From Asaia siamensis (GTDB lineage: Bacteria; Pseudomonadota; Alphaproteobacteria; Acetobacterales; Acetobacteraceae), in NCBI RefSeq assembly GCF_014635085.1, contig NZ_BMCH01000002.1:434001-498000 (forward strand): 64,000 nucleotides of DNA, given 5' to 3'. The translations under genes and the position numbers were made by a program. Shown in pieces: positions 1 through 64,000 of this stretch; positions within the stretch are counted from its first letter, which is position 1, and every line of letters starts with the position of its first letter. Below the pieces are notes generated by a model. The model did not search any database. It was given only the letters and a program-made list of their open reading frames with translations, and was not told the DNA's origin.

Positions 1-1586
1 GTCGCCCCCCCGTATGAACGTGGCGCGAAGAAAAGATTAACCTGCAATATGCGCGGTGCCTTATGGGCGAAAGCGGGAGGCCTGCCGAAAATCGGAGCGG
101 CCTGCTGCGTCAGGATACGCTCTGGCGCATAGAGCGACAGGGCCGTCTCCCTTGCTCTGCGACCGAGGCGCTGCCTTAGGGCAGGGTCGCGCGCCAGCAA
201 GAGCAGGGCGTCACGCCAGGCTTCTGCCTTTTCTGCCAGAAAGCCGTTTTGCCCCGACTGGATCACCTGCCGATAGGTGTCGGTTGGTGAACAGATGGAG
301 GGTAACTCGAGGATCGCGGCTTCGAGAAACTTGATATTGCTTTTGCAATCATTGAAGACAGTGGTCTCGAGCGGGGCAATAGCAATGTCGGTCTGCGCCA
401 ATTCTCCAAGATAGGCAGCATAGGAAAGCTCGCTTCGTCGCTTCACCCTCGCGCCAAATGGAGCAAAGTCCTTTGAAATGCGGAGCGGTCCGACAATCAA
501 CAGGTTGATCCGGGGGTCCTGCTGCATTGCTTCAATGAGACCGGTCTCAGCGCATTTGAAATCTGCGTCATGCGCGCGGCTCCCCGAGCCATAACAGACC
601 CAGATTTTCTCAGGATCGCGAGAGGGGGGCACTGCAAGAAGTGCCTCTGCAAGTCGCAAGGTTTCTTCATCCAGAGCATTTTCAAGCACAATGACGTCTT
701 CGACGCCGGCCTCGCCCATTTGCTTGGCGAGAGCCTCGGTCGAGGCTAGTCCGCATCCGCAGGCATGCAAGGCTCTGAGGTAATTATCAGAGAGCTGATA
801 GAGTTCCTGTTGCTCCTGATGAGAAAGCGTCGCGAGATTGCCGTTGCGCCGATAAAGAATCTTGTTGAACAGGAGGTCGTCGATCTCCCAGCGAGGTTTC
901 AAACCGAGACGCTTTGCCTCTGCGATGAGCGGGAGAACAGATGCAACACCAGGTACACGATAAAAAAGGACTTGGGTGGCGACCTGAAGTGACGAGAGGG
1001 CTTCGTTGCTATCTTCCCAATCGACGATCTGTACGGTCCAGCCGAGACGCCTGAGAAGCTCCGCTTTCTGCGTCACGCGATACTTTGTACATTGCTGAAG
1101 ACCCATATCAGCAATGAGCAGATAACGGGGGCGGAGTATGGATGACGCCTTTAGCGTAGGCTGTCTCAGAAATGCAGCCTGTGCTTTTGTCGAAACGAAA
1201 AGCGGATCATTCGCCTGATCGCGATGACGCGACAGGCGTCTTTTTGCTATGCCGCCCGCGACGAAACGGCTGACCGCTTTTTTGACACCCTCAGTGCGCA
1301 GCGCATCCTGCATGTGCACCCAGGCTTCATTGAGGGGAACACCGCGAGGCAGCCTGCCGAGGGTGAGCGCTCTTACCCAACGCAACGGTTCCATCATGCG
1401 CCATGAGAGCGAGCGACGCATGAGCTTGAGTTGCTGCGTTGCGAGACGCAATTCCGCTTGCAGCGAGTCAGCACGATGAGTCGCAAGATAAAGTGAGGCA
1501 GAAATTACCTCATGATCGGCAGTCTCGGAAACAAAGGGGACGCCTGTATTAGGATCGGGTAATTCGGGCAAAAACCACTCACTCAA
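1..1586 (-). CDS. Large glycosyltransferase, GT4-like (partial, 3' end outside window)
   Basis: An open minus-strand frame runs without a stop from near 1720 to the left edge. The protein contains a typical GT4-type C-terminal half: a GSGSRAHD donor-site loop, then a region ending in FLEAAILELPSICSP and a run like QVIQSGQNGFLAEKAEAW. Near the edge a second sugar-transferase domain seems to begin (RILQVNLFFAPRSYGG), so the whole product is probably a tandem glycosyltransferase. There is no in-frame ATG in the first part: the first possible start is TTG at 1586, and the first ATG is at 1421. Sequence upstream of the TTG still looks protein-like, so the start is uncertain. It lies just downstream of a surface-protein gene on the same strand but behind a strong terminator. 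A role in glycosylating surface proteins or polysaccharide is inference. Confidence 0.72.
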   Translation of the reverse strand, partial: MSEWFLPELPDPNTGVPFVSETADHEVISASLYLATHRADSLQAELRLATQQLKLMRRSLSWRMMEPLRWVRALTLGRLPRGVPLNEAWVHMQDALRTEGVKKAVSRFVAGGIAKRRLSRHRDQANDPLFVSTKAQAAFLRQPTLKASSILRPRYLLIADMGLQQCTKYRVTQKAELLRRLGWTVQIVDWEDSNEALSSLQVATQVLFYRVPGVASVLPLIAEAKRLGLKPRWEIDDLLFNKILYRRNGNLATLSHQEQQELYQLSDNYLRALHACGCGLASTEALAKQMGEAGVEDVIVLENALDEETLRLAEALLAVPPSRDPEKIWVCYGSGSRAHDADFKCAETGLIEAMQQDPRINLLIVGPLRISKDFAPFGARVKRRSELSYAAYLGELAQTDIAIAPLETTVFNDCKSNIKFLEAAILELPSICSPTDTYRQVIQSGQNGFLAEKAEAWRDALLLLARDPALRQRLGRRARETALSLYAPERILTQQAAPIFGRPPAFAHKAPRILQVNLFFAPRSYGGA

Positions 1587-1647
1587 TGATGAGGACGCAA
1601 GTGGCCTTTTATAGCCTTCAAGATCTCCACGTCCAAATTCATCGCTA

Positions 1648-1684
1648 GAAAAACAAAAAGGCCCGGTTTTGCAAACCGGGCCTT
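1648..1684 (-). terminator. Rho-independent terminator of the surface-protein gene
   Basis: A perfect 12-bp inverted repeat (arms 1658-1669 and 1673-1684, 3-base loop) is followed on the minus strand by TTTTTGTTTTT. It lies about 40 bp after the stop codon of the 1722-3161 gene and before the glycosyltransferase frame. Confidence 0.9.
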
Positions 1685-1721
1685 CGGTAGAAGCGCAGTT
1701 AAAAGCTCGCGCTGGTAGACA

Positions 1722-3161
1722 TTAGCTGATGACGATGCTCGAGGCCTTGAGATCGGTCACGCCAAGGAAGGTCACCTTCATGTTGTTGTCCAGCTGCAGC
1801 GTGGTGTTACCGCCGCTAACCGTGGCCGTGGCAAGCAATGCCTGCACGGCCTTGTCGGCATCGGCGGGCTTGTAGTTATACATGAAGAACATGTTGCCCG
1901 CGGCGCTACCGAAATCGGTGATGGTGATGTCACCACCATTATGGCCTGCGAGAACGCCAAAGGTGTTCGCAGCGCCGCTGCCGCCCGTGACGGTCGCAAA
2001 GCTGTCGCCATTGGAGTTGGCGAACTGCGTGCCGAAGACCATGTGATCGGAACCCGACGTTCCGATGATCGTGTTGTTGCCAGCGCCGGTCCAGGCTTCA
2101 AGCGTGCCTTTCGAAGAAGACGCGTCGATATACTGGCTGCCAGTTGTGTTGGGCTGGTTTGCCGTAAACAGGGCGAGACCGTTCGTGTTGACGGTAGCGC
2201 GCAGGTCGTTTGCACCCCAGATCGTGCCAAGCCCTGCATTGATCGAGGTGTTGCCCGTGCCCGAGATGAATTTCAGGGCGCCGGAGACGCTGATCGACTG
2301 ATTCGAGCCGTGATAGACTTCGAGATCGCCAGCTGCGGAAATGGTGTCACCCACGGTGCCAACGATGGTACCCGTGCTGCTCGAGAAGTTGACTGTCGAA
2401 CCAGTACCACCGAAGACCGTGCTGTTGATGCCGACCGTGATCTGGCTTCCGGCGAGGGCCGAATCGACGACAAGCGAGTTGGACTGCAGGGTGACGACGG
2501 ACTGACCACCAAGGATTGTAACCGTGTCGGAAGAATTTTCGACGCCGGTGATCGTGTCCTGGCCTTCAGACGCAACGAAATTGGCGCCCGTGCTGAGGGT
2601 AATGAGGTTCTGACCTTCACCCGCACGGATGTTATTTGTTCCAGCTGCAGCATAGATCGTGTCGTTGCCGTCTCCGGTCGCGATCGTCCAGTTGCCGGTA
2701 TGGTTGCGACCATCGAACAGATTGTTACCCATGGTCGACACAAAGGTGCCGTTGTAATTGCCTGCGTAGAAGGTCACGCCTTCCATGTCGCCAGCAAGAA
2801 CGGAGAGCGTGCTGGCCGTGATACCCGTGCCGTCGACCGTTACGGCCTTTACGTTCGGCGTAAGCGGCAGGTCCTGATCCGCGCTGTTGAATTCCGCACC
2901 CAGCGTACCGATGACGAGATTGCTGTAGTTTCCTGCCATCGAGAAGGCACCACCTGTGGTGATGACGCCTTGGACGAGGCTTGTCGTGGCAGACGGGCTG
3001 GTATTGGTGCCCAGTGCGAGATCGACAGAGGTGACGTCACCTGTCGCGACAGCACCCAGAATCTGCGCTGCGTAGCTCGAGGCGAGTGTCTGCATGCGGG
3101 CACCTTCCACGGTGACCTGTACAGTCATGCCAGACGAACCAACTACCGTTACGATCGCCAT
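1722..3161 (-). CDS. RTX-like beta-strand-repeat surface or secreted protein
   Basis: The 479-aa protein is rich in Gly, Thr, Ser, Asn and Val, with almost no Cys or Lys. It carries degenerate calcium-roll-like repeats such as TGDGNDTIYAAAGTNNIRAGEG and TGAGNNTIIGTSGSDHMVFG, and a late GGDITITDFG motif typical of type I-secreted RTX proteins. There is no N-terminal signal peptide; the C-terminus is a short hydrophobic tail (KASSIVIS), which fits ABC-type secretion by a C-terminal signal. The start is supported by an AAGGAG Shine-Dalgarno about 8 bases upstream. It is monocistronic, with its own terminator, behind a long AT-rich leader region. The neighbouring glycosyltransferase suggests a glycosylated surface-layer or adhesin protein, but that is inference. 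No secretion genes lie in the window. Confidence 0.7.
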   Translation of the reverse strand: MAIVTVVGSSGMTVQVTVEGARMQTLASSYAAQILGAVATGDVTSVDLALGTNTSPSATTSLVQGVITTGGAFSMAGNYSNLVIGTLGAEFNSADQDLPLTPNVKAVTVDGTGITASTLSVLAGDMEGVTFYAGNYNGTFVSTMGNNLFDGRNHTGNWTIATGDGNDTIYAAAGTNNIRAGEGQNLITLSTGANFVASEGQDTITGVENSSDTVTILGGQSVVTLQSNSLVVDSALAGSQITVGINSTVFGGTGSTVNFSSSTGTIVGTVGDTISAAGDLEVYHGSNQSISVSGALKFISGTGNTSINAGLGTIWGANDLRATVNTNGLALFTANQPNTTGSQYIDASSSKGTLEAWTGAGNNTIIGTSGSDHMVFGTQFANSNGDSFATVTGGSGAANTFGVLAGHNGGDITITDFGSAAGNMFFMYNYKPADADKAVQALLATATVSGGNTTLQLDNNMKVTFLGVTDLKASSIVIS

Positions 3162-4011
3162 GCGACCAGCTCCTTATATTATTATTGGAGGCTTCAGACA
3201 AAGACCGTTACATTTCGCGCAGGACACCGCCCCTGCTGTCGGTCGAGCCGTCTACCAAGATCTGCATCGGAAAATCAACTTTTTTATAAATGTCTTAACC
3301 AATCCCTCGAGTCAATAAATCAAAGGTATTCGACATGATTCGATACTAGTTTGCCTCAAACCCACATAATGAACGCAATTTTGTGATGAGGAAATAATTT
3401 GCAATAATCAAAAATGAAGAAACCCTTGGAATTTTGAGGTTTTTTGATCTTTTCCGACCGCATTGTGGAAAGGCGATTACTCACATTGTTGCGATGAATG
3501 TGGTTTGTGTCATGTTACAGTGTCGTGACGATGGGCGAGATATAATTTATACTGAGAAAGAAAAAGAGACGAATTATTGATAAAATAATTTCATCTTCCT
3601 GATACGTTTCCGGTTTTCCGAAAAACCCCTTCCTCTAGTCCATTGATATAAAGTCGGAAAATGTGAGAGTGGTGGATAAGGGGCTTCGAAAAATTCTGCC
3701 CAGTTATTAGTTCGATTTGTGTTTTTTTTTCTGCCAAAGCAAAAACGCGGCTCACGAATTTCTGATCAATGGTCGGGACGAATTCGAATCTGCGCAGCCT
3801 GCACCTTTAAAGAATGCCGCTAAATTCGCCTCCTTCTGACATGTCAGCTGCGAAAGCGAGGCTTTGTGCCGATCCTGCTTCGTGAAAGGAAAGAGACGTT
3901 TTCGCGCTCGTGCTGTGAGCTTGGAAAGAGGCAAAGCTTCGCGCAGGGTTTTAGGCCGCTGCCTCGCGAAGGAGAGCGGGTTCGGATCGGTGGGGTGGAC
4001 GGAATGTGTGT
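3162..4011. other. AT-rich intergenic region
   Basis: About 850 bp with no convincing gene, clearly richer in A+T than the rest of the window. It must hold the promoter of the surface-protein gene (reading leftwards) and the 3' flank of nadE. A TTGACT-like -35 at 3310-3315 lies upstream of an A/T-rich stretch at 3283-3290 on the minus strand, but the spacing is longer than the usual 17 bases. A short inverted repeat (GGTTTT/AAAACC) occurs near 3612-3628. The short frames here have no Shine-Dalgarno or protein-like composition. Confidence 0.6.
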
Positions 4012-6045
4012 CTAGAGAGTGGTCTGCTCGAGCTCTTCAAGCCACGCTGCTGCTGTTCCGTCTGAAGGCGCGCGCCATTCGCCGCGGGGTGACAGGCTTC
4101 CTCCCGATGAGAGCTTGGGCCCGTTGGGCAGAGCCGATCGCTTGAACTGGCTGAAGCCGAAGAAGCGCGTCAGAAACACCTTGAGCCAGTGGCGAATGAC
4201 GGTGGCGTCATAAGCCAGTTTCCTGTCTTCGGGGAAGTGGGCTGGCCAGACACCGCGACCCTGTTCTTCCCAGGCCTGCAGCGCGAGGAAAAGGATCTTG
4301 CTCGGGCGAAAGCCGTAGCGCAGCACATAATAGAGTGTGAAATCCTGCAGGGCGTATGGACCGATCTTGTCTTCGGTCTTCTGCACGCCCTCGGCACCGG
4401 CAGGCACGAGCTCAGGCGTGATTTCCGCCGAGACAATGCTTTCGAGCACAGGGGCGATCGTGTCGCCGAGCCTACCCTTGCGGGCCAGCCAGCGTATCAG
4501 ATGCTGGATAAGCGTTTTGGGCATGCCAGCATTGACGTTATAATGCGACATCTGGTCGCCCACGCCATAGGTGCACCAGCCGAGCGCCAGTTCGGACAGA
4601 TCACCCGTGCCGATCACAATCCCGTTGCGCTGATTGGCAAGGCGGAACAGGAAGTCGGTACGCAGCCCCGCCTGAACATTTTCGAAGGTGATGTCATGCA
4701 CCGGCGCACCCGAGGCGAAGGGATGCCCGATGGTCTCCAGCATCTGCATGGCCGTCGGTCTGATGTCGAGTTCGTGGGAATCGACGCCCAGCGCTGTCAT
4801 CAGCCGGTGGGCGAGACTCAGGCTGGCATCGCCGGTTGCAAAACCCGGCATGGTATAGGCAGCAACCCGGTCGCGACTCCACCCGAGTTCGTCGGCAGCG
4901 CGGGCCGCCACCAGAAGGGCGAGCGTGGAGTCGAGGCCGCCAGACACGCCGATCACGCAGCGTTCGACTCCGCTCGTCCTGAGGCGTTGAGTGAGGGCGC
5001 GCACCTGAATGGTCCAGGCTTCGTAGCAATCCTGATCCAGTCGGCCCGGATTTTCGGGTACAAAAGGAAAGCGTGGGACGACGCGGTGAAAGCCGATATC
5101 GCCCTCGACGGGCGCCAGTGTGAAGCTGATTCGGCGCCATTGCCCATGATCATTGGCGCGGGCGCAGTCATGGAAGCTGCCCATGCGCATGCGCTCCTGA
5201 CGAATCAGGTCTAGATCGATATCAGCAAGCGTCATCTGCGCCGTGACAGGAAAGCGGTCTGACTCGCCCAGAAGACGACCGGCCTCATAGACGGAAACCT
5301 GACCGTCCCACGCGACGTCAGTTGTCGATTCACCGGCCCCCGCCGCAGCGTAGACATAGGCGCAAAGGGCGCGTTGCGATTGGGCCCGACACAGCAAATG
5401 GCGGTCTTCGGACTTGCCGATGGTGATGGTGCTGGCCGAAGGATTGCCGATCACCGTTGCGCCTGCCAGGGCGAGCGCCGTGCTGGGCGGGTTGGGGACC
5501 CAGAGATCTTCACAGATCTCGATGCCAAGCGTGAAGTCGGGCAGATCCTGCGCTTCAAAAATCAGATCGGCCCCAAATGGCACGTCCTGTCCGCCAAGCC
5601 GCAGCGTCTCGTCACTGATGTCGACTCCCGCCACGAAATGGCGCGAGTCATAGAATTCGCGATAATTCGGCAGGTAGGATTTCGGCACGATACCGAGAAT
5701 CCTGCCCTGATGGAGTACCACCGCACAGTTGAAGAGCCGACCTCGCTGCACGAGTGGCGCGCCAACGACGATGACAGTCTTCCAGGCGAGACTTTCGGTC
5801 TGCAACCGGAGCAGGCAATCGGTCACACCATCGAGCAGGGCGTCCTGCTGGCGCAGATCGTCAATTGCGTAGCCCGAAAGACAAAGTTCGGGGAAGACAG
5901 CGAGAGCCGCACCGGCAGCGGCGCTTTCATGGGCCAGCGCAACGATCTGCTGCAGGTTATGGCGAGGGTCGGCAAGGCGCACAGGAACCGTGCAGGCCGC
6001 AACCCGGGCAAAACCATGACGATAGAGAGATCGAAATGCGCTCAT
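4012..6045 (-). CDS. nadE: Glutamine-dependent NAD(+) synthetase
   Basis: Final step of NAD synthesis: ATP-dependent amidation of nicotinic acid adenine dinucleotide with ammonia released from glutamine. The 677-aa length matches the long two-domain enzyme (Mycobacterium-type, about 680). The N-terminal nitrilase-like glutaminase has the Glu-Lys-Cys triad: Glu53 in FPELCLSGY, Lys122 in VPKSYLPNYREF and Cys178 in GIEICEDLW. The C-terminal synthetase carries the PP-loop SGGLDSTLAL and the GTGDLSELALGWCTYG segment. The start at 6045 follows AGGAG with 8-base spacing; the longer frame to 6186 has no such site. It stands alone on the minus strand. Confidence 0.95.
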   Translation of the reverse strand: MSAFRSLYRHGFARVAACTVPVRLADPRHNLQQIVALAHESAAAGAALAVFPELCLSGYAIDDLRQQDALLDGVTDCLLRLQTESLAWKTVIVVGAPLVQRGRLFNCAVVLHQGRILGIVPKSYLPNYREFYDSRHFVAGVDISDETLRLGGQDVPFGADLIFEAQDLPDFTLGIEICEDLWVPNPPSTALALAGATVIGNPSASTITIGKSEDRHLLCRAQSQRALCAYVYAAAGAGESTTDVAWDGQVSVYEAGRLLGESDRFPVTAQMTLADIDLDLIRQERMRMGSFHDCARANDHGQWRRISFTLAPVEGDIGFHRVVPRFPFVPENPGRLDQDCYEAWTIQVRALTQRLRTSGVERCVIGVSGGLDSTLALLVAARAADELGWSRDRVAAYTMPGFATGDASLSLAHRLMTALGVDSHELDIRPTAMQMLETIGHPFASGAPVHDITFENVQAGLRTDFLFRLANQRNGIVIGTGDLSELALGWCTYGVGDQMSHYNVNAGMPKTLIQHLIRWLARKGRLGDTIAPVLESIVSAEITPELVPAGAEGVQKTEDKIGPYALQDFTLYYVLRYGFRPSKILFLALQAWEEQGRGVWPAHFPEDRKLAYDATVIRHWLKVFLTRFFGFSQFKRSALPNGPKLSSGGSLSPRGEWRAPSDGTAAAWLEELEQTTL

Positions 6046-6237
6046 GGGATCATCTCCTGCAGCATTGGCCCGGGAACAGGCTGCCGGTTCCCGCACCGGC
6101 TTTCGCCCAGAAACGTCTTTCCAGATTAAAAGACAAGGCCCTGTCGTTACGAAGCAAACCGTTGCGTGGCTGACCCGTTCACCCAAAGACCCGGGATCAT
6201 GACGATTTTGTTATGTTCCATTCAAGGAGTTATCGCC

Positions 6238-6408
6238 ATGGACCTTCTTCGCTGGACAATCGTTTTCCTGATCCTTGCCCTGCTTGCCGGGCTGCTCGGT
6301 TTTGGCGGCATCTCCGCTGACTTTGCCTCGATCGGCAAGATCCTGTTCTTTATTTTCCTGGTGCTGTTCGTTCTCAGCTTCATATTCGGCCGCGGCCGTA
6401 TGCGCTGA
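6238..6408 (+). CDS. DUF1328-family small membrane protein
   Basis: The 56-aa product has two hydrophobic segments ([19 protein letters not shown] and [17 protein letters not shown]) split by an [10 protein letters not shown] turn, the pattern of the YtjA/DUF1328 family. These proteins are short inner-membrane proteins of unknown function. The start follows AAGGAG with 8-base spacing. A strong hairpin terminator lies directly downstream. The codons before 6238 in the same frame lack a ribosome site and are not included. Confidence 0.88.
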
Positions 6409-6425
6409 CCCCGGGTTCAAATGCG

Positions 6426-6460
6426 GGTGCAGGCCGATCCGGCCTGCACCTTTCTTTATA
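6426..6460. terminator. Bidirectional hairpin terminator
   Basis: A perfect 11-bp inverted repeat (6426-6436 and 6440-6450, 3-base loop) is followed on the plus strand by TTTCTTT. It separates the convergent DUF1328 gene and the glycine-rich protein gene. Confidence 0.85.
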
Positions 6461-6466
6461 CCTGGC

Positions 6467-7111
6467 CTAGTAGCCGTTTGGGTCCGGGTCGCCGGGATAG
6501 GCGTTCGGATAGGTTCCCGGATATGTGCCGGGATAGGTATAGCCTGGAGGGGGTGCGCAATTGGCATATCCCCCGCATTGATAGGTATAGGGGGCTGCCG
6601 CATAGCCGCCGCCGTAATAGGGATTGGCGTAGTAGGAGCTTGTCACGGCAGCACCGATGACAGCGCCGGTTGCGACACCGAGGCCCCATCCGCCCCAGCC
6701 TCCACCCCATCCGCCCCAACCCCAGCCGCCGCCCCATCCGGGCGAGCCCCAGCCATAACCGACCCAGCCCGGGCCACCCCAGCCCCAGCCGGGGCCACGC
6801 CAGCCACCGCCCCATGGGCGACCCCAGCCACCGCCATAATAGCCTCCGCGACCGCCCCAGCCACCAGGGCCTCCACCGCCGCGCCAACCGCCGGGCACGC
6901 CGCCACCACGCCAGCCACTGGGTCCGCCGCCGCCGGGGCCTCCGCCATGCCAGCCACCGCCCGGTCCACCGCCTCCGCCACCATGGAAGCCGCCGCCCGG
7001 CCCGCCACCACCGTGGAAACCACCGCCGCCGCCCCGCTGCGCATGGGCAGAGAGGGGCATCAGCAGAGGCAGGGCAAGAAGAGCCGCCCTCAATCTGTAT
7101 GAACCTTGCAT
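6467..7111 (-). CDS. Glycine-rich exported protein
   Basis: A signal peptide (MQGSYRLRAALLALPLLM, cleavage after AHAQ) is followed by about 110 residues of Gly/Trp/His/Pro-rich low-complexity repeats of GGGWHGG and GGPGW type. Then comes a glycine-zipper-like hydrophobic segment (GLGVATGAVIGAAVTSS) and a Tyr/Pro-rich tail with two cysteines. Similar proteins are common in acetic acid bacteria and have no assigned function; an envelope location is inferred. The start at 7111 has GGAAG upstream and begins directly with the signal peptide; the start seven codons earlier has no ribosome site. Confidence 0.75.
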   Translation of the reverse strand: MQGSYRLRAALLALPLLMPLSAHAQRGGGGGFHGGGGPGGGFHGGGGGGPGGGWHGGGPGGGGPSGWRGGGVPGGWRGGGGPGGWGGRGGYYGGGWGRPWGGGWRGPGWGWGGPGWVGYGWGSPGWGGGWGWGGWGGGWGGWGLGVATGAVIGAAVTSSYYANPYYGGGYAAAPYTYQCGGYANCAPPPGYTYPGTYPGTYPNAYPGDPDPNGY

Positions 7112-7284
7112 GGCTTCAGTCTTCCCTTCCATGGAGAGCGGTAAAACGTCGCTTTCCGGTTTTTCTGCATATCGTGCCGAGTGGGGGCGGAATAAAGACG
7201 AAAGCGTAACTGCGCGATTTCGTTTCGTGACAAATGGTCGGCGCAGGCGAAAATCAGGCGGGGTAAGAGGTTTCTGGGCAGGAG

Positions 7285-7914
7285 TCAGCGCCGCGGTCTG
7301 CGCTTTATATGCCCCCCCAGACGCGCCAGAACGGCTTGCAGATCGCCTTCCTTCATGTCTGGTATGGAAACGGGTTGCGGCATGGGGCGAGCGGCCGGCG
7401 TGACAGGACGCACAATCGACGGATCCTGCAAGATCCTGAGTTTCCTGACCAGAATGGAGCCGTCATCGAAGCGCAGGTCGCGCCCACTGCGCAGGGGGCC
7501 GCAATGGGTATTGATCCGTTCGATAAGCTGGGGGGCCAGGTGCTGAAGCTCCAGCGCGACAGGCCCGGTGCAGGCAATTGTCAGCGTGCCTGCGCTGACC
7601 CGTCGGGGCTCCGTCTGCGCTGCAAGGGCGGGGCCTACGATTTCGGCCCAGTCGAGAATAAGCCTGATGGCTGGGGCTGCGCGTTTGCTGAAGGCCGGTT
7701 TCGTGACCTGAGGCAGGATCGAGCCCAGAGCGCGCCCGGTCATGGCGCGGCGTTCCGGAGGACGTTCGGCGGCAGCCGGAGGGAGTGATTGCTTCTGAAC
7801 GCCGGATCTGGCCGCTGGCCTGTCACTGCCGGGGCGAGACGCAGCCTTGTAGCGCGATGGTTTATCGGCGGCTGTGCGCGTCTGGCCCTTGTCCGAAGGC
7901 AAATCTCGCTTCAT
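7285..7914 (-). CDS. DUF721 (DciA-like) protein
   Basis: A 209-aa protein with a basic, Pro/Arg/Ala-rich N-terminal tail and a DUF721 domain from about residue 60 (RALGSILPQV, IRLILDWAEIVGPALAAQTEPRRV, GTLTIACTGPVALELQHLAPQLIERIN). DUF721 proteins include DciA, which helps load the DnaB helicase. Many alphaproteobacterial members sit next to mutY, as here: the divergent mutY start is only 9 bp away, so the two promoters must overlap the opposite coding regions. The DciA-type function is inferred from family and position. Confidence 0.75.
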   Translation of the reverse strand: MKRDLPSDKGQTRTAADKPSRYKAASRPGSDRPAARSGVQKQSLPPAAAERPPERRAMTGRALGSILPQVTKPAFSKRAAPAIRLILDWAEIVGPALAAQTEPRRVSAGTLTIACTGPVALELQHLAPQLIERINTHCGPLRSGRDLRFDDGSILVRKLRILQDPSIVRPVTPAARPMPQPVSIPDMKEGDLQAVLARLGGHIKRRPRR

Positions 7915-7923
7915 ATCGCCGGG

Positions 7924-8985
7924 GTGACTCCTTCAGCTTCCGCACTTCTCGACTGGTATGCCCATCAAAGGCGTGTCTTGCCCTGGCGCGCTCTGCCCGG
8001 CCAGGTGGCCGATCCCTATGCCGTATGGCTGAGCGAGATCATGCTGCAGCAAACCACTGTGGTGACGGTTATGCCGTATTACGAGCGGTTTCTGAAGTGT
8101 TATCCCACTGTGCAGGATCTTGCCGAAGCGCCCTTGCAGGACGTTCTCGCTCTCTGGGCAGGCCTTGGCTATTACAGCCGCGCGCGCAATCTTCATGCCT
8201 GCGCGCAGGCTGTGGCGGCGCTCGGCGGCTTTCCCTCAGATATTGCCGGGCTTCAAGCGTTGCCGGGCATCGGCGCCTACACGGCGCGTGCCGTGGCTGC
8301 AATCGCGTTTGGCGTGCCGGTCGTGCCGGTTGATGGCAATGTCGAGCGCATTACGTCGCGTCTGTACGCCGAAGACGCGCCTTTGCCCGGTGTACGTCGC
8401 AGGCTGGACCATCTGGCCACTCTGCTCAATGACGACCCCGCAGCACGCGCTGCACCGAGCGATTTTGCCCAGGCACTTTTCGATCTGGGGGCCGGTCTCT
8501 GTACGCCGCGTCGTCCGTCCTGCCTCATGTGCCCCTGGCGCGGCGTGTGCAGGGCCTATGCCTCGGGAGAGCCGGAGCGTTTTCCGGTGCGCGCGCCGCG
8601 CAAGGCAAAGCCGGACCGACATGGCTTGGTGTTTCTTCTCCGGGATGATTCAGGGGCTGTCTGGCTGCGCCATCGCCCGGAGAAAGGTCTGCTCGGCGGG
8701 ATGACGGAACTGCCCGGCACGTCTTGGCTGGACGAGGCACAGGATCTGGCGAGCGCGCTGGAGGAGGCGCCAGTAGAGGCGCTGTGGAAAGAGGCTGGAC
8801 AGATACGTCATGTTTTCACACATTTTACGCTGCATCTGAGGGTTATGATGGCGCGGGTGCCCGATTTCGGCGCGTTGCATAACCAGCCCGGTTTCGCCTG
8901 TCCGTCAGAGAGCCTTTCGCGTCAGGCTCTGCCCAGCGTGATGCAGAAATGTCTGACCGTCGCTGGTGCGACTGCTGCTGACTGA
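7924..8985 (+). CDS. mutY: A/G-specific adenine glycosylase MutY
   Basis: Removes adenine mispaired with 8-oxoguanine or guanine. The HhH glycosylase core shows LSEIMLQQTTVVTVMPYYERF, the catalytic Glu in that segment, the helix-hairpin-helix LPGIGAYTARAV and the conserved Asp in PVDGNVERI. A four-Cys iron-sulfur motif follows (C-x6-C-x2-C-x5-C in CTPRRPSCLMCPWRGVC). The C-terminal NUDIX-like domain ends with the GGMTELPGTSW loop and a VFTHFTLHL strand. The chosen GTG at 7924 gives 353 aa, normal for the family. The frame stays open upstream to a TTG at 7789, but that would overlap the divergent dciA-like gene and the extra sequence does not look conserved. Confidence 0.9.
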   Translation: MTPSASALLDWYAHQRRVLPWRALPGQVADPYAVWLSEIMLQQTTVVTVMPYYERFLKCYPTVQDLAEAPLQDVLALWAGLGYYSRARNLHACAQAVAALGGFPSDIAGLQALPGIGAYTARAVAAIAFGVPVVPVDGNVERITSRLYAEDAPLPGVRRRLDHLATLLNDDPAARAAPSDFAQALFDLGAGLCTPRRPSCLMCPWRGVCRAYASGEPERFPVRAPRKAKPDRHGLVFLLRDDSGAVWLRHRPEKGLLGGMTELPGTSWLDEAQDLASALEEAPVEALWKEAGQIRHVFTHFTLHLRVMMARVPDFGALHNQPGFACPSESLSRQALPSVMQKCLTVAGATAAD

Positions 8986-9003
8986 AGAAAGAGAGTTCCG
9001 TTC

Positions 9004-9606
9004 ATGCTTTATGCGTCTGCCCGTTTCTGGCTTCTCGATTTCTTCGGTCAGGTTGTCGATCACGACCCGCTGCGCGATTGTCTGTTTTCGGTGACACCGC
9101 CCCCCGGACGCTATCCAGGGCTCTTCTTCTTTGCCGACAACGCCTCGCTTGCCGAATTTACGGTGACCCTGCGCAAGGTCGTTTCCCTGCCCAAGCCAAT
9201 CCCACAGTTGCTTGCCAATCGCTTGCCGAGCGGCGTCGTTACCCTGCGGCGTATGGATGGTACGGGTCGTTATCTGCGCAGCATTGAAAATGAGGGGATC
9301 GATTTTCAGGCAACAGAGGCCAAGGACTGGGAGCAGTTTTTTATCCTCTCAGAGCCGATGATGCATAGCTACGCCATTCTCAGTCAGGCCGCGGTCAGCA
9401 CGATCACCGATGAGCAGGGCGCCGTTCGAGCGCCCCTGCGCTTTGTGCAGGGCCATAACGGCCAGATTGGCGACAGGGTCTTTTCACTGGCCGCCAATCT
9501 TCCGGCACTTGAGGAAATTGCCAGTCTCGGGGCTGGTGCCGCTGCGCCGCTGGTTCTGAGCGCGCGAAACGGCGACTCTGTGACCCTGCAGATCACCCGG
9601 TCATGA
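9004..9606 (+). CDS. Conserved-looking protein of unknown function
   Basis: A 200-aa soluble protein with no signal peptide and no motif I recognise. It contains mixed aromatic and polar segments (RFWLLDFFGQVVDHDP, PGRYPGLFFFADNASLAEFTVTLRK, WEQFFILSEPMMHSYAIL) and no cysteine cluster. It starts 18 bp after mutY and is probably co-transcribed with it. Its last six bases overlap the end of the convergent photolyase gene (9601-9606). Function cannot be assigned. Confidence 0.7.
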   Translation: MLYASARFWLLDFFGQVVDHDPLRDCLFSVTPPPGRYPGLFFFADNASLAEFTVTLRKVVSLPKPIPQLLANRLPSGVVTLRRMDGTGRYLRSIENEGIDFQATEAKDWEQFFILSEPMMHSYAILSQAAVSTITDEQGAVRAPLRFVQGHNGQIGDRVFSLAANLPALEEIASLGAGAAAPLVLSARNGDSVTLQITRS

Positions 9607-11055
9607 GCCGCGCGTCTTGCGATAGGCTGCCATGGCGCGATCGCGCCCGTCACTGAGCGAGACAATCGGTCTGGGATAGGTCTTGCCAATCTTGACGCCA
9701 GCTTTTTCCAACACCTTTGGTGCCGCATCCCAAGGGGCAGCGATGGCGTCATCAGGCAGTCTGGAAAGCTCGGGCACCCAGCGGCGGATGTAATCGCCCT
9801 TCGGGTCGAATTTGTCCGTCTGGCGCAGGGGGTTGAAAATGCGGAAGAAGGGCGAGGCTTCAATCCCTGTCCCGGCGACCCACTGCCAGTTGACCGCGTT
9901 GGATGCCGGGTCGGCGTCGATCAGCGTATCCCAGAACCAGTTCTCTCCTTCACGCCAGTCGATCAGCAGATGCTTTGCGAGAAATGAGGCCACGATCATG
10001 CGTGCCCGGTTATGCATCCAGCCTGTTTCCCAGAGCTGGCGCATTCCGGCATCCACGACGGGAATACCGGTCTGCCCTCTCTGCCAGGCGGCGAGGTCTT
10101 TCCTGCTGTGGCGCCAGCCGAGCGAATCGAACTGTGATTTCAGATTGCGGTCTGGCAGATGCGGGTTGTGAAAGAGCGTGTACCACGAGAAATCGCGCCA
10201 TCCGAGTTCCGAGAGATAGATCTCACGGTCTTCCTTGGCGCCCTTGTCGGCGCAGTAATGCCAGACCTGCCGCGGGGAAATGACGCCAAGGCGAAGATAA
10301 GGAGAGAGTCGTGAACTCTCCTCGGCTGCCATGTCGTTGCGGCCAGTCCCGTAATGGTCGAGCGGGCCAGAGGCGAAATCCTGTGCGATTTCCTGAGCGG
10401 CGTCTTCTCCGAATTCCCAGTATTCGGTCATCTTGCTGGCCCAGTCGGGTTGGGTCGGAAGCAGCGCCTTGCCAATGTCGGCAGGCTTCAATGCCTTGCC
10501 AGCGTCTTTCAGAATGGCATCCCAGGATTTCAGCGCGCATTTGCCTGGCGTGGCAACCGGTTTGGAAGGGGTGCCCAGGGCCTTGAAGCCTTTCCACCAC
10601 GCCGTGAAGATCTTGTATGGTGTTCCCGTCTTTGTGGTGACTGTCTCAGGCGCGCGCAGCAATGTTCCATGCAGGCGGACCATTTCACTCCCTGCCTTTT
10701 CCAGCGCCTCGGCGATGGCATCGTCCTGATCGCGTGCCGCCTTCTGATAGCGGTGATGGCAATAGAGCTTTTCTGCGCCCGCTTTCTTCATCAGTTGCGG
10801 GATCAGCTTTTCCGGATCTCCCTCAAGAATGAGGCAGTTGCCGCCATGGGCTTCCACGCTCTTGCTGAAGGCAGTGAGGGTCTCATGCAGGAACCATTTC
10901 AATGCTCCCCCCGGGCTGCGCGTCGAGCCGGAATTATCGAGGATATAGACGCACAGACACTCGCCATGCGCATCGAGGGCTGCGTTCAGTGCGGGATGAT
11001 CGGCAAGGCGGAGGTCGTCCCTGAACCAGAGCAGGGCGGGTGATGAATGGGCCAT
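9601..11055 (-). CDS. phrB: Deoxyribodipyrimidine photolyase (cryptochrome/photolyase family)
   Basis: Light-driven repair of pyrimidine dimers. The 484-aa protein begins with the Rossmann-like photolyase domain (ALLWFRDDLRLADHPAL). The C-terminal FAD domain is complete: RLSPYLRLGVISPRQVW, GIPVVDAGMRQLWETGWMHN, ARMIVASFLAKHLL, and NAVNWQWVAGTGIEASPFFR with the electron-transfer tryptophans. The length matches class I CPD photolyases. Distinguishing CPD repair from a 6-4 photolyase or cryptochrome is not possible by eye, but the architecture favours CPD repair. Confidence 0.93.
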   Translation of the reverse strand: MAHSSPALLWFRDDLRLADHPALNAALDAHGECLCVYILDNSGSTRSPGGALKWFLHETLTAFSKSVEAHGGNCLILEGDPEKLIPQLMKKAGAEKLYCHHRYQKAARDQDDAIAEALEKAGSEMVRLHGTLLRAPETVTTKTGTPYKIFTAWWKGFKALGTPSKPVATPGKCALKSWDAILKDAGKALKPADIGKALLPTQPDWASKMTEYWEFGEDAAQEIAQDFASGPLDHYGTGRNDMAAEESSRLSPYLRLGVISPRQVWHYCADKGAKEDREIYLSELGWRDFSWYTLFHNPHLPDRNLKSQFDSLGWRHSRKDLAAWQRGQTGIPVVDAGMRQLWETGWMHNRARMIVASFLAKHLLIDWREGENWFWDTLIDADPASNAVNWQWVAGTGIEASPFFRIFNPLRQTDKFDPKGDYIRRWVPELSRLPDDAIAAPWDAAPKVLEKAGVKIGKTYPRPIVSLSDGRDRAMAAYRKTRGS

Positions 11056-11286
11056 GAAAATCCTGATGCAGCGGCGATAAATCCGAGAGGGATGCAGGGG
11101 AAGCGCAGCAGATCAGGCCGGGTTCAGTAGTGAGGGCGAGAAGCCTCTCTTTTCCGTGAACAGACAACGCCGCCCATACGCCGGCCGAAGCGTCAGAGGT
11201 AAAAATCGTCTCTTTATGTAACTGTGAAAACCGTTTTCTGATCCGGGCGTTGAATGGCCCCAAACATTTTAATAGGGAAATGTTCC

Positions 11287-11481
11287 ATGACCACGGTTTC
11301 CTTCCTCCGCACGGGTGCTCTTGCTGTTATGCTGGCTCTTCCGGCTCTTGGCCTCACCGCCTGCAACACGGTTGATGGCGCAGGGCGCGATGTCAGCTCC
11401 ATCGGGCATAATGTGAGCAACGGCGCCAACGCCACGCAGGGCGCTATCCATAATTCGGTTCCGCAGGCAGCAACCCGCTGA
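11287..11481 (+). CDS. Entericidin-like small lipoprotein
   Basis: A 64-aa product with a lipoprotein signal peptide ending in a lipobox (LGLTAC, lipidated Cys about residue 20). The mature peptide NTVDGAGRDVSSIGHNVSNGA closely follows the entericidin EcnA/EcnB pattern (CNTxxGxGxDxxxxG). Entericidins are cell-envelope lipoproteins of stress responses. The start at 11287 is preceded by AGGGAAA; the upstream in-frame codons are not part of a recognisable signal peptide. A hairpin terminator follows at about 30 bp. Confidence 0.85.
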   Translation: MTTVSFLRTGALAVMLALPALGLTACNTVDGAGRDVSSIGHNVSNGANATQGAIHNSVPQAATR

Positions 11482-11507
11482 ACCCGGCTTTTCAGCCACG
11501 AATTATG

Positions 11508-11540
11508 AAAAAGCGGCGGGGTCATTTCCCGCCCTTTTTC
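11508..11540 (+). terminator. Terminator after the entericidin gene
   Basis: GGCGGG (11515-11520) pairs with CCCGCC (11528-11533) around a 7-base loop, then CTTTTTC. It lies about 27 bp after the stop codon. Confidence 0.8.
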
Positions 11541-11628
11541 ATGTTTGCCGCATGGGCTTTTCAACGGTATCGGGGCAGGCTCAGCGCCTGCTCTTGCAAA
11601 TTGCGGCCAAGACAGCACATAGTAAGCG

Positions 11629-11647
11629 CCCGGTCATGAAGACCGGG
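11629..11647. repeat. Short inverted repeat upstream of the FMN riboswitch
   Basis: A perfect 7-bp inverted repeat (11629-11635 and 11641-11647, 5-base loop) is followed by TTTATAATT. The TATAAT at 11650-11655 could be a -10 box for the rib transcript, but no good -35 is at the right distance, so the promoter call is weak. Confidence 0.45.
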
Positions 11648-11659
11648 TTTATAATTGAC

Positions 11660-11800
11660 GTTCTCGGGGCGGGGTGAAACTCCCCACCGGCGGTAGGTGC
11701 ATTGGCACGAGCCCGCGAGCGCCTTCGGCTTTTGAGCCGGAGGGTCAGCAGATCCGGTCAGAACCCGGAGCCGACGGTCACAGTCCGGATGGAAGAGAAC
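11660..11800 (+). promoter_or_regulatory. FMN riboswitch (RFN element)
   Basis: The leader contains the conserved RFN blocks in order: GGGCGGGGTGAAA, CCCCACCGGCGGT, AGCCCGCGAGCG, GGTCAGCAGATCCGGT and GGAGCCGACGGT followed by CAGTCCGGATGGAAGAGAAC. FMN binding lowers expression of the downstream rib genes. Between the aptamer and ribD lies a stem (11810-11816 with 11829-11835, plus inner pairs) with no T-run. Control is therefore more likely through translation or Rho than by a classic intrinsic terminator; that last point is inference. Confidence 0.95.
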
Positions 11801-11867
11801 AGAAAACGCTCTCACCCTGGCGTGCCACGGTGAGAACGAGGGATGTTCGCGCCTGGGGACCGTCCTG

Positions 11868-12968
11868 ATGGGATGGGACCGTATTGCTGTGCCGGGAGTT
11901 TTCTCCTCCAGACCTGACCTAGAGAAAGGGGCCCTTTCAGGGCCCGCTCTGGACGCCATCCGTCTGGGCTTCGACGCTGCGCTTGCTGAAGCTTCGCGCT
12001 ATCTTGGCGCCACCTCTCCCAATCCCGCTGTTGGTTGTGCCCTGCTCGATCGTGAGGGGGAGATCCTTGTCACCGAGGCGCATCATCGCACAGGGGCGCG
12101 CCATGCCGAGGCGCTGGCGCTGCATAGGGCGCGAGAACTCGGTGTAATCGATCGGGTGTCTACCGCGCTTGTGACGCTTGAACCCTGCAATCATGTGGGT
12201 CGGACGCCGCCTTGCAGCGAGGCCCTGCGTGACAGCCCGGTCAGCACGGTCTGGATCGGCATGCGCGACCCCAATCCTGTCGCCGGTGGCGGTATTGCCC
12301 GGCTGAGGCAGATGCCTGAAGGGCGCATAGTCCATCTTCTGGAGGATCATCCTGCACTGGCCGAGACCTATCGAGCCTGCCAGTCGCTTATCGCGCCTTT
12401 CGCAACCCGGATCGTGAAGCAGCGGCCCTGGATCACGGTCAAACAGGCCTGTGACGCCAAGGGCTCGATGATCCCGCCTGAGGGCAAGACAACCTTCACC
12501 AGCCAGAATTCGCTCGAGATTGCCCACCGTCTCAGACGGGCGAGTGATGCGATCATCACGGGCATTGGCACGGTTCTGGCCGATCGCCCGCGCTTTACCG
12601 TGCGCCATGTTCCCGATCATGAAGACCGGGCACCGCGTCTGGTGGTTGTCTGCGATCGTCAGGACCGGCTGCCGGATTCATGGCGGGAGATGATGATAGG
12701 AAGCGGCTACAAGGTGATCGCATCGCACAATCTCGCCGAAATCCCGGCCCTACTGGGAGATCACGGCGTGAACTGGGCCATGGTCGAGGCCGGACCGGCG
12801 CTTCTGGCTGAAATCGAGACGCTCGGCCTGTGGGATGACTGGCTGACCATAAGAGCCTCGCATGAAGGCCCCGATCGATGTTCGGTGCGCTCCCACGGAC
12901 CTTCTCCCTTGCGTTTCATACTTGATGAAGGGGCAAATCCCCTTCCTGCTGACGAGGCTGCATTCTGA
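11868..12968 (+). CDS. ribD: Bifunctional riboflavin deaminase/reductase RibD
   Basis: Catalyses the deamination and side-chain reduction steps after GTP ring opening in riboflavin synthesis. The N-terminal deaminase domain has the zinc-site motifs HAEAL and TLEPCNHVGRTPPC. The C-terminal reductase domain has ITVKQACDAKGSM, SDAIITGIGTVLADRP and WAMVEAGPALL. The 366-aa length fits the fused enzyme. The start has GGGGA 8 bases upstream. Its TGA overlaps the ribE ATG (TGATG at 12966-12970). It is the first gene under the FMN riboswitch. Confidence 0.94.
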   Translation: MGWDRIAVPGVFSSRPDLEKGALSGPALDAIRLGFDAALAEASRYLGATSPNPAVGCALLDREGEILVTEAHHRTGARHAEALALHRARELGVIDRVSTALVTLEPCNHVGRTPPCSEALRDSPVSTVWIGMRDPNPVAGGGIARLRQMPEGRIVHLLEDHPALAETYRACQSLIAPFATRIVKQRPWITVKQACDAKGSMIPPEGKTTFTSQNSLEIAHRLRRASDAIITGIGTVLADRPRFTVRHVPDHEDRAPRLVVVCDRQDRLPDSWREMMIGSGYKVIASHNLAEIPALLGDHGVNWAMVEAGPALLAEIETLGLWDDWLTIRASHEGPDRCSVRSHGPSPLRFILDEGANPLPADEAAF

Positions 12969-13579
12969 TGTTTTCAGGCATTATCGAGCATATCGGCCGT
13001 ATCAAGACCGTCGAACCCCGTGACCAGGCAATTCTGCTTCAGGTCGAGACAGGTCTTTCGGACATGGATCTGGGTGAGAGCATCGCCGTCAACGGAGTCT
13101 GTCTGACGGTTGCCGCCTATGACTCGTCAGGTCTCGCCGATTTCTTTGTCAGTGCCGAAACCCTCGCGCGCACCGCCCTCGAGCGACTGAAAGAGGCCTC
13201 ACGCGTCAATCTCGAGCGGGCCAGCACACCCGCCACCCGTCTGTCAGGTCATATCGTTCAGGGTCATGTCGATGGTCTGGCCGAGTTTGTGGCCGTGCGG
13301 CCGGTCGGGGAATCGCACCATATCACGTTTCGTCTTCCGGCGGCCCTGCGCGGCTATGTGGTTGAAAAAGGCTCGATCGCGCTCGATGGCGTCAGCCTGA
13401 CGGTCAATGAGGTGAGCGACGTGGCAGAGGGCAGTTTCACTATTGCGCTCATGATCATCCCTCACACCTGGGATCATACCGGGCTGTCCGAACTAACCCC
13501 TGGCGCTCCGGCCAATGTTGAGGTCGATGTTCTGGCCAAATATGTCGAGAGCCTGCTGAAATACGGGGTGCGGTCATGA
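12968..13579 (+). CDS. ribE: Riboflavin synthase (alpha subunit)
   Basis: Dismutates two molecules of dimethylribityllumazine to riboflavin. The 203-aa protein starts with the hallmark MFSGIIEHIGRI and has two homologous lumazine-binding barrels. Each has the signature SIAVNGVCLTV / SIALDGVSLTVNEV, and the linker GHIVQGHVDG is present. It overlaps ribD by one base and ribBA by four (ATGA at 13576-13579), indicating translational coupling. Confidence 0.96.
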   Translation: MFSGIIEHIGRIKTVEPRDQAILLQVETGLSDMDLGESIAVNGVCLTVAAYDSSGLADFFVSAETLARTALERLKEASRVNLERASTPATRLSGHIVQGHVDGLAEFVAVRPVGESHHITFRLPAALRGYVVEKGSIALDGVSLTVNEVSDVAEGSFTIALMIIPHTWDHTGLSELTPGAPANVEVDVLAKYVESLLKYGVRS

Positions 13580-14865
13580 GCACGACGCCGTCCTATCCGC
13601 TCGCCAGAGCCATTGCGGCTCTGCGTAACGGACGCATGGTGATGATGGTCGATGATGAAGGGCGCGAAAACGAGGGCGATCTCGTGATCGCAGCCCAATT
13701 CGCGACAGCTGAGGCGGTCAATTTCATGGCGACCCATGCGCGGGGCCTGATTTGCCTGCCTCTCGAGGCCGAGCAGCTCGAACGCCTCGATCTGCCCATG
13801 ATGCCTCGACGCGGCCATGATCCACGTGGAACAGCCTTCACCGTTTCCATTGAGGCGACGACGGGGATTACGACAGGTATCTCCGCTGCCGACAGGGCGC
13901 GCACGATCCAGCTTGCCGGTCATCCCGACGCCCGCCCTGAAGATATCAGCACACCGGGCCATATCTTTCCGCTGCGCGCCCATCCCGAAGGCACGGTCGC
14001 GCGCGATGGCCATACTGAAGGCGCTATCGATCTTGCCCGTCTTGCCGGGCTGCATCCGGCAGCGGTGATCTGCGAAGTGATGAGTGCCGACGGCACCATG
14101 GCGCGTCTGCCGGAACTGCAGGAATTCGCGTCCCGTCACGATATGCCGGTCATCAGCATCGAAGAGATCGCGGCCTGGTGCCGTGTGCATGGACGCGAGG
14201 CGCTGAGCGACCTCGTGGTGCCGACACCTGTGCCCCCTGCGGTCGAACGCATTGCCGACGCCGCGCTGCCGAGCGTCTATGGCGGGCATGATCTGCGCAT
14301 CCAGGCGTTTCGTGCACCGGACGGCATCGAGCATGTGGCACTGGTCAAGGGCGATCTGACAAAGGGCGTGCCTCTCGTACGCCTGCACTCGGAATGCGTA
14401 ACCGGCGATGCGCTGGGTTCCCTGCGTTGCGATTGCGGTCCTCAGCTTCGCGAGGCGCTCGAGCGGATCGCGGCGGCGCCGTCGGGCGCCCTCGTCTATC
14501 TGAGGGGTCATGAGGGCAGGGGCATCGGCCTTGGCAACAAGATCAGGGCTTATGCGCTTCAGGATGAGGGTAAGGACACGCTCGAGGCCAATCTCGAACT
14601 CGGCCTGCCCGGCGATGCGCGTGACTGGGTGACTGGGGCCGCTATTCTGGAGCTGCTCGGCATCCATACCCTGACCCTGCTGACCAACAACCCCAGCAAG
14701 GTATCGGGTCTGGAGGCAGCGGGGCTGAAAGTCGTCAGTCAGGAGCGCCTCGAAGCCGGATCGAATCCGTTCAATCGCGCCTATCTTCATGCCAAACGTA
14801 CCCGGATGGGACATCAGCTCAGTGATGTCTGGCCGGAACTCGTCGAGACTATGGTTCAGAAATAA
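13576..14865 (+). CDS. ribBA: RibBA: DHBP synthase / GTP cyclohydrolase II fusion
   Basis: The N-terminal half is 3,4-dihydroxy-2-butanone-4-phosphate synthase, with DDEGRENEGDLVIAAQ and HTEGAIDLARLAG. The C-terminal half resembles GTP cyclohydrolase II and keeps the three zinc-binding cysteines (HSECVTGDALGSLRCDCGPQL) and the GRGIGLGNKIRAYALQD loop. In several alphaproteobacterial RibBA proteins the second half has lost activity; here the zinc ligands are intact, so activity is plausible but unproven. Length is 429 aa. Confidence 0.92.
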   Translation: MSTTPSYPLARAIAALRNGRMVMMVDDEGRENEGDLVIAAQFATAEAVNFMATHARGLICLPLEAEQLERLDLPMMPRRGHDPRGTAFTVSIEATTGITTGISAADRARTIQLAGHPDARPEDISTPGHIFPLRAHPEGTVARDGHTEGAIDLARLAGLHPAAVICEVMSADGTMARLPELQEFASRHDMPVISIEEIAAWCRVHGREALSDLVVPTPVPPAVERIADAALPSVYGGHDLRIQAFRAPDGIEHVALVKGDLTKGVPLVRLHSECVTGDALGSLRCDCGPQLREALERIAAAPSGALVYLRGHEGRGIGLGNKIRAYALQDEGKDTLEANLELGLPGDARDWVTGAAILELLGIHTLTLLTNNPSKVSGLEAAGLKVVSQERLEAGSNPFNRAYLHAKRTRMGHQLSDVWPELVETMVQK

Positions 14866-14874
14866 GGATCACCC

Positions 14875-15348
14875 ATGAGCAAGACCATCCCCGTCGCCCC
14901 CGATCTCAACCTGGTGCCGACCCCCAAGCTCGCTCTGCTCGTCAGCCGCTTCAACACCGATGTCACGCATGGTCTGCGCGACGGCGCGCTTGAATGGCTT
15001 GAAGAGCACGGCATTCGCGATGTCGACGTGTTTGATGCTCCCGGCGCTTTCGAACTGCCGCTCATGGCGCAGGCTCTCGCCAAGACCGGCACTTATGAGG
15101 GCGTGATCTGCCTTGGCTGCATCATCAAGGGTGATACGGCCCATTTCGAGTTCATCAGCCTTGGTGCGACGATCGGAATCATGCAGGCACAGCTTGCCAC
15201 CGAGACGCCAATCTCGTTTGGCGTGCTCACCACCTATACCGACGAACAGGCTCAGGCCCGCTCGCGCAAGGATGTCCATAACAAGGGACGCGAGGCTTCC
15301 GCTGCTTGCGTCGAGACGCTGGCCTTCCTGCGCAACACACGCAGCTGA
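14875..15348 (+). CDS. ribH: 6,7-dimethyl-8-ribityllumazine synthase
   Basis: Condenses the RibB and RibD products to lumazine, the substrate of RibE. The 157-aa protein shows LALLVSRFNTDVTHGL, the substrate loop GAFELPLMAQAL, and GVICLGCIIKGDTAHFEFI with the catalytic His-bearing turn. QLATETPISFGVLT and RKDVHNKGREAS complete the fold. It starts 9 bp after ribBA and is the last gene of the rib operon. Confidence 0.95.
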   Translation: MSKTIPVAPDLNLVPTPKLALLVSRFNTDVTHGLRDGALEWLEEHGIRDVDVFDAPGAFELPLMAQALAKTGTYEGVICLGCIIKGDTAHFEFISLGATIGIMQAQLATETPISFGVLTTYTDEQAQARSRKDVHNKGREASAACVETLAFLRNTRS

Positions 15349-15463
15349 TCCAGGTGTTACAAGAGTGTGACGGATGAAGTTTCCCAATCGGGAAACAATG
15401 CTCTAAACCTGCCCGGACCGTGACGCTTTGGCGTCTCACCGTGGCAGGGTTCATCGCACTCCA

Positions 15464-18058
15464 ATGCTAGCAAACTTCATCGGCTCGATCGTCTCGTTCT
15501 GCACAAGACGCGCCTGGATCGTTATTCTCCTTTTTGCGCTTCTGACGGCGGGCAGCCTGTTTCTGACAGTGCAACGCCTTGGCGTGACGACCGATACTGA
15601 CGAGATGTTTGCCGCCAGCCTGCCGTGGAAACAGCGCGGTGCCGAGCTGAGCCGCCTTTTCCCGCAGAATGACGACCTGATGGTCGCCATCATCAAGGCC
15701 GATATGCCTGAACAGGGGCGGGCGACAGCGCGTGAACTGGCGAAGATCCTGCGTGCCGATCACAAGAATTTCCGCACGGTCAGACTGCCTGACGACTCAC
15801 CCTTCCTGCAGAATCACGGGTTGCTCTATCTCGACAAGCCGGTTCTGGGGTCCTTGCTCGACTCCATTGTGGCCGCGCAGCCTTTTCTGGGCACGCTCTC
15901 GGCTGATCCCTCTGCCCGCGGGATCTTCTCGGCGCTCGGCCTGATGGGGGAGGGGCTGTCAGCCGGTGAGGACATTCCCGAAAGCTTCACCCCGGAGCTT
16001 CAAGGCTTTGCCTCTGCGCTTCGTGATGCGGCTCAGGGCCATCCTAAGGATCTCTCCTGGCAGAATCTTCTGGCGGGGCCGCTGGCCGACATGGCAGGCA
16101 ATTATCAATATGTCATGACGCAGCCGCATCAGGATTTCGGCTCGCTCCAGCCGGGTGGCGAGGCGAGTGCTGCCATGCGCAAGGCCATCGACTCCCTGCC
16201 TTTCGTCAAGAGTGGCAACGCCATTGCGATGATCACAGGCCCGGTGCAGCTCAGCGATGAGGAATTCTCGACAGTCGCTCATGGCATGGGTCTCGGGCTG
16301 CTGACCTCTCTCGTTCTGGTGGCGTGCTGGCTGGTGCTCGCCGTGCGTTCGGTGCGTGTCATCGTGCCCATTCTCATCACGCTCGTGATTGGCCTGCTTC
16401 TGACCACCGGGTTTGCGGCCATCGCGGTCGGCAAGCTCAATCTGATTTCTGTCGCCTTTGCCGTGCTGTTTGTCGGTATTGCCGTCGATTTCGCTATCCA
16501 GTTTTCGGTGCGTTTCCGTGGTCAGCGTCTGACATCGGGGGGCGAGATGTCACCGGCTGATGCGCTGGCCGAAACAGGGCGTGAAACGGGGCACCAGATT
16601 CTGGTCGCCTCGCTCGCGACGGCGGCAGGCTTCCTTGCCTTCGTGCCGACCAATTTCGTCGGTGTGGCACAGCTGGGGCTGATCGCTGGTATTGGCATGA
16701 TCATTGCCTTTTTCTGCACCATGACGCTGCTGCCTGCGCTGCTCTGCCTGTTCAGTGCGCGTCTGAGCCGTGGTGAGCCTGGCTTCACGAAACTGGCAGG
16801 GGCCGATCACTGGCTGCGTCATTATCGCAAGCCGGTGCTCGCCTTCTATGCCCTGCTGGCCATCGCCGGTCTGGCTCTCATTCCGCGTCTCAGCTTCGAT
16901 GCCGATCCGCTGCATACCAAGAACCCCGATACCGAGGGTATGCGGGCGCTTCACCTGCTTGAGCAGGACCCCCGTGCATCGCCCTATGACGGCGAGGTCA
17001 TTGTGCCCAATCTCAGGATTGCGGCTGAGCGGGTGAAGCAGTTCGAGGCGCTGCCGAGTGTCTCGTCGGTCATGTGGCTTGGCATGTTCGTGCCCGAAAA
17101 CCAGCCCGAAAAACTGGCCATGATTCAGGATACGGCGTCGATCCTTCTGCCGACGCTTGTGGGGCAGGAGGTTGCGCCTGCTCCCGATGCCAATGCATTG
17201 CGCGCCAGCGCTGCGGCGGCGGCCAGCAAGCTTGGGGCTGTTCTCGACAAGACGGCGCCAGCTTCGCCCCTGCGTGACATCCAGAAATCGCTTGCCCTTC
17301 TCGCCAAGGCGTCGGATGCGCAGATTCTGGCGGCCAATACGGCGCTGACACGCTTCCTGCCTGAGCAGCTTTCGCAACTTGTGGATGTGCTTCAGCCGAC
17401 CCCCGTGACACTTGAGGGCATTCCTCAGGATATCGCGCGCGATTATGTGCTGCCTGACGGGCGTGCGCTGCTCAAGATCCTGCCAAAGGGGCGCATGTCT
17501 GACAGCAAGGTGCTGTATCACTTCCTGAACGACATGCTTTCGGTCGACAAGAATACGGCAGGCACGGCGCTTGAGGTGGTCGAGAGCGCCCATACCATGG
17601 TGCATGCCTTTTCGACGGCGGCCCTGTCGGCTCTGGCCATGATTGCGATCATTCTTTTCGTCGCCCTGCGCCGTCTGCTGGATATGGTGCTCGTTCTGGC
17701 GCCCCTGATGCTGTCGGCCCTGCTGACGGTCATCCTGATCGTGACGGTGCCCGAGACGCTGAACTTCGCCAATATCATCGCCCTGCCGCTGCTTCTGGGC
17801 GTTGGCGTGTCGTTCAATATCTACTTCGTCATGAACTGGCGTGCCGGCATCAAAAGCCCGCTGACCTCGCCCACGGCGCGCGCTGTTCTTTTCTCGGCGC
17901 TAACCACCGGGACGGCTTTCGGCTCTCTGGCGGCGTCGCAGCATCCGGGTACGGCAAGCATGGGGCGTCTGCTTCTGATGTCGCTGGCCTGTACGCTTCT
18001 GGCGACCCTGACCTTCATCCCGGCCCTGCTTCCCAAACGCAAGATCGACGCTGAATAA
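15464..18058 (+). CDS. hpnN: Hopanoid-associated RND transporter HpnN
   Basis: An 864-aa inner-membrane MMPL/RND-type protein. A TM helix at residues 14-35 is followed by a large periplasmic domain, then a five-helix block with LISVAFAVLFVGIAVDFAIQF. A second TM helix, periplasmic domain and helix block (FANIIALPLLLGVGVSFNIYF) follow. The VDFAIQFSVR signature and the early DTDEMFAASLPW segment match HpnN, which moves hopanoids to the outer membrane. ATG at 15464 was chosen because it begins with the cytoplasmic stretch before TM1; a TTG at 15428 would add 12 unlikely residues. No other hopanoid genes lie in this window. Confidence 0.88.
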   Translation: MLANFIGSIVSFCTRRAWIVILLFALLTAGSLFLTVQRLGVTTDTDEMFAASLPWKQRGAELSRLFPQNDDLMVAIIKADMPEQGRATARELAKILRADHKNFRTVRLPDDSPFLQNHGLLYLDKPVLGSLLDSIVAAQPFLGTLSADPSARGIFSALGLMGEGLSAGEDIPESFTPELQGFASALRDAAQGHPKDLSWQNLLAGPLADMAGNYQYVMTQPHQDFGSLQPGGEASAAMRKAIDSLPFVKSGNAIAMITGPVQLSDEEFSTVAHGMGLGLLTSLVLVACWLVLAVRSVRVIVPILITLVIGLLLTTGFAAIAVGKLNLISVAFAVLFVGIAVDFAIQFSVRFRGQRLTSGGEMSPADALAETGRETGHQILVASLATAAGFLAFVPTNFVGVAQLGLIAGIGMIIAFFCTMTLLPALLCLFSARLSRGEPGFTKLAGADHWLRHYRKPVLAFYALLAIAGLALIPRLSFDADPLHTKNPDTEGMRALHLLEQDPRASPYDGEVIVPNLRIAAERVKQFEALPSVSSVMWLGMFVPENQPEKLAMIQDTASILLPTLVGQEVAPAPDANALRASAAAAASKLGAVLDKTAPASPLRDIQKSLALLAKASDAQILAANTALTRFLPEQLSQLVDVLQPTPVTLEGIPQDIARDYVLPDGRALLKILPKGRMSDSKVLYHFLNDMLSVDKNTAGTALEVVESAHTMVHAFSTAALSALAMIAIILFVALRRLLDMVLVLAPLMLSALLTVILIVTVPETLNFANIIALPLLLGVGVSFNIYFVMNWRAGIKSPLTSPTARAVLFSALTTGTAFGSLAASQHPGTASMGRLLLMSLACTLLATLTFIPALLPKRKIDAE

Positions 18059-18166
18059 GAGTGAGTTGCCTATAAGGCAGAGCAGCTCCGCCTCAAAAGC
18101 AGGTGGCAGGCGGGGCTGACCGGTGCTAGGGACATGAGACTAACGTTTTCGTGAGCCCTGCCTATC

Positions 18167-19624
18167 GTGTCGAAATCCCTTTTTCGCTGGAGCCTCACGG
18201 CTGCCTGTCTGGCCGGGTTGACGGCGCCGCTGCCCGCCTGGGCCGGTGAGGACAGCGACGAAGAAACCGGGTCGGAACCCAGCTATCAGATCAATGATCC
18301 GTTTCCTGACCGGCAATTGCAGCCGACCAGTGTGCCGGCATTCGGCCAGCCGAAGGCTGTTTTCTACAATCCATACGGGCTGACAGACTGGCTGCGTCGT
18401 CATGGCATTGGCGTGTTGCTCGACAACATCAACGAATATGCGGCGGCGGTCACGGCGCCCACGAAAAACGTCGGCGATTACCGGCAGGGTTCGAGCAATG
18501 CCGGGCAATATGCCCTTTCCCTGAACGTGGACTGGGAGCGCATTGCCCATATCAAGGGCTTTGCCACCCATATGGTCGTGACCGGACGCTATGGGACGCC
18601 TGCCAACCGCATGTTCGGTGACTGGCTCAACCATTCATCCGAAATCTATGGCGGCGGCGGCAATGTGGTCGTGCATCTCGTCATGGCCTATGGCGAAGAG
18701 ACGCTTTACGGCGGCAAGCTCTCGATTGCGGCCGGGCGTATGGCCGAACTCTCCGATTTTGCGGCCAGCCCGCTTTTCTGCACATTTCAGATCAATGCGA
18801 TCTGCGGGCGACCGCGCGCCGCTGCCGATACAGGCTATGCGTCGACCTTCCCCGCCGGAAACTGGGGGCTGCGTGTGCGTGGTCGTCCCCTGCCGCAATC
18901 CTATATCCAGCTCGGCCTTTATCTGACTGAGGAGGGGATGTTCTCCTACGGGATGAACAGAAGCGGTTTCAAATTCAACAGTGCCTATATCAATGGCGTC
19001 AGGCTGCCGCTCGAACTGGGCTGGGAGCCCAAAATACGCAGTCATCTGTCCGGCCATTACAAGATTGGCGTTGCCCTCACGACCGCCGCACTCTCGGATA
19101 TTCATGAAGATGAATATGGCGAGCCTTACGTGCTGACCGGGGTAAGCCAGCGTCAACACCATGCCAGCCTGAATAGCTGGGTCATGATGGACCAGAAATT
19201 TGCGACCTACCGGCGTGATCGTTTCGGCAACGATTCCGATGCCGGCCTGACGGCGCTCTGGGGCTTTCTGTACAACGACAAGCATGTCGCTCTGCGCAAC
19301 TGGCAGGCCTATGGTGGCCTTATCAGCCGCGGTACCTTCGCCTCGCGACCGGAAGATACGATTGCGGTGGTGTTCAGCTACACCGCTATTTCACCGGGCG
19401 TGCAGCGCACCGAGGAATTGCTGCGTGCGCAGGGCAGGACGCTACCCTATCGTGCGACAGGCATCCAGCGCCATGCCATTGTGATGGAAGCCAATTATGG
19501 CTGGCACGCTTTTCGTGGCGTGCTGATGCAGCCGATGGTCCAGGCCTTCATCCGTCCCAACGGGCAGGGCAATCTGCGGGATGCGGTGCTTCTGGGCTTC
19601 AAGACCCATATCGAGTTTCTCTGA
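18167..19624 (+). CDS. OprB-family carbohydrate porin
   Basis: The 485-aa outer-membrane protein has a signal peptide (cleavage near PLPAWA-GE) and an OprB-type barrel. Motifs include GIGVLLDNINEYAAAV near the start, many alternating aromatic beta-strands, LGWEPKIRSHLSGHYKIGV, and an aromatic C-terminus (KTHIEFL). OprB-like porins pass sugars and are common in acetic acid bacteria. The start is GTG at 18167. It lies 108 bp after hpnN on the same strand; no terminator is obvious between them. Confidence 0.87.
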   Translation: MSKSLFRWSLTAACLAGLTAPLPAWAGEDSDEETGSEPSYQINDPFPDRQLQPTSVPAFGQPKAVFYNPYGLTDWLRRHGIGVLLDNINEYAAAVTAPTKNVGDYRQGSSNAGQYALSLNVDWERIAHIKGFATHMVVTGRYGTPANRMFGDWLNHSSEIYGGGGNVVVHLVMAYGEETLYGGKLSIAAGRMAELSDFAASPLFCTFQINAICGRPRAAADTGYASTFPAGNWGLRVRGRPLPQSYIQLGLYLTEEGMFSYGMNRSGFKFNSAYINGVRLPLELGWEPKIRSHLSGHYKIGVALTTAALSDIHEDEYGEPYVLTGVSQRQHHASLNSWVMMDQKFATYRRDRFGNDSDAGLTALWGFLYNDKHVALRNWQAYGGLISRGTFASRPEDTIAVVFSYTAISPGVQRTEELLRAQGRTLPYRATGIQRHAIVMEANYGWHAFRGVLMQPMVQAFIRPNGQGNLRDAVLLGFKTHIEFL

Positions 19625-19736
19625 CGGCGCCTGCCAGGAATTCCGCTTCAGACAGCGGGAATAGCCCATTTTTTCGCTGCATCGAACGCAGTGATCGTGC
19701 CAAGCTTTGTGTCTTACTGTTTCAGGAGACTCTCGC

Positions 19737-20486
19737 ATGGACGCGCACATTGACGGATCGCTTTTTCCGGTGCTTCGCATCGCGCTTCAGCCGGGTGAGC
19801 GCCTTGTGGCCGAGACGGGCGAACTCTCCTGGAAGAGCCCGCATGTGACCCTGAATACGAGCACGGCTGGGGCTGGCAATAGCGGGTTTTTCGGCTCGGT
19901 TTCGCGCATGATTGCAGGCGGTGGTCTTTTCATGACCGAATACCGTGCCGAAGGGGCACCCGGCATGGTGGCCTTTGCCGCCAAAATCCCGGGTCATATC
20001 ACAGAACATACGCTGGATGGGTCGCGCGCCTATCTCGTGCATCGCCATGGCTTCATCGCAGGTACTGAAGGGGTGCGCCTCGACCTCGCCTTTCAGCGCA
20101 AGCTTGGTGCGGGCCTGTTTGGCGGTGAGGGCTTCGTGCTGCAACGGATTTCGGGCTACGGCCAGTTCTGGGCCGAGCTTGGCGGTGAGATCATCGCGCA
20201 TGATCTGGCGTCCGGTGAGCAGATAGATGTGCATCCCGGTCATGTCGGCATGTTTGAAGAGAGCGTCCAGTTCGACATCACCATGCTGCCCGGCATACGC
20301 AACAAGCTGTTCGGCGGCGACGGGTTGTTTCTTGCCAGACTGACCGGTCCAGGGCGCATATGGCTGCAGACCCTGACCCTGTCCAATCTGGCAGGGGCCA
20401 TCGGCCCCTATCTTGGCGCCACGGAGGCGAAAGGAGCGGCAGAAGGCACGCTGCTCGGCTCGCTCGTTCGCAAGGCCTTCGACTGA
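19737..20486 (+). CDS. AIM24 / TIGR00266-family protein
   Basis: A 249-aa beta-rich protein with the AIM24 pattern: LQPGERLVAETGELSWKSP near the start, FMTEYRAEGAPGMVAFA, PGHITEHTLDG, GFIAGTEGVRLD, and a glycine-rich C-terminal GLFLARLTGPGRIWLQTL. Family members form a trimeric beta-prism fold of unknown biochemical role. The start at 19737 has CAGGAG 8 bases upstream. It is convergent with the next gene, with a 27-bp gap. Confidence 0.88.
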   Translation: MDAHIDGSLFPVLRIALQPGERLVAETGELSWKSPHVTLNTSTAGAGNSGFFGSVSRMIAGGGLFMTEYRAEGAPGMVAFAAKIPGHITEHTLDGSRAYLVHRHGFIAGTEGVRLDLAFQRKLGAGLFGGEGFVLQRISGYGQFWAELGGEIIAHDLASGEQIDVHPGHVGMFEESVQFDITMLPGIRNKLFGGDGLFLARLTGPGRIWLQTLTLSNLAGAIGPYLGATEAKGAAEGTLLGSLVRKAFD

Positions 20487-20513
20487 TCCGGGATCAGCGC
20501 GAGCTGGCCGGAG

Positions 20514-21269
20514 TCAAGGTAGTCGCACCTTGGCCAGTCGTGCCAGCAGCTTTTTCTCTGCCGGAGGATGCGCATAAAGCATCCGGAGAGGAACAGCGTC
20601 GTGCTCGAGCATCCACGCCACTTCCAGATGATAGCGTCGGTAAAGGCCGCTCCGGGCCACATCCATCAGGGGGTCATGAGCCTGATAACGCGCCAGATTG
20701 TCTCTCAGGTCGAAGTCACCGCCCTTACCCACAAGATCGGCATAGCCCTCATTGAGCCATGCTGGATGGATTAGGGCGAAGAAACGACCGAACGCGCGGC
20801 CTTGCATGACATGCGTTGCCTCATGGGTAATATAATAGGCGAGCGGACGTTCCTTCGCATCCAGCATAGGCCCCGCAACAGGGGGAATGATCCTGTTGCG
20901 GGCGATATCGGCTTCACGAAGATAGATATTGGATGTGAGAGGCGCGATGACGATGCCGCCGACACGGGGATGGAATATCCCGTAGAGTTGCAGGCGCCAG
21001 CGCGTGTTGCAGATGAAGACGTGAAAACGCTGCTCTGGCGTATAAAGGATGGATGTCTGCAGCCGTCGCGTCGCATCATCCAGGACCGCAGAGATAGGAT
21101 CGTCGATGGGTCGATCCGACCAGATATCGAATTGCCGATAGTGCAGACGATAGGCGAAGGCGGGCTGGGGATAAGCCAGTATAGCGATATACAAGCCTAA
21201 CGCGCCCGTCAGTGAGAGGCCGACCCGGCAGACGGCCCCTCGGCTCTTTTTCAGGCTGGGTCGTTTCAC
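20514..21269 (-). CDS. Membrane-anchored protein with HExxH metallopeptidase signature
   Basis: The 251-aa protein has a basic N-terminus and one TM or signal-anchor helix (residues about 15-35), then a periplasmic domain. HEATH at residues 149-153 followed by Glu174 in WLNEGYADLV is the gluzincin zinc-site arrangement (HExxH then E about 25 residues on). The rest is unlike the large known peptidase families I can recall; peptidase-MA-like is the best label. The start is GTG at 21269. Substrate is unknown, and peptidase activity is inferred from the motif only. Confidence 0.65.
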   Translation of the reverse strand: MKRPSLKKSRGAVCRVGLSLTGALGLYIAILAYPQPAFAYRLHYRQFDIWSDRPIDDPISAVLDDATRRLQTSILYTPEQRFHVFICNTRWRLQLYGIFHPRVGGIVIAPLTSNIYLREADIARNRIIPPVAGPMLDAKERPLAYYITHEATHVMQGRAFGRFFALIHPAWLNEGYADLVGKGGDFDLRDNLARYQAHDPLMDVARSGLYRRYHLEVAWMLEHDAVPLRMLYAHPPAEKKLLARLAKVRLP

Positions 21270-21314
21270 CGGTGTCGTGTCTCCAACTCTGGTGCGCTCG
21301 TTCTGTCTGTCCGG

Positions 21315-22111
21315 TCAGATCACGTAATCGACCGGGGGCAGGCGCTGGTCCATGGCAAGGGCGGGCATGTTGGTGTGACGTGTGCCGATGCGGCGGGCCG
21401 GGTTGCCGACGACCGTGGTGTAGGGGTGGACGCTTTCCAGAACGACCGAACCGGCACCGATCTTGGCGCCCTCGCCAAGCTCGATATTGCCGAGAACGAT
21501 CGCGCCAGCGCCGACCAGAACACCGCGACGCACCTTGGGGTGACGATTGCCCGTCTCCTTGCCGGTGCCGCCCAGCGTCACACCCTGAAGAAGTGAAACA
21601 TCGTCTTCGATGATGCAGGTCTCACCAATGATGATCCCTGCGCCGTGATCGAAAACGAGGCGCCGACCGAGCTGTGCGGCGGGATGGATGTCGAGGCCGA
21701 AACGCTCGCTCACGAGGCTCTGGATATGGCGGGCCAGATGCTGGCGGTCATGCTGCCAGAGCCAGTGGGCGATGCGATAGGCCTGAATGGCGTGATAGCC
21801 TTTGAAGAACAGGAAAGGCGTTACGTAATCGGGGCAGGCGGCATCGCGCTCGAAAATGGCGATCATGTCTTCGGCGGCGGCTTCGGCAATTTCGGGTCGT
21901 TCGATCAGAGCCGAGGTGACGAGGGCCGACAGCACGGGCGCCGACAGGGCGCGGTCTGCCAGTTTTGTGCCGAGCAGGGCAGCCAATGCGCCCTGAAAAT
22001 TGCGATGATCGCTGATGCCGGTCGCGAAAACGCCCTGAATAAGTACGTCGCAGCAGACATCGCTCTGCTTGAGCATTTCCTGCCAGATGGCGTTGAGATC
22101 GGGTGGTGTGC

Positions 22112-22115
<4 letters not shown>
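21315..22115 (-). CDS. cysE: Serine O-acetyltransferase
   Basis: Makes O-acetylserine from serine and acetyl-CoA, the first step of cysteine synthesis. The 266-aa protein has the alpha-helical N-terminal domain (ATGISDHRNFQGALAALLG region) and a left-handed beta-helix of hexapeptide repeats with the active-site segment RRLVFDHGAGIIIGETCIIEDDVSLLQGV. GGTGKETGNRHPKV follows as in EpsC/CysE. Its ATG overlaps the stop of the upstream hydroxylase gene (ATGA at 22112-22115), so the two are translationally coupled. Confidence 0.94.
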
Positions 22116-25181
<3,066 letters not shown>

Positions 25182-25209
25182 TCCGCATTGTCCTTCAAGG
25201 GAAATACCG

Positions 25210-25713
25210 ATGGCACTGAAACGCTCACATGGCCATGCTCTTCTGGCCAGTCTCATGCTCGGAGGGGCGGCGCTTGCCAGCCCTTCGGCTCTGGCGCTCA
25301 CCGCCAAGGAATGCCATGCGAAGTTTCAGGCCGCTGAAAAGGCAGGCACGATGAACGGCCAGAAATACAAGGATTTCAAGGCCGCCCAGTGTGGGGATGT
25401 CTCGACCCAGACAGCGCAGCAGAATATGCCCGCTGCCGAGAAAGAGGCCGCCGCTGACAAGCCGGTCACCACCGACGCACCGGCTTCGCCCGGGGCAGGT
25501 ATTGCGTCAAAGCCCAGCACGGCTTCGTCTGGCAATGTAGTGTTTCCCACTGCCGTATCGCCACAATATGCCAAGCTTTCAGCAGGCAAGGCCCGTATGA
25601 AGACCTGCCTCGACCAGTATCATGCCAACCAGCAGAGCGGTGGTAACGGCTCTCTGAAATGGATTCAGAAGGGCGGCGGGTATTACTCGCAGTGCAATGC
25701 CAAGCTGAAATAA
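25210..25713 (+). CDS. Small exported protein of unknown function (PsiF-like pattern)
   Basis: A 167-aa protein with a signal peptide (cleavage near ALA-LTAKEC). The mature part begins ECHAKFQAAEKAGTMNGQKY with a second Cys at KAAQC. A Pro/Ala-rich linker follows, and then a conserved-looking C-terminal block (GNVVFPTAVSPQYAKLSAGKARMKTC through WIQKGGGYYSQC). Four cysteines suggest two disulfides in the periplasm. The start has AAGGGAA upstream. It lies 28 bp after amtB and before a strong terminator, so it is likely the third gene of the nitrogen operon. Confidence 0.72.
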   Translation: MALKRSHGHALLASLMLGGAALASPSALALTAKECHAKFQAAEKAGTMNGQKYKDFKAAQCGDVSTQTAQQNMPAAEKEAAADKPVTTDAPASPGAGIASKPSTASSGNVVFPTAVSPQYAKLSAGKARMKTCLDQYHANQQSGGNGSLKWIQKGGGYYSQCNAKLK

Positions 25714-25736
25714 ACGGCCGCTTTCTGCCAGTTTCG

Positions 25737-25773
25737 AACGCCGCTCCTTCCTGTCAGGGGGCGGCGTTTTTTT
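25737..25773 (+). terminator. Terminator of the glnK-amtB transcript
   Basis: AACGCCGC (25737-25744) pairs with GCGGCGTT (25761-25768), followed by a run of T. It lies about 25 bp after the stop codon of the exported-protein gene. Confidence 0.9.
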
Positions 25774-25803
25774 GTGCCTGCTGCTCAGGAAGCGATCATC
25801 TCG

Positions 25804-26781
25804 TCAGAGATCGTCCCCCAGGGCCAGCAGGGCGCGGGCGGCGCCGATATCGGTCACGAGCGTATGGCAGCCCAATCTTCTGATCGCAGCAAAAATGGCA
25901 GGGGCTCGGCTCACACCGCCCGAGGCGATCACCAGATGGCGCGTTTCAGCCAGAACAGAGAGCGCGACAGACATGATGCGGCTATTAAGAGGGTGGTCGA
26001 TTTCACGCCCCTGACCATCGAGCGCATGACACATCACATCGCATAGCGCGCCACGCTCGATGAGACGTTCGTATTCCTCTGCGGAAATGAGTCCGCGCGA
26101 CAATGACGTGGCCTCTGCGCCGATCTCGCCAACACTCACGATCGCCATGTCGAGCGAGGCGGCCATCTGATCGAGCCGATCAAGCCCGCATTTCTCGCGC
26201 AGGACACGCGCTGTCTCCGCCGAATCGACCAGAAGCGGTGCCGGATAGAGAAAGCACTCCGCCCCCATCCGGCTGGCGAGTTGCCAGGCATAATCAGTGC
26301 TGTTTTCGTGCCCGGCTTCGATCATGCCGCCAAGAAGGGAAATGACCCTTGTATCGGCCAGGCGTGAGGGGCGAAAACTGCCCAGTGAGGCAGTAAGGGT
26401 GCGGCCCCAACCGACTCCAAGACTTATGCCCTCATGCACCGTTTCCGAGAGAAAGCGCCCCAGCGCGGCCCCGACGGAACGTGTTGCCTCGTCCTGATCA
26501 CGCGCTTGCGGCACGATGATCGCCTCTGCCAGGCCAAAGCGCGCCTCCAGATCGGCGGCAAGGCTGAGACTTTCTTCTGAATCGGTGGCGATCCAGATCT
26601 GCACCTCACCCCGACGCAGGACTTCCTCCAGCAGGCGGATAACCGTGGTGCGAGCCAGACCCAGCGCTTCGGCGATGTCTTTCTGGGTCATCCTGCGATC
26701 GTAATACATCCAGGCCACACGAAGCCGCGTAGCCTTGTCAGACGTCACGCCCTTGCCCTGCATTCGCTTCACTCGCGTCAT
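25804..26781 (-). CDS. SorC-family sugar-binding transcriptional regulator
   Basis: A 325-aa regulator with an N-terminal helix-turn-helix (MTQKDIAEALGLARTTVIRLLEE) and a SorC/DeoR-type sugar-phosphate-binding C-terminal domain (LGVGWGRTLTASL, RVISLLGGM, VIASGGVSRAPAIFAAIRRL). The start at 26781 gives the usual family length; a GTG at 26844 would add 21 residues. It is transcribed away from the transaldolase-kinase pair. A perfect palindrome (26854-26871) in the gap is the likely operator. The effector is presumably a sugar phosphate handled by those enzymes. Confidence 0.85.
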   Translation of the reverse strand: MTRVKRMQGKGVTSDKATRLRVAWMYYDRRMTQKDIAEALGLARTTVIRLLEEVLRRGEVQIWIATDSEESLSLAADLEARFGLAEAIIVPQARDQDEATRSVGAALGRFLSETVHEGISLGVGWGRTLTASLGSFRPSRLADTRVISLLGGMIEAGHENSTDYAWQLASRMGAECFLYPAPLLVDSAETARVLREKCGLDRLDQMAASLDMAIVSVGEIGAEATSLSRGLISAEEYERLIERGALCDVMCHALDGQGREIDHPLNSRIMSVALSVLAETRHLVIASGGVSRAPAIFAAIRRLGCHTLVTDIGAARALLALGDDL

Positions 26782-26853
26782 GGTCGTCTTTTCCGCAGCC
26801 TCAGCGCCCCGCTTTTTCCGGGTGACGCATATGTGTTCGCTCACTCTAACATG

Positions 26854-26871
26854 TGTCCTGACAATAGGACA
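26854..26871. promoter_or_regulatory. Palindromic operator candidate for the SorC regulator
   Basis: TGTCCT (26854-26859) and AGGACA (26866-26871) form a perfect inverted repeat around 6 bases in the 137-bp gap between divergent genes. CTGACA at 26858-26863 and TATTCT at 26880-26885 (16-base spacing) make a plausible promoter for the transaldolase gene that the palindrome overlaps, fitting repression. Confidence 0.55.
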
Positions 26872-26918
26872 AAAGTACGTATTCTCCCCTCTATTATTGC
26901 TGAATTCAGGAGAGTCGA

Positions 26919-27608
26919 ATGGTCCAGAGAGCCGAGCCGGGCGCCCGTCCGGGTGTAAGATTATTTCTCGATACAGCTGACCGTGAGGCCCTGGCCCGTT
27001 GGCTGCCGACCGGTCTGTTTCATGGTGTCACCACCAACCCGACCATTCTCGATCGCGCCGGACTACGCAGCAGCTTCGATGACATTGCGCCGCTGATGCA
27101 GGAGATCCTGACCTATCCGGTGCAGGAAGTTCAGGCCCAGTGCTGGGGTACAGAAACCGATGCCCTGATCGAGACCGGCCTCGCTCTTGCCGCGCTCGAC
27201 CCCCGTCTTGTGGTCAAGGTGCCGATTACCGAGAACGGCATCCGTGCCGTTGCGGCGCTTCATGCGCGCGGTGTGCGAACGACCCTGACGGCGGTCTATG
27301 TGGCCCATCAGGCCCTGACGGCTGCCGCTTCCGGGGCGGATTATGTGGCTCCCTATTTCGGGCGTATCAACGATAGCGGTCGCGATGCCCTGGCCGTGAT
27401 CAGCGAGATGCAGGCCATTCTCGGTTCGACAGGCACGACGACACGCCTGCTTGTGGCCAGCCTGCGCCATGCCGAAGACATGGCCCGTCTTGCCTCCCTC
27501 GGCTGTGACACTTTCACGTTCAGCCCAGTTGTTGCCGAGCAACTCTTCTCTGATCCCCAGACGATTGAAGCTTCTGCGGTTTTCGAGGCGACGGCAGCAG
27601 GGGCCTGA
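26919..27608 (+). CDS. Transaldolase-family protein (small, FSA/TalC-like)
   Basis: A 229-aa protein with the small transaldolase/fructose-6-phosphate aldolase fold. FLDTADREAL near the start, GVTTNPTIL, the Schiff-base lysine Lys100 in RLVVKVPIT, and SGADYVAPYFGRINDSG place it in this group. Whether it is a transaldolase or an aldolase of the FSA type is not clear from the sequence. It is the first gene of a two-gene unit with a PfkB kinase, under a divergent SorC regulator, so its substrate is likely a specific sugar phosphate. GGAG lies upstream of the ATG. Confidence 0.85.
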   Translation: MVQRAEPGARPGVRLFLDTADREALARWLPTGLFHGVTTNPTILDRAGLRSSFDDIAPLMQEILTYPVQEVQAQCWGTETDALIETGLALAALDPRLVVKVPITENGIRAVAALHARGVRTTLTAVYVAHQALTAAASGADYVAPYFGRINDSGRDALAVISEMQAILGSTGTTTRLLVASLRHAEDMARLASLGCDTFTFSPVVAEQLFSDPQTIEASAVFEATAAGA

Positions 27609-27667
27609 GTCCGGCACCTTTTCACGATTGCCGCGCATAACCCGCTTTTGCGGACGGAAAGACAGCA

Positions 27668-28612
27668 ATGACCCACTCTGTTCTCTGCCTCGGCGAGGCG
27701 GTAATTGATTTCATTCCCGTGCAGGCAGAGGGAGGGGCGGCGTATCGCCCTTGTCTGGGTGGGTCGTCCTATAATGTGGCGCGGGCCCTGGGCAGGCTCG
27801 GGGTGCCGACAGAGTATGGCTGTGCCGTCTCCACGGATCTTTTCGGCGACCAGTTTGTGGCTGGTCTGACAGAGAGCCGGGTCGGGCAGCGCTTTCTGCA
27901 GCGGCTGGAGGCGCCTTCGACCCTCGGTTTCGTCAGCCTCGATCAGGCAGAGCCGGTTTATGCTTTTTACGATGAGAGCGCGGCTGACCGCATCTGTGAG
28001 GCCATGCCCTCCGGTCTGGCACTGGCCGGGGTCGGAGCACTTCATTTCGGCTCGATCGCGCTCATACGCGAGCCTACGGCGTCAGCCTATGAGACGCTTT
28101 TTCTGCGTGAGGCTGGTGGCACAAGGCTGGTGAGTTTTGACCCCAATATCCGCGCCTCGCTGGTGCGCGATGAGGCAGGCTACCGGGCGCGTATCGACAG
28201 GCTGCTTCGGGCCGCTGATATCATCAAGATCAGCGGCGCTGATCTCGACTGGCTTTTCCCGGAAATATCGCATGAGGCCGCGGCAGCAGACTGGCTCCGG
28301 CATCGGGCCCGGGTGGTGGTGATCACCCATGGCAAGGATGGCGTCAGCGGATGGAGCCGTGTTTCGCACGCCCATGCCAAGGCCATCCCGACGGAGGTTG
28401 TCGATACGGTAGGGGCCGGAGACAGTTTCATGGCCGGGTTTCTTGCGGGCCTGCATGAGGAAAACCTGCTCACCCCCGAGACACTGGGCCACCCGTCAGC
28501 CGCTGCCCTGCATCAGGCGCTCGCCTATGGTCAGAAAGTCGCCAGCGCCACCTGTGCCCGACGCGGGGCAGATTCCCCATGGAGAGAGCAGATCGCACCC
28601 GGGGGGGAATAA
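27668..28612 (+). CDS. PfkB-family carbohydrate kinase (fructokinase-like)
   Basis: A 314-aa ribokinase-fold kinase. It has an N-terminal CLGEAVIDFIPV, the substrate-site GGSSYNVARALGRLG, and the C-terminal PfkB signature DTVGAGDSFMAGFLAGL with the catalytic Asp. Fructokinase is the most likely activity given GGSxxNVARAL and the transaldolase partner 59 bp upstream, but other ketoses or ribose-type sugars are possible. Confidence 0.87.
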   Translation: MTHSVLCLGEAVIDFIPVQAEGGAAYRPCLGGSSYNVARALGRLGVPTEYGCAVSTDLFGDQFVAGLTESRVGQRFLQRLEAPSTLGFVSLDQAEPVYAFYDESAADRICEAMPSGLALAGVGALHFGSIALIREPTASAYETLFLREAGGTRLVSFDPNIRASLVRDEAGYRARIDRLLRAADIIKISGADLDWLFPEISHEAAAADWLRHRARVVVITHGKDGVSGWSRVSHAHAKAIPTEVVDTVGAGDSFMAGFLAGLHEENLLTPETLGHPSAAALHQALAYGQKVASATCARRGADSPWREQIAPGGE

Positions 28613-28799
28613 AGCGCTCCGGATTTAGGTCCACGTCGTCGCTTCTGCAGGGCATCCTGTAAGGGAGGGATGCTGGGGCGGCGTATCTGTATCCCTCTTT
28701 TCAAGCCGGTTTCTTCGCCTCGCTCCAGCGGTTAAAGCCGGAATCGGGGTGCGGCGCCGGGGGCGGATCAAGTCTACACCCCGGCACAGATCGGGCTGA

Positions 28800-29984
28800 T
28801 CAGGGCAGAGGTCTGCCGCTGAGGGGCTTCTGGGGGGCTGCGACGAGGCGGTCGATGAGGTCCTCGAAGCGAGGGATGTCGATTCTCTGCACCACGATGG
28901 TTTTGCCCTCGCCAAGACCGGGCTGATAGCCGGGCGACCAGGAGAGGATATCGCCGTAAGAGGCGCTGAACTGCGTGTTCACATCGACATAGAGATCTGC
29001 CTTCTGCGTGATCAGGCTTGGATCGAGCCAGACGGCCGCAGCAATCTCATCCCAGAGAGGAAAGCCGGGCTCGCGCGTTTTGAGCGAGCGGGCAACAGGG
29101 GTGTCGGAGCGCGAAATGCGCTTGAGCAGGGCGGGCGTGAGTTCGGTATCCGTTGAAGGATCGACCGGGATCATGGTGATTTTCGGCCAAGGTGCCCGCA
29201 GGGCGATGCTGGCGGCTTCGGGGTCGAAGCGGATATTGAATTCGCGTCTTGGTGTATTCAGAAACTCACGGGCGAATTGATGGGCGACCTCATCGGGGCG
29301 CGTCTGTCGCGGGTTGAGGCTGCCCCCCATATAGACCAGTTCTTTCGCCAGAGACGCAAATTGCGGGTCGAGACGCTGGGCCAGTGCAAGATTGGTCAGA
29401 GGGCCGGTCGCAATGATTGAGATCTGATGCGGATAGCGATGCACCATGTCGATCATGAAATCTGCTGCACGCTCCGACTGCGCCTTGATGGTCGGGTTGC
29501 CCTGGGGCAGATCCGGCACGACATCGGGCCCATGATAGGGCGGGAGCTTCTGCAGGGTGGGCTCCACCCAGTGCTTCATCCAGACGCCCTTCCAGACCAT
29601 CTTGCCATAGAGGGCCTCCCAGCGTTCTGTCTGCGCTTCCGTGTTGACCAGCGGAAAACTGGCGCCGGTATAGACCGGCAGATCCGAACGCCCGGCAATT
29701 TCCACACCGCGCAGGGCATCGGCTGTCGCCTCTTTCGCCCAAGCGTCGCCGGTCACGGTCGTGACCCCCATGACCTGAACATCAGGGGCCTTGATGACCA
29801 TCCACTGCGCGAGGGCAAAGCCGTCATCGTCGAGAATGACCTTGCGCGGTTCTGCATGAGCCGCACTCAGGCCAAAACAGGCCAGCCCGAGACAGGCAAA
29901 GCTTAGCCGGACCATTTTCGAGCGGTCAGGACGAGCCTTTTTCGCGCGGGTCATATCGCGTTGTGATGCCAAACCAGAACCCAT
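28800..29984 (-). CDS. Exported nucleoside hydrolase-family protein
   Basis: A 394-aa protein with an N-terminal signal peptide (FACLGLACFGLSAAHA) and the IU-nucleoside hydrolase fold: GVTTVTGDAWAKEATADALR, LPVYTGASFPL, ISIIATGPLTNLALA, ELVYMGGSL and WDEIAAAVWLDPSLI. It would split purine or pyrimidine nucleosides in the periplasm. The usual N-terminal calcium-binding motif (DxDPGxDD) is replaced by ILDDDGFALAQW, so two Asp of the standard site are missing. The start at 29984 was chosen for GAGGAG 10 bases upstream. It is convergent with the kinase gene. Confidence 0.8.
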   Translation of the reverse strand: MGSGLASQRDMTRAKKARPDRSKMVRLSFACLGLACFGLSAAHAEPRKVILDDDGFALAQWMVIKAPDVQVMGVTTVTGDAWAKEATADALRGVEIAGRSDLPVYTGASFPLVNTEAQTERWEALYGKMVWKGVWMKHWVEPTLQKLPPYHGPDVVPDLPQGNPTIKAQSERAADFMIDMVHRYPHQISIIATGPLTNLALAQRLDPQFASLAKELVYMGGSLNPRQTRPDEVAHQFAREFLNTPRREFNIRFDPEAASIALRAPWPKITMIPVDPSTDTELTPALLKRISRSDTPVARSLKTREPGFPLWDEIAAAVWLDPSLITQKADLYVDVNTQFSASYGDILSWSPGYQPGLGEGKTIVVQRIDIPRFEDLIDRLVAAPQKPLSGRPLP

Positions 29985-30293
29985 CACCAATCCACTCCTC
30001 AAACTCACGGTCGCGCAAGGCAAGCTGCGTCGCCCGGGCAGGGAGACGGTTTATCCGTCTCCGTAACGATAAGGAGAGTGTGTAACGTGCAGCTCATTGC
30101 GCGCAATGCGGCAAGGCCACGGAAGACGAGCAAAAAAGGAGGAGTGGGGTCGAAGGCGGTCCGCCGCAGCAAGACGCTCCCTGCAAAAAGGGAAGAGCGA
30201 GAGGGAGAAAGCCTTGCAGAACGAGCCTCAGGCGAGGCCCGGTAATCGCCATGAAAGCAGTTGGATCATAATTGGATTGTCAGGAAGGGGACC

Positions 30294-30379
30294 TGGTGGA
30301 GAGAGTTGGATTCGAACCAACGTAGGCGTACACCAGCGGATTTACAGTCCGCCCCCTTTAGCCACTCGGGCATCTCTCC
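30294..30379 (-). tRNA. tRNA-Tyr (anticodon GUA)
   Basis: On the minus strand GGAGAGA (5') pairs with TCTCTCC (3'), followed by A and an encoded CCA. The anticodon loop reads ACTGTAAAT with GTA in the middle, the T-loop is TTCGAAT, and there is a long variable arm as in class II tRNA-Tyr. Length is 86 bases including CCA. Confidence 0.97.
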
Positions 30380-30474
30380 AGGTCGGGACGGGGAATATGG
30401 CGGATCAGGACTGGTGTCAACGGGCATTCTTCATTTTTGTTGCATGATGAGAGGGTTCCTCTAGAAGTGCCCTC

Positions 30475-31266
30475 ATGTCGAAACGCCCCTCACGCTCGCC
30501 CTCTCCCCGTTCTCCTTCAGGCCGTTCGGGCCGCTCCGCCGAGGGGCGCGCCGCAGCCAGTGGCTACTGGATGTACGGGCTGCATGCGGTAGAAGCCGCC
30601 CTGCGCAACCCGGATCGTCATCTGCATGAACTCCTGGTGACGAAAGAGGGATTATCGGCGCTCGAATCCAAACAGGCGCCCATCCGCATTTCCCCCAATG
30701 TAGTAGAGCGCCAGCGTCTCGATCTGCTCTGCGAGCGTGATGCGGTGCATCAGGGTGTATGCCTGCGTGTCGAACCCCTGACCCCGCCTTTTCTCGATGA
30801 GGTGCTTGAAGGTCGCGAAGGCCCGCTGCTGATTCTCGATCAGGTAACCGACCCGCGCAATATCGGGGCTATCCTGCGTTCTGCCGCTGCTTTCGGTGCG
30901 GCGGCGCTGGTGGTTCAGGATCGCAATACCCCGCAGGAAGGGGGCGCGCTGGCCAAGGCAGCCTCAGGCGCGCTCGATGTCGTGCCGGTTCTGCGCGAGG
31001 TCAATCTGTCACGCATCATCGCCCAGTTGCAGAATGCCGGTCTCTGGACTGTCGGGCTCGACGCCGGTGGCTCGGTGCTGAATGGCCCAAGCTATGCGGG
31101 GCGTCGTGTGGCGCTGGTGCTGGGGGCCGAGGGGGCAGGTCTACGCCGCCTGACACGTGAGAGCTGTGATGAGATCGCCAGCGTTTACATGCCCGGCGAT
31201 ATGGAGAGCCTGAACGTATCCAACGCCGCGGCTGTCGCCTTGTACGAGCTGGTGCGCCCCGCCTGA
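30475..31266 (+). CDS. rlmB: 23S rRNA 2'-O-methyltransferase, RlmB/TrmH (SpoU) family
   Basis: A 263-aa SPOUT methyltransferase with a basic, Ser/Arg-rich N-terminal tail. It has the substrate-binding domain (YWMYGLHAVEAALRNPDR) and the SpoU motifs: LILDQVTDPRNIGAILRSAAAFG (motif 1), VALVLGAEGAGLRRLTRESCD (motif 2) and PMxGDMESLNVSNAAAVALYE-type motif 3. The arrangement matches RlmB (guanosine 2251). It lies about 95 bp from the divergently transcribed tRNA-Tyr gene. Confidence 0.9.
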   Translation: MSKRPSRSPSPRSPSGRSGRSAEGRAAASGYWMYGLHAVEAALRNPDRHLHELLVTKEGLSALESKQAPIRISPNVVERQRLDLLCERDAVHQGVCLRVEPLTPPFLDEVLEGREGPLLILDQVTDPRNIGAILRSAAAFGAAALVVQDRNTPQEGGALAKAASGALDVVPVLREVNLSRIIAQLQNAGLWTVGLDAGGSVLNGPSYAGRRVALVLGAEGAGLRRLTRESCDEIASVYMPGDMESLNVSNAAAVALYELVRPA

Positions 31267-31362
31267 GTCTGATTCTGCCCAAAGCGACAGAATGCTGCTT
31301 CGGGCGTGGGGGCTGTGCTAGGCTTCTCTCTTCAGCGTGTTTTCACGAAAAGGGAGATCCGC

Positions 31363-32361
31363 ATGAAAGCGGTCGGCTACAAGGCGCCTGGTGCGCCTGA
31401 CATCCTGCAGGATATCGAGCTTCCCGATCCGGCGCCGCCGCAGGGGCGTGATCTGCTCGTGCGGGTCAAGGCGGTCTCGATCAACCCGGTCGATACCAAG
31501 ATCCGTCAGCGCGCTGGCGCGCTTGAGGGCGATGACTGGCGTGTTCTGGGCTGGGACGCTGCCGGAATCGTCGAGGCTGTCGGGCCAGATGTCAGCCATT
31601 TCCGACCCGGTGATCGTGTTTTCTATGCAGGCGCGCTGATGCGCCAGGGCAGTAATGCCGAAAAGCAGCTTGTTGAGGAAACACTGGTCGGCCACATGCC
31701 CGAGGGGCTGGACTGGGGACAGGCAGCGTCTTTGCCCCTTACGGCGGTAACGGCGTGGGAAATGCTTTTCGACCGTCTTTCGGTCACTCATCTGACCTCT
31801 GGCGCGCTGCTTGTCGTGGGCGGTGCCGGAGGGGTTGGGTCGATACTGATCCAGATCGCACGCAAGCTGACAGGGCTGACAATTATTGCCACGGCATCAC
31901 GCCCCGAAACGCGTGAATGGGTCGAGAGAATGGGCGCGCATCATGTCATCGATCATCGAGGTGACATGGCGGCTCAGATCAGGGCGCTTGGCCTTGAGCA
32001 TGTCAGCCATATCGCGTCTCTCACAGCCAGTGACCAGCATCAGAAAACCTATGAGGAAATCCTGGCACCGCAAGGGCATCTCAGCCTGATCGACGATCCG
32101 GCGCATTTCGATATCATGGGGTTCAAACGCAAAAGCGCCGTGATTTCGTGGGAATTCATGTTCACACGCTCTCTTTTCGCCACGCCCGACAAGGCGCGCC
32201 AGCATGATATTCTCGAGCAGGTCTCGTCTCTGGTTCAGGCGGGCGATCTGGTACCGACCGAGCTTCGACGCGTGACGGGGCTCTCTGCCGAAACCCTGAT
32301 GGCGCTGCATCGTGACAGTGAAGCTGGCACAAGCATTGGCAAGACGGTTCTCGTCTTCTGA
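31363..32361 (+). CDS. Zinc-binding alcohol dehydrogenase family oxidoreductase
   Basis: The 332-aa MDR-family protein starts MKAVGYKAPG with a GroES-like domain (DLLVRVKAVSINPVDTKIR, GWDAAGIVEAVGPDVSHFRPGDRVFYAG). The Rossmann domain carries LLVVGGAGGVGSILIQIARKL. It lacks the structural-zinc cysteine cluster, so it is quinone-oxidoreductase-like and uses NADPH. The match fits the TIGR02817-type family. GGGAG precedes the ATG at 31363; the earlier GTG/ATG extension lacks a site. It is convergent with the sulfotransferase gene, 12 bp apart. Confidence 0.87.
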   Translation: MKAVGYKAPGAPDILQDIELPDPAPPQGRDLLVRVKAVSINPVDTKIRQRAGALEGDDWRVLGWDAAGIVEAVGPDVSHFRPGDRVFYAGALMRQGSNAEKQLVEETLVGHMPEGLDWGQAASLPLTAVTAWEMLFDRLSVTHLTSGALLVVGGAGGVGSILIQIARKLTGLTIIATASRPETREWVERMGAHHVIDHRGDMAAQIRALGLEHVSHIASLTASDQHQKTYEEILAPQGHLSLIDDPAHFDIMGFKRKSAVISWEFMFTRSLFATPDKARQHDILEQVSSLVQAGDLVPTELRRVTGLSAETLMALHRDSEAGTSIGKTVLVF

Positions 32362-32373
32362 GCATACGCCGTC

Positions 32374-33201
32374 TCAGGCGAGAATACGCGCACCGCTTTC
32401 TCCCGCCTGAGGCCGACGCCAGAACATGCCGCCAGCCAAGGTCTCCTGCACAGCGGGCGGCAGGATGCAGCGCCTCTCTTCATAGCTGACTTTCGGGCGA
32501 AGCTGATGCAGGCCCGGTGTGGAGAGTGCCTGATCGAACGCCGTGTGATCATGGCTTTCGACATGCGCGAAATCATAGTCATGAGCAGGCAGGCCGAGCT
32601 CCCGCGTCAGAGTAGCCAGCGTGGCTTTGGGGTAACGGGCGAGATAGTCGTAATCGACCAGAATGAGCCGGTTGGCGAACGGCCCGTGAAACGCCTCGAT
32701 CAGCACCCGCCAGGCATAGCCAAAGACGCCATCGGCAGAGAGCAGATGGTCGAGCCTGTCATGCTGCGTGGCGCGCTTGCCGATCGGTACGAGATGCGAT
32801 GAGAGAATGGGGTCACGAACGATCAGGCGCTCAAGCGAGTCCATGATCCAGATCGGGTCGCGCACGCAGCAGATGACTTTCGCTGCAGGAAAGATTGTGT
32901 CGATCAGCCCCAGCCGGGCGCACCAGTCGCGATGGGTGTCGATGATGACCCGTCGCTCAGTGCCCGAAGCATAATAGCTGTCGAGAATCTGGCGCAGCAC
33001 ACGGTCGCGCTTTCTGGCATCGAAATCGCCCGCATATTCACCTTCAGCCATGAGGGACGACACGCGCAGGATCATGGGCGCTACGGGCGAGGATCGGCCC
33101 GATGTGACGAGGGCCGGGTTTTGCGAGAGGAGAGCGGAAAGCAGGGTCGAGCCCGAGCGCGGAAGGCCGGAAATGAAATGGACATCTGGGCTGGGCGACA
33201 T
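32374..33201 (-). CDS. Sulfotransferase-family protein
   Basis: A 275-aa protein whose N-terminus has the PAPS 5'-phosphosulfate loop (FISGLPRSGSTLLSALLSQN). A 3'-phosphate-type segment follows (KVICCVRDPIWIMDSLERL). It resembles the sulfotransferase_3 group found in Acetobacteraceae. The acceptor (lipid, glycan or peptide) is unknown. It stands alone on the minus strand, and a perfect 12-bp hairpin lies 59-88 bp upstream of its start. Confidence 0.8.
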   Translation of the reverse strand: MSPSPDVHFISGLPRSGSTLLSALLSQNPALVTSGRSSPVAPMILRVSSLMAEGEYAGDFDARKRDRVLRQILDSYYASGTERRVIIDTHRDWCARLGLIDTIFPAAKVICCVRDPIWIMDSLERLIVRDPILSSHLVPIGKRATQHDRLDHLLSADGVFGYAWRVLIEAFHGPFANRLILVDYDYLARYPKATLATLTRELGLPAHDYDFAHVESHDHTAFDQALSTPGLHQLRPKVSYEERRCILPPAVQETLAGGMFWRRPQAGESGARILA

Positions 33202-33259
33202 AGCGCGGGCTGATCCTCTGAAATGGCAGAAAACCTCGCCTATCCGGCTGTCAGCGTCT

Positions 33260-33289
33260 CAGCAATGAGGCATACGCGCCTCATTGCTG
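33260..33289. repeat. Perfect 12-bp inverted repeat between divergent genes
   Basis: CAGCAATGAGGC (33260-33271) and GCCTCATTGCTG (33278-33289) pair perfectly around a 6-base loop. On the plus strand it is followed by A's, not T's, and on the minus strand T's come before it, so it is not a standard terminator for either gene. Confidence 0.75.
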
Positions 33290-33461
33290 TGTTAAAAAAA
33301 TCACTACGCAAGAGAAAACCTTTATGCGCTTAAGACGATAAGGTATTTTCCATCTCAATTGATGCCTTGAAGCAACATGTCACTTTTGGTTACGGCATGA
33401 AATATTCAGAAATACGCGACAAGAAGCGTGATTCGGGCATCGTTCGCCAGGGAGAGCCATA

Positions 33462-33857
33462 ATGGGCATTTTCAGCACGATCATGACGAAGATCTTCGGC
33501 CACGCCGAAGCGGCACCGGCAAGCGGCTCGGCGGGCAGCGCTGCGGCGTCACCGATCGATACCAATGCTTCATCCGCCACACCTTCGGCACCGAGTGCGC
33601 CTGTCGATGTCGATGCCGTCCTGACACGTCTCGCTGCGGAGAAGGGCCAGCCTCTGAACTGGCGGACCTCCATTGTCGATCTGCTGAAGCTGCTCGACAT
33701 GGATAGTTCGCTTGATGCGCGCAAGCATCTGGCACAGGAGCTGCATTACTCGGAAAGCACGGAAGACAGTGCCGCCATGAATGTATGGCTGATTCGTCAG
33801 GTCATGCAGAAGCTGGCCGAAAACGGCGGCAAGGTGCCGGAAGAACTCCGCCACTAA
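33462..33857 (+). CDS. DUF3597-domain protein
   Basis: A 131-aa protein. It begins MGIFSTIMTKIFGHA, then has an Ala/Ser/Pro-rich linker to about residue 48, then the conserved DUF3597 domain (VDVDAVLTRLAAEKGQPLNWRT, SIVDLLKLLDMDSSLDARKHLA, and a last helix MNVWLIRQVMQKLAENGGKVP). The domain is a small helical fold of unknown role. An AGGGAGAG site precedes the ATG. It is convergent with the PTS enzyme I gene. Confidence 0.9.
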   Translation: MGIFSTIMTKIFGHAEAAPASGSAGSAAASPIDTNASSATPSAPSAPVDVDAVLTRLAAEKGQPLNWRTSIVDLLKLLDMDSSLDARKHLAQELHYSESTEDSAAMNVWLIRQVMQKLAENGGKVPEELRH

Positions 33858-34013
33858 GAGACTATTTTCCTCTGAGGGACTCGAGACAGTGGTCTGAATG
33901 GCCACTCTTCGGCGCTATGACCGATGGCCTCACGCCTCGGTCGTGGCACTTTCGCGCTCGCACGGCTGGGGGGGCAAACGCATCCCACGGCCTGCCTCTC
34001 TGACAAGCAAAAA

Positions 34014-35846
34014 TCAGCAGGCGAAGCTACGCACCAGTTCCGTAAGCTGGATGGGGTCTTCGACCAGCATTGCCCGGCGATAGAGATCATCGCATGCGTC
34101 GATGCTCAGGGAGCGTATCATGCGTTTGACTGCTGGAAGCGAGGCCGCTGACATCGAGAATGAACGTAGCCCCATACCGATCAGCAGGGCGACACTGCGC
34201 GGGTCAGCGGCCATCTCACCGCAGACACAGATCGGGCGATGGGCCCGCAAGGCTTCATCGACCGAAAAGCGCAGCAGCTTGAGCAGGCTCGGATGAAGCG
34301 CCGTATAAAGCGCCGATCCCATTGCGGCCGAGCGATCAACTGCCAGCGTATACATGGTTAGGTCATTGGTGCCGAGCGCGAGAAAATCCGCCTGACGCAC
34401 AAGAGCCCCCGCAGTCAGGGCGGCTGCCGGTGTCTCGATCATGACCCCGAGCGGGGGCAGATCATTGGGGAGCTTCACTCCGCGACGACGCAGTCTTCTG
34501 GCGCAGCGTTCGTAGATCTGCCTTGTGGCGATCACCTCATTTACCGAGCTGACCATAGGCAGCAGAATGCGGCACTTCCCCTCCAGGCTGGCGCGCAAGA
34601 TGGCGCAGAGCTGAGCTTCCAGAATTTCGGGATGGCGCAGCAGCAGGCGCAGCCCTCGCACGCCAAGGGCCGGATTTTCCTCTTCCTGCTCGTCATGAAT
34701 GCCAAGCTGCCTCAACCGGGCCAGGCCCTTTTCGCCGCCCCAGTCGAGTACTCTGATGGTCGTCGTCATGCCCTGCATGTCGGCAAGCAGCCCGGCATAG
34801 ACGGCATATTGCCCGTCTTCGTCGGGTAAAGGCTCGCTCTCATCGAACAGGAATTCGGTACGCAGAAGGCCGATTCCCGTAGCACCATTGCGATGCAGCA
34901 GGGGCAGCTCGTTGGCGATCTCGATATTGGCCAGAAGCTCGACATCTTCACCGCTGATCAGACGGCTCGGCAGGCGGCGCAGGCGGCCAATGCCCTTGCG
35001 TTCCTTTGCTTCCTCGGCCATGGCCGAGCGGGCTTCTGCAAGTGTCGAGGAATCAGGATTGATGATGACCCGCCCGCTCGATCCGTCGACAATCAGCAGG
35101 CTGCCATCCTCAACGAGACTGGTCAGTTCGGGCACGGCCAGCACGGCAGGCACATTCAACGCCCGCAGCATGATGGCCGTATGATCTGTCGCGCCGCCGC
35201 CTTCCGACAGCACGGCAGCGATGCGGTTCGGATCGATGACGGCAGCATCGGCGGGGCGAATCTGTTCCGCCACCAGCACCGACCCGCCCGGAATATCGGA
35301 GAAAGCGCGAAATGACACGCCGGTCAGATTCCGGAGCAGCCTGCGGGCCACCTCTCGAAACTCGCCTTCGCGCCGCCTTGCGCCTTCGATTTCCTCTTCC
35401 GGCATGCCGGGCTGAGGCCCAGCCTGGGCGGCCAGTGTCTCGCTTTCGTGTTGAACGGCGGCCTCTGCCGTCAATCCGTCTTCGGCAATGCGTCGATAGG
35501 CGGCGCGTACCAGTCGCGAATGGTTGAGCATGCGCTCATAGACCGTGAGCATCGCATCGATTTCGATCCGGCCCTCATCGGGCAGGCTGGTCAGCTTGCC
35601 GCGCAGTTTCTTGAGCTGCTTGAGGGTCAGGGCGATGGCCTGATCGAGGCGTGTGCTCTCTGCCTCTGCAGGCAGTTGCGACGGTACGGCCTCAATGACT
35701 GGCAGAGGGCGCTCATGGGCGAGGCTTGCTCGCGCAATGACGATTCCGGCGGAAATGCCCGTACCCTGCAGGATTTTCATCGGCCGGTCGTCGGGCAGGG
35801 TAATGTCGCTCGACGGGCGGCGCAGTCTCTTAATCACGTTCGCCAA
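34014..35846 (-). CDS. ptsI: Phosphoenolpyruvate-protein phosphotransferase (PTS enzyme I)
   Basis: Transfers phosphate from PEP to HPr. About 610 aa with no N-terminal GAF domain, so EI-type rather than EI-Ntr. The N domain has LQGTGISAGIVIARA and the phospho-histidine segment GGATDHTAIMLRALNVPAVL. The C-terminal PEP domain has GIGLLRTEFLF, ALGVRGLRLLLRHPEI, MIETPAAALTAGALVR, LALGTNDLTMYTLAVDR and CVCGEMAADPRSVALLIGMG. The start is unclear: TTG 35846 and GTG 35837 overlap ptsH, while ATG 35780 begins right at the conserved domain. It is the last gene of the cluster. Confidence 0.92.
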   Translation of the reverse strand: MANVIKRLRRPSSDITLPDDRPMKILQGTGISAGIVIARASLAHERPLPVIEAVPSQLPAEAESTRLDQAIALTLKQLKKLRGKLTSLPDEGRIEIDAMLTVYERMLNHSRLVRAAYRRIAEDGLTAEAAVQHESETLAAQAGPQPGMPEEEIEGARRREGEFREVARRLLRNLTGVSFRAFSDIPGGSVLVAEQIRPADAAVIDPNRIAAVLSEGGGATDHTAIMLRALNVPAVLAVPELTSLVEDGSLLIVDGSSGRVIINPDSSTLAEARSAMAEEAKERKGIGRLRRLPSRLISGEDVELLANIEIANELPLLHRNGATGIGLLRTEFLFDESEPLPDEDGQYAVYAGLLADMQGMTTTIRVLDWGGEKGLARLRQLGIHDEQEEENPALGVRGLRLLLRHPEILEAQLCAILRASLEGKCRILLPMVSSVNEVIATRQIYERCARRLRRRGVKLPNDLPPLGVMIETPAAALTAGALVRQADFLALGTNDLTMYTLAVDRSAAMGSALYTALHPSLLKLLRFSVDEALRAHRPICVCGEMAADPRSVALLIGMGLRSFSMSAASLPAVKRMIRSLSIDACDDLYRRAMLVEDPIQLTELVRSFAC

Positions 35847-36114
35847 AGCCGTCGGAGACGAGAATGATCAGCGCATCAATGGCCGCGCTGGCCTGAGGGC
35901 CGCTTGCCTGAATGCGGACCATCTCGCCACGACCGGCGCCAAGCATCATCAACCCCATGATCGACAGCGCCGAAACGCGCTGGTCATGACGGCTCACGTC
36001 GATGACGGCATCGAAGCTTTCAGCAAGCGTGACGAATTTCGCTGCGGCGCGGGCATGCAGGCCGAGCCGGTTGACGATGGTCACATCGCGTTCCAGCGTC
36101 GGGCCTGCGCTCAT
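35830..36114 (-). CDS. ptsH: HPr phosphocarrier protein
   Basis: A 94-aa HPr with the EI/EIIA phosphorylation site His20 in NRLGLHARAAAKFV. The regulatory Ser51 (equivalent of Ser46) is in ALSIMGLMMLGAG, the target of HPr kinase encoded upstream. It overlaps the EIIA gene by four bases and its end overlaps the possible ptsI start. Confidence 0.95.
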   Translation of the reverse strand: MSAGPTLERDVTIVNRLGLHARAAAKFVTLAESFDAVIDVSRHDQRVSALSIMGLMMLGAGRGEMVRIQASGPQASAAIDALIILVSDGFGERD

Positions 36115-36611
36115 CGGGCGACCTGACGCAGGGGCGTCAATAGCGGGGAAATGGGAGGGACATAGCTCATGGTGGTATTGACCACCATTTCACAGCTTTT
36201 GCCGCCTTGCAAACAGGACTCAGGCAGCTGATAGGCGGCGGCTATATATTTGCGGCCAGCCATGGTTGCCAGCTCGGCGCATTCGGCCAGGCTGCGCGTG
36301 CAGCGTGTCTTGGCCAGCTTGACCAGCATCGGCACATTGACGCCAGCCAGAACCTCGACACGGCTTTCATGCCGCAGGGAAAGTGCGAGATTGGAGGGAG
36401 TGCTGCCGAAGATGTCGGTCAGAAGCAGAACGCCATCGCCGGTATCAACGGCATTGATGGCGGCGGTGAGCTGGGCACGGGCGAGGGCGATATCATCGTC
36501 GGGCATGATGCCCATGACCGCCATCTGGACCTGCGGGCCAACCACATGGGTCACGATTTCAATGAGAGACTGAGCAAGAGAACCATGGGTGACAAGAACG
36601 ATCCCGATCAT
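36111..36611 (-). CDS. PTS EIIA component, mannose family (regulatory)
   Basis: A 166-aa EIIA(Man)-type protein with the phosphorylated His9 in VLVTHGSLAQSL and the LTDIFGSTPSNLALSL loop. No EIIB, EIIC or EIID permease is encoded nearby, so this is a regulatory PTS rather than a sugar importer. The C-terminus (CEMVVNTTMSYVPPISPLLT) extends about 30 residues beyond the usual single-domain length. A 7-bp inverted repeat (36639-36654) precedes the gene. Confidence 0.88.
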   Translation of the reverse strand: MIGIVLVTHGSLAQSLIEIVTHVVGPQVQMAVMGIMPDDDIALARAQLTAAINAVDTGDGVLLLTDIFGSTPSNLALSLRHESRVEVLAGVNVPMLVKLAKTRCTRSLAECAELATMAGRKYIAAAYQLPESCLQGGKSCEMVVNTTMSYVPPISPLLTPLRQVAR

Positions 36612-36638
36612 CGGGGCCTTCCTTCAAGGGAACTGTGA

Positions 36639-36654
36639 CGCCAGAAATCTGGCG
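36639..36654. repeat. Short inverted repeat before the EIIA gene
   Basis: CGCCAGA (36639-36645) and TCTGGCG (36648-36654) pair perfectly in the 76-bp gap between rapZ and the EIIA gene. It could be a processing site or operator; no T-run follows. Confidence 0.4.
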
Positions 36655-36687
36655 ACCCCATGACATATTGGTCATCACTCACGGTTA

Positions 36688-37659
36688 TCAAGACGGCTCT
36701 GTCCGTGTCTGTTCATCCGACGTGACACGGTGTTGAGGGGGGCGAACCCATCGCCATGAGCTGCGTCCCTGCCGTGCCAGTTCCCGATGCATGACGGCGA
36801 TTGGCCCATCTGACAAGAGTGTAATGTCGTCAGAGTTCCCTAACGCGGCAGCAATCTCTTCAACAAGTGTTACAGAGCGGTGTTGACCGCCCGAGCAGCC
36901 GATGGCGATTGTCGCGTGCTTTTTCCCCTCGGCCACGAAACGAGGCAATACAAGTTTGAGCAATCCAAGGATCTGCGAAAAGAAAAGATCGTAATCGGGG
37001 TCACGTCGCACGTATTCGCGCACGTCCCGCTCAAGCCCGGTCATGGCCTTCAGGGCGTCGTCGTAATGCGGGTTGCGCAGGAAACGCGCATCGAAAACGA
37101 GATCGGCCTCACGGGGCAGGCCCGCTGGATACGCGAAAGAAAGCAGGGTCGTCGTCATCGAGTCGCCATCATTCTGATGGCCGAATCGCGACTCGATCAG
37201 CCGACGCAGATCGGGTGGCGGCAGATCTGATGTGTCGATCACGAGATCGGCTGCGCTTCTCAGGGGCATGAGCAGACCGATTTCCTGCTCTATGCTGGCC
37301 ATGAGGCCGGGGCCGCTGCCGGTATTGGCGTCTAGCGGGTGACGGCGGCGTGTGGCGGTGAAGCGACGGAGCAGAACATCGGTCTCGGCCGTGGCGTAGA
37401 TCAGTTCGACATGTTGCGGCCCCGGCTGGGCGCGAAGTTTGGTCAGCGCCTCAAGCACGGCACGCGCCTCAAAACCGCGCGTGCGGGCATCGATGCCTAT
37501 GGCAAGCGGGTGTTCGGTGCGCGCCACGAGCGCATCGAGCAGGTTCAGCGGGGGGTTGTCGGTCACTTCGTAACCGAGATCTTCAAGAATGCGCAGAATG
37601 GAAGATTTGCCAGCGCCGGACAGCCCGGTGACCAGCAGAACGCGTCGCGCGGGAATCAC
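36688..37659 (-). CDS. rapZ: RNase adapter protein RapZ (YvcJ family)
   Basis: A 323-aa nucleotide-binding protein with Walker A VTGLSGAGKSSILRILEDLGY and the following GYEVTDNPPLNLLDALV. A Walker B-like segment is LVIDTSDLPP. The C-terminal domain includes FLRNPHY and IGCSGGQHRSV, both hallmarks. In Gammaproteobacteria RapZ controls GlmS sRNAs; in Alphaproteobacteria it sits in this PTS cluster and the target is not established. Confidence 0.95.
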   Translation of the reverse strand: MIPARRVLLVTGLSGAGKSSILRILEDLGYEVTDNPPLNLLDALVARTEHPLAIGIDARTRGFEARAVLEALTKLRAQPGPQHVELIYATAETDVLLRRFTATRRRHPLDANTGSGPGLMASIEQEIGLLMPLRSAADLVIDTSDLPPPDLRRLIESRFGHQNDGDSMTTTLLSFAYPAGLPREADLVFDARFLRNPHYDDALKAMTGLERDVREYVRRDPDYDLFFSQILGLLKLVLPRFVAEGKKHATIAIGCSGGQHRSVTLVEEIAAALGNSDDITLLSDGPIAVMHRELARQGRSSWRWVRPPQHRVTSDEQTRTEPS

Positions 37660-37703
37660 AGACCGCCTCTCCTGTCATCAAAGCCGGGATACATGGCGTG
37701 ACA

Positions 37704-38243
37704 TTAGCTTTCTTCATGCTTTTTGGGGAGAGGGTTTGCACTCGCCATTCCCCCGTTCACGCCACAAAGCAATGTGAGATCGCCGCGAATGCAGCGCAGG
37801 GCCGTGCGTATGACCGCCACGGCATCGGCATGGAAGGCATCGAGTGTCAGACACCAGCCGCCCGTCAGCGGGTCGATAGTCTTTTCCGGCAGGCGCTGGA
37901 TGGGAGTGTTTTGCCCCAGTTCGACCCGCAGGACGATGGCGGCTTCAGGCAGATAGGGCATCTGCACGATGCCCAGCCCACGTACTTCAATCAGCCCTGC
38001 GAGAGCGGGGGCCGGGCGGGCTATGGTCTGCTGCAGCACGATCTGATCGTCGCCTACAAGGGCGAAGCTGGACTCGACAAGGCGCAACAGAAGGCTCGAC
38101 TTGCCAGAGCCGGACGCTCCGGTAAGCAGCACGCCAAGTCCTTCCCAGCTGGCGCAGGAGGCGTGAAGAGACCGGCCCGTAATGGGAGCCTCCGCGCATA
38201 AGCGATGGGCAGTTTCAGGAATGTGCGATATGCTCCGGCTCAT
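37704..38243 (-). CDS. hprK: HPr kinase/phosphorylase (short alphaproteobacterial form)
   Basis: A 179-aa protein with the P-loop GASGSGKSSLLLRL, the phosphorylatable-site segment FALVGDDQIVL and the LIEVRGLGIVQMPY signature. The N-terminal domain of the Gram-positive enzyme is absent, as in other Alphaproteobacteria. It phosphorylates HPr on serine. It is the first gene of hprK-rapZ-EIIA-ptsH-ptsI. Its start codon overlaps the 5' end of the divergent ridA-like gene. Confidence 0.9.
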   Translation of the reverse strand: MSRSISHIPETAHRLCAEAPITGRSLHASCASWEGLGVLLTGASGSGKSSLLLRLVESSFALVGDDQIVLQQTIARPAPALAGLIEVRGLGIVQMPYLPEAAIVLRVELGQNTPIQRLPEKTIDPLTGGWCLTLDAFHADAVAVIRTALRCIRGDLTLLCGVNGGMASANPLPKKHEES

Positions 38244-38586
38244 GCACGATCATTTCTCCTCTTCTTCCCGTCCTGTCCTGCAGGACAGCGTGACTGTCTA
38301 TGGTGTGACAGGACTTGGCGCCGATGGACAGGTGCCTGACAGCTTGATCGAGGAATGCCAGAACGCGCTGGCCCGCATACGGGAAATTCTTGCCACCAAC
38401 GGTCTGCTACCCGAAGACATTACCCATCTGGCTTACATGATTCCCGATAGCAGCATCTTCGTCTCGTGCCAGCGGATCATCGCCGAAGCCCTCGGCCCCG
38501 CCCGGCCCGCCATGACGCTGCGCCTCAAACCCCGTTTTGACGTGCCGGGGCAGAGGCTGGAGTTCAATTTCATCGCTGCGCCGTGA
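38230..38586 (+). CDS. RidA/YjgF-family protein
   Basis: A 118-aa member of the Rid family, which removes reactive imines or enamines. It has CQNALARIREILATNGLLPEDITHLAYMIPDS and a conserved C-terminal RPAMTLRLKP...PGQRLEFNFIA pattern, with the substrate-binding Arg in GPARPAMTL. The start at 38230 was chosen for AGGA 9 bases upstream; ATGs at 38221 and 38242 are alternatives. Whatever the start, the coding region overlaps or touches the start of divergent hprK. Confidence 0.78.
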   Translation: MLRLMHDHFSSSSRPVLQDSVTVYGVTGLGADGQVPDSLIEECQNALARIREILATNGLLPEDITHLAYMIPDSSIFVSCQRIIAEALGPARPAMTLRLKPRFDVPGQRLEFNFIAAP

Positions 38587-38653
38587 CCGAAGGTTCTGGG
38601 AGAGCGTAATATATAGTGGTTGAAATCAGGCAAGATACTGGAAGCATAATCCG

Positions 38654-38740
38654 CTATCTATCTATTTTTTATCAATAGATAGTGGATATATATTCCGACG
38701 AGAATTCTAGTCTCAAATAAATGATCTCATGATCATTTAT
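38654..38740. repeat. Two AT-rich inverted repeats in an intergenic region
   Basis: CTATCTAT (38654-38661) pairs with ATAGATAG (38675-38682); 35 bp on, ATAAATGATC (38717-38726) pairs perfectly with GATCATTTAT (38731-38740) around TCAT, followed by CTTTCTTC. The region is far more AT-rich than its flanks. The second repeat may end ridA or M61-gene transcripts, or both may be protein-binding sites. Confidence 0.6.
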
Positions 38741-38832
38741 CTTTCTTCCAGCGCGGCATGACTCTCTGGGGCCTTTTTTCTGAGCCGCTTTGCGAGAGGC
38801 TGCCTCGATGGGCAACCTCTCGGTGGAAAAGA

Positions 38833-40836
38833 TCAGTGACGCGCTGAATACAGCGTTGTCAGGCGATCCGGGGTGTTCGGGATGCGCTCGAGATGGGGCG
38901 AGCGCAGACCGTCATAGTAAGGGATCGAGACGGTGCGGAAATGCGTGTCGGTCTTGATCAGCAGCGTGATGGGCTTCTTGTCCGTCTTGGCGGTTTTCAC
39001 CGCGTCGATCAGACCTTCCGGCGTAAAGGCGTCACCGTTGACGGCCACGATCACGTCATGAATGGCAAGGCCAGCCTTGTAGGCCGGGCTGTCCCAGGCC
39101 ACCGTGCCCAGAGCGCCGTTCTTCGGGTTGATCATCAGGCCCAGTGAGAAGCGCAGGCCAAGGCGGTGGTAGTTCTTGCCGCTTTGCTCGCCGAAATCGT
39201 TTTCCTTGTCGGTATAGACCAGCTTGTAGCCAGAGGCTTCGAGGCCGTTCAGGGGCGCGCGCTTCTGTACGGTGCTGATGCGCTCATGCAGGAACTTGGC
39301 CCAGTCATAGGGCACAACCTTGTTGAGGGTTAGAACCACGTCATCGAACGTATAGGTGCTGACAATGATGCTGCCATCATTGGTGCCGAAAAACGCCTTG
39401 GCGAAATCATCGAGTGATTTCGTGTCATGCGAGAGCTTGCGGATCATCATGTCGGCGTCGAGCCAGACCAACTGACCCTCGACATAGTAATCTTCCGAAC
39501 GCTGGAAATCGCGCCATGAGAGTGGCGAACGCTGCGCGATGATCGGATCATTGGTCGTGTCGGCCACCGGGCGCCAGGTGCGGCCCGACTGGGCGTCATA
39601 GGTGGCAGCCATGAGGGCGAGGGAGTCGAAACCCTGTTCCTTGCTGACGAGGCCCGAACGTGCGGCAAGAATATTGCCCCAGAACTCGGTCTGGCCCTCA
39701 TAGACCCAGAGCAGCGAGCCGCGCTGCGGGGCATTGAAGGTGGCACCATACAGATCAGCCGGGCGGCGATACTTGCCGTTCCAGGAATGGGTGTATTCAT
39801 GCGCCAGCAGATCGCGCTGCGGGAAGGAATGCTTCCAGTCCGTGAAATAGTCTTCGCTCACGCTGTCTTCGCTCGACTGGTGATGCTCAAGGCCGATGCG
39901 ACCCAGCTCATCAGTCAGCGCCATCAGGAAGTCGTAATGCGCGTAATGCTGCGAGCCAAAGGTCAGCAGTGCCTGGGTGACCAGATTGCGGTGAATCTGC
40001 AATTCGGCATCGTCATAGGCCAGGTCACCCGGCTTGTCGGCCACCATGTTAAGCGTGACCGGCACGCCGCCCGGGGCATTCAGCGTAACCTTCTTGAAAT
40101 AGGCGCCTGCGAAGATCGGGGAATCGACCAGCGTGTTGAAGGGCACGGTGCCGAAGGTCAGGGTGTCGCCCGTGGCAGCGCCCACGGGGCGGAGCGCGGT
40201 GGCGGCCTGCCAGCCATGCGGCAGCTTCACGCTGGCCTGAACGGGAATGTCGCGCGAGTAATAGCCAGCCGGATAAAGCGACACCTCGTTCCACTGCACG
40301 TTCACGATATGGGGCGTCATGACGACACGGCCCTCATTGTCGCTCACGGGCGAGAGCAGCTTGAAATCGACATCGATCTGGGTCTGCGCCTTGGTGACGG
40401 GCACATGAAAGGCGAACACATCGACCGGATCGCGCAGCCAGGTGAGAGGCTTGCCCTCAGAGCTGATGGTCAGCCCGCCAAGCTGGGTGATCGTGCCTTC
40501 AGGCGCGTGACCGCCCGGGATCCATTTCGGATAAAGCAGCACCAGCTCACCCGCTTCGCGTGCCGATTGCGGCACGGGCAGCGTCTCATGCATGGTCATG
40601 ACATGATGGTCGAGATCGGTCGCATCGACGCTCAGCTTGAGCGTGCCGGGAAAAGCGACATCCTTGGCCTGAGGCAGCGGCGAGGGAAGGGGCGCGGCTT
40701 CGGGCTGGGGCTGGGCGGCCAGTGCAGGCAGAACGCGCGTGCCAAGCAGCAGGACGGTCAGAAACGTACCGGCGCGGAAAAGACGGATGGTCAAGCAGGG
40801 ATACTCCGGGAAAGGGCTGCAGCTGAAACGGTTCAT
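38833..40836 (-). CDS. M61-family metallopeptidase with PDZ domain
   Basis: About 667 aa, exported (TM/signal segment near residues 18-40, cleavage near PALAA). The M61 N-terminal beta domain is followed by the catalytic HEYTH at about residue 346 (LLAHEYTHSWNGKYRRP) and the downstream Glu in LLWVYEGQTEFWG. A C-terminal PDZ domain begins about residue 550 (GTVAWDSPAYKAGLAIHDVIVAVNG). Family members are glycyl aminopeptidases. ATG 40836 was chosen; a TTG about 45 bases further in has a better GGAG site. Confidence 0.9.
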   Translation of the reverse strand: MNRFSCSPFPEYPCLTIRLFRAGTFLTVLLLGTRVLPALAAQPQPEAAPLPSPLPQAKDVAFPGTLKLSVDATDLDHHVMTMHETLPVPQSAREAGELVLLYPKWIPGGHAPEGTITQLGGLTISSEGKPLTWLRDPVDVFAFHVPVTKAQTQIDVDFKLLSPVSDNEGRVVMTPHIVNVQWNEVSLYPAGYYSRDIPVQASVKLPHGWQAATALRPVGAATGDTLTFGTVPFNTLVDSPIFAGAYFKKVTLNAPGGVPVTLNMVADKPGDLAYDDAELQIHRNLVTQALLTFGSQHYAHYDFLMALTDELGRIGLEHHQSSEDSVSEDYFTDWKHSFPQRDLLAHEYTHSWNGKYRRPADLYGATFNAPQRGSLLWVYEGQTEFWGNILAARSGLVSKEQGFDSLALMAATYDAQSGRTWRPVADTTNDPIIAQRSPLSWRDFQRSEDYYVEGQLVWLDADMMIRKLSHDTKSLDDFAKAFFGTNDGSIIVSTYTFDDVVLTLNKVVPYDWAKFLHERISTVQKRAPLNGLEASGYKLVYTDKENDFGEQSGKNYHRLGLRFSLGLMINPKNGALGTVAWDSPAYKAGLAIHDVIVAVNGDAFTPEGLIDAVKTAKTDKKPITLLIKTDTHFRTVSIPYYDGLRSPHLERIPNTPDRLTTLYSARH

Positions 40837-40922
40837 TACCAAAATGGAAACTGTCTCTCGTGACAACCCATATTAAGGGTTTTATCGCAACTGCCTGCCC
40901 GCTTTCCCAACCGGCGCGCGCG

Positions 40923-43900
40923 TCACACCCGGGTTACAAGGGCAAGATCGGCGCCGATCGCGGCATGATTGGTGGTGACCACCGTCTCACTCAGCAGCCA
41001 TTCGGGTCGCACAGTGTCGAGGTCATAAACCGGCACCACCATGCCTTCACGCGCTGTGATGGTGAGCGCTGCCTGTTCAGCACTTTCCGCGCCGCGCTGG
41101 ATCAGCATCACATCGCATTCCGGCAAGGCGCCCGGATTGACGCGGGTGATCAGATTGGCGAGCTGACGTGAGACCTGACGCAGCCATTCCACCGCTGGAT
41201 CAGGCGCCAGAACCAGCACGGTATTGCCCGTGCCAAGGGCAAGGCCGACCGCGTGCAGCAAGGCAGGCCAGCTTTCACAGGCACAAAGCACGACGCCTTT
41301 AGGACGCAGGCTGTAGCGATTCGTCTCACCCGTGGGGGCGGGCAGATCCAGGCTGAGGCCGCAAAGCCCGTGGGCGATAACGGCGCGCACCTTGCGGGCC
41401 GAAGGCGGGTCTCGTGGTTCGAGAAAGGCCAGAAAGGCCCGCGCTGCTGAAGGCACGGGGGTTTCTGTGGTGGGGGCAAGCGGGCAGGGCGCACCATGCA
41501 TCAGCCGTGGCATGAAAAGCGGCCCGCCAAGCTTCGGCCCCGAGCCGGAAAGACCACGCCCTCCGAAGGGCTGCATTCCCACGCTTGCCCCGATCATCGA
41601 GCGATTGACGTAGATATTCCCCGCACGGCTGCGGGAAGTGGCGCGTTCGAGCGTCTCATGCAGGCGGCTCTGCACACCGAAGGTCATCGCATAGCCGGTC
41701 GCGTTCAGCGCATCGATCACCCCGTCGAGCTCATGACGGGCATAGCGTCTGATATGCAGAACAGGGCCGAACACCTCGAGACCGATATCGGCCACGCGTC
41801 CGATTTCGATCAGGGTGGGCGCCACGAAATGACCGTTCAGCGTTTCGGCCTGCAGATCTGGTTGCCAGACGCGATAGCCTGCCCGTCTCATGCGGTCGAT
41901 ATGCGCTTCGATGCGTATGCGGGCACCCGCCGAGATAACGGGCCCCATATCGCAGCGCAGCTGATCGGGCGCGCCGACATGACGTGCGCTGATGGCTGCC
42001 TTGAGCGCCTCTATCAGCGCATCGGCGCCCTCTTCCTGCACCAGAAGCACACGCAACGAGGCGCTGCGTTGGCCTGCGCTGTCGAAAGCCGACGCGAGAA
42101 TATCGGGAATGACCTGCTGGGGCGATAGCGTGCTGTCAACCAGCATGGCATTCTGTCCGCTCGTATCGGCCAGAAGGGGCACGGGCTGGCCCGTGCGCCC
42201 GGTGCGGCCAAGCAATTCCCGGCTTATCGTCTTGGCCACGGCAGTCGAGCCGGTAAAGAGCACACCGTCTATGCGGGAATCCGCAACGAGAGAGGCGCCC
42301 ACATTCCCTTCGCCCGGCAGAAGCTGGAGCGCGCGAGGGGGCAGGCCCGTCTGCAGAAACAGGGACACGACATGCGCGGCGATCAGCGGTGTTTCTTCCG
42401 CCGGTTTGGCAATCACCACATTGCCCGCGGCAAGGGCGGCGGCAATCTGCCCGGTGAAGCTCGCAAGTGGGAAGTTCCAGGGGCTGATGCACAGGATCGT
42501 GCCGAGCGGGGCGCCGACCAGGCCTCTTTCGGAAAGGCTGCGAAGCTGGGCGCCGTAGTAGCGCAGATAGTCCACCGCCTCGCGCAATTCGTCAGAGGCA
42601 TTGGTAATGGTCTTGCCTGCTTCGCGAACGAGCAGGTTCAGAAGAGCCGTCTGGTCCTGCTCAAGCGCGTCGGCCATCCGGTCGAGATGGGCAGCGCGAT
42701 CTTCGGGTTCGGTGCGGCGCCAGATCTGATCGGTCTCGGCAGCGTTGAGCGCCGCATCGATATCGCGTGGTCTGGCGTAAAGCGCGATACCGACGCGATC
42801 GGCGTGAGCTGCCGGGTTGATGATCGCATGGGGCCGCCCCTCGGCCCGCGGCATGGTCGGTCCCATGGGCACGGCCTGACGAGGGTATGTCGTCCCGGGT
42901 AGACACTCTGCAAGCTGGGCAAGGGTGGCATCATTCGCGAGATCGGGAGCGGTGGCACTCTGCCGTTCGGGCATGGTCAGGTCGCAGGGCAGGGGAATAT
43001 CCGCGTTCGGCATGCCGCGCGGCACAATGATACGTGCCTGAGCGACGGGGTCTGCAATCAGGGCATCGAGCGTGACGAGCCTGTCATAGGCCTGATTGAG
43101 AAACGAGGAGGCAGAGCCTGCCTCGATCAAGCGACGCACAAGAAACGAGGCAAGGCGGCTGTCCGGGCCGATGGGGGTGAGGATCCGACAGGCAATACCG
43201 GCCTGACGGGGGTGCACCAGCGGCGCCAGAAGCGTTTCGCCCATGCCGTGTCGGCAGCCGAATTCGTAGAGACCCGGCGTCCATGGCCCGGCGATTGCCT
43301 GAATGGTCGCGATGCTGCGCGCGTTATGGGTGGCGAATTGCGGATAAAGCGCTTCAGGCGCCTCAAGCGCTCGTTTCGCGCAGGCAATATAGCTGATGTC
43401 GCTATGACATTTGCGGGTGAAGACCGGATAGTCACGCGTCACCTGCGCCTGATTCTGCCGGATCTCATGGTCCCAATAGGCGCCCTTCACCAGTCTCAGC
43501 CCCACGCGTCGACCGGTTTCGGTGCCTGATGTGATGAGATGCTCGATGAGTGGCAGTGCCCGCTTGTCATAGGCCTGCACGGTAAAAGACAGACCGTCCC
43601 ACCCCGCCAGATCGGGCAGGCGGCAGAGCCGGTCGAACAGGTCGAGACTGAGATCGAGCGTCTCGCTGGTTTCGGCATCGACAATCAGGAAAATATTGGC
43701 GGCCTTGGCCCGCGACGCGAGGAGGGTCAGAAAAGGCAGCAATTCCTCCATGACCTGCGCGGTCTGGGACCGCTCGAAACGCGGATGCAGCGAGGAAAGT
43801 CTGAAAGAAAGGGACGGGCGTTCGTATATGGTTTGCCCGCGTCCATGGCGCCCCAGCGTCTCGACCATGGACAGCGCTTCCTGGCGCGCCTGGTCGGCGT

Positions 43901-44534
43901 CTTCTGGCGCCCGCGCTGTTTCACGCAAGGGCGCATAGGCGTGAGAAAAGCCTTCCTGCTCGGCCTTGCGGCTGCGCCTGAGTCCCTGGACCAGCGTGTC
44001 TGCCAGTACGAACTGGGTGCCCATCATCGTGATGGCACGCTCGACCCCGTGCCGGATGAAAGGCGCGCCGCTTTTCAGGGCGAGGCTGCGCAAGCCGCCC
44101 GTCAGCGCGTGAAGGCGCGACGAAGTGGACATCGCCCAGCTCGCGGCACTGAGGAAAAAAGGATGGTTCTGTCCGCCCTGCTGCAGCCAGACGCCCTGTC
44201 CGATCTGGTCCCGTATCAGCGCATCACGCGTGGCCGCATCGGGAATGCGAAGAAGGCTGCCGGCGAGTGTCAGCAGGGCCGTGCCTTCGGGGGAGGTAAG
44301 GGGAAATGCCTGCACCATGGTCTCGACACCTTTGGTGCCGGCTCTCTCGCGCAGCCGAGTGGCCAGAAAGCGCGCCTGCTGGTCGATCTGCTCCAGATAG
44401 GGTTCGCCCAGTGTCGCAGAGACCAGAAGGGCCGCGAGGGCCTCGGCCTCTGGCAGGCGTGAGGCTCGCAGAATGGCCTCGCGCGAAGGGGATGGCGGCG
44501 CCACAGACGGCAGGAAACTGGAAAACGGTGTCAT
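40923..44534 (-). CDS. putA: PutA-like proline dehydrogenase/glutamate semialdehyde dehydrogenase with altered ALDH catalytic site
   Basis: The 1203-aa protein has the PutA layout: PRODH barrel (FTVQAYDKRALPLIEHLI, RLVKGAYWDHEIRQNQ, YPQFATHNARSIATI, LVRRLIEAGSASSFLNQ), ALDH domain (SPWNFPLASFTGQIAAALA, GVLFTGSTAVAKTI, EVFGPVLHIRRY) and a C-terminal ALDH-like tail. There is no N-terminal DNA-binding domain. PutA oxidises proline to glutamate. In the ALDH half the usual GQRCSALRVL is GQRSASLRVL (Ser824, codon 42063-42065), and the general-base Glu is Asp790 in LLADTSGQNAM. The PRODH half lacks a clean DMLGEA motif, and CRIYAP reads CRILTP. A full two-step activity is therefore doubtful. Confidence 0.88.
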   Translation of the reverse strand: MTPFSSFLPSVAPPSPSREAILRASRLPEAEALAALLVSATLGEPYLEQIDQQARFLATRLRERAGTKGVETMVQAFPLTSPEGTALLTLAGSLLRIPDAATRDALIRDQIGQGVWLQQGGQNHPFFLSAASWAMSTSSRLHALTGGLRSLALKSGAPFIRHGVERAITMMGTQFVLADTLVQGLRRSRKAEQEGFSHAYAPLRETARAPEDADQARQEALSMVETLGRHGRGQTIYERPSLSFRLSSLHPRFERSQTAQVMEELLPFLTLLASRAKAANIFLIVDAETSETLDLSLDLFDRLCRLPDLAGWDGLSFTVQAYDKRALPLIEHLITSGTETGRRVGLRLVKGAYWDHEIRQNQAQVTRDYPVFTRKCHSDISYIACAKRALEAPEALYPQFATHNARSIATIQAIAGPWTPGLYEFGCRHGMGETLLAPLVHPRQAGIACRILTPIGPDSRLASFLVRRLIEAGSASSFLNQAYDRLVTLDALIADPVAQARIIVPRGMPNADIPLPCDLTMPERQSATAPDLANDATLAQLAECLPGTTYPRQAVPMGPTMPRAEGRPHAIINPAAHADRVGIALYARPRDIDAALNAAETDQIWRRTEPEDRAAHLDRMADALEQDQTALLNLLVREAGKTITNASDELREAVDYLRYYGAQLRSLSERGLVGAPLGTILCISPWNFPLASFTGQIAAALAAGNVVIAKPAEETPLIAAHVVSLFLQTGLPPRALQLLPGEGNVGASLVADSRIDGVLFTGSTAVAKTISRELLGRTGRTGQPVPLLADTSGQNAMLVDSTLSPQQVIPDILASAFDSAGQRSASLRVLLVQEEGADALIEALKAAISARHVGAPDQLRCDMGPVISAGARIRIEAHIDRMRRAGYRVWQPDLQAETLNGHFVAPTLIEIGRVADIGLEVFGPVLHIRRYARHELDGVIDALNATGYAMTFGVQSRLHETLERATSRSRAGNIYVNRSMIGASVGMQPFGGRGLSGSGPKLGGPLFMPRLMHGAPCPLAPTTETPVPSAARAFLAFLEPRDPPSARKVRAVIAHGLCGLSLDLPAPTGETNRYSLRPKGVVLCACESWPALLHAVGLALGTGNTVLVLAPDPAVEWLRQVSRQLANLITRVNPGALPECDVMLIQRGAESAEQAALTITAREGMVVPVYDLDTVRPEWLLSETVVTTNHAAIGADLALVTRV

Positions 44535-44672
44535 GCTGTCTCAGTCACGCAGGAAACCCAAAAAGACAGACTAGGCGAGGCCCCGTGTCACGAAAACCCT
44601 CCGGACGGGGTTCGGGTCGTTACGTATGAGTCATGCTGCATGGCGCGACGGGCAATGAAGGGTGATGCAGGT

Positions 44673-44700
44673 GTAAAAAAGGGGCCGTCCAGCCCCTTCT
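44673..44700 (-). terminator. Terminator of the ABM-domain gene
   Basis: On the minus strand AAGGGGC and GCCCCTT form a 7-bp stem around a 6-base loop, then run into TTTT. It lies about 30 bp after the stop codon. Confidence 0.85.
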
Positions 44701-44728
44701 TCTGTTCCGAAGCGCCGGAGCGGAGCAC

Positions 44729-45031
44729 TCAGGGATGCTGGCGCGTGAAGAAGCGCACATTGCGTTCCTCGATCCTGAGATCGCGCAGGGCTGCCGCGAA
44801 TTTCTCGAAATGGGGTGTCTTGAGATGGGCGTCGAAAGCCGGGCGCCCCGTATAGACTTCATGTAGGACAATGATGTCCGAAGCATCCTGCTGGGTCAGT
44901 ACATCGAAGGTCAGGCATCCTTCTTCGTCGGCCAGCGAGCGGTCGCTGTCATAACGGCAGATTTCCAGGAAGGCGTCGAAGCTCTCGGCGGGGGCAGCAA
45001 ACTCTGCGATGACCGTGAAATGCTGTGACAT
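44729..45031 (-). CDS. ABM-domain (antibiotic biosynthesis monooxygenase-like) protein
   Basis: A 100-aa ferredoxin-like-fold protein. FTVIAEFAAPAESFDAFLE, DEEGCLTFDVLTQQDASDIIVLHEVYTGRPAFDAHLKTPHF and the final FFTRQHP are typical of the YgiN/ABM family. Family members act on quinones or reactive aldehydes; the substrate here is unknown. The start at 45031 has AAGGGA upstream; the track's longer frame reaches into the glycine-riboswitch leader on the other strand and is not used. Confidence 0.85.
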   Translation of the reverse strand: MSQHFTVIAEFAAPAESFDAFLEICRYDSDRSLADEEGCLTFDVLTQQDASDIIVLHEVYTGRPAFDAHLKTPHFEKFAAALRDLRIEERNVRFFTRQHP

Positions 45032-45099
45032 GACTTGAAATCCCTTTCGTTTACAGAATTGACTTTTCAGCCCTAATTCTGCGAAGAGTAAACACCGAT

Positions 45100-45265
45100 T
45101 CACGGGAGAGACCGGACACTTTTTCCGGCGCCGAAGGAGCAACCGCCCCGGAAACTCTCAGGCAAAAGGACCGCGATCGGCTGGAACTTCTGGAGAGAGG
45201 CACCTTGATGAGGTGTCCGCCGACGGGATAGCGATCTCAGGCAAAGGCGACAGAAGGGGCGACGA
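45100..45265 (+). promoter_or_regulatory. Tandem glycine riboswitch
   Basis: Two glycine aptamers in series lie directly before gcvT. The first contains GGGAGAG, GCCGAAGGAGCAACCGCCCC and ACTCTCAGGCAAAAGGACCG; the second contains CTGGAGAGAG, GCCGACGGGATAG and ATCTCAGGCAAAGGCGACAG. Glycine binding turns on expression of the cleavage genes. Confidence 0.95.
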
Positions 45266-45301
45266 TTTTTCTCGTTTCCTGCCTCCGGGGGATTCTGCCC
45301 T

Positions 45302-46435
45302 ATGTCCGACGCGCTTCTTCTCACGCCGCTGAATGCCCTCCATCTTGAACTGGGCGCCCGTATGGTGCCGTTCGCGGGCTATTCCATGCCCCTGCAATAT
45401 CCGGCCGGATTGATGGCCGAGCATCTGCACACGCGAGGCAAGGCCGGTCTTTTCGATGTGTCCCATATGGGCCAGCTTCGCGTTACGCCCCGTACAGGCA
45501 CGCTTGAAGACGCCGCTCTGGCGCTTGAATCCCTCATTCCTGTCGATCTGGCCGGGCTCGGTGCCAACCGTCAGCGTTACGGGTTTCTGACCAATGAAAA
45601 GGGCGGCATTCGCGATGATCTGATGGTCGCCAATATGGGCGACTGGCTGTTCGTGGTCGTCAATGCCTCCTGCAAGGAAGCCGACACCGCGCTGATGCAG
45701 GCAGCCCTTGGTGACCGTATCGTGATCGAGCCTCAGGCCGATCGCGCGCTTCTTGCCCTGCAGGGGCCAGAAGCCGTGCATGTTCTGGCCGATCTCTGCC
45801 CGCAGGCCGAAGCGATGCGCTTCATGGATGCGATCGAGGCGGATGTGGATGGCGTGCGCTGCACGGTCACGCGCTCGGGCTATACGGGCGAAGACGGTTT
45901 CGAGATCGGCATTCCCGCCGAGCATGCCGAGCAGATCGCCCGCGCGCTTCTGGCTGATGAGCGCGTGTTGCCGATCGGGTTGGGTGCCCGTGACAGCCTG
46001 CGTCTCGAAGCGGGTCTGTGCCTTTATGGCAATGACCTTGACGAGACCACGACCCCGGTTGAGGCCGCGCTGACCTGGGCCATGCAGAAGAGCCGCCGTG
46101 AGGGCGGCGCCCGTGCCGGTGGCTATCCGGGTGCCGAAATCATCATGGCGCAGGCCCGCGATGGCGTCTCGCGTCTGCGCGTCGGTCTGGCGGCTGAAGG
46201 CCGTGCGCCGGTTCGCGGCGGTACCGAGCTTTTTGCCGATGCCGAAGGCACGCAGAAGGTTGGCGTGGTCACATCGGGCGCTTTTGGTCCAAGCGTGAGC
46301 GCTCCCGTGGCCATGGGCTATGTCGCCACCGGCCATTCTGCGATCGGCACGGTTCTTTACGGTGCGCTGCGCGGCAAGTTTGTGCCGGTGCAGGTCCGCG
46401 CCCTGCCTTTCGTTCCCCCCGGTTTCAAACGCTGA
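45302..46435 (+). CDS. gcvT: Glycine cleavage T protein (aminomethyltransferase)
   Basis: Transfers the methylene group from the lipoyl arm of GcvH to tetrahydrofolate and releases ammonia. The 377-aa protein has ARMVPFAGYSMPLQYP near the start, AGLFDVSHMGQLRV, CTVTRSGYTGEDGFEI, and ARDSLRLEAGLCLYG for folate and lipoyl binding. It begins 37 bp after the glycine riboswitch and leads gcvT-gcvH-gcvP. Confidence 0.96.
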   Translation: MSDALLLTPLNALHLELGARMVPFAGYSMPLQYPAGLMAEHLHTRGKAGLFDVSHMGQLRVTPRTGTLEDAALALESLIPVDLAGLGANRQRYGFLTNEKGGIRDDLMVANMGDWLFVVVNASCKEADTALMQAALGDRIVIEPQADRALLALQGPEAVHVLADLCPQAEAMRFMDAIEADVDGVRCTVTRSGYTGEDGFEIGIPAEHAEQIARALLADERVLPIGLGARDSLRLEAGLCLYGNDLDETTTPVEAALTWAMQKSRREGGARAGGYPGAEIIMAQARDGVSRLRVGLAAEGRAPVRGGTELFADAEGTQKVGVVTSGAFGPSVSAPVAMGYVATGHSAIGTVLYGALRGKFVPVQVRALPFVPPGFKR

Positions 46436-46463
46436 AAACCGTCTCACAGAGAAAGATGTCATC

Positions 46464-46829
46464 ATGAGCTCCACCTATTACACCCCGTCCCATGAATGGA
46501 TTCGTCTCGAAGGCGAGATCGCGACCGTCGGCATTACCGGCCATGCGGCTGAAGAGCTGGGTGAACTGGTTTTTGTCGAAGCCAAGGACGAAGGCACCGA
46601 AGTCGCTCAGGGCGACGCTGCTGCCGTGGTCGAATCCGTGAAGGCGGCTTCTGACATCTATGCGCCGGTAAGCGGCGTTCTGGCCGGGTTCAATGCCCGC
46701 CTGAGCGACGAACCGACGCTGGTCGGTGCCGATCCGGAAGGTGAAGGCTGGATCTTCAAGCTGCGCGTGACCGATTCCGCCCAGCTTGAGGCTCTGCTCG
46801 ATGCCGATGCCTACAAGGCCTCTCTCTGA
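46464..46829 (+). CDS. gcvH: Glycine cleavage H protein
   Basis: A 121-aa lipoyl carrier with HEWIRLEGEIATVGITGHAAEELG at the start and the lipoylated lysine Lys60 in AAVVESVKAASDIYAPVSG. It carries the aminomethyl group between GcvP and GcvT. It lies 28 bp after gcvT. A hairpin terminator follows the stop codon, before gcvP. Confidence 0.97.
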   Translation: MSSTYYTPSHEWIRLEGEIATVGITGHAAEELGELVFVEAKDEGTEVAQGDAAAVVESVKAASDIYAPVSGVLAGFNARLSDEPTLVGADPEGEGWIFKLRVTDSAQLEALLDADAYKASL

Positions 46830-46839
46830 TCTGACCGGT

Positions 46840-46872
46840 AAAGGCGGCGCATTGTGCCGCCTTTGCTTTTTT
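46840..46872 (+). terminator. Terminator-like hairpin between gcvH and gcvP
   Basis: AAAGGCGGC (46840-46848) pairs perfectly with GCCGCCTTT (46856-46864) around a 7-base loop, followed by GCTTTTTT. It lies 10 bp after the gcvH stop and 42 bp before the gcvP start, in the same direction as the operon. Confidence 0.85.
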
Positions 46873-46914
46873 GACCTGTGACTGACCCCGTTCCCGACGA
46901 GGATTTGCCGAGAC

Positions 46915-49782
46915 GTGACCCGTAACGCCCCCCTCTGGCCAAACCAGGCTGCCGATCAATTTGTTTCCCGCCATAACGGGCCACGCCCCGGCGAGGTTGT
47001 CGCCATGCTTGAGACGCTTGGCGTTTCCTGCATTGATGCGCTGATCGAGCAGACGGTTCCTGCCGCCATTCTCGACCGCAAGGCCTCAGGCATCGGTCCG
47101 GCCCTGACGGAGAGCGAAGCCCTGGCGCGCCTGAAGCAGATCGCCAGCCGCAACGTCGTCATGCAGTCCATGATCGGGCAGGGCTATTACGGCACGGTTC
47201 TGCCGCCGGTAATCCAGCGCAATATCCTCGAAAATCCGGCATGGTACACGGCCTATACGCCCTATCAGCCCGAAATCAGCCAGGGTCGTCTTGAGGCGCT
47301 GCTGAACTTCCAGACGCTGGTCTGCGATCTGACCGGCCTCGATATCGCCAATGCGTCGCTGCTCGACGAAGCCACGGCCTGCGCCGAGGCGATGGCGCTT
47401 GCCCAGCGCAACGCTAAGACCAAGAGCACCGTGTTCTTTGTCGATGCCGACACCCATCCGCAGACGCTTGCGGTGCTGCGCACCCGCGCCGAGCCCCTTG
47501 GCTGGACCATCGTTGTCGGCAATCCCGAGACCGATCTCGATGCATCCGCCGTGTTCGGCGCGCTGCTCTCCTATCCCGGCAGCTCAGGCGCCGTGCGCGA
47601 TTTCCGCAATGTGATTGGGGCCCTTCACGAGAAGGGCGCGGTCGCAGCCCTGACCTGTGATCCGCTGGCGCTCGTCATGCTCGAAGCGCCCGGCAAGCTG
47701 GGTGCCGATATTGCCATCGGGTCGATGCAGCGTTTCGGTGTGCCGATGGGCTTTGGTGGCCCTCATGCCGGGTTCATGGCTGTTCGTGATGCCTACAAGC
47801 GCACCATGCCGGGCCGCCTTGTAGGCGTGTCGCGTGACAGCCGTGGCGCTCCGGCCTATCGTCTGGCGCTTCAGACGCGCGAGCAGCATATCCGTCGCGA
47901 AAAGGCGACGTCGAACATCTGCACGGCGCAGGTTCTGCTGGCTGTCATCGCCTCGATGTATGCCGTCTATCACGGCCCCGAGGGGCTGCGTGCCATTGCG
48001 CATCGTGTGAACCGTCTGGCCTCGATCCTGGCCGAAGGTCTGCGCGAACTGGCGGTCAGGGTCGAAACAAGCGTCTTTTTCGATACGATCACGATCGAAG
48101 CGGGTGATTCTGCCGCACTGGTGCTTGAGCGCGCCCGCAAGGCCGGGATCAACCTGCGCGACGCGGGCAATGGCCGTCTGGGCATCGCCTGCGACGAGAC
48201 CACCCAGCCCGATCACATCAAGGCGCTCTGGCGTTGCTTCTGCCCGGATGATGCCCGTCTTGCTGCGCTCGAAGCGAAGCTCGACGGCGCAACGACACTC
48301 CCGGCATCCCTGCAGCGCAGCGGGGCTTTCCTGACAGCTTCCGTGTTCCATGCCCATCGCTCTGAAACCGACCTGCTGCGTTACATGCGCCGTCTGTCGG
48401 ATATGGATCTGGCGCTGGATCGCACCATGATTCCGCTCGGCTCCTGCACCATGAAGCTGAACGCGACCGCCGAGATGATCCCCATCACCTGGCCGGAATT
48501 CGGGGCGCTGCATCCTTTCGCCCCCGCCGACCAGACGGAAGGCTATCATGAGCTGTTCGGTATTCTCGAACACGCGCTCTGTGCTGTCAGCGGTTATGAC
48601 GCCATTTCGCTTCAGCCCAACTCGGGCGCGCAGGGCGAATATGCAGGGCTTCTGGCCATTCGCGCCTATCATCAGGCCAATGGCCAGAGCGAGCGCGATG
48701 TCTGCCTGATCCCGGCTTCGGCCCATGGCACCAACCCGGCTTCGGCCCAGATGGTCGGTATGCGTGTGGTGGTGACGGCCTGCGATGCGGCAGGCAATGT
48801 CGATCTGGAGGATCTGCGAAAAAAGATCGCCCTGCATGAGGGGCGCATCGCCGCGCTGATGCTGACCTATCCTTCGACGCATGGTGTGTTCGAGGAAGCC
48901 GTTATGGAGATCTGTGATCTCGTTCACGAAGCGGGCGGTCAGGTCTATCTCGACGGGGCGAACATGAATGCGCAGGTCGGGCTTGCCCGTCCGGGTCTCT
49001 ATGGCGCGGATGTCTCGCATTTCAACCTGCATAAGACCTTCTGCATTCCGCATGGTGGCGGTGGCCCCGGCATGGGACCGATCGGCGTCAAGGCGCATCT
49101 CGCGCCGCATCTGCCGGGTCGTCCCGAAATGGGCGACGCGCGTGCCGTGTCAGCCGCGCCTTTCGGCTCGGCGTCGATCCTGCCGATCTCGGTCGCTTAT
49201 GTGCTGATGATGGGCGATGACGGGCTGCGTGAAGCCACCGAAATGGCCATTCTCAACGCCAATTACATCGCGGCCCGTCTCGAGGGGCATTATCCCGTGC
49301 TCTATCGTGGCAGCAACGGTCGCACGGCGCATGAATGCATCATCGACCTGCGCCCGCTCAAGGATGCTGTCGGCGTGACCGTTGATGATATCGCCAAGCG
49401 CCTGATCGATCATGGCTTCCATGCTCCGACGGTCAGCTTCCCGGTTGCTGGCACGTTCATGATCGAGCCGACGGAATCCGAAGGCAAGGCTGAACTGGAT
49501 CGCTTCTGCGATGCGATGATCGCCATCCGTCAGGAAATTGCGGCCATCGAAGCTGGCAATATTGCCATGGAAGCCAGCCCGCTGCGTCATGCACCGCATA
49601 GCACCGCCGATCTCGTTGGCGAGTGGGACCGCGCCTATGACCGCATGCAGGGTTGTTTCCCGAACGGCCTCGATCGCGTGAAATATTTCGCGCCGGTTAA
49701 TCGCATCGATAACGCCTGGGGTGATCGTAATCTGGTCTGCTCCTGCCCTGATATCTCCACCTACGCTGAAGCGGCGGAGTAA
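46915..49782 (+). CDS. gcvP: Glycine dehydrogenase (decarboxylating), fused P protein
   Basis: The PLP enzyme decarboxylates glycine and passes the aminomethyl group to GcvH. At 955 aa it is the single-chain form (N- and C-terminal halves fused), not the split GcvPA/GcvPB. It has [21 protein letters not shown] at the start, [40 protein letters not shown], and the PLP lysine in [21 protein letters not shown]. The start is GTG at 46915. A terminator sits upstream, so read-through or its own promoter is needed. Confidence 0.96.
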
Positions 49783-49790
49783 GAGGGTCT

Positions 49791-49828
49791 GTTCCCCGCC
49801 TCCTGGTGAGGTGGGGAACTTCTTTTTC
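49791..49828 (+). terminator. Terminator after gcvP
   Basis: GTTCCCC and CTC pair with GAG and GGGGAAC (one mismatch position on each side) around a short loop, followed by TTCTTTTTC, 8 bp after the gcvP stop codon. Confidence 0.85.
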
Positions 49829-49935
49829 TGAAGAAAAAAAGCAAAAAGACTTTTATCTCAAGAAAACTGGCGTGCTGCTTGTTTGGTCAGTGACCGACAG
49901 GCGAAGGTTTTCTGGCTCTTTTTTAAAAAGAGCCC

Positions 49936-50403
49936 TTATTTTTCATCCTGACGTACATGCACCCAGACGCCGTTGGTCAATTCGACCAGTTTCTGAGGCG
50001 TCATGCGGACCGAGGCCGTGATTGATCCGGCAGCCGGGATGATTTCCTCGAACTGCAGCAGCGATTCATCGCAATAGACAGGAAGTGGTGCGGGTAGACC
50101 GAAAGGGCATACGCCGCCAACGGGGTGGCTTGTGACTTCCAGCACGGCTTCAGGCCCCAGAAAGCGGGGCTTGCCCCCCAATGCCTCGCGGGCGCGCCGA
50201 TTGTCGAGCCGTGCCGTCCCTGCCATCACGACTAGGACGATCCTGCCCCCTGCATCGACGCAGAGCGTCTTGGCGATTTGGTCTGGGGCGACCTTGTGCA
50301 CCTCGGCTGCCTCAAGAACCGTCGCCGTGCTCAACCCGTCATCGATTATCGCGAGTTCAGGGGCGAGGCGGGCGAGTTCGTCGCGAACGGAGTCAAGGCT
50401 CAT
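49936..50403 (-). CDS. YbaK/EbsC-family aminoacyl-tRNA deacylase-like protein
   Basis: A 155-aa YbaK-fold protein with AKTLCVDAGGRIVLVVMAGTARLDNRRAREALGG, the conserved GGVCPFGLPAPLPVYCDESL segment, and EEIIPAAGSITASVRMTPQKLVELT. Members hydrolyse mischarged Cys- or Ala-tRNA(Pro); the exact editing substrate cannot be told here. It begins 7 bp after the TonB-like gene and is probably co-transcribed with it. Confidence 0.87.
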   Translation of the reverse strand: MSLDSVRDELARLAPELAIIDDGLSTATVLEAAEVHKVAPDQIAKTLCVDAGGRIVLVVMAGTARLDNRRAREALGGKPRFLGPEAVLEVTSHPVGGVCPFGLPAPLPVYCDESLLQFEEIIPAAGSITASVRMTPQKLVELTNGVWVHVRQDEK

Positions 50404-50410
50404 GGCAGGC

Positions 50411-51541
50411 TCAGCGTCTGATCAGAATGTAATTGATCGTCAGATCAATATCGAAATGGTCGCCCTTCATGTCAGGCGGCACAGGCGGCAGGCGCGCGCC
50501 CTGGAACATGCCGGTCGTCGCCGCATCGAGTGAATACGATCCCGACTGGCCTGTCAGGCGCACCGATTTGACGCGGCCCGTGCGGTCCAGAACGACATGC
50601 ACGGAAGAGGGTCCGTCTTCGCCGTTCTTGATGGCATCTTCCGGATAATAGAGATGGGCACGAATCCAGCGGTCAATCTCGCTGCCGTAATCGTCACTGA
50701 CACCCTTGATCGTATTGCGCGTCATGAAAGGCGCGTTGATCTGACCATTGGTCGAAAGTGGCCCGAGTGACATGTCGATGGGGGCGCCCGACCCGCCGCG
50801 GCGGCCGCGTTGACGACGTGGGGCAGAGGGCGCCTCACCGAAATCAAGCGTCGTCATGTTTGCGAAAGGATTATCCGACTGCTTCGGCGTGGGGCGACGG
50901 CTCGACCGGTGACTATGGGCGTGCGTCTGGCTCTGCTTGCCGGATTTCGGAATGCCGGGGCTGACTGGGCGTTCGGTCTGCGTTTTCGTCAGCTCGGTCG
51001 AGGGGCCGTCAGGTACGGGGGGCGCTGAAGGCGCGGTCGGTGTAGGCACAGCCGGGGTCGGTGTCGATTCCTGTTCGTCAGGCTGCTGCTCCTGCTGCGT
51101 GTCCTTGCTGCTTGCCGAAGGGGCATCATGACTCGTGGAGGGTTTCTCCTCGCCGCCCGGCTTGTCTTCATGAGGGCCTGCCATGCCGCTTTTGGTGGGC
51201 GGCGCGAACATCATTTCGACCTGCGGCTGTTCCATGCCGTTGGGCTCGCCATGAGCATGGCGTGCGCTCTCGTAGATCAGCAGTCCGATCAGCAGCGCAT
51301 GGGCGATTGCCGAGGCGATCAACACGGTCGTGACGCCCGAATCCTCGAGCACCTGCGGGCGGATCAGCGAGGCGCCGGCTGGCTTGACCGGCGGTTCCGA
51401 GGCTGTTCTTGGTTCGTAATGGCTGAGCCTTGCCCTCGTGCCGGCCATGGGGGGCAGGGCGCGCGTCTTCAGTGCCGCCGGTGCAAAAAGCAACGGCTCG
51501 TTTCGTGTCCGTTTCTTGCCAGGACGCGAGGCAGAGGCCAC
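50411..51541 (-). CDS. TonB-like energy transducer
   Basis: A 376-aa protein with a cytoplasmic N-terminal tail, one TM helix around residues 71-89 (TTVLIASAIAHALLIGLLIY), and a long Pro/Ser/Thr/Gln-rich periplasmic linker (residues 105-225). The C-terminal TonB fold includes IRAHLYYPEDAIKNGEDGPSSV and GRVKSVRLTGQSGSYSLDAA. It would couple the inner-membrane proton gradient to outer-membrane receptors. No exbB, exbD or receptor gene is nearby. The start is GTG at 51541; ATG 51448 is an alternative. Precise partner unknown. Confidence 0.78.
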   Translation of the reverse strand: MASASRPGKKRTRNEPLLFAPAALKTRALPPMAGTRARLSHYEPRTASEPPVKPAGASLIRPQVLEDSGVTTVLIASAIAHALLIGLLIYESARHAHGEPNGMEQPQVEMMFAPPTKSGMAGPHEDKPGGEEKPSTSHDAPSASSKDTQQEQQPDEQESTPTPAVPTPTAPSAPPVPDGPSTELTKTQTERPVSPGIPKSGKQSQTHAHSHRSSRRPTPKQSDNPFANMTTLDFGEAPSAPRRQRGRRGGSGAPIDMSLGPLSTNGQINAPFMTRNTIKGVSDDYGSEIDRWIRAHLYYPEDAIKNGEDGPSSVHVVLDRTGRVKSVRLTGQSGSYSLDAATTGMFQGARLPPVPPDMKGDHFDIDLTINYILIRR

Positions 51542-51748
51542 ACCTGACGAGGGCGGAGCCGGATCAACGGGCTGTGTGCGTGTCAGAAGAACACCTGTAG
51601 AGAATCAGAACACACGCCACCACGTGATCGGGCAGGTGACGAACTCTGCATGACGACACGATCTGGCACTTGCCTCTATCATGACATTGGACCCCTGCTC
51701 TTGCCAAGCGGGCGAGACGGTCGCGCTGTAATGGAAGAAGAGAATCAT

Positions 51749-52390
51749 ATGCCCGAAGACCCGGACCTCTATACCTGTCTTGGGCAGGACCCAGCCCTTG
51801 CGGCGGCGATCGATCGTATCGGGCCCTGTCGCCTCAGGGGATCTGACGGCAAGACACCCTATCAGGCGTTGTTTCGCGCCATTATCGGTCAGCAACTGCA
51901 TGGCAGGGCGGCGGAAGCGATTCTGGGGCGCGTCTGCGCGCTGACAGATGGCGTCATGCCCGAGCCGGAAGCCCTTCTAGCGCAAAATGATGAGGTCTTG
52001 AGAGCCTGCGGCCTGTCTGCCTCGAAACTGCTTGCGCTGCGTGGTCTGGCCGAAGCCAGGCTGACAGGCGTGGTGCCCGGGCTCGAAGAAGCCGCCTCGC
52101 TGAGCGATGAGGCATTGATTGCGCGTCTCATCACCCTGCGTGGCATCGGGCGCTGGACGGTGGAGATGTTGCTCATCTTTACATTAAATCGGCGTGATGT
52201 GCTGCCAGTAGATGATTTTGGCGTGCGTGCGGGCTGGCAGAAGCTCCATGGACTCGCAGAGCCGCCCAAACCTGCGGCCCTGCGCCGGGAGGGGGAGCGT
52301 TTCAGCCCTCATCGCTCGGCGCTGGCATGGTATCTCTGGCGCGCCTCGGAAGAGGGCAAGACGATCAAGAACCCGCTGACGGGCGATTGA
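51749..52390 (+). CDS. DNA-3-methyladenine glycosylase II (AlkA type)
   Basis: A 213-aa HhH-superfamily glycosylase. It has LFRAIIGQQLHGRAAEAILGRV, the helix-hairpin-helix LITLRGIGRWTVEMLLIFTL, and the catalytic Asp in LPVDDFGVRAGWQKLHGL. It excises alkylated purines. The start at 51749 follows a GAAGAAGAG purine run; longer starts lack a site. The hairpin overlapping its stop codon (52381-52408) probably helps end both this and the convergent M20 gene. Confidence 0.9.
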   Translation: MPEDPDLYTCLGQDPALAAAIDRIGPCRLRGSDGKTPYQALFRAIIGQQLHGRAAEAILGRVCALTDGVMPEPEALLAQNDEVLRACGLSASKLLALRGLAEARLTGVVPGLEEAASLSDEALIARLITLRGIGRWTVEMLLIFTLNRRDVLPVDDFGVRAGWQKLHGLAEPPKPAALRREGERFSPHRSALAWYLWRASEEGKTIKNPLTGD

Positions 52391-52419
52391 GGGAGTCCCT
52401 CATCGCCCACAGACCCTGA

Positions 52420-53811
52420 TCAGTTCTGCGAAAGGGCCGGGATGATGGAAAGCAGGAAATGCATGCCGGGCGTGATGGCAGAGAGCGGCACGCGCTCATT
52501 CAGCCCATGGCTGAAATTATCAGAGGATTTCATGAAGATCGGGCTCGCCCCGTAGGCGGGCACCCCTTTCTCCCTGAACCACATGCTGTCGCTTGCGCCT
52601 GAGCTCATGCTGGCAAAGACCGGGACATCGGGAAAAGCCTGCTGGGCTGCGGTGACGACAGCGGTGGGAAGCGGGCCGTTCATGGGCGAAGGCTGGGTTT
52701 CCACGGAGCCTTCACTTCGATCTTCGATACGCACCGCCGGGTTATCGATGATGGCAGCCAGCTCGTGGATGATGTCCATACGGGAGTGGCCGGGGAAAAT
52801 GCGGCAATTGATATTGGCTTCCGCGCGCTGTGGCAGCGCATTGAGGGCGTGGCCACCTTCAATTCTGGTCGGCACGCAGGTCGTTCCGATGGCGCCCACG
52901 AGGGAGGGTTCGGCACGCAGCGTTGCCACGGCCTGTGCATTATCCGGGCTGGCGGCAAAGACGCGCATGGCCGAGGCCAGATGGGGGGTGGTGAAACGCG
53001 CGGCGTTGAGGAAATAGCTGCGCGTCAGCGCATTCAGCTCGGGCCGGAATGGATGGGCTTGGATTTTCACGAGCGCCTGAGCCAGGGTCGTTATGGCATT
53101 ATGTGCTTGTGGCTCAGAGGAGTGGCCACCCGGATCGGTGACGGTCAGTGCGATATCGGCATAGGTCTTTTCAGCCCCTGACCAGCTGTAGAAAAGCGGT
53201 TGGCCGCTTTCTTCATCAAGGGTGCCACCACCGACATCGAGATTGAGAACTTCCTGCGCGTTGGAAAGCTGGCTGGCCAGGATCTGGCCCGTCTTCATCG
53301 TGGTTTCTTCATCGCCCGAAAGCGCGAGAATGATGTCACGCTTTGGCTTGTAGCCCTGGTGATACAGATGAAGCAGCGCTGTGATAGCCAGAGCGTTGCT
53401 CATTTTCATGTCAGAGGCGCCACGACCGTAGAGATAGCCATTTTCCACGACAGGGGTGAAAGGGTCGCGTGCCCAGTCGGAAGCACGAGCGGCCACCACA
53501 TCCATATGGCCGGAAATGACCAGAGGCTTGAGCGCGCTGTCCTGCCCGGCCCAGCGCAGCACCATATAGGCCGTGTCGTTCAGTCTGGTGATGGTGATGG
53601 CATCAGCGGGAAAGCCGCCATCGACCAGTGTCTTGCGATAGAGTTCCGCCACATTGATGGTCTGGTTATCCGCCCCGGCGACCGAATGAAGGGCAATGGA
53701 ATCCTTGGCCAGGGTAAGCGCCTGAAGCCCGTCCCGCGTCAGGGCGGGAAGCGGGTCGGCCTGCGCGGAACCGATGGAAAGCAGCAGTAACAGCGCGGCG
53801 CGTTTGAGCAT
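52420..53811 (-). CDS. Exported M20-family metallopeptidase
   Basis: A 463-aa protein with a signal peptide (cleavage near AQA-DPL). M20 metal-site motifs are all present: LVISGHMDVVAA, GRGASDMKMSNA, SGDEETTMKTGQ and LNLDVGGGT. The dimerisation domain follows (GGHSSEP), then the last ligand segment MKSSDNFSHGLNERVPL. Members are carboxypeptidases or aminoacylases; the substrate is unknown. It lies 31 bp downstream of the alpha/beta hydrolase gene (reading leftwards), probably the same operon. Confidence 0.92.
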   Translation of the reverse strand: MLKRAALLLLLSIGSAQADPLPALTRDGLQALTLAKDSIALHSVAGADNQTINVAELYRKTLVDGGFPADAITITRLNDTAYMVLRWAGQDSALKPLVISGHMDVVAARASDWARDPFTPVVENGYLYGRGASDMKMSNALAITALLHLYHQGYKPKRDIILALSGDEETTMKTGQILASQLSNAQEVLNLDVGGGTLDEESGQPLFYSWSGAEKTYADIALTVTDPGGHSSEPQAHNAITTLAQALVKIQAHPFRPELNALTRSYFLNAARFTTPHLASAMRVFAASPDNAQAVATLRAEPSLVGAIGTTCVPTRIEGGHALNALPQRAEANINCRIFPGHSRMDIIHELAAIIDNPAVRIEDRSEGSVETQPSPMNGPLPTAVVTAAQQAFPDVPVFASMSSGASDSMWFREKGVPAYGASPIFMKSSDNFSHGLNERVPLSAITPGMHFLLSIIPALSQN

Positions 53812-53842
53812 GAGGCGATACCTTGAAGAGAGGGCTTACCGA

Positions 53843-54622
53843 TCAGATGGTCTCGATGAACCCAAGCATCTTTTCAGAAAAGAGCTTTGGGTTGTCAGCA
53901 TGGAGCCAATGGCCCGCATCGGGAATGGTCTCAAGCCGGTAATTGGGGAAAAGCCTGCGCATGACCGGTTCGTGATCCTTGCCGATATAGGGAGAGTGCT
54001 CCCCTCTCAGAAAGAGTGTCGGCCCTTCATAGACGTACCCTTCGGGAACATAGGGCCAGTTTTCGATATTGGTCATCGAATTGGTGATGTCCTGCAGGCC
54101 GATCTGCCAGCCCGGTTCGGTGCCGAGCCTGACATTCTGCAGCATCAGATCGCGGACGCTGCGATTGGGGATGTCCTTCGCCAGAAGCTGGTCTGCCTGC
54201 TGCCGGTCGAGCTGATCGGGAAAATGGATATGCAGCATGGCTTCTGCCAGGGCTGCCTGACCGAAGCCGGTGCGGGCAGGGGCCATGTCGCCTATCAGGA
54301 TGCCGGCAACGAGTTCGGGATATTGCAGTGCCATGATCATGGCGACCTTGCCGCCCATCGAGTGCCCGACCAGAATGGCGGGGAGCGCCTCATGGGCTCG
54401 AAGGGTCTCGACCACATCGTCGACCATGGCGGGAAAATCCATGGGGCCGTGCGGGCTTTCGCCATGGTTGCGAAGGTCGAGCGCCAGGGTGCGATGTGTG
54501 CGCGACACCTGACGCTGGAGAAAGCCCATATTGCGCGCTCGTCCGAACAGGCCGTGCAGAAAAACGACTGGCGGGTGTCCCCCCGGTTGGGCCGGGAGGC
54601 GTTCGATGACGTTCAGCAGCAC
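53843..54622 (-). CDS. Alpha/beta-hydrolase (YbfF-type esterase)
   Basis: A 259-aa hydrolase with oxyanion HG motif VVFLHGLFGRARNMG, Ser nucleophile in LVGHSMGGKVAMI, an acid residue in the FLRGEHSPYI region, and the last His in IPDAGHWLHADNPKL. The NHGESPHG turn after LALDLR is typical of this group. The natural substrate is unknown. It is immediately upstream of the M20 peptidase gene. Confidence 0.9.
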   Translation of the reverse strand: MLLNVIERLPAQPGGHPPVVFLHGLFGRARNMGFLQRQVSRTHRTLALDLRNHGESPHGPMDFPAMVDDVVETLRAHEALPAILVGHSMGGKVAMIMALQYPELVAGILIGDMAPARTGFGQAALAEAMLHIHFPDQLDRQQADQLLAKDIPNRSVRDLMLQNVRLGTEPGWQIGLQDITNSMTNIENWPYVPEGYVYEGPTLFLRGEHSPYIGKDHEPVMRRLFPNYRLETIPDAGHWLHADNPKLFSEKMLGFIETI

Positions 54623-54747
54623 AGTAGAGGCTCCTTTCGGGGAGGCAGAATGAGCGAAGTCTGGGGTTTTCTGTTGCCTGCGGCAAGTCCGGGCGACAAT
54701 AAGGGCATCGCTCTCCGCTTGTCTTCAAAGCCGTGTGAGGATCTTTC

Positions 54748-56538
54748 TTGGCCTCAGGGTTTCGCAGAATTGTCGACTGGTTTCAGCATGTGATGCACGT
54801 GCCGTACTATGTGCGTGCGCTCGTTCGATCCAATGAAATCTGGTTGACCGTCCTTGCCGCGGGCGTTGGTATCCTGGCCGGGCTGAGCGTCTGGGTCATG
54901 ACACGCAGCACGCTTTATGCCCATCGCGTGCTCTACGCCCTTCATAATGACGGGCGTCTTTCCGGGCTGACCAGCCTGAGCCCGTGGCGCACCGTGCTCA
55001 TGCCCAGTCTTGGCGGGCTCGTGCTTGGGGTTTTCGGGGTGATGCTCGCCCGTCGATTCAGCCACCGCCCGGTTGACCCGATCGAGGCCAATGCCCTGCG
55101 TGGCGGACGCATGTCGGTGCGAGACAGCGCTATCGTCGCCTTCCAGACCTTTCTTTCGAACGGAAGTGGCGCGTCTCTTGGGCTGGAGGCCGGATTTACC
55201 CAGATTGCCGCAGCGCTGGGAAGCCGATGCGGGCGTCTCTTCCGGGTGCGTCGGGCGGATCTGCGCATTCTCGTCGGCTGTGGTGCGGGTGGCGCGATCG
55301 GCGCGGCCTTCAACGCGCCTATCGCCGGGGCCTTCTATGCTTTCGAGCTGGTGATCGGCACCTATTCGCTCGTCAATCTCGCGCCCGTCGCCGTTGCGAC
55401 CATTGCTGCTGTCGGTACGGCCCATTTCCTGGGGGGTGTCAGTACCACGCTGACGCTTCTGCCTCATGCGCCGCTTACCCTGCATGAAACAATGCCTGTG
55501 CTAGTGCTTGGGGTGTTCTGCGGACTGGTGGGCATCGCGACGATGCGTGGCGTGACCCTGGCGGAAACCCTGTTCCGACTGGTTCCGCTGCCGGTCTGGC
55601 TGCGCCCTGCGCTGGGTGGCGTCGTGGTGGGGGTGCTGGCGCTTTATTCGCCGTCCATCCTGTCGGCGGGTCACTCGGCAGTCATCAAGGTGCTGGAAGA
55701 AGGGTTGCAGCCACTTCCTCTGTTGCTGCTGCTGGTTCTGAAAGTGACAGCCTCTTCCATCTCGATCGGCAGTGGGTTTCGTGGCGGGCTGTTCTTTGCC
55801 TCGCTTTATCTTGGTGTGCTGGCAGGGTCGCTTTATGGCTTCGGCATTGCGGCTCTGGGTGTTGGTGGTTTGTCCGTTGCGAGCTGTGCCGTTCTGGGCA
55901 TGAGTGCCACGGCGGTTGCGATCATCGGCGTGCCGATGACCATGACCTGTCTCATTCTCGAGATGACAGCCGATCTGTCGCTTGCCAGCGGCGTGCTGCT
56001 GGCAAGCGTGCTGTCGATGCTCACCGTGCGTCGGCTGTTTGGCTATTCCTTCGCCACCTGGCGTTTTCATCAGCGTGGCGAATCGATTCGTTCAGCCATC
56101 GATGTGAGCTGGCTCAGGGCGCTCACGGTCGGACGCCTGATGCAGCGTGAATTCCCATGCAGGCCGGCTGACATGACTGTGGGTGAGGCACGGCAGTGCT
56201 GCCCGCTCGGCATGGGGCCTCTTGTGGTTCTGACAGACGGGGTGCGGCGCTATCGCGGGATCGTGTTGGTGTCCGAGATCCATTCCCCGGATCATCCGCC
56301 GGAACGGCTGCTGGAAGCGCTGGCCCTGCATCGGGAGATCATGCTTCTCCCCGGTATGGCATGTGAGGAGGCCGTGCATTTCTTCGAGCGTGCTGAAGCC
56401 GACGCTCTCGTTGTGGTTGAAAATGACTCCACGTGTCGGATCGTGGGGCTCCTGAGCGAGAAATACGTGCTGCGTCGTTACGCTGAGGCACTGGATCGCA
56501 CGAGGCGCGAGCTGGCCGGTGAGGCGCGCAGGGTCTGA
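54748..56538 (+). CDS. ClC-family channel/transporter-like protein with C-terminal CBS region
   Basis: A 596-aa protein with about ten TM helices and a cytoplasmic CBS-like C-terminal part (residues about 465-580). The ClC core is recognisable: SNGSGASLGLEAGFTQIAAALGS, GCGAGGAIGAAFNAPIAGAFYAFEL, SISIGSGFRGGLFFASLYLG. The usual selectivity motifs GSGIP, GREGP and GxFxP are changed (GLEAG, GGLFFA), though the gating-type Glu is kept. The start is TTG at 54748 with GAGGA upstream. Transport of chloride is uncertain; another anion or a regulatory role is possible. Confidence 0.83.
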   Translation: MASGFRRIVDWFQHVMHVPYYVRALVRSNEIWLTVLAAGVGILAGLSVWVMTRSTLYAHRVLYALHNDGRLSGLTSLSPWRTVLMPSLGGLVLGVFGVMLARRFSHRPVDPIEANALRGGRMSVRDSAIVAFQTFLSNGSGASLGLEAGFTQIAAALGSRCGRLFRVRRADLRILVGCGAGGAIGAAFNAPIAGAFYAFELVIGTYSLVNLAPVAVATIAAVGTAHFLGGVSTTLTLLPHAPLTLHETMPVLVLGVFCGLVGIATMRGVTLAETLFRLVPLPVWLRPALGGVVVGVLALYSPSILSAGHSAVIKVLEEGLQPLPLLLLLVLKVTASSISIGSGFRGGLFFASLYLGVLAGSLYGFGIAALGVGGLSVASCAVLGMSATAVAIIGVPMTMTCLILEMTADLSLASGVLLASVLSMLTVRRLFGYSFATWRFHQRGESIRSAIDVSWLRALTVGRLMQREFPCRPADMTVGEARQCCPLGMGPLVVLTDGVRRYRGIVLVSEIHSPDHPPERLLEALALHREIMLLPGMACEEAVHFFERAEADALVVVENDSTCRIVGLLSEKYVLRRYAEALDRTRRELAGEARRV

Positions 56539-56585
56539 GCGGCCTGAATGACACCAAGAATTCATTGTCCTGCAGTTACGAGGCG

Positions 56586-56645
56586 TTGACAGGACACGTC
56601 TTGATGGGTAGCAACCGCGCACCAAGGACTCCCCGCTCCGGGGAG
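56586..56645 (+). promoter_or_regulatory. Candidate promoter and 5' hairpin of the F0 operon
   Basis: TTGACA at 56586-56591 and a weak -10 (TAGCAA, 56609-56614, extended TGGG) have 17-base spacing. CTCCCCG (56629-56635) and CGGGGAG (56639-56645) form a perfect 7-bp hairpin about 10 bases before the atpI ribosome site. Confidence 0.5.
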
Positions 56646-56664
56646 AAAGGCGAGGTATGGAATC

Positions 56665-57006
56665 GTGGGCGCACAGGACGACCTGAACGTTTCCTCGCAA
56701 GCGGGAGAAAGCGCTGACAGCTTCGATAGAAGGCTGGCTGATGCTGAGGCCCGGATGCGCGGCAAGAGCGGTAAGGCGGACACGAGCACCACAGAGCAAG
56801 AAGGCAGTGCCGACTATTCGGCATTCGGCCTTGCGATGAGGATCGGAACCGAAATGGTTGCGGCGCTCATCGTTGGTGTTGTTCTGGGCTACGGGCTTGA
56901 TCGCCTGTGCGGAACAAAACCCCTGTTTCTTATCCTTTTCTCGCTCGTCGGCGGTGCAGCAGGGATGCTGAATGTCTGGCGTGCGGTGAAAAACGCCAAC
57001 GTCTGA
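56665..57006 (+). CDS. atpI: ATP synthase accessory protein AtpI
   Basis: A 113-aa protein with a long charged N-terminal tail and two TM helices (MVAALIVGVVLGYGLDRLCG and a second, FLILFSLVGGAAGMLNVWRA). AtpI assists assembly of the F0 c-ring. It starts with GTG after GCGAGG, and is the first gene of the F0 operon. The F1 genes are elsewhere, as is usual in Rhodospirillales. Confidence 0.88.
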   Translation: MGAQDDLNVSSQAGESADSFDRRLADAEARMRGKSGKADTSTTEQEGSADYSAFGLAMRIGTEMVAALIVGVVLGYGLDRLCGTKPLFLILFSLVGGAAGMLNVWRAVKNANV

Positions 57007-57075
57007 CAGCGTGGCGCAGTTTTCTGCGTCTTGTTTATTGGTTTCATGGAGCTTTCGGGTTGTCGGAAGCTCTGA

Positions 57076-57846
57076 ATGAGAAGCGGGAGAGGCAGCTTGG
57101 CCGCCGGATCAACGATTGACGCGCTCGGCCAGTTCGAGCTTCATCCTGTTCTCGGACAGATTGGCGAAGCCCTGCGCTTCAGCCAGTCGCCGCTCTTCAT
57201 GCTGATAGCCATCGTGGCCGTTCTGGCGTTCCTGTATCTTGGCATGCGTCCCGCTGCCGTGGTGCCGGGTCGTCTGCAGGCTGCTGCCGAGTTGGGCTAT
57301 GATTTCATTCATAACATGGCCACCGAGACGATCGGCAAGGAGGGGGCGGCATTCTTTCCCTTCGTTTTTGCGATCTTCTTCTTCATTCTTGCCGGTAACT
57401 ATCTCGGCCTGATCCCTTACTGCTTCACCTTCACGAGCCATATTGCCGTTACGGCATCTCTGGCCATTCTCGTGTTTCTGGTGTCGATCCTGGCGTCGTT
57501 CAAATACCAGGGCGTCAAATTCTTCACGCATTTCATGCCTGAAGGTGCGCCGGTCTTTCTCGCGCCGCTTCTGATCCCGATCGAGATCCTTTCCTTCCTT
57601 TCGCGACCTGTCAGCCTGTCGATCCGACTTTTCGCCAACATGATGGCTGGTCACGTTCTGCTCGAAGTTTTTGCCGGTTTCACCCTGATGCTGGCAGGTC
57701 TTGGGGCATTCGGTTCAGTGCTGGCTGTGGCGCCCGTCGTCATCAATGTCGCGCTGACGGCTCTGGAATTGCTGGTGGGCGTTCTGCAGGCTTATGTGTT
57801 CGCCATCCTCACCTGCATTTATCTGCGTGAGGCCGTGGCGCACTGA
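57076..57846 (+). CDS. atpB: ATP synthase F0 subunit a
   Basis: A 256-aa membrane protein with IDALGQFELHPVLGQIG at the start, FIHNMATETIGKEGAAFFPFVFAIF, and the essential Arg in SLSIRLFANMMAGHVLLEVFAGF. It forms the proton half-channels against the c-ring. ATG 57076 and TTG 57097 (giving MAAGSTIDALG) both have a plausible ribosome site; the second matches the usual start of the family better. Confidence 0.95.
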   Translation: MRSGRGSLAAGSTIDALGQFELHPVLGQIGEALRFSQSPLFMLIAIVAVLAFLYLGMRPAAVVPGRLQAAAELGYDFIHNMATETIGKEGAAFFPFVFAIFFFILAGNYLGLIPYCFTFTSHIAVTASLAILVFLVSILASFKYQGVKFFTHFMPEGAPVFLAPLLIPIEILSFLSRPVSLSIRLFANMMAGHVLLEVFAGFTLMLAGLGAFGSVLAVAPVVINVALTALELLVGVLQAYVFAILTCIYLREAVAH

Positions 57847-57903
57847 GTGCACGCCGCCTTTCACGTTTAACTGTTGTTCTGTCGTAACCAAGGAAACTGA
57901 CTC

Positions 57904-58128
57904 ATGGACGTTACTGCTGCTCGCGAAATCGGTGCCGGTATTGCTGTTATCGCTCTTGCCGGTGTCGGCATCGGCCTCGGCAACATCTTCTCGACGCTGG
58001 TGAGCTCCATCGCTCGCAACCCGGCTGCTCGCCCGCATGTGTTCGGCCTCGGCATGCTCGGCTTCGCGCTGACGGAAGCCGTCGCGCTGTTCGCTCTTCT
58101 GATCGCCTTCCTGATCCTGTTCGTCTGA
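57904..58128 (+). CDS. atpE: ATP synthase F0 subunit c
   Basis: A 74-aa two-helix proteolipid with [20 protein letters not shown] (helix 1), the polar loop ARNPAARP, and the proton-carrying Glu58 in [21 protein letters not shown]. Fourth member count aside, the order atpI-B-E matches the family. AAGGAAA lies upstream. Confidence 0.97.
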
Positions 58129-58149
58129 TTAGAGAGGCAGGGTAAAGTC

Positions 58150-58752
58150 ATGCGCCTTCCGTCTCGTAATCTCGCTGCCCCGCTGGCCATTGCGCTTGCG
58201 CTCGGCGCTGTGCCGGGACGGGCCTGGGCAGCTGGCATGCCGCAGCTCGACTTCGCCAACCCCCTGCTTATCGGGCAGGTGGTCTGGGGCGCGGTCATCT
58301 TTGCGGTCTTCTACATTGTTCTGAGCCGCTCGGCCCTGCCGCGTATCGAAGGGGTTCTGACCCATCGACGCAACCGGATCGAGGGCGATCTTGATATTGC
58401 CCGCCGTGCCCGTGACGACGCCGATCGCGCCGTTGACGAACTGCGTCGTGCCCGTCATGACGCCGCGGCACAGGCTCAGGCCAATATTGACCGGGTCGTT
58501 CACGAAGCCCGTATGGCCGCTGAAGCTCAGACCCACGAAATGAATCATCGGCTCATGACCGATATCGCCGAAGCGGAGAAGCGCATTGCTTCTGCCCGTG
58601 CAGAAGCGCTTGCGAGCCTGCCGGGTGTTGCGGCAGATACGGCCCAGAGCCTGATCGAGAAGCTGCTGCGTCCTGCTGGCAATGAGAACACGATCTCTCG
58701 CGCCCAGGTGCAGGATGCCGTTCAGGCCGGTCTAGCGGCGAGCAGAGGCTAA
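58150..58752 (+). CDS. ATP synthase F0 subunit b' (second b-type stalk)
   Basis: A 200-aa b-type subunit with an Ala-rich N-terminal stretch ending AWAAG, one TM helix (GQVVWGAVIFAVFYIVLSRSA), and a long charged coiled-coil stalk from about residue 70 to 170. It pairs with the next gene product to form the heterodimeric b/b' stator found in Alphaproteobacteria. AGGGTAAAG precedes the ATG. Confidence 0.92.
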   Translation: MRLPSRNLAAPLAIALALGAVPGRAWAAGMPQLDFANPLLIGQVVWGAVIFAVFYIVLSRSALPRIEGVLTHRRNRIEGDLDIARRARDDADRAVDELRRARHDAAAQAQANIDRVVHEARMAAEAQTHEMNHRLMTDIAEAEKRIASARAEALASLPGVAADTAQSLIEKLLRPAGNENTISRAQVQDAVQAGLAASRG

Positions 58753-58764
58753 GGAAGTCACGCG

Positions 58765-59292
58765 ATGTTCCACGATCAGCGTTTTTATGTCGCTATTTCC
58801 TTCGTTCTCTTCTTTGTCCTTTTCGGCGGCAAGCTCTGGAAGGCCATAGCAGCCATTCTTGATGCGCGTGCCGATCAGGTACGGAGCAATCTCGACGAGG
58901 CCAGCCGCCTGCGTCGTGAAGCCGAGAAGATGCTAGAGGACGCCACCCGTGAGCGCGAGCAGGCTCTGGCCGAATCCCGCGCCCTGATCGAGCGTTCGCG
59001 CGAAGAGGCTGCTGCAATTGCAGAGACCGCACGTCGCGAGGCAGAGGCTGTCGCTTCCCGTCGCGAGCAGATGGCGCGTGATCGCATTGCTGCTTCGGAG
59101 CGCGCTGCCATTCGCGAAATGCGCGATCTGGCTGCCGATGCTGCCATCAAGGCGACGCGCAGCCTGCTCGGTCAGCATCTCAGCACGGAGCAGGCTGGTG
59201 CCTCAGCCCTGCTGGACTCTGCCATCAGCGATCTGCCGCAGGCTCTCAAGGCTTCAAACGAAGCCGGATCACACAGCCAGAACGCGGCCTGA
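58765..59292 (+). CDS. atpF: ATP synthase F0 subunit b
   Basis: A 175-aa protein with a short N-terminal TM helix (FYVAISFVLFFVLFGGKLW) and a long Arg/Glu/Ala-rich coiled coil (residues about 35-155). The segment ILDARADQVRSNLDEASRLRREAE is typical of subunit b. It lies 12 bp after b' and is the last F0 gene of the operon. Confidence 0.94.
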   Translation: MFHDQRFYVAISFVLFFVLFGGKLWKAIAAILDARADQVRSNLDEASRLRREAEKMLEDATREREQALAESRALIERSREEAAAIAETARREAEAVASRREQMARDRIAASERAAIREMRDLAADAAIKATRSLLGQHLSTEQAGASALLDSAISDLPQALKASNEAGSHSQNAA

Positions 59293-59344
59293 TCATCTGT
59301 CCGGGTGGCACTGCCTCCCGGACAAGCCATAGGCGGTTCCTGCC

Positions 59345-60070
59345 ATGAGTGTACGTCTTTCTGTCGTTATTGCCGTTCTCAATGAAGCGGAAAATATCCG
59401 CCCCGTCTGCCAGGAACTGGCCGATGTTTTCGAGAACTCCCCCGAAATCGAATTGATCTTTGTCGATGATGGCAGCACCGACGCAACGGTCGAGGCGCTT
59501 CTCGCTGAACGTGCGCGTTGTCTGCCTGGCCTGCGCCTGCTGAGCCATGATCGCCGCCTTGGTAAGTCGGCAGCGCTTCGCACCGGCATCGAGGCAGCAA
59601 AAGGGCACTGGATCGCGACGCTGGATGGAGACGGACAGGACGATCCGGCCGTCATCATCGACATGCTCAAGCGGGCTGAAGCCTGCAAGGAAGGCGAACC
59701 TCTGGTGGTCGGCGTGCGTCTCAAGCGCAATGACCGTCTGTCGCGCGTCATTGCAACCAGATTTGCCAACGGTCTGCGTCGTCGTCTTCTGAACGATGGC
59801 TGCCCCGATACCGGCGCCCCCATGAAGCTCTTTGCCCGATCCGCTTTTCTGCGTATCCCGCAATTCGAGGGGGTCCATCGCTTTCTCCCCGCGCTTCTGG
59901 GGTGCTATGGGGCAAAGCTGATCTGTGTCGAGACGCGTCATCGCGCACGGCTTCACGGTCAGTCCAAATATACCAATTTCAATCGCGCGCTCGTCGGCAT
60001 CCGTGATCTTCTGGGTGTCATGTGGCTGCTCAATCGCACGAAACTGCCGGGCCGCGTAACCGAACGCTGA
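59345..60070 (+). CDS. GT2 glycosyltransferase, dolichyl/polyprenyl-phosphate sugar synthase type
   Basis: A 241-aa GT-A enzyme with LSVVIAVLNEAENIRPVCQEL at the start, LIFVDDGSTDATVEAL (DxD-like region), GHWIATLDGDGQDDP with the metal-binding DGD, and HRARLHGQSKYTNFNRALVGI near the end. There is no C-terminal TM domain, so it is the soluble DPMS type that loads a sugar onto a polyprenyl phosphate. It is followed 8 bp on by a GT39 membrane transferase that could use the product. Confidence 0.87.
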   Translation: MSVRLSVVIAVLNEAENIRPVCQELADVFENSPEIELIFVDDGSTDATVEALLAERARCLPGLRLLSHDRRLGKSAALRTGIEAAKGHWIATLDGDGQDDPAVIIDMLKRAEACKEGEPLVVGVRLKRNDRLSRVIATRFANGLRRRLLNDGCPDTGAPMKLFARSAFLRIPQFEGVHRFLPALLGCYGAKLICVETRHRARLHGQSKYTNFNRALVGIRDLLGVMWLLNRTKLPGRVTER

Positions 60071-60078
60071 GGGCTCTC

Positions 60079-61731
60079 ATGACTCTGACCTGGCGCCACT
60101 ATCTCGGCGTGGCCTTGCTGACCCTGCTCATTTTTCTGCCGGGTCGCATGAGCCTTGTCCCTCTCGACCGTGACGAGCCGCGTTACATGGAAGCCTCGGC
60201 GCAGATGCTCGAGAGCGGCAATTACGTCGATGTCCGCTTTCTCGACCAGCCGCGTTATCTCCAGCCGGCTGGTATCTACTGGCTCGAGGCCGGGGCGCAA
60301 AAGCTCTTCGGGGGCCCTCATGACCGACATGTCGCGTGGCCTTATCGCATTCCCAGCCTGATCGCAGCGGTCTCCGCCGTCACTCTTACAGCCTATCTTG
60401 GCGCGACGCTGTTTGGCGGTATGACCGGCCTCATCGCCGCTGCCCTGCTGGCGGTATCGACTCTGCTCACCGCTGAAGGGCGCATGGCGACCATCGATAC
60501 GGTGCTGCTACTCGACATCCTTCTGGTAGAGACAGCCTTGCTTCGGGCCTATATCGACCAGCAGCGCAACCGGAATACGTCGATCGGCATTGCCCTGCTT
60601 TACTGGGGGGCAATGGGCTGCGGTCTCATGCTCAAGGGGCCGGTGGTACTCATCCCTGGTCTCGCGACGCCTCTTGCCCTGCGTATCATCGAACGTCAGG
60701 CGGTCTGGTTCGGTCGTCTGCGGCCACGCTGGGGCTGGCTGATCACGCTCGCTGTCGTGCTGCCCTGGTGTATCGCCATCGGCGTGGTGAGCCACGGGGC
60801 GTTCTTCTCCCACTCGGTTGGCACCAATTTTCTCGGGAAGATTGGCCATGGTCAGCAGGCGCATGGCCTGCCACCCGGTTTTCATCTCGTGGTGTTCCTG
60901 CTGGCTTTCTGGCCGGGATCGCTTTTTCTCGTTCTTGGCCTGCCAGCCATCTGGGCGCGTCATCGCGAGCCCGCCGTTCGCTTTCTGCTTTGCTGGATCG
61001 TGCCGCACTGGCTCGTTTTTGAAGCCATCGCGACCAAGCTGCCGCATTATGTGCTGCCCACCTATCCGGCCATAGCTATATTGGCCGCAGCAACCCTGGC
61101 CAAATGGCCGCTGACCCGACCCAAAGCGGTGTGGGCGCGCGGGCTCATGGGGCTTTATACGCTGCTCTGGGGCGTGCTGGCGCTGGGCTTTGTCGTGGCT
61201 GGGGCCATTCTGCTATGGCAGAGCGAGCACCGCCTCGATTACGGCGCGTTGATTGCGGTATTCGGAGCGTTGCCCCTGGTGCTCTACGCCTTCTGGCTGT
61301 TGTGGCAGAGACAGCGTCGGCGTGCGGCCTGGGTCGTGATCGGGGCGGCCGTGGTGGTGCATGCTGGCATCTTCCTGACGGTCATTCCCAATCTGGGGCT
61401 GCTGCAGCTGGCCCCGCGCGCAGCGACGCTTTATGACGATTATCGCCCCTGCGAAGACAGCACGCTGGTCTCAGTCTCCTATTCCGAGCCGAGCCTCGCA
61501 TTTCTGGCAGGGTCGAACACGAAGCTGCTGGGCGTGCCTGCGGCCGCAGAGTATCTCGCGGCGAACGCTTCCTGTGCGCTGGTTCTTGTCGACCATAAGG
61601 ATGAAGCGGCCCTGACGGCGCATATGCTGGAGAAGGGATTTTCTCTGACGGAATATGGCCGGGTGACCGGTCTCAACTATTCCAATGGCCACCATCTGGA
61701 TCTGGGGCTCTTTGCGCCTGTGCGCAAATAA
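60079..61731 (+). CDS. GT39/ArnT-like membrane glycosyltransferase
   Basis: A 550-aa polytopic protein with the GT-C acidic loop motif LDRDEPRYMEASAQML after TM1 (the catalytic Asp-Glu of ArnT/PMT enzymes), VDVRFLDQPRYLQPAGIYWL, then about ten TM helices and a soluble C-terminal part. It would move a sugar from a polyprenyl-phosphate carrier, made by the upstream gene, to lipid A or a protein in the periplasm; the acceptor is unknown. The chosen ATG has GAGGG upstream. Confidence 0.87.
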   Translation: MTLTWRHYLGVALLTLLIFLPGRMSLVPLDRDEPRYMEASAQMLESGNYVDVRFLDQPRYLQPAGIYWLEAGAQKLFGGPHDRHVAWPYRIPSLIAAVSAVTLTAYLGATLFGGMTGLIAAALLAVSTLLTAEGRMATIDTVLLLDILLVETALLRAYIDQQRNRNTSIGIALLYWGAMGCGLMLKGPVVLIPGLATPLALRIIERQAVWFGRLRPRWGWLITLAVVLPWCIAIGVVSHGAFFSHSVGTNFLGKIGHGQQAHGLPPGFHLVVFLLAFWPGSLFLVLGLPAIWARHREPAVRFLLCWIVPHWLVFEAIATKLPHYVLPTYPAIAILAAATLAKWPLTRPKAVWARGLMGLYTLLWGVLALGFVVAGAILLWQSEHRLDYGALIAVFGALPLVLYAFWLLWQRQRRRAAWVVIGAAVVVHAGIFLTVIPNLGLLQLAPRAATLYDDYRPCEDSTLVSVSYSEPSLAFLAGSNTKLLGVPAAAEYLAANASCALVLVDHKDEAALTAHMLEKGFSLTEYGRVTGLNYSNGHHLDLGLFAPVRK

Positions 61732-61748
61732 AATACTCGGATGAATAG

Positions 61749-61796
61749 CTTGAAGACGGGAGGCGAGCCGGAGCGGCTATGCTTCTCTTCTTCAAG
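61749..61796. terminator. Two-part inverted repeat after the GT39 gene
   Basis: CTTGAAGA (61749-61756) pairs with TCTTCAAG (61789-61796), and inside it AGCCG (61766-61770) pairs with CGGCT (61774-61778). It lies between two converging transcripts. No strong T-run, so a terminator role is tentative. Confidence 0.5.
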
Positions 61797-61822
61797 TAAT
61801 CATGGTCCTTATCGTGTCTGGA

Positions 61823-61954
61823 TCAGGCTGTGCGGTCGGCAGCAATGGTGGCAACCAGAAGAGCACCAATAACGGGAATGAAAGAGACCATCGTGAGGGC
61901 GCTGAGGGCGCTGATCGGATGGGCGAGAAGATTGGCGATTTCGACGCTGAACAT
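61823..61954 (-). CDS. 43-aa hydrophobic protein
   Basis: A short minus-strand frame with an AGGAAA site 7-8 bases before its ATG. The product starts MFSVEIANLLAHPISALSAL and continues with a single hydrophobic helix (VSFIPVIGALLVATIAA) and ends DRTA. The FIPVIGALLV run looks like the first helix of NuoM-type antiporter-like subunits, but the rest is missing, so it could be a tiny membrane protein or a remnant. Function not assignable. Confidence 0.5.
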   Translation of the reverse strand: MFSVEIANLLAHPISALSALTMVSFIPVIGALLVATIAADRTA

Positions 61955-62134
61955 CAGGATTTCCTAAGGTGTTTGGTGTGTGGCGGCGGAAAAAGCGCCT
62001 AAACCTTCCCCAAGGCAATCGCTGAAAACGCGCTTCAGCAATGCAGTAAATGCATGGAACGAACGTGCTTTCTATTCAGCATTTATTTGCGCGATGGTGG
62101 GGTAATAAAATTACGCCCACCACGAGGCTGCTTG

Positions 62135-62662
62135 CTATCTTGTTGCTTTTACCATGGCGACGGGCTTGGGCAGAGCCCCGTCTCTTTTCAGCCCATGCCA
62201 TGCAAGAAACGTGTCAGCGAGGAAGGCAGACAGCGCGCCGACCGTGCAGAACAGCGCGCCACCGAAGAGAAAGATGAGCCAGGCGACCGTCTGGCTGTTG
62301 TGGAGACTCCCGACAAACAGGGCCAGCGCCGCCCCGCAGGTCGACGCGCCGCCGACGCCACCAAGCATGACAGCGCTGTCGAGAGCGAAGATCCGCCGGC
62401 GCAGCCTGCGTTGATGACGTTCGAGCCTTGCCGTCTCATCTGCATCTTCATTGGCCTCATTCAGACGATGGGCCACCTCTTCGACATGGTCGGATACGCG
62501 GGCAAGGCGCGTATTGAAGAGGGTCAGCAACGATGCCACGCCCGAAAGCATGAAAACGGGGGTAAGGGCGACCTGAATGACATGGGCCACGCTATCGATT
62601 GGTTCGGGGGCCAGCAGGGCGTTGAGGCCGACGGGGTCGAGCGCCATGGGCAATGGCTCCAT
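62135..62662 (-). CDS. DUF2721-family membrane protein
   Basis: A 175-aa protein with a first TM helix (VIQVALTPVFMLSGVASLLTLF), a charged coiled cytoplasmic segment (RLARVSDHVEEVAHRLNEANED), then two more TM helices. The helix order and spacing match DUF2721, of unknown function. The start is uncertain because neither ATG at 62662 nor 62647 has a clear site. Confidence 0.8.
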   Translation of the reverse strand: MEPLPMALDPVGLNALLAPEPIDSVAHVIQVALTPVFMLSGVASLLTLFNTRLARVSDHVEEVAHRLNEANEDADETARLERHQRRLRRRIFALDSAVMLGGVGGASTCGAALALFVGSLHNSQTVAWLIFLFGGALFCTVGALSAFLADTFLAWHGLKRDGALPKPVAMVKATR

Positions 62663-62789
62663 ATCTGAGTCGGAATGAGTTGGGTGTTTTACAGCTCTGG
62701 CAAAACTCTGCAACATCCACGCCCGCCTCTGGCGCCTGTCCGCACCTGTGATAGAACGACTTCGGTTTCTTCAAGAGGAAGTCTCACGC

Positions 62790-63614
62790 GTGGTTTTAAA
62801 GACCTGCCTTCGCCCCAGAGCGCGAGGCTTTTTCCTGTCGGTTCTTCTGGCAGCCGCTTCCGCCGGGGGAGCGCTTTCTGCCGCCCATGCCGAGACGGTC
62901 TCTTTCGAGCGACTGACATGGACCGAGATCCAGGCGCGTCTGCAGGGCGGTACCGACACGATCATCGTGCCCGTGGGAGGGACCGAGCAGAGCGGCCCCT
63001 ATATCGCGGTGGGCAAGCATAATGTGAGGGCACAGAGCCAGGCAGAGCGTATTGCCGAAAGACTGGGCCATACGCTTGTGGCGCCCGTCATTGCCTATGT
63101 CCCTGAAGGCAGTACCATCCCACGCAGCTCTCATATGCGCTTTCCCGGCACGATCTCGATTCCGCCCGCCGTCTTTGAGGGCGTGATCGAGGGCGCCGGG
63201 GAGAGCTTTCATGTCCAGGGCTTTCGTCGCGTTGTTTTCATCGCCGATCACGGCGGATATTTGTCCTATCTCAAGGCCGCGGTAGAAAAGCTGAACAATA
63301 AGTGGCACGGTCAGGGAGAGGCCCTCTATCTGGCGGCGTATTACGACAGTATTGGCGGCGCTTATGCTGATGTCCTGCGTCAGAAAGGCTTTGGCGCAGC
63401 GCTCGGCAAACATGCCGATCTGAGTGATACGGCGTTGATGCTGGCGATCGACCCGACGATGGTGCGGCAGGACGCCCTGAAAAAGGCGCCCCTGCCGGGA
63501 ACCGCCTTGGGTGTCTATGGAGGAGACCCGCGCCCCGCCACGGCGGCGCTGGGGCAGATCGGAACAGAGATTCAGGTTCAGGCAGCGCTCAGTGCCCTTG
63601 GCAAGGCCCGCTGA
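62790..63614 (+). CDS. Exported creatininase-family protein
   Basis: A 274-aa protein with a signal peptide (FFLSVLLAAASAGGALSAAHA) and the creatininase/amidohydrolase fold. PVGGTEQSGPYIAVGKHNV corresponds to the metal-binding loop, with ADHGGYLSYLKAA and HADLSDTALMLAI further on. Two metal ligands of the classical enzyme (His after TEQ, Asp after LGT) are replaced, so a different metal site or substrate is likely. The start at 62790 (GTG) has GAGGAA 9 bases upstream. It is followed 25 bp on by a YncE-like gene. Confidence 0.82.
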   Translation: MVLKTCLRPRARGFFLSVLLAAASAGGALSAAHAETVSFERLTWTEIQARLQGGTDTIIVPVGGTEQSGPYIAVGKHNVRAQSQAERIAERLGHTLVAPVIAYVPEGSTIPRSSHMRFPGTISIPPAVFEGVIEGAGESFHVQGFRRVVFIADHGGYLSYLKAAVEKLNNKWHGQGEALYLAAYYDSIGGAYADVLRQKGFGAALGKHADLSDTALMLAIDPTMVRQDALKKAPLPGTALGVYGGDPRPATAALGQIGTEIQVQAALSALGKAR

Positions 63615-63639
63615 GATCAGTCGTTTTCAAGGAGCATCT

Positions 63640-64000
63640 ATGAAGTTCTCACATCACGCGTTCATCGTATCGCTGTTTGGCGTGGCGCTTGGCGCGGCCC
63701 CGGCGACATGGGCGCAGGACGCTGCGCCGAATACTGTTCCGGCGGCCTCTGCGAAACCGGCTGACACGTCAGCTCCTGCAGCCCCGGCCCAACCCGCTGT
63801 GCAGACACCGGCTCAGCCCGCAGCTACAGCCGCGCCGACGGCCCAGACGACGCCCGGCGCCGTGCAGACCATTCCCGGCATGCCGCCCGTGATCGACCCG
63901 AAGAACATCTATAGCGAGACGGTCGCCGGCAAGATCTCGCCCGCGATCAAGGACGATCTGGCGCGCGTCTATGTGCCCAATCTGCGCGGCAACAGCGTTT
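63640..64000 (+). CDS. YncE-like beta-propeller exported protein (partial, 3' end outside window)
   Basis: The frame starts at ATG 63640 after AAGGAG and runs off the right edge. It has a signal peptide (cleavage near TWAQ-DAA), then an Ala/Pro/Thr/Gln-rich stretch of about 60 residues, then PPVIDPKNIYSETVAGKISP and VKDDLARVYVPNLRGNSV-like text, which matches the first blade of YncE/YVTN beta-propeller proteins. It is close behind the creatininase-family gene and probably in the same operon. Confidence 0.75.
   Translation, partial: MKFSHHAFIVSLFGVALGAAPATWAQDAAPNTVPAASAKPADTSAPAAPAQPAVQTPAQPAATAAPTAQTTPGAVQTIPGMPPVIDPKNIYSETVAGKISPAIKDDLARVYVPNLRGNSV

Follow-up and report, generated by a model that had tools for sequence, protein, structure and literature searches.

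PutA, a channelling enzyme that has been studied in depth, has two active sites and a tunnel. The question raised by the window, the stretch of 64,000 nucleotides of Asaia siamensis DNA analysed here, is whether a full-length PutA gene with replaced residues in both sites (hereafter putA2, Table 1) encodes a working enzyme, a decaying remnant or a protein kept for another role. An earlier note, made from the sequence letters, had proposed a maintained pseudoenzyme or a protein with a changed role, not a dead gene.

Table 1. Features of the putA2 locus, in window coordinates
Feature	Position	Strand	Basis
putA2, putative pseudoenzyme copy of PutA, 1203 aa	40923..44534	-	ORF list; Pfam; SmPutA alignment
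C-terminal domain, residues 1011-1203, unusually constrained in the Asaia/Swaminathania clade	40926..41504	-	Rate comparison
ALDH (GSALDH) domain, residues 560-1010, fold motifs conserved, active site altered	41505..42857	-	Pfam, alignment
Ser824 (codon AGC), replaces catalytic Cys844 of SmPutA; followed by Ala825 (for Ser845) and Ser826	42063..42065	-	Alignment
Asp790 (codon GAT), replaces catalytic Glu810 of SmPutA	42165..42167	-	Alignment
PRODH domain, residues 166-500, eroding	43035..44039	-	Conservation counts, rate comparison
Leu452, replaces Tyr473 of SmPutA (PRODH substrate contact)	43179..43181	-	Alignment
Arg245, replaces Lys265 of SmPutA (PRODH substrate ion pair)	43800..43802	-	Alignment
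M61 peptidase gene, directly downstream of putA2, locus marker	38833..40866	-	ORF list, neighbourhood comparison
Terminator-like hairpin between the ABM gene and putA2	44679..44698		Scan (plus); T run on minus by eye

Architecture and active sites of the window copy

As the earlier note had stated, the reading frame (44534 to 40923, minus strand) is intact over 1203 codons, with zero internal stops. The Pfam matches (PF18327, PF14850, PF01619 and PF00171) give the domain order PutA N-terminal, PRODH, ALDH and C-terminal extension, which fits a long bifunctional PutA, an architecture that we take to be "type B". Residues 2-1119 align by phmmer to Sinorhizobium meliloti PutA (SmPutA, PDB 5kf6), a protein of similar length and architecture. 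The putA2 product passes the cut-off of NCBI's bifunctional PutA model, scoring 1033.6 bits with NF008869 (cut-off 747) and 548.1 bits with TIGR01238 (cut-off 485.2), and lies below the curated cut-off of 1750 bits for the trifunctional PutA model NF008772 (1162.8 bits).

In the ALDH half, the earlier note had assigned Ser824 to the active cysteine and Asp790 to the general-base glutamate on an alignment that it called firm, and had found WNFPL, FTGST and EVFGPV kept. All of this stands: the two residues match Cys844 and Glu810 of SmPutA in a gap-free alignment (in which the PDB chain numbers 2 higher than the paper), and all three motifs are present. The catalytic Cys and Glu that characterize the GSALDH site of a long bifunctional PutA are missing. 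Asp and Ser occupy these two positions in 10/10 orthologues, comprising nine Asaia genomes and one Swaminathania (seven intact copies with a single open frame and three read in pieces from frameshifted drafts), so that the pair, whose conservation within a clade had been proposed as a check, is fixed there. None of the 52 other PutA rows carries it; this set holds rows of more than 1000 aa only and excludes the split G007 PutA1 and G070 PutA2, both of which carry Glu and Cys. Because all ten orthologous copies share Asp and Ser versus 0/52 others, these residues are not due to chance or sequencing error.

The surrounding pocket is partly kept and partly rebuilt. The counterparts of SmPutA Arg843, Asn707 and Phe708 are kept in 7/7 intact copies and that of Phe1010 in 6/7 (Tyr in Swaminathania); the NAD and oxyanion-hole residues of SmPutA are retained in putA2, as are, judged from sequence, the NAD-contact motifs. 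At each of six ALDH positions within or close to active-site motifs, at least 51/52 other PutA rows agree on one residue, but the 7/7 intact copies share a different, fixed one. The reshaped pocket (Asp790, Ser792, Ser824-Ala825-Ser826 and Ser998) suggests that glutamate semialdehyde is not the ligand. AlphaFold2 models were too low in mean pLDDT for use (39.0 for the ALDH and C-terminal half, 7 rows; 40.8 for the PRODH half, 5 rows). A further change, absent from the earlier note, affects the carboxylate-binding Ser845 of SmPutA, which is Ala825 in the window copy and Ala in 7/7 intact copies.

In the PRODH half, other PutAs have 112 conserved positions, of which 54 are retained by all seven intact copies. 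The differences already noticed in the DMLGEA motif and the CRIYAP tyrosine are confirmed as APLRET and Leu452, respectively. The substrate set of SmPutA (Lys265, Tyr473, Arg488 and Arg489) is incomplete in the window copy, with Lys to Arg and Tyr to Leu changes and with the counterparts of Arg488 and Arg489 kept; among the seven intact copies, the counterpart is replaced in 6/7 for Lys265 (retained in G003), 7/7 for Tyr473 and 4/7 for Arg488. Those of Asp306, Arg489 and Glu492 are kept in 7/7, as are those of Gln320, Arg347 and Lys350, presumably flavin-site residues. On these residues, the death of the PRODH site in the putA2 clade is less certain than the death of the ALDH site. The Lys265 to Arg245 change, which the earlier note did not contain, concerns the residue described for SmPutA as the PRODH substrate ion pair (PMC12398946).

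Two PutA lineages and the origin of the replacements

The earlier note had also surmised that a second, normal PutA may exist; a search found it in the same genome at G000:C5:18875-22429, beside an Lrp/AsnC regulator gene. The 10/10 genomes with the altered copy also carry a PutA1 whose ALDH motifs are canonical (in G007 its frame is split). As placed by the tree, the window copy is a member of a second PutA lineage, PutA2, inside which the Asaia/Swaminathania clade is nested. PutA2 of three other genera of acetic acid bacteria (G046, G049 and G072) is intact and 54-57% identical, and keeps the inspected catalytic residues of both active sites as complete sets, whereas the window copy has replacements. 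The gene order at the locus, marked by the M61 gene, is common to Asaia, Swaminathania and G046, so that the intact PutA2 of G046 occupies the same locus. The full catalytic sets in the three other genera indicate that the ALDH replacements date to the common ancestor of Asaia and Swaminathania; the PRODH residues probably began to go in the same ancestor, but differ between species. Recent capture of a foreign PutA is disfavoured, since tree and gene order place putA2 in the PutA2 lineage of the same family. Two matches outside the family, in Leptolinea and Ktedonobacter, were dropped as no ALDH reading frame exists at the match.

Terminator-like sites (4 versus 3.2 expected in shuffles) and promoter-like sites (1 versus 0.8) in the region are not above shuffles, and the hairpin upstream of putA2 hints, weakly, at a promoter of its own.

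Selection and possible roles of putA2

Pairwise dN/dS ranges from 0.018 to 0.375 over 11 genome pairs and is well below 1 in every domain. Because of these values (0.02-0.38 when rounded), putA2 is under purifying selection and not decaying. Rate ratios of putA2 versus PutA1 in the same seven genomes are 8.9 for PRODH, 1.26 for ALDH and 0.46 for the C-terminal domain; by this measure, constraint is moved from PRODH to the ALDH and C-terminal domains. Two pairs run against the general trend, with ALDH dN exceeding PRODH dN in the closest pair (G002/G005) and C-terminal dN exceeding ALDH dN in G004/G008. On residues and selection, putA2 thus corresponds to an ALDH-superfamily pseudoenzyme, that is, an ALDH domain without catalytic residues kept by selection. 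The low dN/dS and the clade-wide fixation of Ser and Asp support the maintained pseudoenzyme of the earlier note, and its "changed role" gains indirect backing from the shifted constraint and from ALDH active-site changes that were then fixed.

That putA2 is maintained and is not a P5C dehydrogenase is, in our judgement, very likely. We favour, with reasonable though lesser confidence, the view that putA2 encodes a PutA pseudoenzyme kept by selection, whose ALDH and C-terminal domains probably form the basis of a sensor or partner protein that binds NAD(H) or another ligand; the binding or sensor role itself is put forward tentatively. An old second PutA would have lost its P5C-oxidising residues in the Asaia/Swaminathania lineage, and probably the proline-oxidising ones too, a loss presumably allowed because PutA1 covered proline use, and the protein would afterwards have been kept as a pseudoenzyme. 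Going by its motifs, the ALDH half may still bind NAD(H), and possibly also a small aldehyde or carboxylate, without turnover, and the ligand state would be passed on by putA2 as a sensor or partner protein.

The model for such binding is the engineered SmPutA variant C844S (9c34), described as devoid of GSALDH activity yet binding GSAL and NAD+ (PMC12398946). Since this variant is reported inactive, putA2, with the same residue at position 844, would likewise lack dehydrogenase activity. Unlike C844S, the putA2 changes are natural and clade-fixed, and they go further: Glu810 is Asp, Ser845 is Ala, and PRODH substrate residues are replaced as well. A precedent is Ralstonia PutA, described as a sensor and regulator (PMC9132996); it binds DNA, whereas no N-terminal DNA-binding RHH domain is found among the Pfam matches of putA2. 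Human ALDH16A1 is, likewise, an ALDH-superfamily pseudoenzyme that has lost its catalytic residues and is thought to be retained for another role, but it belongs to a different ALDH family and is described as lacking the whole catalytic triad, of which putA2 keeps the Asn (PMC10650815). It is conceivable, although we do not lean towards it, that an entire metabolic enzyme with two sites became a new protein: having lost the proline-oxidising chemistry, PutA2 would have gained a new, fixed Asp-Ser-Ser ALDH pocket and a more constrained C-terminal domain, and would now have a new function in ligand sensing or catalysis that is found in Asaia and Swaminathania alone.

We consider it unlikely that the ALDH pocket was remodelled to catalyse a different reaction through Asp790 and either Ser824 or Ser826, such as the hydrolysis of an ester or lactone or a redox step of a non-covalent kind, in which NAD(H) would serve as a cofactor or a structural ligand. 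The six fixed replacements, the occurrence of the Asp790 counterpart and the SASLR motif in Swaminathania too, and a degree of constraint on the rest of the ALDH domain similar to that in PutA1, whose motifs are intact, are consistent with such a repurposed enzyme. However, Ser at the Cys844 position is reported to abolish SmPutA activity (PMC12398946), Asp is shorter than Glu, none of the fixed changes introduces a His or another base to serve a serine nucleophile, and no neighbouring gene indicates a pathway.

Quite unlikely, too, is a dead copy that pairs with PutA1 and adjusts how active it is or where it is located, in the manner of known activator pseudoenzymes; this is a special case of the binding or sensor reading and overlaps with it in odds. 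The co-occurrence with PutA1 and a C-terminal domain more constrained than that of PutA1 would agree with such a regulator. Nevertheless, this domain is 28% identical to that of the same-genome PutA1 and 64% to that of G046 PutA2, and thus gives no sign of convergence on a shared PutA1 interface; moreover, both genes lie on separate contigs in G000, and the Lrp/AsnC gene adjoining PutA1 is absent among the tested putA2 neighbours.

A pseudogene slowly decaying once PutA1 took over proline use is highly improbable, and the dN/dS values and the conservation led us to reject this reading. In its favour, the PRODH half is eroding, frameshifts fall within the gene in 3/10 assemblies and G070 PutA2 is frameshifted too; yet 7/10 copies are open over their full length despite dS values above 1 for several of the species comparisons, no domain escapes the low dN/dS, and the ALDH and C-terminal domains are strongly conserved. 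In addition, each of the three frameshifted drafts, G001, G006 and G007, has at least one further broken gene among M61, gcvP, HPrK, ABM and PutA1, whereas the other seven neighbourhoods, within the sequence retrieved, show M61, gcvP and gcvT unbroken, which points to assembly error. Hardly credible is a still-working PutA using serine as a weak nucleophile: fold, NAD motifs and some PRODH residues are kept, but both ALDH catalytic residues, the carboxylate-binding Ser and PRODH substrate residues are replaced, C844S is reported to disable SmPutA (PMC12398946), and PutA1 with complete motifs is present.

Literature and annotation

Among the matches listed from titles and abstract openings of open-licence PMC literature, none has a catalytically dead PutA as its topic. 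As a natural PutA altered at both sites, whose genome also encodes a normal paralogue and whose relatives in sister genera are catalytically complete, putA2 permits direct tests of the roles of the ALDH fold and the C-terminal domain without catalysis. The A. bogorensis genome paper mentions two proline dehydrogenase genes (PMC4596401), one of which is taken to be putA2; going by position, the A. bogorensis locus Asbog_00494 is taken to be this gene. Given this listing and a score above the NCBI bifunctional PutA cut-off, annotation can mistake putA2 for an ordinary enzyme, so that metabolic models could count an inactive protein as an enzyme.

Substitutions in the ALDH half and their distribution

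The ALDH active site of the window protein (Pfam domain order PutA N-terminal domain, PF14850, Pro_dh, Aldedh) aligned without gaps to Sinorhizobium meliloti PutA (SmPutA; PDB 5kf6 and variants, chain numbering being the paper's residue number + 2), placing Asp790, Ser824 and Ala825 at SmPutA Glu810, Cys844 and Ser845. The coordinates and residues reported in the earlier note were confirmed, and the best phmmer match was 9c34, an engineered C844S SmPutA. The second, normal PutA that the same note thought might exist elsewhere was found on contig C5 of the own genome (3.3 Mb, 18 contigs) as a full-length match of 44% identity, PutA1, with DMLGEA, SIKLSALHPRY, RIYAP, ETGGQN and GQRCSALR present. 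A Lrp/AsnC-type regulator gene adjoins PutA1, divergently oriented; no Lrp/AsnC gene was found among the tested neighbours of the window copy.

Features and their coordinates
Feature	Sequence	Position	Strand	Remark
putA2 ORF	window	44534-40923	minus	1203 aa
Glycine riboswitch RF00504	window	45093-45183	+	67 bits; upstream of gcvT
Lrp/AsnC-family regulator gene	L002, putA1 locus of the own genome	5205-5663	+	divergent from putA1
PutA2 split by frameshift	L093, locus of G070	8160-11764		motif-complete; one-contig genome

Searching 40 relatives and the own genome, we found two PutA types in all eight other Asaia genomes and in Swaminathania, as in the own genome. Conservation of Ser/Asp across a clade, raised earlier as a question, extends to 10/10 divergent copies, which carry Asp and GQRSASLR (three read as separate frameshifted pieces); judged by these sequences, the substitution is a clade feature and no lone mutation. 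The gene order HPrK-M61-putA2-ABM-gcvT-gcvH-gcvP is likewise identical in 10/10 (window plus nine loci). A contig scan of 84,980 species with DT..GQN-75-GQR, an exact pattern that variants can escape and a scan that possibly excludes records near the own genome, returned nine matches: six Asaia, Swaminathania salitolerans and two others, which we ascribe to chance since they lack an ALDH frame.

Uncompensated single-base deletions interrupt putA2 in the drafts G001, G006 and G007. Assembly error is likely, because other genes are broken in the same drafts (M61 in G001; gcvP in G006; gcvP, HPrK, ABM and PutA1 in G007), and none of M61, gcvP and gcvT is interrupted in the remaining seven genomes as far as fetched (the Swaminathania gcvP is cut by the end of the fetched stretch). 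With frameshifts in several conserved genes near the putA2 locus (L050, L052, L051 respectively), these drafts are no safe basis for claiming gene loss.

Origin of the PutA2 lineage

At the protein level, 200 genomes of the family were searched and 87 had matches reaching E 1e-280 or better, the best-match loci alone being read. Further PutA2 copies (54-57% identity) occur in G046, G049, G072 and G070, of other genera, and the available portions of all four retain the catalytic motifs of PRODH and ALDH; the G070 copy is frameshifted, through either decay or sequencing error. G046 shares the window's gene order, putA2-M61-HPrK-RapZ-EIIA-EI (Pfam labels), RapZ lies ~0.6 kb from PutA2 in G070 and M61 ~6 kb away in G072; no other window gene was found within the fetched 19 kb around PutA2 in G049.

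In a quick-search tree of 59 rows, the Asp/Ser clade (SH-aLRT 100) is nested in a PutA2 clade of 10 rows (SH-aLRT 100), with G046 as its sister at only 82, and Asaia and Swaminathania PutA1 are placed elsewhere with a second G049 copy (100). G049 holds PutA1-type and PutA2 copies, both in open frames; at E 1e-60, G046 and G072 yielded nothing but PutA2 and G070 nothing but two PutA2 pieces. The simplest history has both copies functional at first, with later loss in PutA2 along the stem of Asaia and Swaminathania.

Shifted constraint in the Asp/Ser copies

NG86 dN/dS over 11 genome pairs, which share genomes and include many dS values that are >1 and rough, was 0.054-0.375 for PRODH, 0.054-0.199 for ALDH and 0.018-0.160 for the C-terminal domain (CTD), in agreement with the earlier view of a maintained rather than dead gene. 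PRODH dN exceeded ALDH dN in 10/11 pairs (exception G002/G005) and CTD dN was below it in 10/11 (exception G004/G008), whereas PutA1 showed the opposite order, PRODH < ALDH < CTD, in 10/10. On a fixed tree of the same seven genomes, within-clade lengths (Asp/Ser copy/PutA1) were 2.10/0.68 for the N-terminal domain, 2.41/0.27 for PRODH, 1.00/0.79 for ALDH and 0.73/1.60 for CTD, giving rate ratios of 3.1, 8.9 (5-95% of 30 site bootstraps, 6.9-10.7), 1.26 (1.07-1.55) and 0.46 (0.35-0.57); the domain order was the same with unmatched genome sets. Together, the dN/dS values and rate ratios indicate that the protein is maintained under a different set of constraints.

Seven intact Asp/Ser copies were compared with 52 other PutA rows, nine of them PutA1 of the same genera. 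Positions at least 96% conserved elsewhere were kept at 54/112 in PRODH versus 110/142 in ALDH (Fisher p 1.7e-6, treating sites and rows as independent, though they are not). Among the PRODH substrate residues named for SmPutA (PMC12398946), the counterparts of Lys265 (four R, one each of C, K and A), Tyr473 (five L, two M) and Arg488 (three R, two H, two D) vary. Such PRODH replacements are mixed between copies, whereas the ALDH changes are uniform. Counterparts of Arg489, Asp306 and Glu492 are kept 7/7, as are three flavin-site counterparts, so the protein may still bind flavin and have some residual PRODH activity. E790D, G792S, C824S, S825A and T998S are fixed 7/7, with the old residue in 52/52 other rows; A826S and H955Q are also fixed 7/7 (Ala in 51/52, His in 47/52). 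All seven copies retain the counterparts of Asn707, Phe708 and Arg843 as well as the NAD-motif Lys, Ser and Glu, and 6/7 retain that of Phe1010; we presume both the NAD-motif roles and the anchor-loop position of T998.

Proposed role and the neighbouring riboswitch

SmPutA C844S has no GSALDH activity, yet bound glutamate semialdehyde (GSAL) with NAD+ in the crystal (PMC12398946). In SmPutA the Ser845 side chain helps hold the GSAL carboxylate. The window protein would, by analogy, be unable to oxidise GSAL, and loss of the Ser845 side chain suggests a changed preferred ligand of the ALDH pocket. From these two points, our preferred reading is a non-catalytic protein that binds NAD(H)/ligand; alternatively, the pocket may carry out a new reaction, or the protein may act as a partner of PutA1. 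Human ALDH16A1 offers a precedent as an ALDH pseudoenzyme (PMC10650815), and Ralstonia PutA one as a PutA that senses and regulates (PMC9132996). No report of a catalytically dead PutA was found among the matches listed in open-licence PMC text. Asbog_02561 and Asbog_00494 are annotated as proline dehydrogenases, with no remark on catalytic residues in the accessible part of that paper (PMC4596401).

The glycine riboswitch overlaps the 5' part of the long-start ABM ORF on the opposite strand, and the ABM gene probably starts further in than this long-start version.
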